Shown here: positions 1 through 64,000 of the stretch, in pieces
Layout: every line of letters begins with the position of its first letter
Position numbering within the stretch: the first letter of the stretch is position 1
Assembly (NCBI RefSeq): GCF_009827055.1
Contig: NZ_WUMK01000001.1
Span: forward strand, 372,001-436,000
DNA: 64,000 bases
Reading direction: 5' to 3'
Source of the DNA: Shinella kummerowiae
Lineage (GTDB): Bacteria; Pseudomonadota; Alphaproteobacteria; Rhizobiales; Rhizobiaceae
The notes under the pieces: generated by a model
Told to the model about the DNA's origin: nothing
Databases searched by the model: none
Seen by the model: only the letters and a program-made list of their open reading frames with translations
Made by a program: the position numbers and the translations under genes

Positions 1-82
1 TTCCTAATAAAATAATATGTCATCACGCATATGCGGTGCCGATATACGATATTGCCCCACAAAAGAGCTTCGGACAGCCGAA

Positions 83-111
83 AGCGCCCGGCCGGAAAAC
101 GGCCAGGCGCT
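83..111 (-). terminator. Candidate terminator hairpin after cheW
   Basis: Positions 83-88 (AGCGCC) pair with 106-111 (GGCGCT) and 90-94 pair with 100-104, around a GAAAA loop on the plus strand. The hairpin lies about 30 nt past the cheW stop on the minus strand. Only a short T run follows, so it is a weak intrinsic terminator. The first 80 bases are AT-rich and hold no gene that I can see. Confidence 0.45.
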
Positions 112-141
112 CAAACCCGAATTCCGTCCCTTCACCGCGAA

Positions 142-606
142 CTAGGCGGCCTGGGCAAGCTCGTCGGCGATGACCGTGTCGAGGTTGAGGAAGCAGACCA
201 TCGACTTTTCCAGCGCCACGATGCCGCGGCAGAAGGCGCGCTGGGCTTCCGGAATGATTTCCGGCGCCGGCTGCAGCGCCTCGCTCTTGATGGTCATCAT
301 ATCGGACACCTGCTCGACCAGCAGGCCGACCAGCTTGCCGGCAATGTCGGTGACGATGATGGCGGAGCGCTCGGACGGCTCGGTCATCTTCATGCCGAGG
401 CGGCAGGCCATGTCGATGACCGGGATCACCGCGCCGCGCAGGTTGATGAGACCGAGCACGTAGGGCGGCGTATGCGGCATCGGCGTCACCGGCGCCCAGC
501 CGCGGATTTCGCGGATGGCCATGATGTCGATGCAGAATTCCTGCTCTCCAAGATGAAAGGAGACGATTTCGAGATAGGCGCCGGACTGCTTGATGGCGTT
601 GGACAT
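142..606 (-). CDS. cheW: Chemotaxis adaptor protein CheW
   Basis: A CheW-domain protein of 154 residues, the usual length for a stand-alone adaptor. CheW couples chemoreceptors to the kinase CheA in the cytoplasmic chemosensory array. The CheW fold shows in EIVSFHLGEQEFCIDIMAIR at the start, the PPYVLGLINLRGAVIPVIDM core, and the DIAGKLVGLLVEQVSDMMTI strand segment. I chose the ATG at 606: it follows the upstream receptor stop by one base and has GGAAGAA about ten bases upstream inside the receptor gene. It pairs with the adjacent receptor, and no CheA or other che genes lie in the window, so it is probably a secondary CheW away from the main che operon. Confidence 0.93.
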   Translation of the reverse strand: MSNAIKQSGAYLEIVSFHLGEQEFCIDIMAIREIRGWAPVTPMPHTPPYVLGLINLRGAVIPVIDMACRLGMKMTEPSERSAIIVTDIAGKLVGLLVEQVSDMMTIKSEALQPAPEIIPEAQRAFCRGIVALEKSMVCFLNLDTVIADELAQAA

Positions 607-607
607 G

Positions 608-2581
608 TCAGAATTCTTCCCAGTTTTCTGCGGCGGCAAGGGCGTTGCCCTTCACCGCGGCATGGCTTTTGAATGCCCCGGCAACCTTGGAAACAAGGCC
701 TCTTGCCGGAGACGGGGCGGGACGGGAGGCGGTGGAGGCCGCCCTCGGGGTACCGACGGGGGCGCGCACGCCCTCGTGGATCTGGAACTGGCCGACAAGA
801 CGGGTAAGGTTTTCCGCGTCCTGGGCCAGCGTATGGCTGACCGCATTGGATTCTTCGACCATTGCGGCGTTCTGCTGCGTCACCTGGTCCATCTGGTTGA
901 CGGCAACGTTGATTTCCTGGAGGCCGCTTGCCTGTTCACGGGCGGCGGTGACGATGGAGGCCATGTGTTCGTGGATACGCACCACGTCGCCGCCGATGCG
1001 GCCGAGCGACTGGCCCGTCGCCTGCACGAGGCGGGATCCGGTCTTCACCTCTTCCGACGAGCGGGTGATGAGGCCCTTGATGTCCTTGGCGGCGCCGGCG
1101 GCGCGCTGCGCAAGTTCGCGCACCTCCTGGGCGACGACCGCAAAGCCCTTGCCGGCCTCCCCTGCCCGTGCCGCTTCGACACCGGCGTTGAGCGCAAGCA
1201 GGTTTGTCTGGAAGGCGATCTCGTCGATGACGTTGATGATCTTGCCGATCTCGCTGGACGCACCCTCGATGCGCTCCATCGCCGACATGGCGTCGCTGAC
1301 GATGCGCTCGGATTCCACGGCACTTGCCTTGGTGGAATCGATCATCTGGCCGGCTTCTTCGGCGCGCGCCGTTGCGGTGCGCACGGTTGTCATGATCTCC
1401 TCGAGGGCGGCGGAGGTCTCTTCAAGCGAGGCGGCCTGCTGTTCCGTGCGTTTGGCGAGATCGTCCGCGGCCGCGCGCATCTGGCCGCTGTTCGACTGGA
1501 TCGAGCCGGTATTGTCCTTGACCTCGGTCATGACGTTGCGCAGGCGCTCGACCGTATTGTTGAAGTCGATGCGAAGCTTTTCGAGGTCGGCGCGGAACGG
1601 ATCCAGCAACGCGACCGTCAGGTCGCCTTCGGACAGGCGATTGAGGCCGTGACCAAGCGCTTCGACGGCCACCCGCACCTGCCGTTCGTCCTCATGGGCG
1701 GCGGCCTCGCGACCGTGCCGTTCGGTTTCGATACGGGCGCGGCTGTCTTCGTTCGCCTGCTCCAGGTCGCGCTTTTCTATGGCCGCCCGGCGGAAGGCCT
1801 CTGCCGACCGCGCCATCTCGCCGATCTCGTCGCCGCGTTCGGTCGCCGCGACTGGCGTGGCCACGTCACCGGAAAGGATACGCTGCATGCTGTCGCGAAC
1901 GGCGACAATGCCACCGCGCAGCTTGTTGCCGTGATAGATGATCAAACCGAGCAGCGTGATCATGCCGACAAGGCCGATGCCGATCTGATAGAGGATGGAC
2001 TGGCTGGATGCGAGCTGCGCTTCCTGGACGCGCGCTTCGAGCAGAGCGGACCCTTCCTCGGCGAGCGCGCCCAGCGTTGCCGTTATCCGTTCCCCACCGC
2101 CGTCGATGGCGTCGTCGAGCGCGGCGAAGGCTTCGAACGGTGCGCCATCCTCGATCATTTTCTTGAGATCGACGGCAATCGCCTTCTCGACCTGCTGCAG
2201 ATCACCTTCGAACGGATCGAGCATGGTCGGCTTGCCAAGTTCGGCGGCCAGCGCTTTGGCGGCGCCTGCGCCCTCCTTCAGCGTTTTCAGCGAGCCGTCG
2301 ATGATCTTCAGCCGCTCCGGCTGGATGGCCTTTTCCTCGCGGTCGATGATGCTGTCCATCGCCACGAGCACGAGATCGACATTCGCCAGCCGCATGGCCT
2401 GAACGGTGTCGACCTTGTTCTGAATGCCGACGGCAGCCTCGGAGGCGTCGCGGATCGTCGTGCCGCCGTACCAGCCGGCCGCAAGCATTGTGCCGAAGCC
2501 GAGGAAAGCGGCAGCGCCAAGCGTTGCGAGGCGGGAACTGACGGAAAGGGTCCTGCGCTGTGCTGTAATTTCGTGAGACAT
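608..2581 (-). CDS. Methyl-accepting chemotaxis protein
   Basis: A transmembrane chemoreceptor of 657 residues. Membrane helix 1 is around residues 17-37 and helix 2 around 196-216, enclosing a helical periplasmic sensor of about 160 residues with no signature I can name. HAMP follows (about 217-270), with a second HAMP-like segment near 305-330 (LSEGDLTV). The signalling hairpin tip is conserved around residues 453-490 (EIAFQTNLLALNAGVEAARA onward). The C-terminus ends NWEEF, which matches the pentapeptide tether (NWETF type) that recruits the methyltransferase CheR. It is one base upstream of cheW and surely co-transcribed. The ligand cannot be told from sequence. Confidence 0.93.
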   Translation of the reverse strand: MSHEITAQRRTLSVSSRLATLGAAAFLGFGTMLAAGWYGGTTIRDASEAAVGIQNKVDTVQAMRLANVDLVLVAMDSIIDREEKAIQPERLKIIDGSLKTLKEGAGAAKALAAELGKPTMLDPFEGDLQQVEKAIAVDLKKMIEDGAPFEAFAALDDAIDGGGERITATLGALAEEGSALLEARVQEAQLASSQSILYQIGIGLVGMITLLGLIIYHGNKLRGGIVAVRDSMQRILSGDVATPVAATERGDEIGEMARSAEAFRRAAIEKRDLEQANEDSRARIETERHGREAAAHEDERQVRVAVEALGHGLNRLSEGDLTVALLDPFRADLEKLRIDFNNTVERLRNVMTEVKDNTGSIQSNSGQMRAAADDLAKRTEQQAASLEETSAALEEIMTTVRTATARAEEAGQMIDSTKASAVESERIVSDAMSAMERIEGASSEIGKIINVIDEIAFQTNLLALNAGVEAARAGEAGKGFAVVAQEVRELAQRAAGAAKDIKGLITRSSEEVKTGSRLVQATGQSLGRIGGDVVRIHEHMASIVTAAREQASGLQEINVAVNQMDQVTQQNAAMVEESNAVSHTLAQDAENLTRLVGQFQIHEGVRAPVGTPRAASTASRPAPSPARGLVSKVAGAFKSHAAVKGNALAAAENWEEF

Positions 2582-2873
2582 GATGCGGTTCGCCCGATCG
2601 AGCCGGGCCCTCGCCGCGGCATCCCTTGTGGATCCTGGGTGAAATACGCTTCTCGCCGTCTCCCCCGGTCGGCGGACATCATGCCCGGTGAGCCGATTCC
2701 GGCCCTTTGCGCGTATTGGGACCGTGACAAAGAGAGATTAAACAAAACCTAAAGCGGGCACGCTGAAACGCGCATTTTAGCAAAATTTGATGAATTCCGC
2801 TGCGCCGGATTACCTGGCGTTGCGCGCGGCAGCCCCGGTTCCAAAACCAGCCGTTTCATGCTATGCTCGACGC

Positions 2874-3029
2874 ATGGACAAACGCCGCCGATATACACCC
2901 TTGCTCGCCGCGCTGATTGCGCTCGGCCTCGGCGTTCTCGCCGCCAAAGCAGCCTTTGCCGGCTGGCTGGAGCACGGACCGGCGATCTTCCTAAGCCTTG
3001 CCGAATCCGGCATGTCCTGGTGCTTCTGA
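2874..3029 (+). CDS. Small single-pass membrane protein, 51 residues
   Basis: Reads MDKRRRYTPLLAALIALGLG at the start: a basic N-terminus, one hydrophobic segment (about residues 9-27) and a short tail ending SGMSWCF. The reading frame continues upstream to 2787, but the ATG at 2874 gives the classic small membrane protein layout. It sits about 125 nt before the SCO1 gene on the same strand, so a link to copper or oxidase assembly is possible, though position is the only evidence. I believe similar short proteins occur in other Rhizobiaceae, from memory only. Function is unknown. Confidence 0.6.
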   Translation: MDKRRRYTPLLAALIALGLGVLAAKAAFAGWLEHGPAIFLSLAESGMSWCF

Positions 3030-3155
3030 TCACAATCCCGCGAGCCACCGCCCCGCACCCCCATTGCGGCAATTGGCGCGTTTGCGCGACCCGAAACGAA
3101 GGACTATGACACCGGCATGCTGCGACAAGCCGCACCGTGCTCTCGAAGGATCGCC

Positions 3156-3755
3156 ATGAAGACCCTGCGCCTCGTACTCTGGATCGCCGTCGCCCTCGTT
3201 GCGGCCCTGCTTGGTTGGCTGACCCTGGAAGCGACCCGGACCAAGGACCAGGTCACCGGCGGCCCGTTCGGCGTCCCCTTCGAACTCGTCGCACAGGACG
3301 GCAAGCCGATCACCGAGAAGGCGTTTACCGGCAAGCCGACCGCCCTTTTCTTCGGCTTCACCCATTGCCCGGAAGTCTGCCCGACGACGCTGTTCGAACT
3401 CGACGGCTGGCTCGCCAAGGTCGATCCTGACGGCTCCAAGCTCCAGGCCTACTTCGTGACCGTCGACCCCGAACGCGACACGCCGGACATCATCGGCCAA
3501 TATGTCGGCAACGTGTCGAAGCGCATCACCGGCATTTCCGGCGCGCCGGACAGGGTGTTGGAAATGGCCAAGGGTTTTCGCGTGTATTACCGCAAGGTGC
3601 CGCTCGACGAGAAGAAGCCCGACGGCGACTATACGATGGATCATTCGGCCTCCGTCCTCCTGCTCGACGCCGACGGCCGCTTCACCGGCACGATCGCCTA
3701 TGGCGAGAACGCCGAGGTCGCCGAACAGAAGCTTGCCAACCTGATCAACAGATAA
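3156..3755 (+). CDS. SCO1/SenC family copper chaperone
   Basis: SCO proteins deliver copper to the CuA site of cytochrome c oxidase, or act as thiol-disulfide reductases, in the periplasm. This one has 199 residues from the ATG at 3156, which has AAGGA upstream and begins MKTLRLVLWIAVALVAALLG, a membrane anchor or signal sequence. The thioredoxin fold shows the copper motif TH-CPEVC-P (Cys71, Cys75) and the conserved distal histidine in DYTMDHSAS (His163), so all three metal ligands are present. No oxidase genes are nearby. The gene ends 77 nt before prmA on the same strand. Confidence 0.9.
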   Translation: MKTLRLVLWIAVALVAALLGWLTLEATRTKDQVTGGPFGVPFELVAQDGKPITEKAFTGKPTALFFGFTHCPEVCPTTLFELDGWLAKVDPDGSKLQAYFVTVDPERDTPDIIGQYVGNVSKRITGISGAPDRVLEMAKGFRVYYRKVPLDEKKPDGDYTMDHSASVLLLDADGRFTGTIAYGENAEVAEQKLANLINR

Positions 3756-3832
3756 GCGCAACGGCGGGCGATCCGCCTTTGCCCTTGGCTTTCGGACATG
3801 CTAGGCGGACCTGAAACAACAGGAACCGAGCC

Positions 3833-4717
3833 GTGAGCGAAATCCGCCTCTATATCTCCACGACCGAGAAGCGCGCCGAGATCGCGCTTTCGCTGATGAG
3901 CGACGCCTTTGAAGACGAAGGCTACGCCATCGCGACGATGGAGATCGACGAGAAAAACGATATCTGGGAAGCCTCCGTCTACATGTTCCGCGAGGACGAG
4001 GCGGCGATCCACGATCGCTTCGCCGCCCTGCTCGCGGGCGATTTTCCCGAGGCGGTGATCCAGCGCGAGGTGCTGCCGGATATCGACTGGATCGCCAAGT
4101 CGCTGGAGGGGTTGAAGCCCGTGCGGGCCGGCCGTTTCATCGTGCATGGCTCGCATGACCGCGGCACCGCCCGCCCCGGTGAAATCGCCATAGAGATCGA
4201 CGCCGGGCAGGCTTTCGGTACCGGCCATCACGGCACGACGGCGGGCTGCCTGGAGGTGATCTTCAACGTGATGCGGTCACGCAGAGTCAAGCGCGTGCTT
4301 GACCTTGGGACAGGCAGCGGCGTGCTGGCGATCGCCGCGCGCAAACTCGCGCCTGTCCGCGTTCTCGCGACAGATATCGACCCGATTGCCACCCGTGTCG
4401 CGCGCGAGAATGTGCGTATCAACGGCATTGCCTCCGGCGTCACGCTGGAAACCGCACCCGGTTTCCATTCCACCGCCTTCCGCCGCCACGGCCCGTTCGA
4501 CCTCATCATCGCCAACATCCTCGCCCGCCCACTAATGCGCATGGCGCCGCAGCTTGCCGCCCAGCTCGCGCCGGGTGGCGGCGATGTCATCCTGTCGGGT
4601 ATCCTCGCCTCGCAGCGCTGGAAGGTGTTGGCCGCCTATAACGGCGCGGGCCTGCGCCACGTGAGCACCATCTGGCGCAACGGCTGGGTGACGATCCACC
4701 TCGACAACAGACGATAA
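3833..4717 (+). CDS. prmA: Ribosomal protein L11 methyltransferase
   Basis: PrmA trimethylates ribosomal protein L11 with S-adenosylmethionine. The 294 residues match the family length. An N-terminal substrate-recognition domain (about 1-110) is followed by the signature GTGHHGTT (129-136), SAM motif I LDLGTGSG (156-163), the acidic loop TDIDP, and the catalytic-pocket motif NIL (228-230). Translation starts at GTG 3833, with AGGA about ten bases upstream. A 16-bp palindrome lies five bases after the stop codon. Confidence 0.95.
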   Translation: MSEIRLYISTTEKRAEIALSLMSDAFEDEGYAIATMEIDEKNDIWEASVYMFREDEAAIHDRFAALLAGDFPEAVIQREVLPDIDWIAKSLEGLKPVRAGRFIVHGSHDRGTARPGEIAIEIDAGQAFGTGHHGTTAGCLEVIFNVMRSRRVKRVLDLGTGSGVLAIAARKLAPVRVLATDIDPIATRVARENVRINGIASGVTLETAPGFHSTAFRRHGPFDLIIANILARPLMRMAPQLAAQLAPGGGDVILSGILASQRWKVLAAYNGAGLRHVSTIWRNGWVTIHLDNRR

Positions 4718-4722
4718 GAACA

Positions 4723-4758
4723 GCATTTCAGCGGGATGCTCACATCCCGCTGAAATGC
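4723..4758. repeat. Perfect 16-bp palindrome after prmA
   Basis: GCATTTCAGCGGGATG (4723-4738) is exactly complementary to 4743-4758, with a CTCA loop. It starts five bases after the prmA stop. There is no T tract on the plus strand, so it is either a rho-independent-like 3' stabilising hairpin for prmA mRNA or one copy of a dispersed intergenic palindrome. I saw no second copy in this window. Confidence 0.7.
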
Positions 4759-4777
4759 ATCAGAAAAACAGGCAAAA

Positions 4778-4980
4778 TAAAAAGGCGGTGCCAGAGGCAC
4801 CGCCTATAGTCGGCAAGCCGACCTGCCCGCGAGCTTGAGGAGGAGGAGCGCTCGAGCGGGCCTATGTGTTCCGAGCGCCTTCCCGGAGGAGGGAGGAGGA
4901 GTGACCGGCAAGACGCCTGATCGGAACACCTAGCTGTTTGCGACACGAAGGACTGGAGGAACTTTCACTTCGTTTCGCTT
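4778..4980 (-). ncRNA. Small RNA with three anti-Shine-Dalgarno hairpin loops
   Basis: Read on the minus strand, this gap between prmA and the next gene folds into a series of hairpins. Hairpin 1: 4968-4978 pairs with 4940-4950 (one mismatch) and its loop has TTCCTCC. Hairpin 2: 4921-4929 pairs with 4866-4874, extended inward by 4905-4908/4883-4886, and its loop is packed with CTCCTCC repeats. Hairpin 3: 4856-4861 pairs with 4825-4830 and the loop has CTCCTCCTC. A small hairpin (4809-4822) and an intrinsic terminator follow. Unpaired CCUCC loops can bind mRNA ribosome sites. The layout resembles the rhizobial alpha-r14/NfeR1 small RNA family as I remember it; this was not tested. The 5' end is estimated and I found no convincing promoter. 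Confidence 0.72.
4779..4804 (-). terminator. Intrinsic terminator of the small RNA
   Basis: GGCGGTGCC (4784-4792) pairs perfectly with GGCACCGCC (4796-4804) around an AGA loop. On the minus strand the stem is followed directly by TTTTTATTTT. It can only serve a minus-strand transcript, which is the main evidence that this gap is transcribed leftward. Confidence 0.85.
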
Positions 4981-5015
4981 GAAGCGCGTTTTACGTTCGC
5001 TTCGTTGGCGCCGCT

Positions 5016-5021
5016 TATAAT
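5016..5021 (+). promoter_or_regulatory. Candidate -10 box TATAAT for the gene at 5126
   Basis: A perfect TATAAT lies about 105 bases before the start codon of the next plus-strand gene. The -35 region 16-18 bp upstream is poor, so this is only a weak promoter call. Confidence 0.3.
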
Positions 5022-5125
5022 CGATTCCGAAATTCGAGAAAGCCCCCTGGGCACATGGGTGCCATGCGCAAGGCGCATAAGTCCAATCCCAGACCTCTTG
5101 AACCCCTTCCCGAGACGACTTGACC

Positions 5126-5650
5126 ATGGCCGCGACCATCATCCCTCTCATCGCCTTAGCCGTCATCGTCTTCGTGCTCTGGACGGCCATTCGCGCCACG
5201 ATCGCGTCAGGCAAGCCACCGCCTCACAGCGACAACACGACACGCTCGCTGGAAGAGCGCCACCGCGTCGCCCTTTCGCTGCGTGACCGGCTGAGCCGCA
5301 AGCCGCTTGGTACGCTGCTTGCCGAAGGCGTCTGGCGCAAGCTGCTCAACGAGGTCCCCGGCAAAGGTGTGATCTACGACCATCACCGGGATTTCTGCGG
5401 CCAGGGACTTATCCGCACCGAAAACGGTGTGATGCTCGCGGACGTGCAGGACGGTGGCCTCTATTTCGGCCCGCCGATCGCCGAATGGTCGACCGAAACG
5501 GATTTCGTCGCCTTCCTCGCCCGCCAGTCCGATTTTTCGATGAGCGGCTGGGAGGCGGCGGAGCCCTTCTTCTTCAGCGAGGACGACTGGCACCGCAACA
5601 ATCAGCGCCTTACCCGCGCCGTGCTGGAACGCTATCTCTCCCGCCTTTGA
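5126..5650 (+). CDS. Conserved-looking membrane-anchored protein of unknown function
   Basis: A protein of 174 residues with one N-terminal membrane helix (MAATIIPLIALAVIVFVLW), then a soluble part that most likely lies in the cytoplasm or periplasm as a single globular domain. It contains LLNEVPGKGVIYDHHRDFCG and a W/F-rich end (FFFSEDDWHRNNQRL). I do not recognise the family. The ATG at 5126 is chosen over a TTG at 5120. It is followed 60 nt later by aminopeptidase P on the same strand, so the two may be co-transcribed, which does not reveal a role. Confidence 0.7.
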   Translation: MAATIIPLIALAVIVFVLWTAIRATIASGKPPPHSDNTTRSLEERHRVALSLRDRLSRKPLGTLLAEGVWRKLLNEVPGKGVIYDHHRDFCGQGLIRTENGVMLADVQDGGLYFGPPIAEWSTETDFVAFLARQSDFSMSGWEAAEPFFFSEDDWHRNNQRLTRAVLERYLSRL

Positions 5651-5710
5651 CCTGAAGGGCCAATGGGCTAGATTGCCGGCACGATTCATTGCCTTACCGA
5701 AAGCCTCGTC

Positions 5711-7546
5711 ATGTTCCAGAGTTTCGACGTCAAATCCACGCCCCAGTTCGGCCGCAAGCGCGCAGATGCGCTGCGTGCCGCCTTCGATGCCCTCGGCATC
5801 GACGGCTTTCTCGTGCCGCGCGCCGATGAATATCAGGGAGAGTATGTGCCTGCCTCGGCCGAGCGCCTGTCCTGGCTCACCGGCTTTACCGGGTCGGCGG
5901 GCGTGGCGCTCGTCATGCGCAACCAGGCGATCGTTTTCGTCGATGGCCGCTACGTGACGCAATTGGCTGAGCAGGTCGACGGCAGCGTTTTCACCGGCGG
6001 CGACCTCGTCGGTGAGCCGCCGCATCTCTGGCTGCAAAACCACGCCCCGAAGGGTTTCAGGCTCGGCATCGACCCGTGGCTGCACACCGGCGCGGACGTG
6101 CGACGGCTGGAAAAGGCGCTGACCGGCACCGGTGGCGCGCTCGTCCTGCTGCCGCACAATCCGCTCGATCGTATCTGGACCGACCGCCCCGCCGAACCGC
6201 TCGGCCGCGTCACCATCCAGGCCATCGACCATGCGGGCGAACTTGCCAAAGACAAGCTGGTGCGCATGGCGGAAGCCACGGCTGCGGCCGGCGCCGATGT
6301 CCTCGCGGTCACCGACCCCTCCTCGATCGCCTGGATCTTCAACATCCGCGGCAGCGACGTGCCGCACACGCCGCATCCGCTCGCCCGCGCCATCATCCCG
6401 GCAAGCGGCCGCCCCCTCCTCTTCCTCGACAAACGCAAGACCAGTATCGAACCGGAAGCCTATCTCACCCAGCTTTCCGACCTCGTGCCGCCGTCGCAGT
6501 TCGACGAACGCATTGCCGCGCTGGCGGCCGAGGGCAAGCGCATCCTGATCGATCCCGACCAGGCCCCCTTCGCGCTCGCCGAGATCGTGCGCGCCAAGGG
6601 CGGCACGCTGGTCGAGGCGATCGATCCGGCCCGCCTGCCCCGTGCCTGCAAGAACGCCGTGGAGCTTCAGGGCTCGGCCCGCGCCCACCTGCAGGATGGT
6701 GCCGCCATGGTAGAGTTCCTCGCCTGGCTGGACAGCACCACACCCGGTTCGCAGACCGAGATCAGCGTGACGAAGAAGCTGGAGGATGTTCGCCGCAGCG
6801 TCGGCGAGCGCCAGCAGAACCCGCTGAAGGACGTGTCCTTCGACAGCATTGCCGGCGCCGGCGCGCATGCTGCCATCATGCATTATCGCGTGACGACCGA
6901 CAGCGACGCGACCATCGAGCCCGGCACGATGTTCCTCATCGATTCCGGCGCGCAATATATCAACGGCACGACAGACATCACCCGCACGGTCGCCATCGGC
7001 GCAGTGCCGGAGGAAGAGAGACGCTTCTTCACGCTGGTATTGAAGGGCATGATCGCCATCAGCACGGCCCGTTTCCCCAAGGGCACGCGCGGCTGCGACC
7101 TCGATCCGCTCGCCCGCATCGCACTCTGGAAGGCAGGCGCCGACTACGCGCACGGCACCGGCCATGGCGTCGGCTCCTATCTGTCCGTGCATGAGGGCCC
7201 GCAGCGCATTTCGCGGCTTTCGACGCAGGAGCTGCTAGAAGGCATGATCCTCTCGAACGAGCCGGGCTACTACCGCCCGGGCGCCTTCGGCATTCGCATC
7301 GAGAACCTGATCCACGTCCTGCCGGCGGCCCCGGTAGAAGGTGGCGACCTTGACATGGCGAGCTTCGAAACGCTGACCTTCTGCCCGATCGACCGCCGCC
7401 TCATTCTGACAGCGCTGCTGACGGAGGAGGAGCTTGCCTGGCTCAACGCCTATCACGCGGAAACGCGCGAAAAGCTCCTGCCGCTGCTGTCGGATGACGC
7501 AACGAAAACCTGGCTCGAAAAGGCGACGGCGGCGATCAGCCGATAA
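5711..7546 (+). CDS. pepP: Xaa-Pro aminopeptidase (M24B family)
   Basis: A cytoplasmic metallopeptidase of 611 residues that should remove N-terminal residues preceding proline. The length and layout (two creatinase-like N-terminal domains, the M24 catalytic domain and a C-terminal extension) match the long eukaryote-like aminopeptidase P form. Metal ligands are visible in order: Asp in LIDSGAQY, Asp in TTDITRT, His in HGTGHGVG, Glu in LSNEPGYY and Glu in FGIRIENL. It converges on azlD and their 3' ends overlap by 11 bases. Confidence 0.92.
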   Translation: MFQSFDVKSTPQFGRKRADALRAAFDALGIDGFLVPRADEYQGEYVPASAERLSWLTGFTGSAGVALVMRNQAIVFVDGRYVTQLAEQVDGSVFTGGDLVGEPPHLWLQNHAPKGFRLGIDPWLHTGADVRRLEKALTGTGGALVLLPHNPLDRIWTDRPAEPLGRVTIQAIDHAGELAKDKLVRMAEATAAAGADVLAVTDPSSIAWIFNIRGSDVPHTPHPLARAIIPASGRPLLFLDKRKTSIEPEAYLTQLSDLVPPSQFDERIAALAAEGKRILIDPDQAPFALAEIVRAKGGTLVEAIDPARLPRACKNAVELQGSARAHLQDGAAMVEFLAWLDSTTPGSQTEISVTKKLEDVRRSVGERQQNPLKDVSFDSIAGAGAHAAIMHYRVTTDSDATIEPGTMFLIDSGAQYINGTTDITRTVAIGAVPEEERRFFTLVLKGMIAISTARFPKGTRGCDLDPLARIALWKAGADYAHGTGHGVGSYLSVHEGPQRISRLSTQELLEGMILSNEPGYYRPGAFGIRIENLIHVLPAAPVEGGDLDMASFETLTFCPIDRRLILTALLTEEELAWLNAYHAETREKLLPLLSDDATKTWLEKATAAISR

Positions 7547-7847
7547 GGTGACGCAAAGTCATGACGACGATCCAGCCGATGCCCAGCATCGGCAGGAGCG
7601 AGACGCGCAATCCGGCAAAGAAGGCGACCGCCATCGTCAGGCTCACGTCGAGTCCACCCGTTACGGCAGCCGGCGCCACCAGCGTGGTGAGCACGGCCGC
7701 CGGTACGGCGTTCAGCGCTGCTTCTGCGCGCGGCGGAATGCGTTTCATGCGCGTGATGAAGATGTAGCCGCCCACGCGGGTCAGGTATGTCGCGATCGCT
7801 CCGGCTGCGATGATCAGGAGCGTCTGCAGGTGGAACATGGTGTCCAT
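7536..7847 (-). CDS. azlD: AzlD-like branched-chain amino acid export subunit
   Basis: A 103-residue protein with about four hydrophobic helices, typical of AzlD, the small partner of the AzlC permease. It starts at ATG 7847, two bases after the azlC stop codon, so it is translationally linked to azlC. The family feature YLTRVGGYIF near the N-terminus is present. Together the pair is expected to export branched-chain amino acids or analogues through the inner membrane. Substrate identity is inferred from the family only. Confidence 0.85.
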   Translation of the reverse strand: MDTMFHLQTLLIIAAGAIATYLTRVGGYIFITRMKRIPPRAEAALNAVPAAVLTTLVAPAAVTGGLDVSLTMAVAFFAGLRVSLLPMLGIGWIVVMTLRHLIG

Positions 7848-7849
7848 TG

Positions 7850-8584
7850 TCACGCCTCCCCTTCCGCTGTCTTGCCGATCGCCACTTCGCTCTCCTTGCC
7901 GTCGAGCGGCATGAGCGCAGCCACCACGACGCCGGCAAGCGCGCCGAGGCTGACATGCCAGGGCGAACCGACAAAGTGCATGGCCAGAATTGAGCCTGCC
8001 CCTGACGCGAGCACCACCGGCAGCCAGTTTGCCCGGCTGCGAAAGCCAAGTACGAGGCCCATGAAATAGATCGGCAACAGCACATCGATGCCGATCGCCT
8101 TCGGGTCGCCGATCAGGTTGCCGAGGAAGCCGCCGACGATCGTCAGGCACAGCCACGGCACATAGACGCTGAGGCCGAGCACCATGGACCAGACATAGCT
8201 GACGCGGATGCCCGCATCGGCGCGGCGCTCGGTTTCGGCGAATTGCGGGTCGGTCAGCAGGAAGAGCGACGTCGCCTTCTGCCAGAAGGTCAGATGGCGG
8301 ATATGGGCGGCAATCGCCGCCGAATAGAGCACGTGCCGGAAATTGACCGCGAAGATGGACAGCACCACCAGCCATGGCGCGACATTGTGGTTGAACAGCT
8401 CGACACCGACAAGCTGGCTCGCGCCGGCATAGAGCGTGGCGCTCATCAGCGCCGTCTCGGCGATGGTCAGCCCGTTGTCGACGGCAACGGCGCCGAACAG
8501 CACGGCAAACGGCGCGGCTGCAATCGCAACGGCAATGCCACGCCGGAAGGCGTCGCGGACTTCATCTTTGGTGGCGGGGGTCAT
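7850..8584 (-). CDS. azlC: AzlC family amino acid exporter, large subunit
   Basis: An inner-membrane permease of 244 residues with several hydrophobic segments. Family features are the N-terminal AFRRGIAVAIAAAPFAVLFG segment, the LYAGASQLVGVELF motif and NFRHVLYSAAIAAH. AzlC with AzlD forms the branched-chain amino acid efflux system (azaleucine resistance in Bacillus). The ATG at 8584 has no strong ribosome site. It is followed immediately by azlD and preceded by the panBC unit on the same strand. A functional link to pantothenate synthesis (from valine precursors) is attractive but unproven. Confidence 0.9.
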   Translation of the reverse strand: MTPATKDEVRDAFRRGIAVAIAAAPFAVLFGAVAVDNGLTIAETALMSATLYAGASQLVGVELFNHNVAPWLVVLSIFAVNFRHVLYSAAIAAHIRHLTFWQKATSLFLLTDPQFAETERRADAGIRVSYVWSMVLGLSVYVPWLCLTIVGGFLGNLIGDPKAIGIDVLLPIYFMGLVLGFRSRANWLPVVLASGAGSILAMHFVGSPWHVSLGALAGVVVAALMPLDGKESEVAIGKTAEGEA

Positions 8585-8678
8585 GGGTCTGCTCTGTGTT
8601 GCAATGGCGCAGCCATAGAACAGCGACGCTCCACCAGCAAACCAATATACCTGATGGACCGTTCAGTTTCATTGATCG

Positions 8679-8707
8679 ATCAGCGCCGGTCATCGCCTGG
8701 CGCTGAT
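8679..8707 (-). terminator. Stem-loop downstream of panB
   Basis: ATCAGCGCC (8679-8687) pairs with GGCGCTGAT (8699-8707) around an 11-nt loop, just past the panB stop codon on the minus strand. No T run follows. It probably ends or protects panCB mRNA and separates it from azlCD. Confidence 0.45.
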
Positions 8708-8713
8708 TGATGA

Positions 8714-9538
8714 TCAGCCCTTCTTGAGCTGGAACGTGTGCTCCGGGCCCGGGAAGCTGCGTGCCTTCACCTCTTCGGCGTAGGTCGCGAAGGCTTCGCT
8801 CATCACCGGCGCCAGATTGGCGAAATGCTTGACGAAGCGCGGCTTGAAATCGGTGAAGATGCCCAGCACGTCGTCCACCACGAGCACCTGGCCGTCACAG
8901 GCCGGCGATGCGCCGATGCCGATGGTCGGCGCCTTGACCTTGCCGGTGATCTCGCGCGCCAGCGGTTCGACTGTGCCCTCGATGACGATGGCGAAGGCGC
9001 CGGCGTCGTCGATTGCGGCGGCGTCGCGGCGGATCTTTTCGACTTCCTTGTCATTGCGCCCGAGCGAGCGGTAACCGCCGGTCGTGTTGATGAGCTGCGG
9101 CATCAGACCGACATGGCCCAGAACCGGGATGCCGCGCTGGGTCAGGAAATCGACCGTCTCGGCCATTTCCGCCCCGCCTTCGAGCTTGATGGCAGAACAG
9201 CCGGTTTCCTTCAGCACACGGGCGGCGGTGGTGAACGCCTGCTCCTTCGATGTCTGGTAGGAGCCGAACGGCAGATCGACGACGACGCAGGCGTTGGACG
9301 AGCCGCGCATGACGGCCTGCCCGTGTGCGATCATCATCTCGATCGTCACGCCAACGGTGGAATCGAGGCCGTACAGCACCATGCCGAGGCTGTCGCCGAC
9401 CAGCATGAAATCGACATGCGGGTCCATGAGCTTGGCAACCGGCGTCGTATAGGCGGTGAGGCTGACGATGGGACGTTCACCCTTGAGGGCCTTGATGTCG
9501 GACGGCGCCAGACGGCGTTTCGCAGTGTGTACGCTCAT
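8714..9538 (-). CDS. panB: 3-methyl-2-oxobutanoate hydroxymethyltransferase
   Basis: PanB transfers a hydroxymethyl group from 5,10-methylene-THF to alpha-ketoisovalerate, giving ketopantoate, the first committed step to pantothenate and CoA. The 274 residues are full length. Seen motifs are [14 protein letters not shown], the metal-site VGDSLGMV (Asp49), [15 protein letters not shown] and the GHVGLMPQ segment. It starts one base after the panC stop, so the two are coupled in the order panC-panB. Confidence 0.96.
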
Positions 9539-9539
9539 G

Positions 9540-10415
9540 TCACGCTACCTTTGCAGTTTTCACGTTTTTTGGGTCGATGACCCGGTTGTCGAGGAGTTTC
9601 GTGCCCCCAAAGCGCACGAAAAGCAACAAAAGAACCGGCTTTTCGCCGATCCTGTCGATTTCGGCCAGCGTTTCCGGATCGCGGATGGCGACCACTTCCG
9701 GCCTGGCCAGCGGCTCGGCGCGGAGGAAGGCGGTCACGCTCTCCTCCAGCGCCTTCGCGCCGGTCACGCCCGCCGCGATCAACCGTGCGGCCTCATCCAG
9801 CGCGCGCGGCACGATGGCGGCGGCAGCACGCTCTTCCGCCGAGAGATAGACATTGCGCGACGAATAGGCGAGCCCGTCCGCCTCGCGCACCGTCGGCACG
9901 CCGATTACCTCGACGGGCTGGGCAAGGTCCGCGACCATGCGACGGATGATGGTCAGCTGTTGAAAGTCCTTCTCGCCGAAGTACGCGCGATCCGGCCCGG
10001 CAATGTTGAAAAGCTTGGTGACGACCGTCGCGACGCCCGCAAAATGGCCGGGGCGCACGGAACCTTCCAGCTCGGCGCCCAGCGTCGGCACGTCGACCAC
10101 GGTTTCCATCGGCCGCGGATACATGTCCGCGACGCCCGGCGCGAAGAGATAATGCACGCCTTCCGCTTCCAGCATCGCCTGGTCGCGGGCGAGATCGCGC
10201 GGATACCGCGCAAGATCCTCGTTCTGGCCGAACTGCAGCGGATTGACGAAAATGGTGGCGACGACGATGTCGTTGTCGGCGCGCGCCCGGCGGGCAAGCT
10301 CCATATGGCCGACATGAAGGTAGCCCATGGTGGGCACGAGGCCGATCGTGCGGCCGTCCAGCCGGTGCGGCGCCAACGCCGCGCGCAAATCCGCGATGGT
10401 GGTGAAAGTCTGCAT
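9540..10415 (-). CDS. panC: Pantothenate synthetase (pantoate-beta-alanine ligase)
   Basis: PanC joins pantoate and beta-alanine with ATP to make pantothenate. It has 291 residues. The nucleotidyl-transferase HIGH-type motif is MGYLHVGHM (30-38). Further conserved pieces are [17 protein letters not shown], the FGEKDFQQL loop and the KMSKS-equivalent SSRNVYLS. The ATG at 10415 has a strong AAGGAGGAG upstream. The first gene of the panC-panB operon, it is divergent from the helicase gene across 281 bases. Confidence 0.96.
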
Positions 10416-10696
10416 CGACGGGCTCCTCCTTGCTCTCGCCCTCTCCCGCGGGCGATACCACCCGTACGACCTCTGCGGACCGCTTCAAGGGGCGCCGTTT
10501 TCTATCTTGTGCAGCGCAAAAAGACAATCGGCAAACGGTTTTGCGCCCCTTCGCTTAACCGGCTGGGCAGCTTTGCGTTTTGCGCACTGTACATTTCGCC
10601 CAATGCCGAGTAGAGAGCGCGTCAGCACGCCCGATATGAACGAGCGCAGAGTGCGGCGCCAGATCGCCGCGGAACCCGAATTCCGAAAGACCCCAT

Positions 10697-12667
10697 ATGA
10701 CGAGTTTTGCAGGCCTCGCTCCGGCGATGGCAAAGGCGTTGGACAAACGCGGCTATACCACTTTGACCCCGGTGCAGGTCGCCGTCTCCGATCCGAAGAT
10801 CGGCAACGCCGATGCGCTGGTATCCGCCCAGACCGGCTCCGGCAAGACCGTCGCCTTCGGTCTCGCCATCGCCCCGACGCTGCTTGACGGCGAGGAGCGC
10901 TTCGATCGCGCAGCAAGCCCGCTTGCGCTCGTCATCGCGCCGACCCGCGAGCTTGCCATGCAGGTCAAGCGCGAGCTTGAGTGGCTCTATGAGATGACCG
11001 GCGCCGTCATCGCCTCCTGCGTCGGCGGCATGGACGTGCGCAACGAGCGGCGCGCGCTGGAACGCGGCGCGCACATCATCGTCGGCACGCCGGGCCGTCT
11101 GCGCGACCACATCACCCGCGGCAATCTCGATCTCAGCGCCATTCGTGCCGTCGTGCTCGACGAGGCCGACGAGATGCTCGACCTCGGCTTCCGCGAAGAC
11201 CTCGAATTCATTCTCGAAGCAGCACCGGAAGATCGCCGCACGCTGATGTTCTCGGCCACCGTGCCGAAGGAAATCGCAGCGCTCGCGAAAAATTACCAGC
11301 GCGATGCGATGCGCATCTCGACGGCTGCCGAACGCGAGCAGCATGTCGATATCGAGTACCGCGCGCTCGTCTGCACCCCCTCGGACCGCGAGAACGCCAT
11401 CATCAACACGCTGCGCTTCTACGACGCGCAGACGGCCATCGTCTTCTGCTCCACCCGCGCGGCGGTGAACCACCTGACGGCCCGCTTCAACAATCGCGGT
11501 TTCTCGGTCGTTGCCCTTTCCGGCGAGCTCAGCCAGAACGAGCGCACCCACGCGCTCCAGGCGATGCGCGACGGTCGCGCCCGCGTCTGCATCGCCACCG
11601 ACGTCGCCGCCCGCGGCATCGACCTGCCGAATTTGGAACTCGTGGTCCATGCGGACCTGCCGACCAATCCGGACACGCTGCTGCACCGCTCCGGCCGTAC
11701 GGGCCGCGCCGGCCGCAAGGGCGTCAGCGCCCTCATCGTGCCGCTCAGCGCCCGCCGCAAGGCGGAACGCCTGCTCCAGATCGCAAACCTCAAGGCCGAC
11801 TGGGCAAAGCCGCCGTCGGCCGAGGACATCCTGCGCCGTGACGACGAGCGCCTGCTCGCCGACCCGATGCTGACGGACACGATCAGCGAAGACGAGGGCG
11901 AAACCATCAACGCCCTGCTCGCGCGCTTCGATGCCAGGCAGCTCGCCGCCGCCGTCGCCCGTTTCTTCAAGGCCGGTCGTTCGGCGCCGGAAGACCTGGT
12001 CGAGGTCTCGCTCGAGCAGCGCAAGCCGCGCGAGCGCGGCAACGATTTCATTCCGGCGGAAACCAAGCGCCCGCGTGACAGTTTCGGCTCCAGCATCTGG
12101 GTCTCCATCTCCGTCGGCCGCAAGCAGCGTGCCGAGCCGCGCTGGCTGATCCCGATGCTCTGCCGCAATGGCAACATCACCAAGAACGAGATCGGCGCCA
12201 TCAAGATGCAGCCGGAGGAGACCTATGTGGAAATCTCCGCCGATGCCGCCGATGGCTTCCTCGGCGCACTCGGCCCGGCCAGCATGCTGGAGCGCGGCAT
12301 CCGCGTGACCCGGCTCGACGGCCAGCCCGATCTCACGCCGCAGGCCTATAGCCGCACGCCGGGCGAAAAGACCCAGCGCTACGACAAGCCGGCCCGCAGC
12401 GAGGAACGCCGCGCCGACTGGAAGCCCAGGGGCGAATTCGAGAAGAAGGGTGGTTTCGACAAGAAGCCCCGCTTCGAGAAGAAGCGTGACGGCGACCGGC
12501 CGGAAGGTGCGGCGGCAAAGCCGCACTGGAAGGACCGCGACGACGGCGCCAAGAAGCCCGCAAAACCCTTTGCCGGCGCAAAACCCTTCAAGGGCAAGCC
12601 GGGTGAAAAATTCGCCAAGCCGGAAGGCGGAGCGAAAAAGCCGAAGGGCAAGCCCGATCGCTTCTGA
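10697..12667 (+). CDS. DEAD-box ATP-dependent RNA helicase (DeaD/CsdA-like)
   Basis: A 656-residue RNA helicase, probably acting in ribosome assembly or cold-sensitive RNA remodelling. Core motifs are AQTGSGKT (44-51), PTRELA, TPGR, DEAD (155-158), SAT (186-188), CIATDVAARGID and HRSGRTGRAG. After the two RecA domains comes a DbpA/CsdA-type RNA-binding domain (IWVSISVGRKQRAEPRWLIP onward, about residues 470-545). A long lysine/arginine-rich disordered tail (about 555-656) then repeats K-P/F/G motifs and should bind RNA. The tail is long for the family. Start ATG 10697, weak GAAAGA upstream. Confidence 0.93.
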   Translation: MTSFAGLAPAMAKALDKRGYTTLTPVQVAVSDPKIGNADALVSAQTGSGKTVAFGLAIAPTLLDGEERFDRAASPLALVIAPTRELAMQVKRELEWLYEMTGAVIASCVGGMDVRNERRALERGAHIIVGTPGRLRDHITRGNLDLSAIRAVVLDEADEMLDLGFREDLEFILEAAPEDRRTLMFSATVPKEIAALAKNYQRDAMRISTAAEREQHVDIEYRALVCTPSDRENAIINTLRFYDAQTAIVFCSTRAAVNHLTARFNNRGFSVVALSGELSQNERTHALQAMRDGRARVCIATDVAARGIDLPNLELVVHADLPTNPDTLLHRSGRTGRAGRKGVSALIVPLSARRKAERLLQIANLKADWAKPPSAEDILRRDDERLLADPMLTDTISEDEGETINALLARFDARQLAAAVARFFKAGRSAPEDLVEVSLEQRKPRERGNDFIPAETKRPRDSFGSSIWVSISVGRKQRAEPRWLIPMLCRNGNITKNEIGAIKMQPEETYVEISADAADGFLGALGPASMLERGIRVTRLDGQPDLTPQAYSRTPGEKTQRYDKPARSEERRADWKPRGEFEKKGGFDKKPRFEKKRDGDRPEGAAAKPHWKDRDDGAKKPAKPFAGAKPFKGKPGEKFAKPEGGAKKPKGKPDRF

Positions 12668-12676
12668 CGACTGCAG

Positions 12677-12703
12677 TGGCGCGGAACTTTAGTCTCCGCG
12701 CCA
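12677..12703 (+). terminator. Hairpin between the helicase gene and the following membrane gene
   Basis: TGGCGCGGA (12677-12685) pairs with TCCGCGCCA (12695-12703), loop ACTTTAGTC, ten bases after the helicase stop. No T run follows, so it may attenuate or stabilise rather than terminate. Confidence 0.4.
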
Positions 12704-12734
12704 CGTTACCTTCGCGCTTTGCGCGGGGGATTTC

Positions 12735-13598
12735 ATGGCACAAGATGCGGTAAACGCCGACGGCGACAGACCGGCCGATGGCGACAAGGACGAATTCAAC
12801 CGCTTCGTGACCGGCCTCGGCCGCGGTGTCGGCGGCGCGCTCTTCCTGGCGCTGCCCATGCTGATGACCATGGAAATGTGGTATCTCGGCTTCTACATGG
12901 CGCGCGAACGCCTGCTGCTGCTTCTCCTCCTCAACATTCCACTGCTCATCCTGCTTGCCCACCGCATCGGCTTCGAGGAGACGTTTACCTGGCGAGAAGC
13001 GGTCCGCGACGCCGTCATTGCCTATGGCATCGGCATCATGACCAGCCTCGTGGTGCTGACCGCACTCGGTCTCCTGCGCGGCGGGATGCCGGCAAGCGAA
13101 CTCGTCGGCAAGGTCGCGCTGCAATCGGTGCCGGCCAGTATCGGCGCCATGCTCGGCCGCAGCCAGCTCGGCCATGACGACCAAGATGGCGACGACACAA
13201 AGGAGACGCGCTATCACGGCGAACTGCTGATGATGGCCGCAGGCGCCCTCTTCCTCTCGCTCAACATCGCTCCGACCGACGAGATGATCGTGCTCGCCTA
13301 CAGGATGACGATCTGGCATGCGCTTATCGTCGCCGTCTTGTCCATCGCGCTCATGCACGGCTTCGTCTACGCCGTTTCCTTCATCGGCGGACATGAGCTT
13401 TCGCCGGAAACACCCTGGTGGCATGCCTTCGTGCGCTTCACGCTGCCGGGCTACGTCATCGCCCTGTCGATCAGCATTTTCACCCTCTGGATCTTCGAGC
13501 GCCTTGGCGACAGTTCCGCATTGGAGATCATGCTCTCTGTCATCGTGCTCGGCTTTCCCGCCGCACTCGGCGCGGCTGCCGCGCGCCTGATCCTGTGA
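12735..13598 (+). CDS. Integral membrane protein, TIGR02587-like
   Basis: A 287-residue inner-membrane protein with about seven hydrophobic segments after a charged N-terminal tail (MAQDAVNADGDRPADGDKDE). Notable pieces are MLMTMEMWYLGFYMARERLL and SLNIAPTDEMIVLAYRMT. The layout and its partner match the TIGR02587 family of unknown function, which I recall as always occurring beside a TIGR02588 protein. The start at 12735 has GGGGGA upstream. The partner gene begins seven bases after its stop. No biochemical role is known to me. Confidence 0.75.
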   Translation: MAQDAVNADGDRPADGDKDEFNRFVTGLGRGVGGALFLALPMLMTMEMWYLGFYMARERLLLLLLLNIPLLILLAHRIGFEETFTWREAVRDAVIAYGIGIMTSLVVLTALGLLRGGMPASELVGKVALQSVPASIGAMLGRSQLGHDDQDGDDTKETRYHGELLMMAAGALFLSLNIAPTDEMIVLAYRMTIWHALIVAVLSIALMHGFVYAVSFIGGHELSPETPWWHAFVRFTLPGYVIALSISIFTLWIFERLGDSSALEIMLSVIVLGFPAALGAAAARLIL

Positions 13599-13605
13599 GG
13601 CAAGC

Positions 13606-14016
13606 ATGACAAGATCCGAACAGGGCCGCCATCGCGAACGCCACGATCCGCACTGGGTCGAATGGCTGACGGGCATCGTTTCCGCCCTCCTCGTCGCCGG
13701 TCTGCTTGGCTGGATCGGCTGGGAAGCCTTTACGCGGGAGGCAACGCCGCCGGACCTCACGATCGCCGTGCTGACGACGGAGAAGACCGGCAACGGCTAT
13801 CGCGTAGCCTTCGACATCCACAACGCCGCCACGACGACAGCCGCCTCCGTCACCGTCATCGGCCGGCTGATGGATGGCGACCGGGTGATCGAGGAAAACC
13901 ACATCGTCTTCGACTATGTGGCAGCCGAATCCAAATCGACCGGTGCCATCCTTTTCCGGAACGAGCCGGCCGGCCGCAGGGTCGATATCCGCGCTGCGGG
14001 TTATACCGATCCCTAG
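13606..14016 (+). CDS. Small membrane-anchored protein, TIGR02588-like
   Basis: A 136-residue protein with a basic, histidine-rich N-terminus (EQGRHRERHDPHWVEWLTGI), one membrane helix (about residues 20-42) and a periplasmic beta-rich domain (LTIAVLTTEKTGNGYRVAFD onward), probably immunoglobulin-like. Starting seven bases after the preceding gene, it is certainly its operon partner and fits the TIGR02588 description. Function is unknown; the pair looks like a membrane sensor or complex with an exposed domain. Confidence 0.75.
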   Translation: MTRSEQGRHRERHDPHWVEWLTGIVSALLVAGLLGWIGWEAFTREATPPDLTIAVLTTEKTGNGYRVAFDIHNAATTTAASVTVIGRLMDGDRVIEENHIVFDYVAAESKSTGAILFRNEPAGRRVDIRAAGYTDP

Positions 14017-14144
14017 AAACGACGGTAAGTTGTGGAGGATCCTCCAGAAAGCGGAACCAATTTCGCCGGCATGGGTTGAGCAAAGGTCAAATGCCCGTGT
14101 CCAGCGGTGAGGAAGGACATGGCTGATCCCGCAAGGTTCGAACC

Positions 14145-17277
<3,133 letters not shown>

Positions 17278-18948
17278 TCACAGACCGCCGGAAAGCAACC
17301 GCGCTGCCGCCGCACGCGCCTCATCCGTCACGGACGCGCCGGCGAGCATGCGGGCGATCTCTTCCGTGCGTGCGCTGTCGTCCATGCGGGCGACACGCGT
17401 GGCGACGGTCTCGCTGCCTTCGACCGGCCCCTTGGAAATCAGGAGATGGGTCGCGGCGCGCGCAGCCACCTGCGGCGCGTGGGTGACGGAAAGCACCTGC
17501 ACGGTGGAGGACAGCCGCTTCAGGCGCTGGCCGATGGCATCAGCCACCGCGCCGCCGACGCCCGTGTCGATTTCGTCGAAAACCAGCGTGGGCGCCGAAC
17601 CACGGTCGGCGAGCGCGACCTTCAGCGCCAGCAGGAAGCGCGACAGTTCCCCGCCGGAGGCCACTTTCATGATCGGGCCGGGACGCGTGCCGGGATTGGT
17701 CTGGACGTGGAACTCGACAGTGTCGATCCCCTCCTCCGCTCCGCCTTCCGGATCGGTGGTGATCTGGACGGTGAAGCGGGCGCGCTCCAGCTTCAACGCC
17801 GGCAGCTCCGCCATCACCGCAGCGGCAAGCGCATCGGCGGCGTGGTGGCGCTTTTCCGAAAGCGAACGAGCCGCCATCTCGAAGGCAAGGCGTGCCTCGC
17901 TGAGCCGGGCCTGAAGCTGCACCAGCTTTTCCTCGCCGGCGTCGAGATCGGCAAGGTCGGCGATCATCCGGGCGGCAAGTGCCGGCAGGCCGGTGACGGG
18001 AACGGAATATTTGCGGGCAGCGGCGCGGAGTGCAAACAGCCGTTCTTCCGTGCGCTCCAGCTCCTTGGGATCGTATTCCGTCTTGCGCAGCGCCGTCTCG
18101 ACGGCCATCTGGGCGTTGGAAAGCTGGTTCAGCGCCTCGTCGAGCAGTTCGACCGTTTCCTCAAGGAGACCCGGGGCTTCATGGCTCTTGCGCTCCAGGC
18201 GGCGGACCAGCGCGGCGATGAGCGGCACCGGCGAGGCATGGCCGTTCAGGAACTCGCTCGCCTCGTTGATGTCGCCGGCGATGCGCTCGGCTTTCATCAT
18301 GCGGGCGCGGGTTTCCGCAAGCGCGTCCTCCTCGCCATCCTGCGGCGAAAGAATTTCCAGCTCCTCGACCGAGGAACGCAGGTAGTCGGCCTCGCGGGCG
18401 GCAGCCTCCACCTTGTCGCGGTGGCGGCGCAACGTGCGGTCGGCGTCCTTCCACTGGTGATAGAGCGTGCCGACGTCCCCCGCCGCCTCGCCGAGACCAC
18501 CGAAGGCGTCGAGCAGCAGGCGGTGCGCATCGGTATCGACGAGCGCGCGGTCGTCGTGCTGACCGTGGATTTCGACAAGAAACTGCCCGGCCTGCCGCAT
18601 CAGCTGCACCGATACCGGCTGGTCGTTGACGAAGGCCTTGGTTCGACCGTCGGCAGATTGCTGGCGGCGGAAAATGAGATCACCGTCGTCATCGATGCCG
18701 TTGTCGCGCAACAGCGCACGGGCGGCATGGCTCAGCGGTACATCGAAGACGGCCGTCACCTGGCCGCGCTCCGTGCCATGCCGCACGAGAGACCCGTCGC
18801 CCCGCCCGCCAAGCGCCAGCGAAAGACTGTCGAGAAGAATGGACTTGCCAGCACCGGTCTCGCCGGTCAGCACGGAAAGGCCCGGCTCGAAAGCGAGATC
18901 GAGCCGTTCGATCAGGACGATATCGCGGATCGATAGCTGCGCCAGCAT
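17278..18948 (-). CDS. recN: DNA repair protein RecN
   Basis: RecN is an SMC-like ATPase in double-strand break repair. The 556 residues show Walker A GETGAGKS (29-36), a coiled-coil middle (about 160-370), the signature SGGELSRFLLALKVA and Walker B TLVFDEIDTGVGG. Full length. It starts 21 bases after the bamD stop and precedes ligA on the same strand. I saw no LexA-type operator in the short gap before it, so it is probably transcribed with bamD. Confidence 0.97.
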   Translation of the reverse strand: MLAQLSIRDIVLIERLDLAFEPGLSVLTGETGAGKSILLDSLSLALGGRGDGSLVRHGTERGQVTAVFDVPLSHAARALLRDNGIDDDGDLIFRRQQSADGRTKAFVNDQPVSVQLMRQAGQFLVEIHGQHDDRALVDTDAHRLLLDAFGGLGEAAGDVGTLYHQWKDADRTLRRHRDKVEAAAREADYLRSSVEELEILSPQDGEEDALAETRARMMKAERIAGDINEASEFLNGHASPVPLIAALVRRLERKSHEAPGLLEETVELLDEALNQLSNAQMAVETALRKTEYDPKELERTEERLFALRAAARKYSVPVTGLPALAARMIADLADLDAGEEKLVQLQARLSEARLAFEMAARSLSEKRHHAADALAAAVMAELPALKLERARFTVQITTDPEGGAEEGIDTVEFHVQTNPGTRPGPIMKVASGGELSRFLLALKVALADRGSAPTLVFDEIDTGVGGAVADAIGQRLKRLSSTVQVLSVTHAPQVAARAATHLLISKGPVEGSETVATRVARMDDSARTEEIARMLAGASVTDEARAAAARLLSGGL

Positions 18949-18969
18949 GGCCCTGTCATATCTCTTGCG

Positions 18970-19836
18970 TCAGGCGCCGAGCAGGCTCTTGCCAGCACGC
19001 GAAATCCAGGAACCCGAATTTTCACGCGGCTCGAGACCCTTCGACTGAAGGAGCTTGTAGCTGTCGGCATACCACTGGCTGTCGGGATAGTTATGGCCGA
19101 GCACCGCGGCGGCTGTCTGCGCTTCGGTGTCCACGCCCATGGCATAATAGGTCTCGACAAGACGGGCCAGCGCTTCCTCGATCTGGTTGGTCATCGGATA
19201 CTTCTCGACGACAACGCGGAAACGGCTCGCAGCCGCGATGTATTCCTTGCGTTCCAGATAGTAGCGGCCGACCTGCATTTCCTTGCCGGCAAGCTGGTCG
19301 CGGGCAAAACGAATCTTCGTGTTTGCGTCCTCGACATATTCCGATTCGGGATATTTTTCGACGACGGCCTGCATGGCTTCCAGCGTCTGCTGCGAGGTGC
19401 GTTGGTCCTGCGTCACGCTGGGGATCTGCTTCCAGTAGGCAAGGCCGATAATATACTGCGCATAGGCAGCATCCGAGGAGCCCGGATAGAGATTGAGATA
19501 ACGCTTGCCGGCCGTGATGGCCTCTTCGTTGCGGCCCTGGCGATAATTCGTGAAGGCCGACATGACGAGCGCCTTGCGTGCCTCTTCCGAGAACGGATGC
19601 TGACGATCGACGGCCTCGAACTTGCGGCTGGCTTCCGTGACCTTGCCGGAATTGAGGTTGGCGAGGCCTTGATTGTAAAGCACATCGGCGGATTCAGTCT
19701 CGCCGGCCAATTTCGAAATATCGATGTCCGGATCCGACTGGCATGCGGAAAGAACGACAGACGACGCCGTAGCGAAAAGCGTAAGATAGACAATGCGCGC
19801 CGTCTTCTTCACACCAACAGACCCTGCAACAACCAT
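18970..19836 (-). CDS. bamD: Outer membrane protein assembly factor BamD (ComL)
   Basis: An outer-membrane lipoprotein of the BAM complex that inserts beta-barrel proteins. From ATG 19836 it has 288 residues: signal peptide, lipobox VLSAC (lipidated Cys32), then tetratricopeptide repeats ([60 protein letters not shown]). The start is uncertain: a GTG at 19812 (then [12 protein letters not shown]) would give a more standard signal peptide, and an ATG at 19854 is also in frame. Located between lpxC and recN as in related rhizobia. Confidence 0.94.
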
Positions 19837-20050
19837 GTGATAATCCCAGTTCAACGGCGCCCCAAGCGGACGGGCCGCACACGCGCCCCGCGTTTTATCT
19901 CCAAATATGTGAAGACCGCAACGCCATGCCGGCGCATTAACGCATTTTTATGGCGGAGATGCCTGGAAAGAAGCAGGAGAAGCCATCCCACAGCGCCGCG
20001 CGCCCTTTATGACGCACAAGGAAGGACGCCGTCGCCTTTCTTGAAAGGCC

Positions 20051-21007
20051 TCAAAGAGACCAGGGCGCGAATTCCGGTGCGTTGACGGCGATCAGTTCGC
20101 GCTGGCCGGCGCGCGAGCGCGGTGCAGCGGCTTCGACGACTTCATAGGCCGTGCGGTCGCTCAGCAGTGCCTTGAGCGCATAGGCGTTCATCTTGTGGCC
20201 GCCGCGATAGGAACGGTAGCAGCCGATGAACTGCGCGCCGGCGAGCGCAAGGTCACCTACGGCATCGAGCGTCTTGTGGCGGGCGAACTCGTCCTTGGCG
20301 TAACGCAGACCTTCGACATTGATCACGGTGTTGTCATCGGAAATGACGACCGAGTTCTCCAGCGACGAACCGAGCGCAAGGCCGGCCGCCCAGAGCCGCT
20401 CGACGTCCCGCATGAAGCCGAACGTGCGGGCACGCGACAGTTCGCTGCGGAAGGTGGCGGGCGACAGGTCGCCCTTCCACGACTGACGGCCGATCAGCGG
20501 GCAATCGAAATCGATCTCGACTTCAAAGCGCGTGCCGTCATAGGGCGAGAATTCGGCCCAGGAGGCGCCTGCTTCGACGCGAACCGGCTTGATGATTCGG
20601 ATGTAGCGACGCTTCACCTCGAGCGGGACAAGTCCCACCTCGTCGATGGCATCGATGAAGGGAGCAGCACTGCCGTCCATGATCGGCATTTCGGCGCCGT
20701 GCACTTCGATCAGCACATTGTCGAGGCCGAGCGCGTAAAGCGCGGCCATCACATGCTCGATCGTGGCGATCGACGTTGCCGGGTTGAAGCCGAGCACGGT
20801 GCAGAGGTCCGTATTGCCGACCTGCGAGGAGACCGCGCGGTATTCGCTGACGGTGCCGTCGTCGTGCTGGCGCTGGAAGACGATGCCGCTATCGGCTTCG
20901 GCCGGATTGAAGGTGATCGATACGGCCGCGCCGGAATGGACGCCCGTTCCGGCAATCGTCACCGGGCTGGAAATCGTCGTCTGGAAACCGAGCATACCGA
21001 TCGTCAT
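20051..21007 (-). CDS. lpxC: UDP-3-O-acyl-N-acetylglucosamine deacetylase
   Basis: LpxC is a zinc deacetylase and the committed step of lipid A synthesis. The 318 residues carry the full family pattern: TVLGF, the zinc-ligand helix IATIEHVMAALYALG, the IMDGSAAPFI loop, GLALGSSLENSVV and the second zinc site FARHKTLDAVGDLAL; RGGHKMNAYAL follows. It begins 329 bases from the ftsZ stop, beyond the ftsZ terminator, so it should have its own promoter. Confidence 0.97.
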   Translation of the reverse strand: MTIGMLGFQTTISSPVTIAGTGVHSGAAVSITFNPAEADSGIVFQRQHDDGTVSEYRAVSSQVGNTDLCTVLGFNPATSIATIEHVMAALYALGLDNVLIEVHGAEMPIMDGSAAPFIDAIDEVGLVPLEVKRRYIRIIKPVRVEAGASWAEFSPYDGTRFEVEIDFDCPLIGRQSWKGDLSPATFRSELSRARTFGFMRDVERLWAAGLALGSSLENSVVISDDNTVINVEGLRYAKDEFARHKTLDAVGDLALAGAQFIGCYRSYRGGHKMNAYALKALLSDRTAYEVVEAAAPRSRAGQRELIAVNAPEFAPWSL

Positions 21008-21286
21008 CTGCTTTTGCCTTGTCTTACTGTCGGCTCATTCTTCGCCAACATTCATAGTTCACGGCTCAACAGAGCCCTTGGCCGGACGCGCTGCATCCGC
21101 CGACAAAGTTCGCCCAAACGTCTGTGTGATTTGATGCTCCGGCGACGCCGGCGACCCGAATCCTGACTGGCTCCTGTGCCTAGCCTGAATGTAGTAGGTC
21201 CCTCAGTGTCATACAAATCACTGTTTCTTTCGCTTTGTTACGCTTTGAATCCTCAATAACCCGTTGAAAAGATGACAAAATAGAAA
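21008..21286. other. Intergenic region between ftsZ terminator and lpxC
   Basis: Together with the terminator, this gap of about 329 bases has no gene I can support on either strand. It should contain the lpxC promoter (minus strand), but I see no clear -35/-10 pair. A G+C-rich self-complementary patch occurs around 21140-21155 (CGGCGACGCCGGCG-like). Confidence 0.4.
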
Positions 21287-21310
21287 ATGCCCGGACCGAG
21301 GTCCGGGCAT
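21281..21310 (-). terminator. Intrinsic terminator of ftsZ
   Basis: ATGCCCGGAC (21287-21296) pairs perfectly with GTCCGGGCAT (21301-21310), loop CGAG. On the minus strand the stem is followed by TTTTCTATTTT. It lies about 27 bases past the ftsZ stop and marks the end of the dcw transcript. Confidence 0.85.
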
Positions 21311-21336
21311 CCTGTTACAATGCCATTCGCGTAGCG

Positions 21337-23064
21337 TCAGTTGGACTGGCGACGCAGGAAGGCCGGGATTTCCAGCTGGTCGTCCTCACCGAGCGAACGC
21401 GGCTGCGGGTTGGCGCGGCCGTGGTCGTCAAGCTGGCCACGGCGCGGTGCGTAGAGGCTGGCTTCCTGCGACAGCGGGCGGCGCTGCTGCTGGGCGACGG
21501 GGGCTGCTTCCTGGGCGACCGGTGCTTCTTCGTGACGGCCGAGCGACGAGGTCAGGCGCTTCAGAAGGCCCATCGGACCGCGCTCTTCCTGGTGTGCGAC
21601 CGGCTGCGGAGCCGAACGGTGATCGATCTCCGCCTTCACGACCGGAGGAAAGTCCTCGATCTTCGGCATGCGCATGGTCTGCGGCTCCTGACGGATGACC
21701 GGAGCGGCAGGCTCGACGCGCTGCTGCATGACCGGAGCCGGCTGGGCCTGCGGCTGCACCGGAACCTGACGCTGGACCACCGGCGTTTCGGCCGGAGCCG
21801 AGAACAGGCGGTTCTGCAGGCGGGCTTCTTCCTGGACCTGCGCAACCGGCTGTACCGGAAGCGGACGGCTTACCGGAATGGCCAGCTCACGCTCGAGGTT
21901 TTCTTCCGAGGCGCGGATCGCTTCGGCAACCGGGTCGAAGGTCGGCTGCTGGACGATCGGCTGCTGCATGACGGGCTGCTGCTGCAGGACCGGCTGCGGA
22001 GCAGGCGCTACCGCCTGGACAGGAACGGCGGCGGACGGACGAACTACTGGCTTGCTCGGGCTGCGAAAGTCAGCATTACGTGCAGCCACCTCCGAGGCCG
22101 CGCGGTCGATACCGGTTGCAACAACGGAGACGCGGATCAAGCCTTCAAGCTCTTCGTCGAAGGTTGCGCCGAGAATGATGTTTGCGTCCGGATCGACTTC
22201 CTCGCGGATACGGGTTGCGGCTTCGTCGACTTCGAAGAGCGTGAGGTCACGGCCACCGGTGATCGAGATCAGCAGGCCCTGTGCGCCCTTCATCGAGGTT
22301 TCGTCGAGCAGCGGGTTGGCGATAGCGGCTTCTGCGGCGGCCATTGCGCGGCCTTCGCCCGAAGCTTCGCCCGTGCCCATCATGGCGCGGCCCATCTCGC
22401 GCATCACCGAGCGAACGTCGGCGAAGTCGAGGTTGATGAGGCCTTCCTTGACCATCAGGTCGGTGATGCAGGCAACACCCGAGTAGAGCACCTGGTCGGC
22501 CATCGCGAAGGCGTCGGCGAAGGTGGTCTTGTCATTGGCGATGCGGAAGAGGTTCTGGTTCGGGATGACGATCAGCGTATCGACCGACTTCTGCAACTCC
22601 AGGATACCCTCTTCGGCAAGGCGCATGCGGCGACCGCCTTCGAAGTGGAACGGCTTGGTGACGACACCGACGGTCAGGATGCCCTTGTTGCGGGCTGCCT
22701 GTGCGACGACCGGAGCAGCCCCCGTGCCCGTGCCGCCGCCCATGCCGGCGGTGACGAAGCACATATGTGTGCCGTTCAGGTGATCGATGATCTCGTCGAT
22801 GCACTCTTCAGCGGCTGCACGCCCGACTTCCGGCTGCGAACCGGCGCCAAGACCTTCGGTTACCGCGACACCCATCTGGATGATCCGCGTTGCCTTGGTC
22901 ATGGAAAGGGCCTGGGCATCAGTGTTGGCGACGACGAAATCAACGCCTTCGAGGCCAGCGGTGATCATGTTGTTGACAGCATTGCCGCCGCCGCCACCGA
23001 CACCGAAGACGGTGATGCGGGGCTTCAGCTCAGTGATGTCCGGCTTCTGCAGCTTGATAGTCAT
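21337..23064 (-). CDS. ftsZ: Cell division protein FtsZ
   Basis: The tubulin-like GTPase that forms the Z-ring at midcell. It has 575 residues. The GTP-binding signature GGGTGTG is at 109-115, the T7 loop NLDFADVRS (about 209-217) completes the active site, and the C-terminal FtsA/ZipA-binding peptide is the end segment [12 protein letters not shown]. Between GTPase core and tail lies a disordered linker of about 220 residues rich in Q, P and V ([13 protein letters not shown]-like), far longer than in E. coli but usual for alphaproteobacteria. It is downstream of ftsA by 94 bases and ends at a clear terminator. Confidence 0.98.
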
Positions 23065-23158
23065 TCCAGTGTTCCTTTCGTTTCCGGCCGCTTCGCCCAG
23101 CCGGTCTATTCACAAAACTCAGATGTCGGTCTCTTCCGGCCTGTCGCCGGAAAACCCG

Positions 23159-24490
23159 TCAGAAACTCTCCTTCAGCCACAGACCCATGCGGGCTATGCG
23201 GCCGTTGCCACCCGTCAGCTGCGAGAGCATGCCGCCCTGCACAGCGTGTTCTTCCAATTCCGCGACCTGCGGATAGATCATCAGGCCGACTGCCGTCGAA
23301 AAGGCCGGCCCCTTCGCCGCCGTCGGCAGGCCGGACACGCCAAGCGGGCGGCCGATGCGGACGTTGCGGGCGAGGATGCGGCGGGCGACTTCCGGCAGGC
23401 CGGTAAGCTGGCTGCCGCCGCCCGTCAGCACGATCCGCTTGCCGACGATCGGCGAGAAGCCGGAGCGCTGGATGCGGTCGCGAATGAGTTCGAGCGTCTC
23501 TTCGATGCGCGCCCGCACGATGCGGGACAGCAGCGCGCGCGGCACATGGGTCGGCTGGTCGCGGTCGTCCTCGCCGATCGGCGGGACGGTAACGATATCG
23601 CGCTCGTCGACAGCGTTCGGCAGCGCAGAACCATGCACGACCTTCAGGCGTTCGGCATCCTCGATGCGGGTCGAAAGACCACGCGCAAGGTCGGTGGTGA
23701 CGTGGTGGCCGCCGAGCGAAATCGCATCGGAATGCACCAACTTGCCTTCCGCAAAGACCGAGATCGTCGTCGTGCCACCGCCCATGTCGATGCAGGCGCA
23801 GCCGAGTTCGACTTCGTCGTCAACAAGCGCCGACAGGCCGCTGGCATAGGGCGTCGCCACCATGCCCTCGACGGAGAGATGCGCACGGTTGATGCAGAGC
23901 TCGAGGTTCTTCAGCGAGGCCCGCTCGGCCGTCAGCACATGCATGTCAACGCCGAGCACGTCGCCGAACATCGAGAGCGGATCACGAATGCCGCGCTCGC
24001 CATCCAGCGAGAAGCCGGTCGGCAGCGAATGGAGGATCGCGCGGTCCTGGCGCAGCGACTGCTGTCCTGCGACGGCCAGCACCTTGCGCAGGTCGTTCGC
24101 ATCGACTTCCTGGCCACCGAGATCGATAGTCGCGGTGTAGACGTCGCTTTGCAGGCGGCCGGCGGAAACGTTGACGATGAGGCTCTCGATGGTGAGGCCG
24201 GCCATGCGCTCGGCGGCATCGACGGCCAGGCGCACGACGCTTTCGACCGCATCGAGATCGGTGATGACGCCGTTCTTCACGCCGCGCGACTTCTGGTGAC
24301 CGATGCCGATGACCTCGACATTGTGCGTGCGGCCCGGCAGGAGTTCACTCTCGGCACGCGGCGTCAGCCGGCCGATCATGCAGACGACCTTCGTCGAGCC
24401 GATGTCGAGGACCGAAACGACATGAGCCCGCTTGGAAGACAGCGGCTTCAGGCGGGGCAGACCGAAATGGGACGAACCGAAAATACTCAT
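23159..24490 (-). CDS. ftsA: Cell division protein FtsA
   Basis: An actin-fold ATPase that tethers FtsZ to the membrane. From ATG 24490 it has 443 residues beginning [20 protein letters not shown]. The phosphate-1 loop is VLDIGSTKVVCMIG, the adenosine and phosphate-2 motifs follow (CACIDMGGGTTTISVF and IVLTGGGSQLTGL), and the C-terminal amphipathic helix RIARMGLWLKESF matches the membrane-targeting sequence. The start codon overlaps the ftsQ stop as ATGA, so translation is coupled. The frame remains open well upstream inside ftsQ, but the overlap and motif argue for 24490. Confidence 0.97.
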   Translation of the reverse strand: MSIFGSSHFGLPRLKPLSSKRAHVVSVLDIGSTKVVCMIGRLTPRAESELLPGRTHNVEVIGIGHQKSRGVKNGVITDLDAVESVVRLAVDAAERMAGLTIESLIVNVSAGRLQSDVYTATIDLGGQEVDANDLRKVLAVAGQQSLRQDRAILHSLPTGFSLDGERGIRDPLSMFGDVLGVDMHVLTAERASLKNLELCINRAHLSVEGMVATPYASGLSALVDDEVELGCACIDMGGGTTTISVFAEGKLVHSDAISLGGHHVTTDLARGLSTRIEDAERLKVVHGSALPNAVDERDIVTVPPIGEDDRDQPTHVPRALLSRIVRARIEETLELIRDRIQRSGFSPIVGKRIVLTGGGSQLTGLPEVARRILARNVRIGRPLGVSGLPTAAKGPAFSTAVGLMIYPQVAELEEHAVQGGMLSQLTGGNGRIARMGLWLKESF

Positions 24491-25407
24491 GTGCGCTTCG
24501 CTGCTTTCTTGAGGTCCTTTGCCCGTTGCTCGACCGCCGCATTGCGGCGTTCCAGCGCGCCTTCCGTCAGGCGGACCGTCGTACGGTCCTCCAGCCGGAG
24601 ATCGACAGCCGCGACATCCCGTTCCAAGAGCCCCTGCTCCGCTTCCAGCGTCGCCAGCACGTCCATGGCGCGCGGTACGTTCATCTCCGGCAGCTTCACG
24701 ACGATGCCATTGTCGAGGCGCAGGTCCCAGCGGCGTCCGGCGACCCGGATATAGGCCTTCACCCGCGACTTGATTTCCGGCCAATTGTCGAACTCGTCGG
24801 CAAAACCGGCGGCGGCGGTCTCGGCATCGCGACCAACAAACAGCGGCAGCTTGGAGAACTTGTTGTCACGTAGCGGCGCGATCACGCTGCCGTTCTTCTC
24901 GATGAGCGACAGGTCGGTACCATGCTGCCAGATGGCGAAGGCCTCGCGCTCCTTCAGCGCAATCTCGATCGTGCCCGGATAGATCTTGCGGACGGAGACG
25001 TCCTCGACCCAGGGAAGATCCGAAAGCTTCTGGCGCGCTTCCTTGACATCGAGGGCGACCAGCGAGGTCGTACCGTCGAGGCCGAGGCGTTCGAGGATAT
25101 CGATCTCCGACGTCTCGCGGTTGCCGGAAACCTTTACGTCCTCGATGGCAAAGCCGATCGCCGTGGTCGAGGCCTGCGCGAAATCCTGCGAGTGGCCGCC
25201 AAGCGACATGCCATAGAGGCCTGTCGAGCCGAGAAAAAGCACGGTTGCCACGCTGCCCGAATGGCGCGGGATATGAACACGGCCAGCCGCAAGGCTGACC
25301 AGGAAGCGCACGATCCGGCGCAACGGGCGTGGCAGCACGCGGCCGGTTTCCGTGTCCGGAAGCCCGACGGGGCGCAGCCTGCTCTTCTTGGCGCTCAACG
25401 CAAACAC
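24487..25407 (-). CDS. ftsQ: Cell division protein FtsQ
   Basis: A bitopic inner-membrane divisome protein with a periplasmic POTRA domain. From the GTG at 25407 it has 306 residues; the start has GGAGGA six bases upstream, better than the GTG at 25428. A basic N-terminus precedes the membrane segment (about residues 55-75). POTRA shows as [20 protein letters not shown] through [20 protein letters not shown]. The C-terminal FtsQ domain follows. It overlaps the ddl 3' end by 13 bases and ftsA by four. Confidence 0.94.
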
Positions 25408-26321
25408 GACGCGTCCTCCACCATCCACCTCAAGAATTCACCAAACGAATGGCCGGCATGGACGGCCATTTCGGGCACCAGGGAGGTAGGGGTCATGCCG
25501 GGCTGGGTGTTGACCTCCAGCCATACAAGCTCGCCAGTCTCGGAGAAACGATCGTCGTAGCGGAAGTCGGAACGGCTGACGCCACGGCACCCGATCGCTT
25601 GATGCGCCTTGAGGGAGAGTGTTTGTATTTTTTGGTAAATATTTGGTGAAATTTGCGCCGGAATGACGTGTTTCGAGCCGCCTTTCACGTATTTGGAATC
25701 ATAGTCATAGAAGGCGTGTCCTTGCGGCACCACTTCCGTGACGCCGAGCGCCACGTCACCCATCACGCCGCAGGTGAGCTCACGCCCATAGATGTAGCGC
25801 TCGACCATGACGCTATCGCCATAGCGCCACTCCGAGGAGGTGATGATCTGCGGCGGATGCGACTGGTCTTCCTTGACCATGACGACGCCGAACGAGGAGC
25901 CCTCGCGGACCGGCTTCACCACATAGGGCGGCTTCATCGGATGCGCGGAGGTGAAGTCGAATCGGCTCATCAGGCGCTGTTCGGCGACGGGAATGCCCGC
26001 AGCCTTCGCGATGATCTTCGCCTGCGCCTTGTCCATGGCAAGCGCCGAGGCCAGCACGCCGGAATGAGTATAGGGGATTTCGAGAAATTCGAGGATGCCC
26101 TGGATCGTGCCGTCTTCACCGAAGGGGCCGTGCAGGGCATTGAAGGCGACATCCGGCTTCAGTTCGGCGAGCACGCTGGCAATGTCGTGGCCGACATCGA
26201 CACGCGTGACCTGGTAGCCCTCGGCCTCAAGCGCGTCGGCGCAGGCATTCCCCGACGAAAGGCTCACCGGCCGTTCCGACGAAAAACCACCCATCAGCAT
26301 CGCGACATGCTTTACGCTCAT
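25395..26321 (-). CDS. ddl: D-alanine-D-alanine ligase
   Basis: Ddl makes the D-Ala-D-Ala dipeptide for MurF. From ATG 26321 (GGGGG just upstream) it has 308 residues. ATP-grasp features are [20 protein letters not shown], the lysine-glycine loop [12 protein letters not shown], the substrate loop [17 protein letters not shown] and the metal site [19 protein letters not shown] second in-frame ATG at 26345 is possible. It precedes ftsQ with a 13-base overlap and is separated from murB by the aquaporin and MFS island, which is unlike the compact order I expect for this cluster. Confidence 0.95.
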
Positions 26322-26756
26322 AGAACCCCCAACTGTATTCCGCACACTGCCCTCCGTCGCTTGCGCGGACCTGATTTGCTCGACCGGTCCGACTCGACGA
26401 GCGAGATGGGACCACTAGAGCGCCATTAAGGTTAACGAAGCGTTTACTTTCATTAACCTGACCCGGCTCAGGACAAATTTTCCTGTGTCGAATCAAAACT
26501 GCACTTCGATTCCTCTTCTGGAATCAGAGAGTTGCAACTGGCGCAAGAGCAGCGGTTAAATTCAGCACCTTCGAATACGCAATCCGGGCGGCAGCACCGG
26601 GGCGCAGCGTTCGTAAACGAAGGGCTTTGCAGCAAGCACGAAAAGTACGATTTTTCGGCCGCGAACGTACTTTAATTGTTTCATTGACCGATAGGTTGGC
26701 GTATCAGACCCCCGCTGCCTCCCAAGACGGCACAAGAAAATCAGAAAGGCACCCCC
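26322..26756. other. 435-base divergent intergenic region between ddl and the MFS gene
   Basis: It must hold the ddl-ftsQAZ promoter (minus) and the MFS promoter (plus). AT-rich around 26424-26460, with TTAA groups and an inverted repeat AGGTTAA (26427-26433) with TTAACCT (26451-26457). No gene with good coding features is seen inside it. Around 26670-26700 is ACTTTAATTGTTTCATTGAC, possibly a promoter for the MFS gene. Confidence 0.5.
26430..26445 (-). promoter_or_regulatory. Candidate CtrA-type site upstream of ddl
   Basis: TTAA (26430-26433), seven bases, then TTTAC (26441-26445) differs by one base from the alphaproteobacterial CtrA consensus TTAA-N7-TTAAC. More TTAA elements lie at 26424 and 26451. 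It sits 109 bases upstream of the ddl start, at the head of the ddl-ftsQAZ unit, where cell-cycle control is expected. The match is on the plus strand and could be chance. Confidence 0.3.
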
Positions 26757-28061
26757 ATGAGTGACACACTCGCTTCCGGGTCGCCGACCGCACCGCATGC
26801 CAACCGCGCCGGGCTCAATTCCCCGGCTCGCGTTCTCTTTGCAAGCCTGGTCGGTACGACCATCGAATTCTTCGATTTCTACGTCTACGCAACAGCCGCC
26901 GTGCTCGTTTTCCCGACGCTGTTTTTCCCGAACAGCGACCCGACGACGGCACTGCTGGCCTCCTTTGCAACCTTCTCCATCGCCTTCTTCGCCCGTCCGC
27001 TCGGCGCCATCGTGTTCGGCCACTATGGCGACCGTGTCGGCCGCAAGACGACACTTGTCGCGGCACTGCTGACCATGGGCGTCTCGACCGTGATCATCGG
27101 CCTCCTGCCCTCCTACGAAACCATTGGCGTGCTCGCGCCGCTGCTCTTGGCGCTTTGCCGCTTCGGTCAAGGTTTCGGTCTTGGCGGCGAATGGGGTGGC
27201 GCGGTCCTGCTCGCCACGGAAAATGCCCCGCCCGGCAAGCGTAGCTGGTACGGCATGTTCCCGCAGCTCGGCGCGCCCGTCGGCCTCTTCCTGTCTTCCG
27301 GCGTGTTCTGGCTGCTGCTGCATGTCATGCCGCAGGAATCGCTGCTGGCCTGGGGCTGGCGCGTGCCCTTCATCGCCTCGATCATCCTGATTGCGGTCGG
27401 CCTGTGGGTCCGCCTGTCGATCACCGAAACGCCGGCGTTCCAGAAGGCCATCGAAAAGCAGGAACGGGTCGACGTGCCGGTGGTCGAGCTCTTCCGCAAC
27501 CACAAGCGCAGCCTCGTGCTTGGCACCTTTGTGGCGCTCGCGACCTTCGTGCTGTTCTATATCGGCTCGGCTTATCTGCTGTCCTACAACATCAAGGTTC
27601 TCGGCATCCCGTTCGTCGAGGCGCTCGAAGTCCAGCTCCTGGGTTCCGTGCTGTTCGGTATCTTCATCCCGATCGCCGGCAAGCTGGCGGAAAAATTCGG
27701 CCGCCGCGAGGTACTGATCGCCACCACGGTGCTGATCGGCATCTTCTCGTTCTTCCTGCCCGGCCTGATGACCAGCGGCGAGACCGCCATCTTCGTCTTC
27801 GTCATCCTCGCGATGGCGCTGATGGGCATGACCTACGGCCTGATCGGCACGGCGCTCGCCGCCCCCTTCCCCACCAAGGTGCGCTACACCGGCTCGTCGA
27901 TCACCTTCAACTTCGCCGGCATCTTCGGTGCGTCGCTTGCACCGTACATCGCGACATGGCTGCAGGCGAACTACGGCATGACCTATGTCGGCTACTACCT
28001 CGGCATCGCCGCGCTCATCACGCTGGCGTGCATCCTGCTTTCGGGCAAGGAAGAGGTCTGA
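26757..28061 (+). CDS. MFS transporter, metabolite:H+ symporter family
   Basis: A 434-residue transporter with about 12 membrane helices in the inner membrane. The MHS subfamily (as in ShiA, ProP, KgtP) shows in the N-terminal segment LVGTTIEFFDFYVYATAAVL, the loop motif GHYGDRVGRK and the RFGQGFGLGGEWGGAVLLA motif. Substrate cannot be set from sequence. It is the only plus-strand gene between murB and ddl, with a bidirectional terminator at its end. Confidence 0.88.
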   Translation: MSDTLASGSPTAPHANRAGLNSPARVLFASLVGTTIEFFDFYVYATAAVLVFPTLFFPNSDPTTALLASFATFSIAFFARPLGAIVFGHYGDRVGRKTTLVAALLTMGVSTVIIGLLPSYETIGVLAPLLLALCRFGQGFGLGGEWGGAVLLATENAPPGKRSWYGMFPQLGAPVGLFLSSGVFWLLLHVMPQESLLAWGWRVPFIASIILIAVGLWVRLSITETPAFQKAIEKQERVDVPVVELFRNHKRSLVLGTFVALATFVLFYIGSAYLLSYNIKVLGIPFVEALEVQLLGSVLFGIFIPIAGKLAEKFGRREVLIATTVLIGIFSFFLPGLMTSGETAIFVFVILAMALMGMTYGLIGTALAAPFPTKVRYTGSSITFNFAGIFGASLAPYIATWLQANYGMTYVGYYLGIAALITLACILLSGKEEV

Positions 28062-28084
28062 GCCGTAAAAGGCTCCAATAAAAA

Positions 28085-28115
28085 ACCCGCCGTGTCGCCA
28101 CGGCGGGTCTTTTTT
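28085..28115. terminator. Bidirectional intrinsic terminator between MFS and aquaporin genes
   Basis: ACCCGCCGTG (28085-28094) pairs with CACGGCGGGT (28099-28108), four-base loop. CTTTTTTAT follows on the plus strand, and a run of A precedes it, giving T on the minus strand. It closes the convergent MFS gene (stop 28061) and aquaporin gene (stop 28133). Confidence 0.9.
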
Positions 28116-28132
28116 ATGGGCGGATCAGCCGA

Positions 28133-28819
28133 TCAATCGTTTTCGCCGACGACCTTCCAGATCACCGCGCCAATGACGGCGCCGACGATCGGAGCAACCC
28201 AGAACAGCCATAGCTGCGAGAGCGCCGCCGTCTCGGCAAAGAACGCCACACCGGTCGAACGGGCCGGGTTCACCGACGTATTGGTGACCGGGATCGATAC
28301 GAGATGGATCAGCGTCAGGCCGAGGCCGATGGCAATCGGCGCGAAGCCGACCGGGGCGCGGCCATGGGTGGAACCGAGGATGATGATGAGGAAGAATGCC
28401 GTCAGCACCACTTCGGCAACGAGCGCCGCGGTCAGCGAATAGCCACCCGGCGACAGGTCGCCATAACCATTCGAGGCAAAGCCGCCCGCCTGATAGCCTG
28501 CCTTGCCGGAGGCGATCAGATAGAGCACGGCAGCCGCCACAATCGCGCCGACGACCTGCGCCACGATATAGGGCACGAGGCTTGATGCCGGGAACTTCCC
28601 GGCAACCGTCAGGCCCACGGAAACGGCCGGATTGAAATGGCCACCGGAAATGCCGCCGACCGTATAGGCCATGGTGAGGACCGTGAGGCCGAAGGCGAAA
28701 GAGACCCCGACAAAACCGATCCCGAGTCCCGGAAAGCCGGCAGCGAGCACGGCACTGCCGCAACCACCGAAGACGAGCCAGAACGTACCGAGAAATTCGG
28801 CAGAAAGCTTTTTGAACAT
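28133..28819 (-). CDS. aqpZ: Aquaporin Z-like water channel, copy 1
   Basis: A six-helix inner-membrane major intrinsic protein, 228 residues, matching AqpZ length. The two pore NPA motifs are [15 protein letters not shown] (near residue 64) and [14 protein letters not shown] (near residue 185). The narrow, Gly-rich, R-bearing second NPA region (NPARS) fits a water-selective channel. The paralogue 180 bases away shares the same N-terminus (MFKKLSAEF) and C-terminus (WKVVGEND). The start at 28819 is preceded by two hairpins seen again at the second copy. Confidence 0.93.
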
Positions 28820-28839
28820 GAATGCCCCCTGATCAAAAA

Positions 28840-28880
28840 CCCCGCTGGAGCGAGGCTGAGTCGCGCAACCATCGCGCGAC
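28840..28880 (-). other. Leader hairpins of aquaporin copy 1
   Basis: CCCCGC (28840-28845) pairs with GCGAGG (28850-28855, one mismatch), and GTCGCGC (28860-28866) with GCGCGAC (28874-28880). Both lie within 65 bases of the start codon. The same two-hairpin layout precedes copy 2. Confidence 0.45.
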
Positions 28881-28996
28881 CGAGCATACCATGCCCTAAA
28901 CTTCCTTGAATGGAGGCTGAACGAAATTCGAAATTTGCGAAAACTCTAATTAAGCAGACAATTTCTTCGTCGCCGGCAGTCTCCTTCCCCTCCCGA

Positions 28997-29683
28997 TCAA
29001 TCGTTTTCGCCGACCACCTTCCAGATCAGCGCGCCGATGACGGCGCCGAGAATCGGGGCAAGCCAGAACAGCCAGAGCTGCGAGAGCGCCGCCGTCTCGG
29101 CAAAGAACGCGACACCCGTCGAGCGGGCCGGGTTCAACGACGTGTTCGTTATCGGGATCGAAACGAGAAGGATCACCGTCAGGCTGAGGCCGATGACGAC
29201 GGGCGCAAAGTCCGTCGCGGCGCGCCGATGGGTCGAGCCGAGAATGATGAAGAGGAAGAGCGCCATCAACACCACTTCGGCGACAAAGCCCGCCGTCAGC
29301 GAATAGCCGCCGGGAGAGAGATCGCCATAGCCGTTCGACGCAAAGCCGCCCGCGTGGAAACTCGCCGTGCCGGACGCAATGAGATAAAGCACCGCTCCCG
29401 CCGCTGTCGCGCCCGCCACCTGCGCCGCCACATAGGCTGGGATATCTGCGGCAGGGAATTTTCCGGCAACCGCCAGGCCGACGGAAACGGCCGGGTTCAT
29501 GTGCCCGCCGGAAATGCCGCCGATCGCATAGATCATGGCCATCAGCGCCAGCCCGGCGGCCAGTGACACACCCACAAGGCCGATGCCGATCTCCGGAAGG
29601 GTGGCCGCCAGCACACCGCTGCCGCAGCCGCAGAAGACAAGCCAGAACGTGCCAATGAACTCGGCGGAGAGTTTTTTGAACAT
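28997..29683 (-). CDS. aqpZ: Aquaporin Z-like water channel, copy 2
   Basis: A second aquaporin of 228 residues from ATG 29683, in tandem with the first and clearly its duplicate: same ends, the same block [20 protein letters not shown], and NPA motifs [11 protein letters not shown] and [11 protein letters not shown]. Differences cluster in membrane helices 2, 3 and 5 (for example residues 29-50), so the copies have diverged. An alternative start 15 bases upstream at 29698 is in frame. The duplication is beside murB, inside the wall cluster. Confidence 0.93.
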
Positions 29684-29697
29684 GAATACCCCATCCA

Positions 29698-29735
29698 CCC
29701 CGCACAGCGGGGTTCGTCGCGCGGCGAGCGCGCGA
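29698..29735 (-). other. Leader hairpins of aquaporin copy 2
   Basis: CCCCGC (29698-29703) pairs perfectly with GCGGGG (29707-29712), and TCGCGC (29717-29722) with GCGCGA (29730-29735). Their position just before the start codon matches that of copy 1, so the leaders were duplicated with the genes or are maintained for regulation. Confidence 0.45.
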
Positions 29736-29830
29736 TCTCACACAGTTTTTGAAAAACTTGCCTGATGGGGGAGAGGGAGTGGCGCGACGTCCGCAGACGC
29801 CCGCGAACTCCCCAGCAAGATGACGACGGA

Positions 29831-30805
29831 TCAGGCCGTTGCGCGGCCGAGGAATTCCTTCACCTGGTAGCCCGGCATGAAATTGCCGAGGCGCTTGATT
29901 TCCCATTGCAACGCGATGCCGGAATGTTCCAGCACACGGCTGCGCACCGTCTCACCGAGATATTCGAGCTCATAGCCCGTTGCCTGCCCGGTGTTGATCA
30001 TGAAATTGCAATGCATCGGCGACATCTGCGCGCCGCCGATCATCAGGCCGCGGCAGCCGGCCTCGTCGATCAGCTTCCAGGCGGAATGACCTTCCGGATT
30101 CTTGAAGGTCGAGCCGCCTGTCTTTTCCCGGATCGGCTGGACGGTTTCGCGGTGCTGACGCACCGCATCCATCCTGGCGCGGATCTCGGTCTTGTCGCCG
30201 GCCTGCCCCTGGAAGACGGCATGGGTGAAGATCAGGTCCTTGGCGGCCGTGGACTGGCGGTAGCTGTAGCCCATGTCCGCATTGGAGAGTACATGTTGGT
30301 TGCCCTTGCGGTCAACGGCATGCACCTCGACGACGAGGTCCTTGGTCTCGCCACCATTGGCGCCGGCATTCATGCGCAGCGCGCCGCCGATGGCCCCGGG
30401 AATGCCGTAGTAGAACTCGAAATCGGCAATGCCGTGATCAAGCGCCATGGCGGCGATGTTCTTGTCCGGGCAGATGCCGCCGGCCTTGATGCGGTTCTCA
30501 CCGACGAGCTCGACATCGCCGAACCCCTTGGCCGACAGGCGGATCACGATACCCGGAATGCCACCGTCGCGAACAAGCAGGTTCGAGCCGACGCCGATGA
30601 CGGTGAGCGGAACCTCTTCCGGTACGATTTTGAGGAAGGTGGCGAGGTCATCGACGTCATGCGGATGGAACATCAGCTCGGCAAGGCCACCGGCACGGAA
30701 CCAGGTGACTCGATCCATCGGCGCATCAGGCGTCAGGCGCCCGCGGACCTGGCTGATCCCCTCACCCAACGACGCCAGAAGTTTCTCACCATCGACCTGC
30801 TTCAT
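29831..30805 (-). CDS. murB: UDP-N-acetylenolpyruvoylglucosamine reductase
   Basis: MurB reduces UDP-GlcNAc-enolpyruvate to UDP-MurNAc with FAD and NADPH. From ATG 30805 it has 324 residues. FAD-binding features are [13 protein letters not shown] and [12 protein letters not shown]; catalytic-region features are [20 protein letters not shown] and [20 protein letters not shown], the latter carrying the active-site serine and glutamate regions. The start overlaps the murC stop as ATGA. The longer frame reaching 30856 is not needed. Confidence 0.96.
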
Positions 30806-32217
30806 GCCACCTGCCCCGAAATGCCCGCCAGTTCCTTCGGCAGCGTCTGCGCCCAATACGTGATACTGCCAGCCCCCAAGAGAACCACAAAGTCACCCGG
30901 CTTTGCAATGCCGGCGACGATCCCGGCCAATGCTTCCGGCGACGGCAGCAAACGCGCGTCGCGATGACCGCCGGATTTGATGCGCGAAACCAGCTCTTCC
31001 GCCGTCACACCGTCGATCGGGTCCTCGCCCGCCGCATAGATCGGCGCGATCATGATCGTGTCGGCATCGTTGAAGCAGCCGGCGAATTCCTCAAACAGGC
31101 TCGCCACGCGGCTGTAGCGGTGCGGCTGGTGAACGGCGATGATCCGGCCAGAGCAGGCCTCACGCGCCGCGCGCAGCACAGCCTTGATCTCGACCGGGTG
31201 ATGGCCGTAGTCGTCATAGACGCTGACGCCGTTCCAGGTGCCGGTCAGCGTGAAGCGGCGCTTGACACCACCGAAACCCGCCAGCCCCTTGGCGATCGCC
31301 TCCGGCGACATGCCGAGGCGCTGGGCGACGGCAATGGCGGCCGTCGCGTTGGAGACGTTGTGGCGGCCCGGCATCGGCAGGCGCAGGTCCTTCAGCGAAA
31401 TCACCTGGCCGGTGCGGCGACGGCGGATTTCCACGTCGAAGACCGAGGTCGCGCCATCCATACGGATATTGGAAAAGCGCACGTCGGCCTGCGGGTTCTC
31501 GCCATAGGTGATGACCTTGCGGTCCTCAATGCGGCTGACCATGGCCTGCACTTCCGGATGGTCGAGGCACATCACGCCGAAACCATAGAACGGCACGTTC
31601 TCGACGAACTGGCGGAAGGCCGCGCGCACGGCGTCGAAATTGCCGTAGTGGTCGAGATGCTCAGGGTCGATGTTGGTGACGACGGCGATGTCGGCCGGCA
31701 GCTTCAGGAAGGTGCCGTCCGATTCGTCGGCCTCCACCACCATCCACTCGCCCGCGCCCATGCGGGCATTGGTGCCATAGGCATTGATGATGCCGCCATT
31801 GATGACGGTCGGGTCGAGCCCGCCCGCTTCGAGCAGCGTCGCGACCATCGAGGTGGTCGTCGTCTTGCCATGCGTGCCGCCGATGGCAATCGCATTGCGG
31901 AAGCGCATCAGTTCGGCCAGCATTTCGGCCCGCCGCACGACCGGCAGCAGCTTTTCGCGCGCCGCGATGAGTTCCGGGTTGCTCTTCTTGATGGCGGTCG
32001 AGACCACCACGACTTCGGCATCGCCCAGGTTTTCCGCCGCATGGCCGACGAAGACCTCGATGCCCTTTTCACGCAGCCGCTGCACATTGGCGCTGTCGGC
32101 CTGATCGGAGCCCTGAACCTTGTGGCCGAGATTGTGCAGCACTTCGGCAATACCGCTCATGCCGATGCCGCCAATGCCGATGAAATGAACGAGCCCTATG
32201 CTCTGCGGCATCTTCAT
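30802..32217 (-). CDS. murC: UDP-N-acetylmuramate-L-alanine ligase
   Basis: MurC adds L-Ala to UDP-MurNAc, using ATP. The 471 residues match the family. The N-terminal substrate domain begins [17 protein letters not shown], the P-loop GGTHGKTTT is near 113-121, and the second conserved stretch is [20 protein letters not shown], seen here as [10 protein letters not shown]. Coupled to murG upstream and murB downstream by ATGA overlaps at both ends. Confidence 0.97.
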
Positions 32218-33350
32218 GGCCGTTCTCCCTTGAATTGTGCGCCCTTAAACTGTGCAATGGGCTTTCCGCCCGCAATAGCCTCAACCATCAAGGCGAGCAA
32301 GCGCGCGGCATCCGGTTTGCCCGCCTTTCTGGCATTCGCGGCCATGGTCGCCATGCCGGCCGGGTCGTGCATCGCCTTGGAAACGATCTTGGCCAGGCGC
32401 TCCGTCGAAAGCTCCGCCTGCGGGATGACCTTTGCCCCGCCGCCGGATGCCAGTGCCGCGGCATTCGCCGCCTGGTCGTGATCCAGAGCATAGGGATAGG
32501 GCACGAGGATGGCCGGACGGCCGATCACCGAGACTTCTGAAACGGTCGAGGCGCCGGAACGGCTGATAACCAGATGGGCATGGCCGATGCGCGACGCCAT
32601 GTCGGTGAAGAAGGGCGAAACGTCGGCGGGAATGCCGAGATCGGCATAGGTCCGAACGACCTCGTCGCTATCTTCCGGCCGCGCCTGCTGGGTGATCTTC
32701 AGCCGTGAACGGTCAGCGGGTTCCATCGCGGCAATCGCCGAGGGGATAGCCTTCGAAAAGAACTGCGCGCCCTGGCTGCCACCAAAGACGACGAGGCGGA
32801 ATTCACCATCCGTCGAGGCTTCATAGGCAAGGGCCGCGGCCTCAAGCACGGCCGGACGCACCGGATTGCCCGTCGTCACGGTCTTTGCCGCATATTGCCC
32901 GCCGGTCTCCGGCAGGAAGCCGCCGGCAATCGCCTTGACGCGGTTGGCCAGCGCCTTGTTGGCGCGGCCCATTACGGCGTTCTGCTCGTGGATCATCGAT
33001 GGAATGCCCATGCCGGTCGCGGCGAGAAGCGGCGGCACGGTCGGATAGCCGCCAAAGCCGACGACGACCTTCGGCTTCAGCCGCGCCATCAGCTTGCGGG
33101 CGACACGAATGCCTTTCCACAGCGTAAAAAGCGACCGCGCGACGCTGACCGGGTTCTTCGAGCCGATCGTCGCAGAGGGAACCACATGGATCTCATCCGC
33201 CGGGAATTTACCGGCAAATCGCTCGGCGCGGCTGTCGGTGACGAGATGCACGGACCAGCCGCCGGCCTTCAGCTCGTGCGCCAGCGCCTCTGCGGGAAAG
33301 AGATGGCCGCCGGTACCACCGGCGGCGAGAAGAACGATGCCTTTGTCCAT
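32214..33350 (-). CDS. murG: UDP-GlcNAc:lipid I N-acetylglucosaminyltransferase
   Basis: MurG converts lipid I to lipid II at the inner face of the membrane. It has 378 residues. The GT-B fold G loops are [13 protein letters not shown] at the N-terminus, [11 protein letters not shown] near residue 100, and [14 protein letters not shown]. The acceptor/donor site [20 protein letters not shown] follows. ATGA overlap with murC and a nine-base gap after ftsW. The end residues [16 protein letters not shown] form a short direct repeat. Confidence 0.97.
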
Positions 33351-33359
33351 TCGGACTCC

Positions 33360-34514
33360 TTATTCGGCAGGCGCGACGATACCACCGCGAAAGAGGCTGC
33401 GCTCCGAGGCGCGCTTTTCCGGGCGATGGCGGGTCAGCGCCAGGATGAAGCCGGCCGTCACGCAGATCGCGATCATCGACGAACCGCCGTACGAGATCAG
33501 CGGCAGCGTCATGCCCTTGGCCGGCAGAAGTTCGAGGTTCACACCGATATTGATCATCGACTGCGTGCCGAGCTGCAGCACGAGGCCCGCGACGGCGAAG
33601 CGCGTGAAATCGTTGCGCTCCTTGAAGGCGTGATTGAGGCCGCGCATCACCACGAAGGCGAAGATCATGACGATAACCATGCAGAAGAGGATGCCGAACT
33701 CTTCCGCCGCGACAGAGAAGATGAAGTCGGTATGGCTGTCCGGGATGATGCGCTTGACGGTGCCTTCACCGGGGCCCTGGCCGAACCAGTCGCCGCGGAT
33801 GATGGCCTCGCGCGCCGTATCCATCTGGAACGTGTCGCCCTCGCCGGTCATGAACTTGTCGATACGCCCCGCCACGTGCGGCAGGAACGTATAGGCCGTC
33901 AGCAGGCCGCCGACGGCTGCACCTCCGAGCACGATGATCCAGAGCCACGGCATGCCGGCCATGAAGAACATGCCGCCCCAGACGGCCGCCGTAAGGATCG
34001 TCTGACCAAGGTCCGGCTGGGCCACCAACAGGGCCGCAACGATGCCGAACAGGATGATCGCAAAGAGGTTGCCGGGAATTTCCGGCTGGCGCGCATGCTC
34101 GGCAAACAGCCAGGCGCAGATGATCACGAAAGCCGGTTTCATGAACTCCGAGGGCTGGATGGAGAAGCTGCCGATCGAAATCCAGCGCCGCGAGCCCTTG
34201 ACCTCGACGCCGAAGAACAGCGCGAGCACCATGGCCGCAAGCGAAATCACCAGAAGAATCATCGCCGCACGGCGTACCTGCCGCGGCGACATGAAGGAGA
34301 TGCCGAACATCACCGCGATCGCCGGCAGCAGGAACACCGCATGGCGCTTCACAAAGTGAAAGCTGTCGAGGCCGAGACGCTCGGCCACCGGCGGGCTTGC
34401 CGCGAAGGACAACATGAAACCCAGCCCCATCAGCAGGATGAAGGCCGCGAGGAAGAACCGGTCTATCGTCCAGAACCAGTCCGCCAATGCACCACGTTCG
34501 GCACGACTAACCAT
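33360..34514 (-). CDS. ftsW: Septal peptidoglycan polymerase FtsW
   Basis: A SEDS-family glycosyltransferase that polymerises septal glycan with FtsI, 384 residues from ATG 34514 (AGGAAAGA upstream), about ten membrane helices. Conserved SEDS residues lie in SRRWISIGSFSIQPSEFMKP and the long loop AAEEFGILF. The gene sits between murD (70-base gap) and murG (nine-base gap). A longer frame reaches 34628 but would add a cysteine-rich piece unlike the family. Confidence 0.95.
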   Translation of the reverse strand: MVSRAERGALADWFWTIDRFFLAAFILLMGLGFMLSFAASPPVAERLGLDSFHFVKRHAVFLLPAIAVMFGISFMSPRQVRRAAMILLVISLAAMVLALFFGVEVKGSRRWISIGSFSIQPSEFMKPAFVIICAWLFAEHARQPEIPGNLFAIILFGIVAALLVAQPDLGQTILTAAVWGGMFFMAGMPWLWIIVLGGAAVGGLLTAYTFLPHVAGRIDKFMTGEGDTFQMDTAREAIIRGDWFGQGPGEGTVKRIIPDSHTDFIFSVAAEEFGILFCMVIVMIFAFVVMRGLNHAFKERNDFTRFAVAGLVLQLGTQSMINIGVNLELLPAKGMTLPLISYGGSSMIAICVTAGFILALTRHRPEKRASERSLFRGGIVAPAE

Positions 34515-34584
34515 GTCTCTTTCCTCTGTTTCCTTGCAGTTCCGAACGCAAACCGCCGCATGCGTCTGCCGGAACCGCTCTCGT

Positions 34585-35982
34585 CTAAACCTCGACCAGC
34601 ATGGACACGCCGGGCAGCGCCGCGACATGTTTCACGAAGGCATCGCCTCTGACCTCAAAGTTCTTGTACTGGTCGAAGCTTGCGCAAGCCGGGGACAGCA
34701 GAACGGCGACGGGACCGGCGCCATCCTTTCCGGCATCCGCCGCCGCATCTTCCACAGCCCGCTCCAGCGTTCCCGACAGGACATGAGGCACCGCGGTCCC
34801 CAGCGTCGCCGCAAAGTCGGGCGCCGCCTGGCCGATGAGATAGGCCTTGGCGATCTTCGGGAAGAAGTCGCCGAGCGTCGAGATGCCACCTTCCTTCGGA
34901 ACGCCGCCGGCGATCCAGTAGATGCGGTCGAAACTCGACAGCGCCGGTGCTGCGGCATCGGCATTGGTCGCCTTGGAATCGTTGACGAACAGCACCTCGC
35001 CCTTGCGGCCGACCGGCTGCATGCGATGCTTCAGGCCGGGGAACGAGGCAAGCCCGGCGCGGATGTCCGGCTCGCTGACGCCCACCGCAAGGCAGGCGCC
35101 GACAGCGGCTGCCGCGTTCTGGGCATTGTGACTGCCGCGCAAGGTCTGGATGGACGAAAGATCGGCGATTTCGCGCGCTGCCCCGGCCTGCGCCAGGATG
35201 AGGCGGGAACCATCCGCGTAAATACCGTCGGCGAGCACGTTGCGCTTCGAAATGCGCATGACCTTGGTGCCGGCCCGTTCGATGCGATCGGCGATCCGCT
35301 CGCAATAGCTGTCATCGACACCGACGATCGCTGTGCTGCTCGCCGCAACCAGCCGCTCCTTGACGTCGGCATAGTGCTCCATCGAGCCATGACGATCGAG
35401 ATGGTCGGGTGTGAGGTTCAAGAGGATGCCGGCCGACGGGTTCAGCGTCGGCGCGAGATCGATCTGGTACGACGAGCACTCGACCACATAGAAGCGGCCG
35501 GCCTTCGGCGGATCGAGCGTCAAAACAGCCGTGCCGATATTGCCGCCGAGCTGCGTGTCGCGCCCGCTCGCCTTCAGGATATGGGCGATCAGCGCCGTGG
35601 TGGTCGACTTGCCGTTCGTGCCGGTAATGGCGATGAAGGGGCAATCGGGTGCATGCGCCCGACGTTCGCGCGCAAAAAGCTCGACATCGCCGATCACCTC
35701 GACGCCCGCGGCGCGCGCAAGATCGGCGCTCCAATGCGGCTTCGGATGGGTGAGCGGCACACCGGGCGACAACACCAGCGCATCGATGCCCGTCCAGTCG
35801 AGCGTGCGCAGGTCGCCGGTTTTCACACCTGCGGCAGCGGCGTTCTCGACGCTCGCAGCGCTGTCGTCCCAGGCAGTGACATCCGCACCGCCGGCGGCAA
35901 GCGCCATCGCCGTCGCAAGGCCTGAGCCGCCGAGCCCGAAGAGCGCGACGGTCTTTCCCTTGAAGGTGCTGACGGGGATCAT
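34585..35982 (-). CDS. murD: UDP-N-acetylmuramoylalanine-D-glutamate ligase
   Basis: MurD adds D-Glu to UDP-MurNAc-L-Ala. Its 465 residues contain the Rossmann-like start [20 protein letters not shown], the P-loop [16 protein letters not shown] (near 116-131) and [20 protein letters not shown], with the essential ligase histidine and the carbamylated-lysine region. It starts seven bases after mraY. Confidence 0.97.
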
Positions 35983-35989
35983 GGTCGGC

Positions 35990-37090
35990 TCACCGCAGCT
36001 TCAGCGTGGAGAGGCCGACCAGCGCCAGCACGACGGCGATGATCCAGAAGCGCACGACGACCTGGCTTTCCGTCCAGCCCTTCTTTTCGAAATGGTGGTG
36101 GATCGGCGCCATCAGGAAGACGCGCTTGCCGGTGAGCTTGAACGAGCCGACCTGGATGATGACCGACAGCGTCTCGATCACGAAGAGACCGCCGATGATC
36201 GCCATGACGATTTCGTGCTTGGTCGCGACCGCAACCGTGCCGATCAGGCCACCGAGCGCCAGCGAGCCGGTATCGCCCATGAAGATGGCGGCCGGCGGCG
36301 CATTGAACCACAGGAAGCCGAGGCCGGCGCCGATGACTGCGCCAAGCACGACGGCAAGCTCGCCGGTGCCGGGCACGAAATGGATCTGCAGGTAGTTCGA
36401 GAAGACCGCGTTACCGGCGAGGTAGGCAATCACGCCGAACGAGGCGGCGGAAATCATCACCGGGACGGTGGCGAGGCCGTCGAGGCCATCCGTCAGGTTC
36501 ACCGCGTTTCCGGCTGCGACGATGACGAAGCCGCCGAAAAACACGAAGAAGAAGCCGAGATTGAACAACAGGTCCTTGGCGAACGGAAAGGCGATCGAGG
36601 AACCGAAGGTCGAGCCGTGGGGTCCGGCCGAAAGCGAGGCGCGCATCATGAAGTAGGTCGCAGCACCCGCGATGAGAAATTCGAGGCCGAGGCGGGCCTT
36701 GCCGGAAAAGCCCTTGTCCGTCTGTTTCGTCACCTTGAGGTAGTCGTCGTAGAAGCCGATCGCACCAAAGCCGAGCGTCACGAGCAGCGTCGCGACGACA
36801 TAGACGTTGGAGAGGTCAGCCCAGAGCAGCGCGCTGCCGACGATACCAGCGAGAATCATCAGGCCGCCCATGGTCGGCGTGCCGGCCTTCTTGAAATGGG
36901 TCTGCGGACCGTCCGCGCGGATCGGCTGGCCCTTGCCCTGGCGGATGCGCAGCGAGGCGATGATCATCGGCCCGAACAGGAAGACGATCGTTGCCGAGGT
37001 GAACAGCGCAGCGCCCGTCCGGAAGGTAATATAACGAAACAGGTTGAACACCTGAACGGTGTCAGCCAGCTCGACGAGCCAAAGCAGCAT
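35990..37090 (-). CDS. mraY: Phospho-MurNAc-pentapeptide transferase
   Basis: MraY makes lipid I by moving phospho-MurNAc-pentapeptide to undecaprenyl phosphate. Ten-helix membrane enzyme of 366 residues. Family motifs are [15 protein letters not shown], the magnesium motif [39 protein letters not shown] and [11 protein letters not shown]. Start chosen at ATG 37090; a GTG two codons upstream is also in frame. The gap back to murF is 117 bases. Confidence 0.97.
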
Positions 37091-37207
37091 TGTCACCCTT
37101 TCCCCAAAAGGTTCCCCAAGTCATCCGCGGCGTGACGGGCCGACGGACAGAGAAGCAAATTCCATAAAAGAGAAGGTCCGGCGGACATCTGCCCGGCCGA
37201 ACCCCTC

Positions 37208-38641
37208 TCAACTCTCGCGTTCCCTCTCCGAGAACGCCGGATATTTGTCAAGCAGGGCGGCCACGATGCGGCTGAATCCCGTGCCTTTCGACGATTTCAC
37301 GACGACAACGTCACCCGCGCGCACCGCGCCAAGCGCAAAGGCGGCCAGCTCGTCCGCCGTCTCGCGATACTCCCGCTCAACGCCTTCCGGCAACGCATCC
37401 CTGAGCGCCGCCATATCGGGACCACCGAGCCAGACATCACCAATGCCCGCTTCGACAAGCGGCTCGGCAAGGCCGGCATGAACGGCCTGCGAATGCTCAC
37501 CCATTTCCAGCATGTCGCCGAGCACCGCGATGCGCCGGCCGCCGTCCTGTGGTTCGGCATCGCGCAGAAGCGCGATCGCAGCCCGCATCGAGGCGGGGTT
37601 GGCATTGTAGCTTTCATCGATCAGTGTGAACCAGCCGCCATCCTTGGCCAGCCGGTAGCGCCGCCCCCGGCCCTTTTCCGCCTGCATGGTGGCAAGCCCG
37701 GCCATCGCCTTCTCGATGTCGCCACCGGCAAGGTGCACGGCACCCAGAACGGCAACGGCATTTTCGGCAATGTGCCGGCCGGGCGCGCCCATCGGCACTT
37801 CTAGCGTCTGCCCGCCGACTGCGGCTCTGAGCAGGCTGCCCTCGCCGTTCGCAATGAAATCGAGCAGTCGGAATTCGGCACTCGGATCAGCACCGAAACT
37901 GTGGATATGCGAGACGCCAGCCGCCTGTGCGGCCGCTTCAAGGAAAGCGAACTGTTCGTTGTCGCGGTTGAGAAGCGCATGGCCACCCGGCACGACACCT
38001 TCGAAAATCTCCGCCTTGGCAGCCGCGATTTCTTCCAGGTCGCGGAAGTTGCCGAGATGGGCCGGCGCGATCGTCGTGACGATCGCCACATGCGGACGCA
38101 CCATGGCGACCAGCGGGCGGATCTCGTTGGCATGGTTCATGCCGATTTCGAAGATGCCGTAGTCGGTGGTTTCCGGCATGCGCGCGAGTGTCAGCGGCAC
38201 GCCCCAATGGTTGTTGAAGGAGGCGACCGAGGCATGCACGCTGCCGGAGGGCGCAAGCGCCTGGCGCAGCATCTCCTTCGTCGTCGTCTTGCCGACGGAG
38301 CCGGTAACCGCGATGATTCGTGCCGCCGTGCGGTCACGCGCCGCGCAGCCGAGATCGACCAGCGCCTGAAGCACATCCGGCACCACGATCATCGGCGTGA
38401 CGAGACGACCGAGCGCCGGCAGCTTGCCCTCGGCGACCACGAGCAGCCCCGCGCCATTGGCCACGGCAAAGCTCGCGAAATCATGGCCGTCGACGCGATC
38501 CCCCTTGATGGCGAAGAAGGCTTCGCCGGGCGCGATCGCCCGGCTGTCGATGGAAATGCCGGTGATGCCTTGCGGCAGGTTGCCGATGGGGCGGCCGTGC
38601 AGGGCCGCAACGAGATCAGCGCTGGTCCAGAGCCATTTCAC
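37208..38641 (-). CDS. murF: UDP-MurNAc-tripeptide D-Ala-D-Ala ligase
   Basis: MurF adds the D-Ala-D-Ala dipeptide from Ddl, completing the pentapeptide. It has 477 residues with the P-loop [14 protein letters not shown] (near 113-126), [20 protein letters not shown] and the [15 protein letters not shown] motif. Translation starts at GTG 38641, overlapping the murE stop as GTGA, a tight coupling of successive ligases. Confidence 0.97.
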
Positions 38642-40089
38642 CGGTCGAGTTCCTCCAGTGCCTTGCGCAGTTCGGCATGGTCGGAGAACGGCAACGTTAC
38701 CGAGCCGACGGTCTGCCCCTCCTCATGCCCCTTGCCGGCGACGATCAGCGTATCACCGGACTGCAACATGCCGACGGCGCTGCGGATCGCCTCTGCGCGG
38801 TCGCCGATTTCGGTCGCGCCTTGTGCCGCAGCCATGATCTCCGAACGAATGACCTCAGGCACCTCGGAGCGCGGATTGTCGTCGGTGACGATGACCACAT
38901 CGGCCAGCCGCGTGGCGATCTCGCCCATGATCGGCCGCTTGCCCTTGTCGCGATCGCCGCCGCAACCGAAGACCACGATGACACGGCCGGTCGTGAAGGG
39001 GCGCACCGAGGTCAGTACGTTTTCCAGCGCATCCGGCTTGTGGGCGTAGTCGACATAGGCGAGCGCGCCGTTCTTCGCGTGGCCGACCAGTTCAAGGCGG
39101 CCGGCGGCACCGATGAGCTTTTCAAGCGCGGCCATCGCGACAGCCGCGGGAACCCCGGTCGACATGGCAAGACCTGCCGCGACCAGCGCATTCGCCACCT
39201 GAAAATCGCCGGCGAGCGGAATGTGCACTTCAAAAATGTCGTCGCCGACATGGACCTCGGCCGTCTGCTTGTGGCGGAAATGCTCAACGCGCTTCAGTGC
39301 GAGATAATCGCCCTTGCGGCCGACCGTGCGCACGTCGAGCCCGGCCTTGCGCGCCGCATCGATGGCCACACCCGACCACTCGTCGTCGGCATAGATGACG
39401 GCCGGCGCGCCCTTCGGCAGCAGCGAATCGAACAGCCGCATCTTCGAGGCCATGTAGTGCTCGACCGTCGGATGGTAATCCATGTGGTCGCGGCCAAGAT
39501 TGGTGAAGGCGGCCGCCGCAAGCTTCACGCCGTCGAGGCGCGATTGGTCGAGACCGTGGCTGGAGGCTTCCATGGCGGCGTGAGTAACGCCCGCATCGGC
39601 GAGTTCAGCCAGCAATTCATGCAGCGACACCGGATCGGGCGTCGTCAGCGAACCATAGTCGTTGCGGCCGGGCGCGACCACACCGGTGGTGCCGATCATC
39701 GCAGCCGCATGACCGGCATGCGCCCAGATCTGGCGGGTGAAGGAGGCGACGGAGGTCTTCCCGGCCGTGCCGGTGACGGCGACCATGGTTTCCGGCTGGC
39801 GGCCGTAGAAACGGGCAGCGGCCAGCGCCAGGAAGCGGCGCGGTTGCGCTACGGCAATGACCGGAACCGAGGCATCGACCGCAGCACCCTCGGCAACGAC
39901 GACGGCGGCGGCACCACGGGAGACGGCATCGGCGACAAAGGCGCTACCATCGGCCTTGGTACCGGACAGAGCAACGAAAAGATCCCCCGGCCTCACCTTC
40001 CGGCTGTCACTCGCAATGCCGCTGACGTCTATCGTGGCTGCGGCGTTCGAGGGGTCGATGTCGGGTCCGGTGAGGTCGCTGATCTTCAT
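38638..40089 (-). CDS. murE: UDP-MurNAc-L-Ala-D-Glu:meso-diaminopimelate ligase
   Basis: MurE adds the third residue. The 483 residues from ATG 40089 carry the P-loop VTGTAGKTS (106-113; the usual Asn is Ala here) and, importantly, DDNPRSEVP, the DNPR motif that marks meso-diaminopimelate specificity. Other conserved blocks are [17 protein letters not shown] and [13 protein letters not shown] longer frame to 40191 overlaps ftsI. GTGA overlap with murF downstream. Confidence 0.97.
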
Positions 40090-40153
40090 TGTCGCTCTGC
40101 TGCTTTCTGTTGGCAGCCGGTTCGTTTCCGAATCGGCGTCCCGTCTTCTCCAT

Positions 40154-41899
40154 TCAATAAGACACAAGCAAGGCGGACCCGTCCTCACCAAATTTCGGCT
40201 TTACACCAAGAAGGGATGCCGAACGGCGGATGATCTCGCCGACCATCGGCGCAGCGTTGAGGCCGGCGGTGCGGCCACCGCCCTCACCCGTCTGCGGCGC
40301 ATCGATGAAGGTGAGGACCACGTATTTCGGATCGTCGATCGGGAAGGCGGACAGGAAGGCGTTGAAGTTCTGCGTGTTGGAATAGCGCCCGCCGACGACC
40401 TTGTTGGCCGTGCCCGTCTTGCCGCCGACATTGAAGCCAGGGACCAGCGCACGCCGCCCCGAACCGTCATTTGCGTTGAGCTTGAAGAGGTAGCGCATCT
40501 TATCGACCGTGTCGGGATTGACGACGACCTTGGCGATCTCGTTTGCTTCTTCCGCGGTGCGCGGCAGGAAGGTCGGGTTGATCAGCCGGCCGCCGTTCAT
40601 CAGGGCGGCCGCGGCCACTGCCGTCTGCAGCGGCGTCGTCGAGACGCCGTGGCCGAAAGAGATGGTGATGGAGTTGATCTTCTTCCATTCGCGCGGCTGC
40701 GACGGCGTCTTCACTTCTGGAAGCTCGGTCTCCATGCGGGTCAGCAGGCCCAAACGGGTCAGGAATTCCTTGTGGCCGGCGATGCCGACGACATCGGCCA
40801 TCTTGGCCGTGCCGATGTTCGACGAATACTGGAAGATTTCGGGCACGGTCAGCACACGGTGCTTGCCATGGAAGTCCTTGATGGTGAAGCCGCCAATGCG
40901 GATCGGCGCGCGCGCGTCAAAACTGTCGGTGATCTTCACCTTGCCCGAATCGAGCGCCATGGCGGTGGTGAAGCTCTTGAAGGTCGAGCCCATCTCGAAC
41001 GTGCCGTTCGACATGCGGTTCATCCAGCCGTCCTTGGCGCCGGCGGCCGGATTGTTCGGATCGTAGTCCGGCACGGAGGCCATGGCGAGGATCTCGCCGG
41101 TGTTGACGTCCATCACGACGGCACCGGCGGCAAGCGCCTTGTACTTTTCCATGCCTGTCGCCACGACGTCTCGTACGATCGCCTGTACGCGAAGATCGAT
41201 GGAAAGCCGCACCGGCTCCAGCTTGGCATCGCTCGTCATGCCGATCGCGGCAAGGTCGGCGAGCCCCTGGCTGTCGATATAGCGCTCCATGCCGGCAATG
41301 CCGCGGTTGTCGATATTGACGTGACCGACGACGTGCGAGGCGGTGACGCCGCCCGGATAGAAACGGCGCTTCTCCGGGCGGAAGCCGACGCCGGGAATGC
41401 CGAGCGCCAGGATGCGGCTCTGCTGCTTGGGGGTGAGCTGGCGCTTCAGCCACTGGAAGCGGGATTTCGAAGTGAGCTTGCGGTAGATGCCACGGCGGTC
41501 GAGGTCCGGCATCACTGTGGCGAGCATTTCAACGGCTTCGTCCGCGTCGACGATCTTGTGCGGCTCGGCATAGAGCGAAACGGTGCGGATGTCGGTGGCG
41601 AGGATTTCGCCGTTGCGATCGACGATATCGGGGCGCGAGGCCATCAGGTGGTCGGCCGGGCCGATCGAGGAGACCGTTTCCGGCGAGGCCATGCCATACT
41701 GCACGAGGCGACCACCGATAACCGCATAGACCATGCCGAAGCAGCAGATGATGACGGCGACGCGGCTGCGGGCCTGCGAGCCGGAGCGCTTGCGCGTGCC
41801 TTCGAAGACCTGCCGGTTGGCGCCGGTCCGGTTGTTGTTGCCGCCGGCGCTGAAATGCGCCTTGCTCTTGAGGTCCATGATGCGGGAGAGAAACGACAT
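40154..41899 (-). CDS. ftsI: Septal transpeptidase FtsI (penicillin-binding protein 3)
   Basis: A class B penicillin-binding protein that crosslinks septal wall. It has 581 residues: short cytoplasmic part, one membrane helix (about 46-64), a pedestal domain, then the transpeptidase with SxxK STFK (305-308), SxN SSN (359-361) and KTGTA (near residue 500). The start codon shares one base with the ftsL stop (TGATG). The murE start codon lies 64 bases before the ftsI stop, so the reading order is ftsL-ftsI-murE. Confidence 0.97.
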
Positions 41900-42300
41900 C
41901 AGTTTGCCACCGATCCAGTCTGGATTGCGTCCGTGCCCGAGGCCTTCTTCTTGTTCTTGGCGACCTTCTCGTCCTTCTTGCCGTCCTTTTCAGGCTCCAG
42001 CGCCGGCAGTTCGGCCATCGGCATCGGCAACTCGTTCGGCTGCGCAAGCTGGGTCGATTCGGTCGGCACGAGCTTCAGGTCGGTTTCGAAGGTCTTGACG
42101 AGACGGTTAAGGCGGTTCGGCTGGGTGAGAAGCGCCCAGTCGGCCTTGAGCAGGTCGATCGTGTCTTCCTCAAGCTTGATCTCGGCGTCGAGCTTGCGCA
42201 CCTCTTCCAGCTTGTTCTCAGCCTGATGCTTGATCGAATAGGTGACGGTGGCTGCTGCGGTCATGACAGCGATCATCACGACATCAAGGGTACGGAACAT
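41899..42300 (-). CDS. ftsL: Cell division protein FtsL
   Basis: A 133-residue bitopic protein starting MFRTLDVVMIAVMTAAATVT, with a single membrane helix followed by a leucine-zipper-like coiled coil (about 25-60) and a charged, lysine-rich C-terminal tail (KKDEKVAKNKKKA). It is named from size, topology and position between rsmH and ftsI; FtsL sequences vary widely. FtsL bridges FtsB/FtsQ to FtsW-FtsI. The ATG at 42300 follows rsmH stop at once; a GTG one codon earlier is possible. Confidence 0.9.
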   Translation of the reverse strand: MFRTLDVVMIAVMTAAATVTYSIKHQAENKLEEVRKLDAEIKLEEDTIDLLKADWALLTQPNRLNRLVKTFETDLKLVPTESTQLAQPNELPMPMAELPALEPEKDGKKDEKVAKNKKKASGTDAIQTGSVAN

Positions 42301-42303
42301 CAC

Positions 42304-43329
42304 TCAGCTTCCCATCTTCTCAAGGGCGGCAAGGTTGGGCAGGTTGAAAATGGACAGATCATCCGTCCCGGCAGGGGCGCTGGTGCGCTCGCCTGCCCTC
42401 AGCTTTGCGGATCGGGCACGTGGATTGATCGCACTCTCTTCGTCGCTGGCCGCCACCATAGGGCGCCCGACTGGTGCGAAGGTTGCGGCCTTGTCGTGAA
42501 CTTCCGGCAGATGGCGCGATCCGGCGGCCTTTCCGGCACGATCCTGGAAGAATTTCTTGACGATGCGGTCTTCGAGCGAATGGAAGCTGACGATGACCAG
42601 GCGACCGCCCGGCTTCAGCGCACGCTCGGCGGCAAACAGCGCCTCGGCGAGTTCGCCGAGTTCGTCATTGACGAAAACGCGCAGCGCCTGGAAGACGCGC
42701 GTCGCCGGATGGATCTTGTCTTTCGCCTTGCGCGGCGTCGTCAACTCGATGAGGTTGGCAAGCTGGCGCGTCGTGGTGAAGGGTTCTTTCTCGCGCGCCT
42801 TCTCGATGGCGCGGGCGATGCGGCCGGCCTGCTTCTCTTCGCCGAGAAAACCGAAGATGCGGATAAGGTCGGAGACCTTTGCACGGTTGACCACGTCGGC
42901 TGCCGAAACGCCTGACGCGGACATGCGCATGTCAAGCGGGCCGTTCTTCTGGAACGAAAAACCGCGCCCGGCCTCGTCGATCTGCATGGAGGAAACGCCG
43001 ATATCGAGCACGACGCCATCGAACCCGCCCGCGGGGGCATGCTCGGCAAGCGCGGAAAACCGCGATTGGATGAGCGTCAGACGCCCACCGGACGCTTCGA
43101 CCAACGCCTGGCCGCCGGCAATGGCATTCGGATCACGGTCGAGCCCGATGACATTTGCGCCTTCGGCGAGGATGGCCGATGTATAGCCGCCCGCGCCAAA
43201 CGTACCGTCGAGAATGACCTGGCCGGGTTTCGGCGCGAGCGCCGCGATGACCTCGGAGAGAAGAACCGGAATGTGACGGACCGGTCCGCCATCGGCATCA
43301 GAAAACCCTCCGCCAAGATCCGCCGTCAT
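42304..43329 (-). CDS. rsmH: 16S rRNA m4C1402 methyltransferase
   Basis: RsmH (MraW) methylates N4 of cytidine 1402 in 16S rRNA. From ATG 43329 it has 341 residues. SAM motifs include [25 protein letters not shown] and [20 protein letters not shown]. The frame stays open upstream through mraZ, but the start at 43329 gives the family N-terminus ([12 protein letters not shown]). It begins 14 bases after mraZ. Confidence 0.96.
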
Positions 43330-43343
43330 TCCGATTCTCCGTC

Positions 43344-43784
43344 TTACCCCGAGCCCAGACCTCGCAACCTGAACTCTTCCCGGGCCGCCGCCTGCGTGGC
43401 TTCGAATGCCTGCGGTGCCCAGAGCTGAAAATGATCCGCCCGACCGACAAAGGTCACGTCCGTGGTGATGCCCGTATAGTCCCGGATGAAATCCGTGACC
43501 GGCAGGCGCCCTTCCGAATCGAGCTTCATGAAGACCCCGCCCCCGTGAATGAGGAGCGACATCCGATTGGCTTTCGGCGAAAACGCATCCTCGCTGGCGA
43601 TCTGGCGCTCGAAACGATCGAGCAGATCCAGTCCACCGACGCTGATCGCCGGAAACAAAAAATCCTGGAAGCAGTACAGCTCCCGGATGTCGCGGTGCGA
43701 CAGGACGGATCGAAAAGCCGAAGGAACGGAAACCCTTCCCTTGGCATCGATCCTGTTCGTCGCATTCGACAGGAAGCGGTTCAT
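43344..43784 (-). CDS. mraZ: Transcriptional regulator MraZ
   Basis: MraZ is the ring-forming repressor of the dcw operon, 146 residues here. It has the two conserved DXXXR-type blocks: [19 protein letters not shown] and [17 protein letters not shown], each forming an AbrB-like half. It is the first protein-coding gene of the cluster. Its long leader contains a four-fold MraZ-box array (43964-43998) that suggests autoregulation. Confidence 0.95.
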
Positions 43785-44178
43785 GACACGATACAGCCGT
43801 TTCCCCTACCCCGACGCTGTGCATCCGCCCGGGCAAATCCAACACAACACAACGCGCACGAACCAGCCTTGATGCAGCGCGTTCGCGCCACACCGTCCCC
43901 AGCCGGCTTGCCTCAAAGCTTTGCGATGATCGGACGCTCATGCGTCCTCGTGCAGTGTGATTTTGGGATACCATGGGACCATATGGGCGTCAATGGGAAG
44001 AGACCTCATCCCCCGTGTTCAGACCGTCAAATGTTTATAAGGCGTTAAGTTTAACAAAAGGTTAGGAGAGACCTGCCAACGCCTTGTATTTGCAAAGCAT
44101 GAAACACCATCCGCGTGCGTTTCGACGCGCAGCAAGGTATGCGCGAACCTCAAGGAATTCAGCGCATTAGCATGTCAT
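43785..44178. other. Long mraZ leader and promoter region
   Basis: About 400 bases between mraZ and the rnpB terminator. It contains the MraZ-box array (43964-43998) and, at 44025-44070, an AT-rich patch with TTAAGTTTAAC. No credible gene is found inside. Confidence 0.6.
43964..43998 (+). promoter_or_regulatory. MraZ-box array: four TGGGN repeats with 10-bp period
   Basis: TGGGA (43964), TGGGA (43974), TGGGC (43984) and TGGGA (43994) recur exactly every ten bases. MraZ is known in E. coli to bind direct TGGGN repeats separated by five bases in the mra leader. The array lies about 180 bases upstream of mraZ. Here the repeats read 5' to 3' on the plus strand, the opposite strand to mraZ, and four rather than three are present. 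Confidence 0.7.
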
Positions 44179-44208
44179 AAAAAATCGTCTTCCGGAGAGA
44201 GATTTTTT
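44179..44208 (-). terminator. Terminator of rnpB
   Basis: AAAAAATC (44179-44186) pairs with GATTTTTT (44201-44208) around a GTCTTCCGGAGAGA loop that itself can pair. On the minus strand the hairpin ends in a T run directly after the RNase P RNA, separating it from the dcw genes. Confidence 0.6.
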
Positions 44209-44607
44209 GCCAGTTGGCCTGTAAGCCGGGTTCTGTATGGCCCCGGTTTGCACCGGAACGTGGCAGCCATTCATCTGGGACCGGACTTGCGCCCGGCCTC
44301 TTGCAACCCACCCGGATGACCGGCCCGGAAACGGGCTGAAACGCTTGCGCGTTTCGCGTCATCCCTATTCGGTTTTGCTCCCGGTGGGGTTTACCTTGCC
44401 AGCCCTGTTGCCAAGACCGCGGTGGGCTCTTACCCCACCCTTTCACCCTTACCTTCCAAGGAAGGCGGTTTGCTTTCTGTGGCACTTTCCCTGGGGTCGC
44501 CCCCGCCGGACGTTATCCGGCACCGTGTTTCCGTGGAGCCCGGACTTTCCTCACCTTGCGGCCTTTCGACCCTTGCAAAGCGCGGCTGCCCGGCCAACTG
44601 GCAGGCG
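44207..44607 (-). ncRNA. rnpB: RNase P RNA (class A)
   Basis: The catalytic RNA that trims tRNA 5' ends. On the minus strand the conserved P4/CR-I region reads GAGGAAAGTCCGGGCTCC (about 44540-44558), and the 3' region reads ACAGAACCCGGCTTACAGGCC, ending in a P1 partner AACTGG. The 5' and 3' ends pair (CCAGTTGGCC with GGCCAACTGG). The length of about 400 nt fits bacterial class A. The 5' end is estimated. A promoter should lie in or next to the end of the following gene; none is obvious. Confidence 0.92.
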
Positions 44608-44651
44608 CTGACTAGCCGATACCGGACCGAAAGACCAGAGATAAACGTGGC

Positions 44652-45833
44652 TTAACGGAAATGAACCGCAAAATCCGTCGCGTAGTCCGGCTCGTTGAGC
44701 CGGCCGCGAATCACCAGGTCGGCGCCGATGCGGCCGATCTCGTCGGAACTTTTCGCCGCCGCTCCGTTGCCGCCGGTCAAAAGCGCGATGCGATCGCTCT
44801 CGACGAAGCCTGCATAGGGATAGCCGTGCGGCGTATAGGACGTGACGCAGGGGATGGAAATCAGCCGCACCGGATCGAGATCCGGGATGGCGCGCGCCAG
44901 CAGATGCTTGAGATGCACGATCGCCTCCGACCGGCCCTCGCCGCGGAACCAGTCGCGGACAGCCTGCTCTTCCTCGATCTCGACCTCGGTCGGATCGCCG
45001 CCGATCTTGAGATAGGTCTGGCCATCCGGATAGACGATCGGCGGCAGGAAATAGAAATGGTCGGCGGGATCCGCACTCTCGTCGATCCACGACGGCATGT
45101 CGCGATAGGCCTCCGCCTGCGCCGGCGTCAGTTGCGCCAGCACGACGGTGCGCGCCTTTACGACGAGATCAGGTACCTTCGGCAACAACCCCGGCGCCCG
45201 CGAAAAGCCACCGGTCGCGACGAGGACACGTCCTCCGGTGACGGCGTCGCCAGACTTCAGCGTTACCGAAGCGCGGTCCCCCGCATCGGTGACCGAAACC
45301 ACATCATCGAGGATGGAAATGCCGCCAGCTTTTTCCATGCAGACGACCTGCGCGGCGACCAGCTTGCGCGGATCGACATAACCCGCATTCCTCGCTTCGA
45401 AAACGCCCGCCGAGGTTTCCGGCAGGTCGAACCACGGAAAGCGGGCTTTGAGCGCAGCACGGTCGAGCAAGGGTGCATCCAGCGCATAGCGGCCAGCGAC
45501 GGCCTCGACATTGCTAAGAAAGGCGCCGCCCGCCGCACCGGTGATCAGGCAGCCGGTCTCGCCATAGAAGGAAATACCGCTTTCCGCTTCTATGTCGCGG
45601 TAGCGGGCAATCGAGCGGTTGGCGAGCAAGGCCCAGTCCGGATTGCCGTCGATCGTGCGGGTAATGCGGCCGCTGTCGTAGTGGCTGGAAAAGACGCCGT
45701 CATGGGTCTTCCAGTCCGCCGGCTCTCCGCGCCCGACGAGCGCCATGGAGGCGCCCGTTTTTGCCAGGTGGCGCGCCGCCGCCGCCCCCATCATGCCCCT
45801 GCCTACAACGACGAAATCGAAATGCCGATCCAT
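44652..45833 (-). CDS. FAD-dependent amine oxidoreductase (DAO family, sarcosine oxidase-like)
   Basis: A 393-residue flavoprotein. The N-terminal Rossmann motif is VVVGRGMMGAAAARHLAKTG, slightly degenerate GxGxxG (GRGMMG). The FAD-dependent D-amino-acid/sarcosine oxidase fold shows in GGFSRAPGLLP, the Cys in PCVTSYTPHGYPYAG that aligns with the covalent-flavin cysteine of monomeric sarcosine oxidase, and the C-terminal LTGGNGAAAKSSDEIGRIGA motif. It should oxidise a secondary amine or N-methyl amino acid; substrate unknown. Its 3' end is 45 bases from the rnpB 5' end. RBS AGAGGATGAAGC. Confidence 0.86.
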   Translation of the reverse strand: MDRHFDFVVVGRGMMGAAAARHLAKTGASMALVGRGEPADWKTHDGVFSSHYDSGRITRTIDGNPDWALLANRSIARYRDIEAESGISFYGETGCLITGAAGGAFLSNVEAVAGRYALDAPLLDRAALKARFPWFDLPETSAGVFEARNAGYVDPRKLVAAQVVCMEKAGGISILDDVVSVTDAGDRASVTLKSGDAVTGGRVLVATGGFSRAPGLLPKVPDLVVKARTVVLAQLTPAQAEAYRDMPSWIDESADPADHFYFLPPIVYPDGQTYLKIGGDPTEVEIEEEQAVRDWFRGEGRSEAIVHLKHLLARAIPDLDPVRLISIPCVTSYTPHGYPYAGFVESDRIALLTGGNGAAAKSSDEIGRIGADLVIRGRLNEPDYATDFAVHFR

Positions 45834-45912
45834 GCTTCATCCTCTTGCTCTACGGATGGATAGCATGGGCGCGGGCTGATTCCAGCCCGCGAAAAATCGC
45901 GCAGCGACGTGC

Positions 45913-46572
45913 TCAGTCGATGATGCTCTGGACCTTGCCGCAATAGCGCTTGGACACCGGGTTCATGCGCTTGGCGCCATGGCCGGCATTGTATTTCAGG
46001 ATGGTGCCACAGGTCGTGCCGCCGGAAAGGTCATGCGCCATGGCGAGATACTTCATGCCGAACTTGATGTTGGTTTCCGGGTCGTACAGCCCCTTGGCAC
46101 CACCGCGATAGCCCATCATGCGCGCTGTCGCCGGCTTGATCTGCATCAGGCCGATTTCGCCGGCACTGCCGCGGGCCCGCGGATTGAAGTTGCTCTCGAC
46201 GCGAACGACGGCATGCGCGAGATCGACCGGAACGCCGTAGCTCTTGGCATAGGTCTGGATGAGGCTGGAATAGCTTGCCGCCTTCACACCTTCCGTCAGC
46301 GGGTTTTCCGCCTTGGGGTAGCCGGTCGTGCTCTTGAAGGTCTTCAGCTTGCCGACGACGACGCCGTTCTTGTTGACCACGGTCTTGCGCTTGTTGCGCT
46401 TGCTGGAAACCTTGCGGGGCTTTTCCTTGGCGGCAACGTCCTTCTTGGCGGAGGTCTCGAACAGATATCGTTTCTTGGCCGGGCCATTCTTGGCTTCGGC
46501 ATGTGCCATACCGGCGGAAAATACAGACACACAAAGGCAGGCCGCGCTGATGGCAGCAAGAAGTCTTCTCAT
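45913..46572 (-). CDS. SLT-family lytic transglycosylase
   Basis: A secreted 219-residue enzyme with signal peptide (residues 1-26, cleavage after AHA), a lysine-rich linker and an SLT domain. Lytic transglycosylases cut glycan strands to 1,6-anhydromuramyl ends. The catalytic glutamate is in AVVRVESNFNP (Glu126); GLMQIKPATARMMGY and LKYNAGHG complete the core. It faces the amidase gene with a 226-base gap on the same strand, so the two may be linked. Confidence 0.9.
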   Translation of the reverse strand: MRRLLAAISAACLCVSVFSAGMAHAEAKNGPAKKRYLFETSAKKDVAAKEKPRKVSSKRNKRKTVVNKNGVVVGKLKTFKSTTGYPKAENPLTEGVKAASYSSLIQTYAKSYGVPVDLAHAVVRVESNFNPRARGSAGEIGLMQIKPATARMMGYRGGAKGLYDPETNIKFGMKYLAMAHDLSGGTTCGTILKYNAGHGAKRMNPVSKRYCGKVQSIID

Positions 46573-46798
46573 CTAGTTCCAGTCTCCAAAAGGCGCAAAG
46601 GCAGAGCCTTGGGCCGCGGCGGCATCCAGCCGCGCACCCTGCGCTGACGTCTCGATCCATGTTGATTGCGATCAGGCCCTGACCGCATGCTGCGCTGCAA
46701 TGAACGCAGCCGGAAAAGACATGGCCAATCGGGTCAGGATGTGGCGAAGCGGTAAACTTCTGTTACAGACCGTAATATTCCAATATTCGGAAAGGCTG

Positions 46799-47563
46799 TC
46801 AGGCCGCCAAACGCGGCAGCGCGGAAAGCAGCCTGTGCAGGGTGTCTATGGTCGAAAAATCGGCGATGCCATCGACCCGATCCGGCCGGAAATGACGCTG
46901 GAAAGCGGCGACATCCCCTTCCGTTTTTTCCGAATAAAATCCATTGATTTCCGTGCCATAGCCGTAAAGCGACAGCATGGTCTGCAGCGCCTCCACCGGC
47001 TGCCCGGCATCCCCCCGCTGGAAGAAGCGCCCACCGGCAATCGGCGATGGCTCCACCCAGTGCCCGACACCCGCCGCGTGCAGGCGGCTCCATGGGAATT
47101 TTTCTCCCGGATCGACCTTGCGAATCGGGGCCACATCGGAGTGCGCAAGCACCCGCTCCGGGGCGATTTTCCACCTTCTGCCACAATCGAGACACAGTTC
47201 GACGACCGCATTCACCTGTATTTCAGGGAAATCCGGTAGTCCGCCGGGGTGGCCGGCATTGGCGATCTCGATGCCGATCGAGGCCGAGTTGATATCGACT
47301 TCGCCCTTCCAGGCGCTTTTCCCGGCGTGCCAGGCGCGGTCCGCCTCGCGCACGAGTTGCTCGATGCGGCCATCCTCATGCACGAAGTAGTGGCAGGAGA
47401 CCTGGCTTTCTGGCGCACGAAGCCATTTCAGCGCCCCGTCCGCCGTTTCCATGCCGGTATAATGCAGGAGGATGATGTCTGGTTCCCGGCTGCCAGCGCG
47501 CTCGCCAAAATTCGGCGACGGCGCGGCGGTCGCACCGGAATAATCACATGTGAATGCGCTCAT
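46799..47563 (-). CDS. N-acetylmuramoyl-L-alanine amidase with peptidoglycan-binding domain
   Basis: A 254-residue Amidase_2 (AmiD/AmpD-type) enzyme plus PG_binding_1. Zinc-site features are ILLHYTGMETADGAL, CHYFVHEDG, WHAGKSAWKG, NSASIGIEIANAG and LAHSDVAPIRKVDPGEKFPW. The C-terminal peptidoglycan-binding repeat (YGYGTEINGFYSEKTEGDVA) spans about 180-245. No signal peptide is seen, so it may work in the cytoplasm on recycled muropeptides, as AmpD does. It overlaps the TerB-DnaJ gene as ATGA, indicating shared translation. Confidence 0.9.
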   Translation of the reverse strand: MSAFTCDYSGATAAPSPNFGERAGSREPDIILLHYTGMETADGALKWLRAPESQVSCHYFVHEDGRIEQLVREADRAWHAGKSAWKGEVDINSASIGIEIANAGHPGGLPDFPEIQVNAVVELCLDCGRRWKIAPERVLAHSDVAPIRKVDPGEKFPWSRLHAAGVGHWVEPSPIAGGRFFQRGDAGQPVEALQTMLSLYGYGTEINGFYSEKTEGDVAAFQRHFRPDRVDGIADFSTIDTLHRLLSALPRLAA

Positions 47564-48300
47564 GCAGCGCAGCGTTCCTTCTCGATCGCCTCATAGGCAG
47601 CGTTGAGCGCGGCCATGCGGTCGTTCGCAATCTGCTGGAACTCGGCCGGCACGCCACGCGCCACCAGCCTATCAGGATGGTTCTCCGAGGCAAGCACGCG
47701 ATAGCGCTTGCGGATCTCGGTGAAGTCGTCGCTCGGCTTCACGCCGAGCACCTTGTAGGGGTCGCGGCCGCTGACATGGACATGGCGCGCGGTAATCTGC
47801 TCGAAGCGCTCGTCGACCATACCGAAGATTTCCGCGACGCGGCCGAGGAAGGCCATTTCCTTGTCGTGGATCAGCCCGTCCGCCTTGGCGATATGGAACA
47901 GGCCGTCGACAATATCCTCGAGGATCGGGCAGTTCTTCTCGCAGGAGACGCAGAGCGCCATCATCTTTTCGGCATAGGCCTCGTAGCCGGCGACATCCTG
48001 GCGCGCGAGGTTATAGAGCCGCGCGACATTGGCCGCCTGGTTATCCGGGTATTTGAAGATGTCCTTGAAGGCATCGACTTCGGCAGTCGTGACGATGCCG
48101 TCGGCCTTCGCCATCTTGGCCGAAAGCGCGATCATCGCGACGGAAAACGCCACCTGCTTGCGGGTTTCCGGGTCGCCTTCGAACAAGGTGCGCACAGCCT
48201 CAACCACGCCGGACAGCACATTGCTGGCGGCATCGGAGACCATGCCGACGAGACGATCCCACACGGCACTGATGAAGCAACTGGGCGAATTCTGGAACAT
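47560..48300 (-). CDS. TerB-like and DnaJ-domain co-chaperone
   Basis: A 246-residue protein from ATG 48300, joining an N-terminal TerB-like helical domain (VAFSVAMIALSAKMAKADGI through IVDGLFHIAKADGLIHDKEM) with a C-terminal J domain (DPYKVLGVKPSDDFTEIRKR) that carries the HPD motif (ENHPDRLVARG). It resembles DjlA but lacks a clear membrane anchor. J domains stimulate DnaK. The start is not certain: the frame opens far upstream (48684). It is followed immediately by the amidase gene. Confidence 0.85.
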   Translation of the reverse strand: MFQNSPSCFISAVWDRLVGMVSDAASNVLSGVVEAVRTLFEGDPETRKQVAFSVAMIALSAKMAKADGIVTTAEVDAFKDIFKYPDNQAANVARLYNLARQDVAGYEAYAEKMMALCVSCEKNCPILEDIVDGLFHIAKADGLIHDKEMAFLGRVAEIFGMVDERFEQITARHVHVSGRDPYKVLGVKPSDDFTEIRKRYRVLASENHPDRLVARGVPAEFQQIANDRMAALNAAYEAIEKERCAA

Positions 48301-48607
48301 AAGGTGATTTTGATCAGACAATTGCAGGGAAAGCAAGGCATGAAGCCGCCATTTCGCCCCGAATGACAAAATTTTGATGGCCCTCATGAAGTGGCGCCAT
48401 CGAAATATGATGCGATTGAATTTTCGCCTGCCGGGCACAGCAGACAATCCGTCATGGAATGCGGATAAGTTCGCCGCGCCGTTCCCCTTCAGGGGAATTT
48501 GCGCTACGAGCAACACCAGCAAAAGTGCGAAGCGGTTTTGCGTCCGGCGCTGCGGAAACAAAGACCGGAACGCCGACCATCGAGACTGCCGAAACCGAGG
48601 AGGAATT
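48301..48607. other. Divergent promoter region before the phosphofructokinase gene
   Basis: About 307 bases without a gene. It should contain promoters for the TerB-DnaJ/amidase pair (minus) and pfp (plus). The segment 48521-48542 (AAAAGTGCGAAGCGGTTTTGCG) resembles sequences at 10531 and 49839. No other structure seen. Confidence 0.4.
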
Positions 48608-49822
48608 ATGGCCAAGCAGAAAGTCGCAATGCTGACCGCCGGCGGGCTCGCGCCCTGTCTGTCGTCCGCTGTCGGAGGCCTCATCGAGCGTTACAGCGAC
48701 GTCGCCCCGGATATCGAGCTCGTCGCCTATCGCTCCGGCTACCAGGGCCTGCTCCTTGCCGACCGTATCGAAATCACCAGGGACATGCGCGAGAAGGCGC
48801 CCCTCCTCCACCGTTATGGCGGCTCGCCGATCGGCAACAGCCGCGTGAAGCTCACCAACGCGGCCGACTGCGTGAAGCGCGGCCTCGTCAAGGAAGGCGA
48901 AAACCCGCTGCGCGTGGCGGCCGAGCGCCTCGCCAAGGACGGCATCACCATCCTGCACACGATCGGTGGTGACGACACCAACACGACGGCGGCCGACCTC
49001 GCCGCCTATCTCGGTGCCAACGGCTACAACCTCACCGTCGTCGGCCTGCCGAAGACCGTCGACAACGACGTCGTGCCGATCCGCCAGTCGCTCGGCGCCT
49101 GGACGGCCGCCGAAGTCGGCGCCGGTTTCTTCGACCATGTCAGCAACGAGCAGAGTGCCGCGCCGAAAACCCTCGTCGTGCACGAAGTGATGGGCCGCCA
49201 TTGCGGCTGGCTCACCGCCGCCACGGCCCGCGCCTATATCCAGAAGACCAACGGCAACGAATATGTCGATGGCTTCATGATGAACAAGCAGCTGAAGAAC
49301 ATCGACGGTCTCTACCTGCCGGAACTGGACTTCAACCTGGAAAGCGAAGCCGAACGCCTGAAGTCGATCATGGACCGCGCCGGCTTCGTGACACTCTTCG
49401 TCTCGGAAGGCGCCTGCCTCGACGCCATCGTCGCCGACCGGGAAGCTGCTGGCGAAACCGTCAAGCGCGACGCCTTCGGCCATGTGAAGATCGACACAAT
49501 CAATGTCGGCAACTGGTTCTCCAAGCAGTTTGCAACACTGCTTGGCGCCGAACGCGCCATGGTGCAGAAGTCGGGCTACTACGCCCGCTCCGCTCCGGCC
49601 AACCGTGATGACCTGCGCCTTATCCAGAGCATGACCGACCTTGCCGTCGAAAGCGCGCTGAACAAGGTGTCCGGCGTCACCGGCCACGACGAAGGCCAGG
49701 GCGGCAAGCTGCGCACCATCGAGTTCCCGCGCATCAAGGGCGGCAAGCACTTCGACACCTCGGCCAAATGGTTCGGCGACGTCATGGACGTCATCGGCCA
49801 GAAGTGGAAGCCTGCCGCTTAA
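48608..49822 (+). CDS. pfp: Pyrophosphate-dependent 6-phosphofructokinase
   Basis: The 404-residue enzyme phosphorylates fructose-6-phosphate, reversibly, with PPi. Conserved features are MLTAGGLAPCLSSAVGG, the phosphodonor motif TIGGDDTNTTAA (GGDD 120-123 rather than the GGDG of ATP enzymes), GLPKTVDNDVVPIRQSLG (catalytic PKTVDND, 148-154), and HEVMGRHCGWL. The aspartate after GGD is the known mark of PPi specificity. The start at 48608 has AGGAGGAATT before it. Monocistronic by position. Confidence 0.92.
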   Translation: MAKQKVAMLTAGGLAPCLSSAVGGLIERYSDVAPDIELVAYRSGYQGLLLADRIEITRDMREKAPLLHRYGGSPIGNSRVKLTNAADCVKRGLVKEGENPLRVAAERLAKDGITILHTIGGDDTNTTAADLAAYLGANGYNLTVVGLPKTVDNDVVPIRQSLGAWTAAEVGAGFFDHVSNEQSAAPKTLVVHEVMGRHCGWLTAATARAYIQKTNGNEYVDGFMMNKQLKNIDGLYLPELDFNLESEAERLKSIMDRAGFVTLFVSEGACLDAIVADREAAGETVKRDAFGHVKIDTINVGNWFSKQFATLLGAERAMVQKSGYYARSAPANRDDLRLIQSMTDLAVESALNKVSGVTGHDEGQGGKLRTIEFPRIKGGKHFDTSAKWFGDVMDVIGQKWKPAA

Positions 49823-49937
49823 CGCACACCGCGCGATGTGCGTCGCGGTTTTGCGTGACACACGCGAATATCGGGCTTGACGACAAAAAATTGCAATGGC
49901 TTGCTCCCTGGATTGCACTCGATCCGGGGAGTTTTTC

Positions 49938-50567
49938 ATGTCCTTCGAACATTGGCTTGCCTTTGCCGCCGCATCCGCCGTCATGCTCGCCATTCCAGGC
50001 CCGACGATCCTCCTCGTGATCTCCTATGCGCTCGGCCATGGCCGCCGTACGGCGGGCGCGACCGTCGCCGGCGTGGCGCTCGGCGATTTCACGGCCATGA
50101 CCGCCTCGATGCTGGGCCTCGGCGCCCTGCTCGCCACCTCGGCAACGATCTTCACCGTCCTGAAATGGGTGGGGGCCGCCTATCTCATCTGGCTCGGCAT
50201 CAAGCTGTGGCGCGCACCGGTCTCGGCTGGCACAGAAGGCGAGGCCCCGGCGGAGGAAAAATCCTTCCGCATCTTCGCCCACGCCTATGTGGTGACGGCG
50301 CTGAACCCGAAGAGCATCGTCTTCTTCGTCGCCTTCCTGCCGCAGTTCCTCGATCTGTCGCAGCCCATGCTGCCGCAGATGGTGATCTTCGAAATCACCT
50401 TCCTCGTGCTGGCGACGCTGAACGCCTTTTCCTATGCCCTGCTCGCCTCCGCCGCGCGCAAGACGATCCGCAAACCATCCGTCCAGAAGGCCGTCAACCG
50501 CACCGGCGGCACGCTTTTGATCGGCGCCGGATTGCTGACGGCGGGGCTCAAGCGAGCGACCGCCTGA
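49938..50567 (+). CDS. LysE-family amino acid or metabolite exporter
   Basis: A 209-residue inner-membrane protein with about six helices. LysE/RhtB features are the AIPGPTILLVISYALGHGRR segment and the KWVGAAYLIWLGIKLWR segment, plus ALNPKSIVFFVAFLPQFLDL. Efflux of an amino acid is the family role; the substrate is unknown. ATG 49938 follows GGGGAG. It stands alone with about 115 bases before it. Confidence 0.88.
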   Translation: MSFEHWLAFAAASAVMLAIPGPTILLVISYALGHGRRTAGATVAGVALGDFTAMTASMLGLGALLATSATIFTVLKWVGAAYLIWLGIKLWRAPVSAGTEGEAPAEEKSFRIFAHAYVVTALNPKSIVFFVAFLPQFLDLSQPMLPQMVIFEITFLVLATLNAFSYALLASAARKTIRKPSVQKAVNRTGGTLLIGAGLLTAGLKRATA

Positions 50568-50699
50568 CGCATCGCGAGGCCTACGGGTTGCCGCGTCCCG
50601 TCCGATCGGTTAATGACGGGACACGGCCACGGCCGGTTGATTTGCAAAACGCCCGGGCGTTCCAGCGCCCAGCACCCCGGCAAAGCGAGAACGACGACC

Positions 50700-51632
50700 A
50701 TGGCTGACACTTCCGCTCCCCGTCCGGCACGCTTTGCAGCGCTTGCCTGCGCAGGCCTTCTTGCAACGCTTGCAGGCTGCGCCAGCGTCGCCGACGATGC
50801 GACGACAGCGAAGGCCGTGAAGCCCACTACGGCGACGACAGACATTGCCGCGGCCGATGGCACGACGACCGAAGTCGCCTATGCCGCCATGCCTGCGGCA
50901 AAGCCCGGTACGGAAAACACGCCGGAAGCCTTGCCGACGCCGATCGTAGTGGCGGGCGAGATCGCCGGCGCCGCCGTTCCGGTCTCGGCGCTTGCCGAGG
51001 CGAAGCCGGTTACGGGCGCTGCCGCCGCCACCGCCGCCCTTGCCGGCAACACGGTTGAAACAGCCAGCGCGGCCGCCGGCATGCAGCAGGGTTATGATAC
51101 CGTCATCGGCGTGTCTGTGATGGAGCCGGGCTTCGACAGCGGGGAGCCGGAAGGCCTCGAACAGCTCGTCGCCACCCGCAAGATCGTGCCGATGGCAAAA
51201 CCCGCGCTGATCAGCAATGCGGTTCTGACCACCGAAACGCGCCTCATGGTTCCGCAGGCGGAGCAGCCATTCAAGAAATCCGGCACGCCGATCGACGCGC
51301 TGATCACCAAATATGCGGCCCTCTACGGCATTCCCGAATCGCTTTTGCATCGTGTCGTGAAGCGTGAAAGCACCTACAATCCGAGGGCTTACAATCGCGG
51401 CCACTATGGCCTGATGCAGATCAAGTACGCCACGGCGAAAAGCATGGGCTTCGACGGCCCGGCCGAAGGCCTGTTCGACGCCGAGACGAACATCAAATAT
51501 GCCGGAAAATACTTACGCGGTGCCTGGATGGTGGCCGACGACAAGAATGACGGCGCCGTGCGCCTCTATGCGGCCGGCTACTACTACCACGCCAAGCGCA
51601 AGGGCCTGCTCGACGAGACCGGCCTGAGATAA
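50700..51632 (+). CDS. Lipoprotein lytic transglycosylase, SLT domain
   Basis: A 310-residue outer-membrane lipoprotein. The signal ends at a lipobox LAGCAS (Cys27). A long A/T/P-rich low-complexity linker (30-190) spaces a C-terminal SLT domain whose catalytic glutamate is in VVKRESTYNPRAYNR (Glu223), with GLMQIKYATAKSMGF and AAGYYYHAKRKG. The linker is unusual in length and composition, as expected for an enzyme that reaches through to the wall. A second SLT gene is 4 kb away at 45913. Confidence 0.88.
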   Translation: MADTSAPRPARFAALACAGLLATLAGCASVADDATTAKAVKPTTATTDIAAADGTTTEVAYAAMPAAKPGTENTPEALPTPIVVAGEIAGAAVPVSALAEAKPVTGAAAATAALAGNTVETASAAAGMQQGYDTVIGVSVMEPGFDSGEPEGLEQLVATRKIVPMAKPALISNAVLTTETRLMVPQAEQPFKKSGTPIDALITKYAALYGIPESLLHRVVKRESTYNPRAYNRGHYGLMQIKYATAKSMGFDGPAEGLFDAETNIKYAGKYLRGAWMVADDKNDGAVRLYAAGYYYHAKRKGLLDETGLR

Positions 51633-51645
51633 GCCGGCCTCCCGG

Positions 51646-52233
51646 TCAGCGCGCCGGCTTCAGCCAGAACGACATCGGTTTTTCCGTTTCGTCCGCCTCA
51701 CCGATATCCTGCCAGGCGAGCATCGTGCGCAAATCGTCGCGGTGCGCATAACCGCGCTTGCCCCAAAAGTCATCGAGCGGCACATAGTCCGCCGGGCGCA
51801 GCGAATGATCCTTCGGCCGTTCGACGGCACAGAATGCGCACCAGTCGAAACGCCCGAGGCGTCTTGCATAGCGCTCCCGTTCCTCGAAGAAGCGCACGCC
51901 GAGCCCCCTGCCCCGATAGCTCGAAAGCAGGACGGATTCACCGAAATAGAACACCGTCTCCGGCGCGATACCCGCCGTGACGAACGGCGCTCTGAAGACG
52001 TCCGAGGCATCCGTCATCGGCACGCCCGTCGAGGCGCCGACAATGCGCGCGCCATCGAGCGCCAGCACGAAAAGGCTTTCCGGTGACTGCGCATAGGTCG
52101 CAAGATAGGAGGCCTCATAATCCTCGCTCCCCTCGTAGAGATAGGGAAAGGCGCGAAAGACCTCGGTGCGCAGGCGCGCAAGATCCGCGATGTAGGGTGT
52201 CACCTCCTGGCCATGGACAATCTTGACCTGCAT
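51646..52233 (-). CDS. GNAT-family N-acetyltransferase
   Basis: A 195-residue cytoplasmic acetyltransferase fold. The acetyl-CoA loop is visible as SSYRGRGLGVRFFEERERYA, and the strand ESVLLSSYRGRG precedes it. The C-terminal part (DYVPLDDFWGKRGYAHRDDL) is typical of GNATs of unknown substrate. RBS AAGGATC. Divergent from the SnoaL-like gene across 81 bases. Confidence 0.85.
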   Translation of the reverse strand: MQVKIVHGQEVTPYIADLARLRTEVFRAFPYLYEGSEDYEASYLATYAQSPESLFVLALDGARIVGASTGVPMTDASDVFRAPFVTAGIAPETVFYFGESVLLSSYRGRGLGVRFFEERERYARRLGRFDWCAFCAVERPKDHSLRPADYVPLDDFWGKRGYAHRDDLRTMLAWQDIGEADETEKPMSFWLKPAR

Positions 52234-52314
52234 GATCCTTGAATGTTCCCAAAGGTTTGAGCAATGTTATAAGGCGATCGGGTTCGCCCGTGCGACAACA
52301 CTATGAGGGATGGC

Positions 52315-52716
52315 ATGCCAGCAAAAGAGACGATCCGCGCCTACTACGATGCTTTCAACAGGCAGGACATGGAAAGCTTCTTCGATCTCCTGCATGACGA
52401 TGTCGTGCACGACATCAACCAGGGCGGACGCCAGGTCGGCAAGGCCGCCTTCCGCGATTTCATGGCGCACATGAACCGCAGCTACCGCGAGACGCTGACC
52501 GACATCGTGATCATGTCGAGCGAGGACGGCCGGCGTGGCGCTGCGGAATTCGTCGTCAACGGCCAGTATCTCGCCACCGACGAAGGCCTGCCGGAGGCAA
52601 ACGGCCAGACCTATGTGCTGCCGGCCGGCGCCTTCTTCGAGATTCGCGACGGCAAGGTCGCACGCATCTCCAACACCTATAATCTCAATGACTGGATCGC
52701 TCAGGTCGGCGCCTGA
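52315..52716 (+). CDS. SnoaL-like / NTF2-fold protein
   Basis: A 133-residue protein of the nuclear transport factor 2 fold with IRAYYDAFNRQDMESFFDLL at the start and the strand pattern FFEIRDGKVARISNTYNLND at the end. These fold families bind small ligands as isomerases, hydrolases or steroid-site proteins; no catalytic set can be assigned. The ATG at 52315 is chosen for AGGGATGGC seven bases before it; a second at 52303 is possible. It overlaps the serine hydrolase 3' end by 16 bases in convergent orientation. Confidence 0.75.
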   Translation: MPAKETIRAYYDAFNRQDMESFFDLLHDDVVHDINQGGRQVGKAAFRDFMAHMNRSYRETLTDIVIMSSEDGRRGAAEFVVNGQYLATDEGLPEANGQTYVLPAGAFFEIRDGKVARISNTYNLNDWIAQVGA

Positions 52717-54107
52717 CCGGCCTGAAGGTCGCCCGACTCGATGAGGTCGAGGACGCGCTTGATCAACGGTTGGGGCTGGTAGCCGAGTTTCGACGGCGTC
52801 AGCCCCAGCCGGATCACCGCGAGCTTGCGTGACGGAATAATCGTCGCCGACTGGCCGTCATGCCCGCGCAGCCAGAACGTATCGGCCGGCAGACCATGCT
52901 CCGCATCGGTTTTCGGTCCCGGCCCGCGCAGCCAGGTTTGCATGCGGCTGTAGGTGCCGTTCGACGCTTTCGTCGGTGTCGCCATGGCCGTGACGAAACC
53001 GTCCGGCAGCAGCCGGTCTCCCTTCCACACACCATCGTTCAAAAGCAGGAGCGAGAACCGCGCCCAGTCGCGCGCCGTCGCATAGAGATAGGACGAGCCG
53101 GCGAAGATGCCGGTCTCATCCACTTCCATCACGGCGCTCGCCATGCCGAGCGGCATGAAAAGGGCACGCGACGGGAAGGACAGCGCCTGGCTTCGCCCGC
53201 CAAGCACGCCCATCCAGATCCGCGACAAGAGCACTGAGGTGCCGCTCGAATAATTGAACTTTTCGCCGCGATTGGCCTCGAGCGGTAACGACAGCACGAA
53301 GCGCGACATGTCCGGCTCGAGGAAGAGCATGCGGGTGACGTCCGTCACTTCGCCATAGTTCTCATTGAAGGCCAGCCCGCTCTCCATGGCGAGCAGATCG
53401 CCGAGCGTTATCTCCGCTCTCGCATCGCGGCGCCATTCAGGGAAAAACCCCTTCATGTCGGGCGAGAGCGCGCCCGCCTGCATCAGGCGGCCGATCAGCG
53501 CCGCGTTGACCGACTTGGTCATCGACCAGCCGAGCAGCGGCGTCGTTGCGGAAAACCCCGCCCCATACACTTCTGCAACGATACGACCATCGTGCACCAC
53601 CACGATTGCCCGCATGCCCGGGCCCGTGAGCGCTCCATCGGCCAGGAGCGCCGAGAACCGCTCATCCGACGCCACAGCTTCACCATCGGGCCAGGCGACG
53701 GCGGGATCAGCCGGCGGGATTTTCGGAATCACCACGTCCGAAACGGCTTGCTGTGCCGCCCGGAAATCGCCATCCGGCACGCTGGCGCAGCCGAAACCGT
53801 CATGCCAGGCGGCATAACCCGGCGCGAAGAGACCGAGTAAATGAACCGTCACGGTCTTTTCGGAGAGATCGACATCCTGCCGCATGAGTTTCAGCAGCGG
53901 ATGACCGGGGGCCTGAACGTCTTCGGCAAGCACCTGCTGCGCATCGCGGCCGGAAACGAAGACATTCGAGCAGACGATCTTGGCGGCATAACCGGATCCG
54001 ACGCTCAGCAAGGCCGGCGGCGATACGATGAGCCAGCTCGCCCCCACGATGAGGGCAACAACAAGGACGGAAAGCGTCCAGGCGGCCAGCCTGTAGAATC
54101 GTCTCAT
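52701..54107 (-). CDS. Membrane-anchored serine hydrolase, beta-lactamase class C family
   Basis: A 468-residue protein with an N-terminal membrane anchor (residues 8-28), an extracytoplasmic domain and a beta-lactamase/transpeptidase-like fold. SxxK is GWSMTKSVN (Ser195-Lys198), YxS is NYSSG (Tyr286), and the third motif is HDGQSATI near the C-terminus. Such enzymes are esterases, D-peptidases or lactamase relatives; substrate unknown. Start at 54107 with AGGAGAGG upstream; a longer frame to 54137 exists. Confidence 0.85.
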   Translation of the reverse strand: MRRFYRLAAWTLSVLVVALIVGASWLIVSPPALLSVGSGYAAKIVCSNVFVSGRDAQQVLAEDVQAPGHPLLKLMRQDVDLSEKTVTVHLLGLFAPGYAAWHDGFGCASVPDGDFRAAQQAVSDVVIPKIPPADPAVAWPDGEAVASDERFSALLADGALTGPGMRAIVVVHDGRIVAEVYGAGFSATTPLLGWSMTKSVNAALIGRLMQAGALSPDMKGFFPEWRRDARAEITLGDLLAMESGLAFNENYGEVTDVTRMLFLEPDMSRFVLSLPLEANRGEKFNYSSGTSVLLSRIWMGVLGGRSQALSFPSRALFMPLGMASAVMEVDETGIFAGSSYLYATARDWARFSLLLLNDGVWKGDRLLPDGFVTAMATPTKASNGTYSRMQTWLRGPGPKTDAEHGLPADTFWLRGHDGQSATIIPSRKLAVIRLGLTPSKLGYQPQPLIKRVLDLIESGDLQAGQAPT

Positions 54108-54184
54108 AGCGGCCTCTCCTTCCACCCCGGAAGACAATCAGGATTTGACTGTCATGGAAAGGTTTTTCGCGCGTGTGACAGGCG

Positions 54185-55747
54185 TCACGCCGACAGCCGG
54201 TTTTCTTCTGGTGACAGGAAGCGCCCGACCTCCGACGCAGCCACCGGTGCGGAAATCAGATAACCCTGCGCCTCGGACGCGCCGCGCCGGCGGATAAAAT
54301 CGAGCTGGCTCTCGCATTCGATGCCTTCGACAGTGGTCGTTACCTGGAATGTCTGGCCAAGCTTGAGGATGATATCGACAAGATCGGCGTCCCGCTGGCT
54401 CTCCATCATCGCCCTTGCGAAGGAACGGTCGATCTTCAATTGGTCGATCGGAAAGGCCCTGAGATTGTTGATCGAGGAAAAACCGATGCCAAAATCGTCG
54501 AGTGCCACACGCACGCCATGGCTGCGCAGGTCGCCGAGGCTTTCACGGATCACCGTTTCATCGACCGAGAAGACGGATTCCGTCACTTCGATCGTCAGCC
54601 GTCCCGGTGCCAGCCCGGCTTCGGCAAGGCACTGCTTCACATAGTCGACGAAATCGCGATCCTTGAACTGGTCGCCGACCACATTGACGGCAACACCGGC
54701 CGGCCCCGGCCACTTCGCCGCCTCGAGGCAGGCCGCACGCACCACCCATTTGCCGAGCGGCAGGATAAGGCCAGTTTTTTCCGCCACCGGTATGAACAGG
54801 TCCGGCATGATCCGGCCCTTCTCCGGATGCCGCCAGCGCAGCAGCGCCTCGAACGAACGCACGGTGCGGCTCTCCACGCCGACGATTGGCTGGTATTCGA
54901 GGAAGAATTCATCCGCCTTGATCGCCCGCGCAAGATCGTGCTCGATGGCGGTGCGTTCCTTCACGTCCGCGGCCAGAGCTGCATCGAAGAAGCGGAAGCC
55001 GCTGCCAGGCGTCTCTTTCGCCTCGTAGAGCGCGACATCGGCGCGCTTCAGAAGCTCCGACATCGAAATATCGTCCGCCTCCATGAAGGTGACGCCGATG
55101 CTGCAACCGCTGGTAATGCGGGTTCGCTTCAAGTCGAACGGGTCTTCGAAAAGGCCGCAGATCGTGCGGCAGACGTCCTCGACCTTGCCGGTGGAGGGGC
55201 GTCCGCAGATCGTGACGACGAACTCGTCGCCGCCGAGCCGGTAGACGCGGGCCGTTGCCGCAAGCCCGCGGCGCAGACGCTCGCCGATCGCCGTCAGCAA
55301 TTCGTCGCCGGCATCATGGCCGAGGCTGTCATTGACGAACTTGAAGCGATCGAGATCGAGCAGCAGCAAAGCCGGCCGGTTGTCATCGTCCCGCGCCTCG
55401 ACGACCGCCTGGATATCCCGCTCCAGGCAGAAGCGGTTTGCAAGCCCGGTCAGGCGGTCGTGATAGGCATCGTGCGTCAGCTGCTGCTCGGTCTGCCGGC
55501 GCTGGTTGAGCTCTGCGAGCAACTGCGCCTTCGAACGCCCGATCTGGTAGAACCCGACGCCGAAAAAGACGGGCATCAGCGCCAGCGCCGTCGCGGTGGG
55601 GGCGGAAAAACCGAAAAGACTCGCCTGTGCATTGTCCCGCACAAGTTGGTCGGCGGCGATGCAGATGGTCGGCAGGAAAGCTCCGAAAATCGATCCCGCC
55701 AGCGCGTAACGCTGCTCGGTCTTCGGCAATAAGGTCTTCAACATCAT
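54185..55747 (-). CDS. GGDEF-EAL domain protein, cyclic-di-GMP metabolism
   Basis: A 520-residue inner-membrane protein: two membrane helices (about 15-34 and 51-68), GGDEF (172-176, RLGGDEFVV, motif intact), then EAL (300-302, SFEALLRW, intact). Metal and catalytic positions of EAL look preserved: Asn355, Glu387 (IEVTES), Asp417-Asp418 (DDFG), Lys438 and Glu474 (VEGIE). The usual RxxD inhibitory I-site five residues before GGDEF is absent. It may act as both cyclase and phosphodiesterase, or mainly as phosphodiesterase. ATG at 55747, with a second in-frame ATG next to it. Confidence 0.9.
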   Translation of the reverse strand: MMLKTLLPKTEQRYALAGSIFGAFLPTICIAADQLVRDNAQASLFGFSAPTATALALMPVFFGVGFYQIGRSKAQLLAELNQRRQTEQQLTHDAYHDRLTGLANRFCLERDIQAVVEARDDDNRPALLLLDLDRFKFVNDSLGHDAGDELLTAIGERLRRGLAATARVYRLGGDEFVVTICGRPSTGKVEDVCRTICGLFEDPFDLKRTRITSGCSIGVTFMEADDISMSELLKRADVALYEAKETPGSGFRFFDAALAADVKERTAIEHDLARAIKADEFFLEYQPIVGVESRTVRSFEALLRWRHPEKGRIMPDLFIPVAEKTGLILPLGKWVVRAACLEAAKWPGPAGVAVNVVGDQFKDRDFVDYVKQCLAEAGLAPGRLTIEVTESVFSVDETVIRESLGDLRSHGVRVALDDFGIGFSSINNLRAFPIDQLKIDRSFARAMMESQRDADLVDIILKLGQTFQVTTTVEGIECESQLDFIRRRGASEAQGYLISAPVAASEVGRFLSPEENRLSA

Positions 55748-55977
55748 GTAACCCTAAACCGTTGTTATCATGACAACAGGGCGCACCGGCCGGATATCGG
55801 CCTGTCGATGTTCTAGAGGACAAAGAATGACAGAGTGTTAAGGGACAGTTCGCGTCCGCCCCCCAGATTCAACGGGATTTCTAGGCCCTGGAACCATGGC
55901 GCGGCTCAAACGTTGGAATTGATGTTGTCATTCGTGCGTGGGGCTTCGCGCGTGTAACGAGTGGGAAGGACCATCAG

Positions 55978-56646
55978 ATGAAATCCATGCTTTTCGGTGC
56001 CGCCGGCATTCTCGTCACGGCCGGGACACTCCCTGCTTTTGCAGCGGACGTAGCCATCTCCGAGCCGCCGGTGGAGACGCCGATCGTCGAAACGGCGGCC
56101 GGCGTCTACGACTGGGGCGGCTTCTATGTCGGTGTGAACACCGGCTATGCCTGGACCAATGCCAGTTCCGACGGCCCCGCACCCGCAATCGACCAGAGCC
56201 TCGACGGCTTCGCGCTGGGTGCCTTTGCCGGCTACAACATCTACAACAATGGCTGGGTCTACGGTGTCGAAGCCGATATCAAGCACGACTTCAACAATGA
56301 CCGGTTCTCGTCGGGCGGCACGGACTATGAGGCGGAGACGAACTGGGGCGGCTCGGTCCGCGCCCGTCTCGGTTATGCCTTCGACCGCACGCTGATCTAC
56401 GCGACGGGCGGTTGGGCCTTCACGCGGGCCGAACTCGAGAACAAGGATACCGGTGTGCGCGAGAAGGATACCGCGCATGGCTGGACGATCGGCGCCGGTG
56501 TCGAGCAGGCCATTACCGATACGGTGGCCGGCCGTCTCGAGTACCGCTACACCGACTATCGCAACTCCGACATCTTCAACGCTGCGGGCCGCGATGGCGA
56601 TCTTGATTCGCATTCCATCATGCTCGGCGTCAGCATGAAGTTCTGA
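55978..56646 (+). CDS. Outer membrane beta-barrel protein (Omp25/31-like)
   Basis: A 222-residue surface protein. A signal peptide (MKSMLFGAAGILVTAGTLPAFA) is followed by an eight-stranded barrel with alternating pattern: WGGFYVGVNTGYAW, FALGAFAGYNI, GGSVRARLGYAF, TIGAGVEQAITDTVAGRLEYRY. The last residue is phenylalanine (GVSMKF), the outer-membrane sorting signal recognised by BamA. This family is abundant in Rhizobiales (Omp25/31 in Brucella). RBS GGAAGGA. Confidence 0.9.
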   Translation: MKSMLFGAAGILVTAGTLPAFAADVAISEPPVETPIVETAAGVYDWGGFYVGVNTGYAWTNASSDGPAPAIDQSLDGFALGAFAGYNIYNNGWVYGVEADIKHDFNNDRFSSGGTDYEAETNWGGSVRARLGYAFDRTLIYATGGWAFTRAELENKDTGVREKDTAHGWTIGAGVEQAITDTVAGRLEYRYTDYRNSDIFNAAGRDGDLDSHSIMLGVSMKF

Positions 56647-56803
56647 TGTTGAAGCCGGGCGGTTCCCCCCGCCCGGCTTAACCGGCCGCTAACCATAATT
56701 TTACGCAAATATGCGAAAGGTCGAGACCCTGTCTCGCGCGCTCCTCTTTACGGCCCGCCGTCTTCAAGGCAGGATTAGGAAACGCGCGAACAACGGGACC
56801 CCC

Positions 56804-57583
56804 ATGCGTCGGCTCATTCTGGCTCTCCTGCCCCTCGCCCTTCTCGCCACGTCCTGTTCCACCACCGACTACGACCTCGTATCGACCGCATCGGTGCCAC
56901 CGCGTTTCGAGGACAAGGACCCGCAGGATTTCGGCGCTCGCACGCCGCATCGCCACCAGGTGCACGGCATCGACGTTTCCAAGTGGAACGGCGATATCGA
57001 CTGGCCGGCCGTCAAGCAGGGTGGCGTTTCCTTCGCCTTCCTGAAGGCGACCGAGGGCACCGACCGGCTGGACAGCCGCTTTGCCGAATATTGGCGCGGT
57101 GCGCGCACGGCCGGTGTCGCCCACGCGCCCTATCACTTCTATTATTTCTGCTCGACGGCGGATGCGCAGGCGGACTGGTTCATCGCCAATGTGCCGAAGG
57201 AGGCCGTACAGCTGCCGCCGGTGCTGGACGCCGAATGGAACCCCGCCTCGCCGACCTGCAAGCTGCGCCCGCCGGCCGACGAGGTGCGCACGGCGCTGCA
57301 GCGCTTCATGGACCGCCTCGAAAAACATTACGGCAAGCGGCCCATCATCTACACGACGGTCGATTTCCACCGCGACAACCTCGTCGGCCATTTCGAGGGC
57401 TATCATTTCTGGCTGCGCTCGGTAGCAAACCACCCGGAAAACATCTATTCGGCGCGTAAATGGGCCTTCTGGCAATATACGTCCACCGGCGTGGTACCGG
57501 GCATTTCGACGGATACCGACATCAACGTCTATGCCGGCTCGGCGAAGAACTGGAACACGTGGGTCGCCTCGGTTTCCCGCTGA
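56804..57583 (+). CDS. Glycoside hydrolase family 25 lysozyme
   Basis: A 259-residue exported muramidase. N-terminal signal with LLATSC, a possible though weak lipobox (Ala at -3). The GH25 core reads HGIDVSKWNGDIDW, VSFAFLKATEGT, FYYFCSTADAQADW, and PPVLDAEWNPAS, where DAE holds the catalytic acid; WAFWQYTS follows. It hydrolyses peptidoglycan glycan strands. GH25 is rare among Rhizobiales to my memory. RBS weak. Confidence 0.88.
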   Translation: MRRLILALLPLALLATSCSTTDYDLVSTASVPPRFEDKDPQDFGARTPHRHQVHGIDVSKWNGDIDWPAVKQGGVSFAFLKATEGTDRLDSRFAEYWRGARTAGVAHAPYHFYYFCSTADAQADWFIANVPKEAVQLPPVLDAEWNPASPTCKLRPPADEVRTALQRFMDRLEKHYGKRPIIYTTVDFHRDNLVGHFEGYHFWLRSVANHPENIYSARKWAFWQYTSTGVVPGISTDTDINVYAGSAKNWNTWVASVSR

Positions 57584-57770
57584 TTGCCACAACATTTGGT
57601 GAGAAAGGGCGACAGCACGCCGCGGTTGCTTTTTTCTTCTTGCTTCGGTCACATTCATCTGAGACAGCCGGGCTCAATCCGAGCATGTCGCACAAACCTG
57701 TGCAGCGGCGTTGCGATGACGGCATGCTGAACCCAAAGACGGCAGGGCAACGGCCCAAGGAGCACTCAAG

Positions 57771-58973
57771 ATGCGGCAAAACCTGAAGACGACACTTGCG
57801 GCAGGCCTCGCGGCCTTTCTGCTGGCTGGCACCGTGCAGGCCCAGACGGCGCCGGCAGCGGCCTGCGGCGGCGACCTCGCTGCCTTTCTCCAGGGGGTGA
57901 AGGCCGAAGCGCTGACGCGCGGCGTATCCGCCGATGTCGCCGACCGGGCGCTTGCGGGTGCTGCGATCGACCAGAAGGTGCTGTCGCGTGACCGAGCCCA
58001 GGGCGTCTTCCGCCAGACCTTTCTTGAATTCTCCAAGCGCACGGTCAGCCAGTCGCGCCTCGATATCGGCCGCAAGAAACTGAAGGATCTCTCCTCCGTC
58101 TTCGCCCGCGCCGAGCAGGAATTCGGCGTCCCCGGCCCGATCATCGCCGCCTTCTGGGCAATGGAGACCGATTTCGGCGCCGTGCAGGGCGATTTCAACA
58201 CCCGCAACGCGCTGGTGACGCTCTCGCATGACTGCCGCCGTCCGGAACTCTTCCGCCCGCAGCTGATCGCCGCCGTCGAAATGGTCGGTCATGGCGACCT
58301 CGATCCGAACGGCACGACGGGCGCCTGGGCGGGCGAGGTCGGCCAGGTGCAGATGCTGCCGAAGGATATCATCGAATTCGGCGTGGACGGCGATGGCGAC
58401 AGCCATGTCGATGTCAAGAAAAGCGCTCCCGATGCGATCCTGACCGCCGCGAAGTTCATCCAGCATCTCGGCTTCACCAAGGGCCAGCCGTGGATCCAGG
58501 AAGTCTCGGTGCCGGATGTGCTGCCCTTCGAGAAGACCGGCCTGCAGCCGGGCATGAAGGCGGCCGACTGGTTTGCCCTTGGCGTCAAGCCGCGCGACGG
58601 CGACACTTCCTTCGGCAATCTCGAAGCGTCCCTGGTGATCCCGCAGGGCCGTAAGGGCCCCGCCTTCATCACCTACCCGAACTTCAACATCTATCTCGAA
58701 TGGAACCAGTCCTTCATCTACACGACCTCGGCCGCCTATTTCGCGACCCGTCTTGCCGGTGCACCGCCCTATGAGCGTGGCACGCCGGAAGAAGGCCTTT
58801 CGGAAGACAGCATGAAGCAGCTTCAGACCAAGCTGCAGGGCCTTGGCCATGACGTCGGCAAGATCGACGGCATTCTCGGCTCTGGCACGCGCGCCGCGAT
58901 CCAGAAGGAACAGCTCCGCCTTGGCCTCCCGGCGGACGGCTGGGCGACACAGGCCCTGCTTTCCGGTCTCTAA
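57771..58973 (+). CDS. Lytic murein transglycosylase, MltB-type
   Basis: A 400-residue exported protein, signal peptide MRQNLKTTLAAGLAAFLLAG. The SLT_2/MltB domain shows in FWAMETDFGAVQGDFNTRNAL, with the catalytic Glu in WAMETDFG, and GEVGQVQMLPKDIIEFGVDG. A C-terminal peptidoglycan-binding repeat (LQTKLQGLGHDVGKIDGILG) spans about 345-395. RBS AAGGAG. A terminator follows. Confidence 0.9.
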   Translation: MRQNLKTTLAAGLAAFLLAGTVQAQTAPAAACGGDLAAFLQGVKAEALTRGVSADVADRALAGAAIDQKVLSRDRAQGVFRQTFLEFSKRTVSQSRLDIGRKKLKDLSSVFARAEQEFGVPGPIIAAFWAMETDFGAVQGDFNTRNALVTLSHDCRRPELFRPQLIAAVEMVGHGDLDPNGTTGAWAGEVGQVQMLPKDIIEFGVDGDGDSHVDVKKSAPDAILTAAKFIQHLGFTKGQPWIQEVSVPDVLPFEKTGLQPGMKAADWFALGVKPRDGDTSFGNLEASLVIPQGRKGPAFITYPNFNIYLEWNQSFIYTTSAAYFATRLAGAPPYERGTPEEGLSEDSMKQLQTKLQGLGHDVGKIDGILGSGTRAAIQKEQLRLGLPADGWATQALLSGL

Positions 58974-59025
58974 CGGAAATCGGGTGGCTGAACGCCCCCC
59001 GGGTGCTATAGGCACAAAGAGACCC

Positions 59026-59070
59026 AGAGCGGCATGCCCCGGTCAGACCGGGCTTGCCGCTCTTTCTTTT
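59026..59070 (+). terminator. Intrinsic terminator of the MltB gene
   Basis: AGAGCGGCA (59026-59034) pairs with TGCCGCTCT (59055-59063); the stem is extended with GCCC/GGGC-type pairs. TTCTTTTT follows on the plus strand. Confidence 0.8.
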
Positions 59071-59113
59071 TCCCCTGACGCCTTATTGGCGCAGGAGGCC
59101 TCGGGAGGACAGG

Positions 59114-60046
59114 ATGGAGCAGACCGTACCGGCACCCACACGCATGAGCGCGCAGACCTGGGGCCTGCTCGCACTGCTCGGCATGATCTGGGGCGGCTCC
59201 TTCTTTTTTGCCCGCGTCGCCGTCGCCCATGTGCCGCCGGCGACACTCGTGCTGCTGCGCGTCGGTATCGCGGCGCTGGCGCTGCACATCTATATCGCCG
59301 GCCGTTTCGACATCTACCCGACGCTGCGCGCCCGCTGGCGGGAATTCCTGCTGCTCGGCCTCGTCAACAATGCCGTGCCACATATGCTGATCTTCCTCGG
59401 CCAGACCCAGATCGGCGCCGGCCTCGCCTCCATCCTCAACGCGACAACGCCGATCTTCACCGTGCTCATCGCCAACCAGATGACCGCGGATGAAAAGCTC
59501 TCCTCCAACAAGATCGCGGGCTGCCTCATCGGCCTTGCCGGCACCGCCGTGCTGATCGGCCCTCGAGCGCTGGCACCCTTCACCGGCGACGGCGGCCCGC
59601 CGCTCTGGGCGGTGATCCTGCCGGTGCTCGCGGCCGTCTCCTACGGTTTTGCCGCAACCTACGGCAAGCGCTTCCGCGGCATCGCGGCGCCGGTTACCGC
59701 CGCCGGTCAGCTCACCGCCTCGACGCTGCTGATGTTGCCTGTCTCCCTCGCCCTTGATGCGCCCTGGCAGCTTCCCCTGCCCCCGCTCAGCGCGATCCTC
59801 GCCGTGCTGGCCCTGGCGCTGCTCTCGACAGCCTACGGCTACATCCTGTTCTTCCGAATCATGGCGGCCGCCGGCGCGACCAACACCTCGCTCGTCACCC
59901 TGCTCGTGCCGCCGAGTGCCATTCTCGCCGGCATGCTCTTCCTCGGAGAGCAACTGACGCCGCTCGGCATGCTTGGCATGGCGCTGGTCCTGCTGGGTCT
60001 CGTGGTGCTCGATGGCCGTGTTTTCGCTCGTATCCGGGTCTCGTGA
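59114..60046 (+). CDS. EamA/DMT-family permease
   Basis: A 310-residue, about ten-helix transporter of the drug/metabolite superfamily. Two EamA repeats are seen: GMIWGGSFFFARVAVAHVPP in the first, and STAYGYILFFRIMAAAGATN, followed by a GLxxLG-type end, in the second. ATG 59114 follows GGGAGGACAGG. Substrate unknown; likely efflux of metabolites. Confidence 0.87.
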   Translation: MEQTVPAPTRMSAQTWGLLALLGMIWGGSFFFARVAVAHVPPATLVLLRVGIAALALHIYIAGRFDIYPTLRARWREFLLLGLVNNAVPHMLIFLGQTQIGAGLASILNATTPIFTVLIANQMTADEKLSSNKIAGCLIGLAGTAVLIGPRALAPFTGDGGPPLWAVILPVLAAVSYGFAATYGKRFRGIAAPVTAAGQLTASTLLMLPVSLALDAPWQLPLPPLSAILAVLALALLSTAYGYILFFRIMAAAGATNTSLVTLLVPPSAILAGMLFLGEQLTPLGMLGMALVLLGLVVLDGRVFARIRVS

Positions 60047-60328
60047 AAAGAATCGGGAACAAAATGCCTATCCGGTCGTTTCAAGACGATACGCCGTATT
60101 GCGGCGCCGACATTTCGCCACATTGGTAAATGCACACTGTCGGCATTCGTCATTCGGTAGGGATTGTGAATTTTTTGTGGCGTGCACAATAGCATAGGAA
60201 ATTCAGTAGATTAGCACTGTGAATAACCATCCGGCAAAGACCGGATGTTGCAATGCAGCAACAAAATGCCTTTCCAACCCGCTTTTTTCGGTCGTAATAT
60301 CCGACCGTCAACGCAAGGAGGTAAGCCG
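60047..60328. other. Intergenic region upstream of the 25-residue microprotein
   Basis: About 280 bases, AT-richer than its surroundings. A six-base inverted repeat TGTTGC/GCAACA (about 60247-60264) is visible. The microprotein promoter must be here. No gene was found. Confidence 0.4.
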
Positions 60329-60406
60329 ATGGGACTCACACATTCCTTGAATGTTCTGATGATCAGTGCAGCATTCCTCTTCGTCGCAACGATGATTTTC
60401 ATCTAA
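60329..60406 (+). CDS. 25-residue single-pass membrane microprotein
   Basis: Reads MGLTHSLNVLMISAAFLFVA followed by TMIFI: almost wholly hydrophobic, one membrane helix. It has AAGGAGG seven bases before ATG, a near-perfect Shine-Dalgarno, and a terminator 70 bases later, so it is a well-formed small gene. Too short for usual gene callers. Similar microproteins exist in other rhizobia as far as I recall, function unknown. It may stabilise a membrane complex or sense stress. Confidence 0.7.
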   Translation: MGLTHSLNVLMISAAFLFVATMIFI

Positions 60407-60475
60407 AGGCGACCTAAGCGAAGCAGAGAGAGGCAAGGGACAAGATCAAGAAACCCTGCCGAAGCTCATTATAAG

Positions 60476-60510
60476 AATGCATGGCCCCGGAGACGGCGCC
60501 ATGCATTTTT
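60476..60510. terminator. Intrinsic terminator between the microprotein and metF
   Basis: AATGCATGGC (60476-60485) pairs perfectly with GCCATGCATT (60498-60507), followed by TTTC on the plus strand. It lies about 28 bases from the metF stop on the opposite strand and may serve both. Confidence 0.75.
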
Positions 60511-60535
60511 CATTTCCAACTGAAAGAATGCGAGA

Positions 60536-61441
60536 TCAGGCGGCGGCGCCCGTCGCACGCTGGCGGTCGATCCGCGCAAAACCCACGCCATCGCAGACCG
60601 CCGAAACCATCGTTGCTCGGTTCATCGTGTAGAAGTGGAATTCGCTGATGCCGTGGGCGATGAGGTCGCTCACCTGGCGAATGGCCAGCTCCACCGCCAC
60701 GGCGGCCCGCTCCTGCGGCCGGTCGTCGACCGGGCCGAGCCGATCGGCCAGCCAGCCGGGCACGGAGGCGCCACACAGGCCGGCGAACTTCTGCACCTGC
60801 GCGAGGTTGTGCACCGGCAGGATGCCCGGCACGACCGGAATGGTGATGCCCGCCTTGCGCACGCGCTCAAGGTAACGCTCAAAATCATCATTCTCGAAGA
60901 AGAACTGGGTCAGCGCGCGGGTAGCGCCCGCGTCCACCTTGCGCTTCAGCATGTCGATATCGGCCGCGACATCCGCGCTCTGCGGATGCTTTTCCGGATA
61001 GGCCGAAACGGAAATCTCGAAATCGGCCAAGCCATGCAGACCGGCGGTCAGCTCGGCTGCATTGGCGTAGCCGTCCGGATGCGGCTGGTAGGCAGCACCG
61101 ACACCGCCCGGCGGGTCACCGCGCAGCGCCACGAAATGTTTGACCCCGACGGCCTGGAACTCGGCGACGACGGCATGAACCTCTTCCTTCGTCGCACCGA
61201 CGCAGGTGAGATGCGAGGCGGCCGGCAGGCCCATTGTCAGGAGCTGGCGCACAGTCGCAAGCGTCGGCGCCTTGGTGGAACCACCGGCACCATAGGTGAC
61301 CGACATGAAACCCGGCGCATAGGCCGAAAGTGCGATCGCCGTCTCCCAGAGCTGGCCTTCGGCCTCCGCCGATTTCGGCGGGAAGAATTCGAAAGACAGG
61401 CGGATGTCCTTGCGGCTCAAGCTTGCGGTCGCCGGGTTCAT
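60536..61441 (-). CDS. metF: 5,10-methylenetetrahydrofolate reductase
   Basis: MetF reduces methylene-THF to methyl-THF, the methyl donor for methionine synthesis. From ATG 61441 it has 301 residues. Conserved features are RLSFEFFPPKSAEAE (catalytic Glu), FMSVTYGAGGS, HLTCVGATKEE, FVALRGDPPGG and TQFFFEND. GGAGGA lies just before the start, one base after the ArsR-methyltransferase stop. Translated from the same transcript as the regulator. Confidence 0.95.
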   Translation of the reverse strand: MNPATASLSRKDIRLSFEFFPPKSAEAEGQLWETAIALSAYAPGFMSVTYGAGGSTKAPTLATVRQLLTMGLPAASHLTCVGATKEEVHAVVAEFQAVGVKHFVALRGDPPGGVGAAYQPHPDGYANAAELTAGLHGLADFEISVSAYPEKHPQSADVAADIDMLKRKVDAGATRALTQFFFENDDFERYLERVRKAGITIPVVPGILPVHNLAQVQKFAGLCGASVPGWLADRLGPVDDRPQERAAVAVELAIRQVSDLIAHGISEFHFYTMNRATMVSAVCDGVGFARIDRQRATGAAA

Positions 61442-61442
61442 G

Positions 61443-62450
61443 TCAACTCCTCCTGCGGATTGCGATAGGGTCGGCCGCCTGTTCGCGTTGATCGCGGGCA
61501 AGCCAGATGGTGACGGTCAGCGCATCGGCGGTCGACGACGCGGGTTTGAGATCGACGATCTCCTCAACGGCCAGCCCCGCCTTCTCCAGCCATTCGGAGA
61601 GGGTCTGGTGCGAGAAGCCGAGGCGGATATGCGCGTGTTCGTCGCGCAGATGCTCCAGCGCATGCGGCGCAAGGTCGATGATCGCGAGCCGCCCGCCGGG
61701 CGCCAGCATGCGGGCCGCCTCGGCGACCGCCGCTTCCGGCTCCTCGAGGAAGTGCAGCACCTGGTGGATCGTCACCACGTCGAACTCGTCCCGCTCCAGC
61801 GGCAGGTTAAAAATGTCCCCGTGACGGATCGAGGCCTTGGTGATGCCGGCACGATCGAGATTGGCGCGGGCAACCGCCAGCATATCGCGGCTGGCATCGA
61901 CGCCGACGCCGCGTCGGTAAAGCCCTTCGAACAGTTGGAGGATACGCCCCGTACCAGTGCCGAGATCGAGGAAAGCGTCGACCGGCGCGGTGCCGATCAT
62001 CGCGGCGAGCTTCGCCTCCACCTCGGCCTCGCTGACATGCAGGCGGCGCATCGCATCCCAATCCGCCGCGTTGCGGCTGAAATAGGCCTGCGCCTTGTCG
62101 GAGCGGATTTTCTTGAGCGCGCGCAGCCGCTCGTCATCGCGGGCGAAAACGGCATCCGCCGGGTCGATGGCATCGAGACACTGGCGGACAAGCGCCACGG
62201 CCGGACCACCTTGGCTCAGCCGGAAGAACGCCCAGGCACCCTCCTGGTAGCGATCGACAAGCGTGGCTTCCGCAAGCAGCTTCAGATGGCGCGAGATGCG
62301 CGGCTGGGACTGGCCGAGGATATCCGTCAGGTCCGTCACGGTCAGGTCGCCGTGGAACAGGAGCGCGAGAAGGCGAAGACGCGTCGGCTCGCCCGCCGCC
62401 TTCAGGATCTCGACGATGTCATCCAGTTCAAGTTTCTGCGTGTCGCCCAT
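61443..62450 (-). CDS. ArsR-type regulator fused to SAM-dependent methyltransferase
   Basis: A 335-residue two-domain protein. Residues 1-100 are an ArsR winged helix: LKAAGEPTRLRLLALLFHGD, LTDILGQSQPRISRHLKLLA. Residues about 145-300 form a class I methyltransferase (FLDLGTGTGRILQLF, GVDASRDMLAVAR, IHQVLHFLEEPE). It lies directly before metF, with a perfect palindrome 17 bases upstream of its own start. I infer that it senses SAM or SAH and controls metF and itself. Start M at 62450; the frame extends to 62465. Confidence 0.88.
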   Translation of the reverse strand: MGDTQKLELDDIVEILKAAGEPTRLRLLALLFHGDLTVTDLTDILGQSQPRISRHLKLLAEATLVDRYQEGAWAFFRLSQGGPAVALVRQCLDAIDPADAVFARDDERLRALKKIRSDKAQAYFSRNAADWDAMRRLHVSEAEVEAKLAAMIGTAPVDAFLDLGTGTGRILQLFEGLYRRGVGVDASRDMLAVARANLDRAGITKASIRHGDIFNLPLERDEFDVVTIHQVLHFLEEPEAAVAEAARMLAPGGRLAIIDLAPHALEHLRDEHAHIRLGFSHQTLSEWLEKAGLAVEEIVDLKPASSTADALTVTIWLARDQREQAADPIAIRRRS

Positions 62451-62466
62451 GACCAATCCAATCAAG

Positions 62467-62486
62467 ACATAAAGATATGTTTATGT
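62467..62486 (-). promoter_or_regulatory. Palindromic operator candidate for the ArsR-methyltransferase
   Basis: ACATAAA (62467-62473), six bases, then TTTATGT (62480-62486): a perfect 7-bp inverted repeat centred on GATATG. It lies 17 bases upstream of the regulator start, where ArsR proteins usually bind. Identity with any known motif has not been checked. Confidence 0.65.
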
Positions 62487-62549
62487 GATTACCCAGCATC
62501 ATGCAAGGGCAAATCCCTGTCACCGATCTTCCCATCAACAGGCCCAAAG

Positions 62550-62575
62550 AAAAACCCCGGCAAGCCGGGGTTTTT
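62550..62575. terminator. Terminator of ettA
   Basis: AAAAACCCCGG (62550-62560) pairs with CCGGGGTTTTT (62565-62575), loop CAAG. It is fully symmetric, so it works both ways, but it lies 48 bases after the ettA stop on the minus strand, which is the transcript it must end. Confidence 0.85.
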
Positions 62576-62622
62576 CAGAGGATGCGAATGAGCGCCGATC
62601 TATTTCGACGGCGTCAGAATGC

Positions 62623-64000
<1,378 letters not shown>

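Follow-up and report, generated by a model that had tools for sequence, protein, structure and literature searches.

The intergenic region between pepP and prmA of Shinella kummerowiae carries on its minus strand what is, by sequence comparison, a conserved RNA gene. Its product is probably (about 0.7) a stand-alone, trans-acting, cuckoo-like RNA that is activated by LsrB, has been orphaned from an mRNA and blocks ribosome-binding sites. The gene was studied within a stretch of 64,000 nucleotides (the window), whose own coordinates are used throughout.

An RNA gene between pepP and prmA

From about position 5007 to 4776 on the minus strand, the window folds into hairpins with CUCCUCC-rich loops, followed by a small hairpin and a terminator. 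A putative promoter precedes them, with an LsrB/VtlR-like box (TATGCGCCTTGCGCATGGCACCCATGTG, 5079–5052) and, 48 nt from its GCAT, a –10 element (TATAAG, 5019–5014) that is kept in the Shinella alignment. Transcription probably starts near 5007, as judged from the position of TATAAG; a promoter scan of the locus found no sigma-70-type promoter or –35 element for the RNA. The leader (5007–4936), which contains a weak UUCCUCC hairpin (patch at 4961–4955), matches the 5′ UTR ahead of a small ORF in the related genome G031. Hairpin 1 (4933–4862) has an 18-nt loop, UCACUCCUCCUCCCUCCU, at 4904–4887, and the loop of hairpin 2 (4861–4825) contains CUCCUCCUCCUC at about 4849–4835; fold, covariation and loop conservation support both. 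The small hairpin (4823–4808) is recognized by its fold and by double changes in all six of its pairs. The intrinsic terminator (4805–4783) and its U tract, with the RNA ending near 4776, are supported by fold, covariation and a terminator scan that detected it on the minus strand only. The RNA would thus be about 230 nt long, or about 155 nt in a processed form.

The fold is more stable than expected by chance, with z scores of –5.49 for 166 nt and –6.10 for 232 nt; in neither case did any of 200 shuffles equal it. The motif CTCCTCCTCC occurs three times in the window, always on the minus strand, against 0.14 occurrences expected, and the two loops account for two of these. The S. kummerowiae genome has a single copy of the gene; a second copy was rejected, since the next best match reaches only E 0.059. 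Every feature listed in an initial annotation of this DNA (hairpins with UUCCUCC and CUCCUCC loops, a small hairpin and a terminator usable only leftward) is present in the sequence. Its count of three hairpins stands for two strong ones, but the UUCCUCC hairpin is weak and falls outside the structure conserved between genera. Likewise, its span of 4778–4980 covers the RNA body, but the gene with its promoter box extends to about 5079, because the start probably lies near 5007 and the box is upstream of it. The PrmA protein encoded next to the RNA shares 91% identity with its S. zoogloeoides counterpart. Between prmA and the RNA terminator lies a perfect 16-pair palindrome (4723–4758) with no strong T run on either side, possibly an end signal of prmA.

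Conservation as an RNA across Rhizobiaceae

DNA searches matched 25 of the 101 genomes searched, including all 20 other genomes of the genus in that set. A covariance model built from 24 loci matched 57 of 297 Rhizobiaceae genomes and 23 of 109 genera, and two of the 57 (G338 and G277) have only a weak match away from the pepP–prmA slot. Among 80 named prmA loci the model matched 41, mostly near the end of prmA, and gave no match in the Mesorhizobium, Bartonella, Phyllobacterium and Aureimonas loci of that set. Three loci outside the slot (L126, L127 and L128; 24.8–27.9 bits) were later removed, as were reverse-strand matches (28 bits or less), which match the terminator palindrome. At 71 of 74 loci (73 genomes), pepP and/or prmA is found on the expected side and strand, and both are at 61; the three loci with neither gene in its expected place are the weakest matches to the model. 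One RNA-bearing locus, L160, has a Rhizobiaceae-like prmA and comes from a metagenome bin titled Arenimonas, which is possibly misbinned.

The alignment of 86 distinct sequences supports the structure. Standard pairs fill 96.2% of pair cells and double changes occur in 42 of 49 pairs, counts that lean towards the structure, since the model itself guided the alignment; none of 500 shuffles reached as high a value, and structures slid along the alignment dropped to 35–44%. The stems covary and the CUCCUCC patches are kept, and a result named in the initial annotation as fatal to its claim, unconserved stems with freely varying patches, was not what the alignment gave. In each of loops 1 and 2, UCCUCC is kept in 85 of the 86 sequences, against 13.9 and 4.6 expected after shuffling the letters of the respective loops. 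The exact motif CCUCCUCCC is found in loop 1 of 70 sequences, in loop 2 of 15 and in both loops of 12. The window has it in loop 1 only, with CUCCUCCUCCUC in loop 2 and UUCCUCC in the leader patch. Among these orthologues of one locus, the mean majority share is 0.86 and 0.85 for the two loops, 0.52 and 0.72 for the stem of hairpin 1 and 0.90 for the base of hairpin 2. Free variation of the stem thus holds for hairpin 1 only; in hairpin 2, stem and loop are conserved to a similar degree.

An LsrB/VtlR-like promoter box

A near-palindromic box, TATGCGCCTTGCGCATGGCACCCATG, lies within 5079–5052, upstream of TATAAG. The box of LsrB/VtlR is given as GCAT-N3-TG-N3-T in the consulted excerpts of two papers (PMC8844928, PMC7486931); the window box reads GCAT-GGC-AC-CCA-T, with AC in place of the published TG. 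For NfeR1, an excerpt places LsrB binding at –72 to –57 (PMC10746234), and the position of the window box would match that site if transcription starts near 5007. A box matrix was made from eight promoters of the S. kummerowiae genome (three abcR, three ar14 and two DUF1127 genes), chosen by eye from 14 loci after the window box had been seen. With training sites so chosen, the window box ranks first of 127,944 positions scanned, and its opposite-strand reading third.

The box was also sought across homologous loci, merged where identical from 112 to 101. A site scoring at least 8 occurs within 400 nt upstream of the RNA at 93 of the 101 distinct loci, against 4 of 101 control stretches downstream and 0 of 100 far upstream. 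A TATA-like element was detected at 78 of those 93 loci, 48–49 nt from the box in 70 of the 78. A LysR-family gene (PF00126, PF03466) immediately precedes the abcR pair in the S. kummerowiae genome, the place that lsrB occupies in S. meliloti according to a passage of PMC8844928. Together, these observations suggest that LsrB/VtlR activates the promoter of the RNA.

Proposed mode of action

The proposed mechanism has three steps. LsrB/VtlR would activate the promoter at 5079–5014, as the box suggests; the stems, known from comparison, would hold the CUCCUCC-rich loops open; and the loops would pair with purine-rich ribosome-binding sites, so that translation of several mRNAs is blocked. The last step draws on the anatomy of the RNA and on published work on NfeR1, which silences mRNAs of transport proteins through redundant anti-Shine-Dalgarno (anti-SD) motifs, as the available parts of PMC7143759 and PMC8844928 describe. 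The conserved stems and CUCCUCC patches support the leftward, structured RNA with unpaired anti-SD loops proposed in the initial annotation, so the locus is best read as coding for a trans-acting regulator of several mRNAs. In the S. kummerowiae genome, GGAGGAG stands 4–10 nt before ATG at 200 sites, against 29 for the reversed pattern.

One such site, picked by eye among the GGAGGAG sites listed, is the ribosome-binding site of an ABC permease gene (GGAGGAGTGACC; L234, near 1501), where 13 nt are complementary to loop 1. Of 21 Shinella genomes, 13 contain the site pattern, and the 12 loci examined represent one ABC permease in 11 cases and another gene in one. The protein reaches the cut-off of no NCBIfam permease model. 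In eight other genomes whose loop has the same GGUCACUCCUCC and in the Shinella genome G016, the longest match was 6–9 nt, with start codons placed automatically and off in some cases. The 13-nt match is not kept in other genera, so the permease site gives no evidence of targeting and stands only as a weak candidate.

The C-rich loops could instead bind a protein, as a sponge, or the ribosome itself, with no pairing to mRNA. Such a role has a parallel in the DUF1127 protein CcaF1, which binds RNA and matures the CcsR RNAs according to a passage of PMC10253847. However, NfeR1, with the same kind of loop, silences mRNAs through its anti-SD motifs in the accounts cited above, and the loops mirror purine-rich ribosome-binding sites, of the kind counted above at 200 sites. 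Binding without mRNA pairing is accordingly an improbable explanation, and blocking of ribosome-binding sites is preferred.

Relation to known RNA families

The window RNA shares several traits with the ar14/NfeR1 family (Rfam RF02344), which the initial annotation had named for its similar unpaired motifs: anti-SD loops, a row of hairpins with a final terminator and a similar promoter box at a similar distance. Both are stand-alone RNAs with an LsrB-type box upstream; among the ar14 copies of the S. kummerowiae genome, three of four have such a box, as judged by eye. In three homologues (L117, L122 and L123), the terminator loop carries a third UCCUCCUCCC, so that these RNAs, like ar14, have three anti-SD loops and come nearer to its form. 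The match to ar14 is full-length but weak: a search of 401 bases gave 16.3 bits with an E value of 0.7, whereas the gathering score is 58.8. The covariance search called for by the initial annotation thus left the locus below the cut-off, and membership was rejected. The suhB/mmgR family also matches at chance level (19.3 bits, cut-off 41). Neither the window locus nor any of 16 homologous loci matches a family of Rfam 15 at its gathering score; across the whole window, only the class A RNase P RNA (44206–44601, minus strand) and the Rhizobiales sRNA Atu_C9 (60306–60509, plus strand) do so. Four true ar14 copies score above the cut-off elsewhere in the genome. Members of ar14/NfeR1 have three hairpins, each with an identical unpaired CCUCCUCCC; the window RNA has this motif in loop 1 alone, and differs in sequence and size. 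That it is itself an ar14/NfeR1 RNA is thus very unlikely, though the two may share a distant ancestor.

The window RNA also resembles the cuckoo RNAs (SmelA075/SmelA099/RS0680a type), described in parts of two papers as two to four hairpins in a row with an anti-SD loop motif (PMC3927594, PMC4504443). It has two strong adjacent anti-SD hairpins, and a weak third in Shinella. Unlike in that family, CCUCCUCCC is not in every loop, and the stem of hairpin 2 is conserved. The RNA is therefore called cuckoo-like and not a strict cuckoo member, because CCUCCUCCC is in loop 1 only. AbcR1/AbcR2 (alpha-r15, Rfam RF02345) resemble it in their LsrB-type box and anti-SD motifs, but differ in structure and locus: four copies are above the cut-off in the S. 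kummerowiae genome, and ar15 gave no match at the window locus up to E 10. The family described here is widespread and absent from Rfam 15, and anti-SD RNAs as a kind are already known. The papers searched, as judged from titles and passages, yielded nothing on the locus or on the series of ORF losses described below; the 2015 cuckoo survey may include the locus.

The arrangement would also fit local action in cis, through antisense or a divergent promoter, on the gene at 5126 or on prmA: both are neighbours, the RNA ends only a short way from the prmA 3′ end, and the RNA promoter lies between the RNA and the gene at 5126. Such a role is nevertheless highly improbable. Transcription is directed away from the gene at 5126, and the inferred 5′ end at 5007 stops about 115 nt short of it, which argues against the antisense control envisaged for this gene in the initial annotation; prmA is not entered (its stop is at 4717, the RNA end near 4776). 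At only 10 of 74 loci does a relative of the gene at 5126 adjoin the RNA, and the conserved loops hold nothing specific to either neighbour.

Proposed origin from a small-protein mRNA

In some relatives, the RNA is preceded by an ORF of about 57 codons for a DUF1127-like protein, and in G031 the stretches matching the leader and the RNA are separated by an ORF of about 50 codons. At 112 RNA loci, which include second records of some genomes, the upstream match to an ORF profile was strong at 18, weak at 21 and missing at 73; the 24 Shinella loci, window included, gave no match. The ORF of the relatives matches neither PF06568 nor any NCBIfam model, so it was rejected as a plain DUF1127 protein. 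A single profile–profile comparison with four DUF1127 proteins of the S. kummerowiae genome gave 92.2% and E 5.8e-7 over 31 columns. It is called only DUF1127-like because Pfam and NCBIfam do not bear out DUF1127.

The two elements occur in every combination among 78 loci (the named loci plus the window, with L135, L160 and L175 excluded for a short flank or a broken prmA). The ORF occurs without the RNA at 11, including Hoeflea, Nitratireductor, Oricola, Zhengella, Chelativorans, Aliihoeflea and some Mesorhizobium, and as a weak match without the RNA at one more. ORF and RNA stand together at 24 (8 strong and 16 weak ORF matches), and the RNA stands without the ORF at 17 (Shinella, Sinorhizobium, Ensifer, Pararhizobium and Gellertiella). 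Neither is found at 25, among them Agrobacterium tumefaciens MEJ076, most Mesorhizobium loci, Bartonella and Aureimonas. On a PrmA tree, all 41 RNA-bearing loci fall inside one starred group of 45. Presence of the ORF changes at least four times among the RNA-bearing loci of this tree and eight times on a wider tree of 105 loci (9 of 115 dropped for too little prmA, plus L129, a second record of an included genome), but these trees come from quick searches with a single protein and leave many forks open, and the counts cannot separate gain from loss. Since outgroups have the ORF only and the leader is shared, loss is the simpler direction, which the trees alone cannot show, and we infer that the ORF was lost, not gained, in Shinella. 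The comparison suggests that the window RNA descends from the 3′ UTR of an mRNA for a DUF1127-like small protein, with the ORF gone and the promoter, leader and RNA kept.

A known arrangement offers a parallel. In Rhodobacter sphaeroides, the DUF1127 gene ccaF1 carries CcsR1–4 in its 3′ UTR, and pairs of DUF1127 and CcsR-type genes, named CIN1, are frequent in alphaproteobacteria, according to passages of PMC8625941 and PMC10253847. In the ORF-bearing relatives, likewise, a message for a short DUF1127-type protein ends in anti-SD hairpins. The Shinella locus differs in having no ORF, and that of the relatives is below the reach of the Pfam DUF1127 model; the promoter in R. sphaeroides is RpoHI/RpoHII-dependent in the passages of PMC10253847, whereas an LsrB-like box is found here. 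A short DUF1127 ORF directly upstream in the transcript, the mark of CIN1, is thus missing from the window locus and partly present in the relatives, and the window gene resembles a CIN1-type locus minus its ORF. Several other loci join the two elements. A weak model match outside the slot (L128, near 1457) lies beside a canonical-looking DUF1127 ORF and is probably another CIN1-type locus. In G000, contig C33 (45177–46429) has two DUF1127 genes with two ar14 copies a short way upstream of them, and contig C5 (36779–37261) has one ar14 downstream of a DUF1127 gene; most of these loci (L035–L037, L210–L212) have LsrB-type boxes.

Tentatively, and at somewhat less than even odds, the pepP–prmA slot can be read as a natural series from mRNA to regulatory RNA, which includes a third anti-SD patch recruited in Shinella from the dead ORF. 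The series would run from the ORF alone (Hoeflea, Nitratireductor and some Mesorhizobium) to the ORF with one anti-SD hairpin (Peteryoungia), then to the ORF with two (Neorhizobium, G031) and a diverged ORF with two (the R. leguminosarum group). It would end, through several separate losses, in the RNA alone (Sinorhizobium, Shinella and others). The ORF of G031 starts with ATGTCCTCC (ATG TCC TCC), and the aligned Shinella bases are GTTCCTCC, in the weak hairpin of the leader; in L025 and L026 they are CTCCTCCTCCC, in a better hairpin. TCCTCC is present at the leader patch in 18 of 21 Shinella loci and absent in L019, L027 and L028. This one alignment suggests that codons turned into a loop motif: the first codons of the dead ORF would have been recruited as the third patch, and in two species this patch may have developed into a full CUCCUCCUCCC hairpin. 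That the leader still encodes a small peptide, making the RNA the 3′ UTR of a working mRNA, could be argued from its conservation and from a 12-codon GTG-to-TAG frame in the window at the former ORF start, but it is hardly credible given that the GTG is missing in L016, L044 and L045, that the frame varies in length, that AAAGGA before the start in G031 has become AAACGA in most Shinella and that no Shinella locus matches the ORF profile.

Significance

Research has mostly treated small RNAs transcribed from promoters of their own separately from those cut out of mRNA tails. The survival of a 3′-UTR RNA beyond its mRNA is directly testable at this locus, because it shows both forms and the intermediate steps under one conserved promoter box. 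The series from mRNA to RNA is of more interest than the RNA itself. It raises the questions of whether the RNA or the protein is the function that was kept, and of whether the RNA can mature without its partner protein, which would be CcaF1-like if the likeness holds. If the proposed reading is true, the LsrB/VtlR circuit would gain a widespread RNA family that is absent from Rfam 15.
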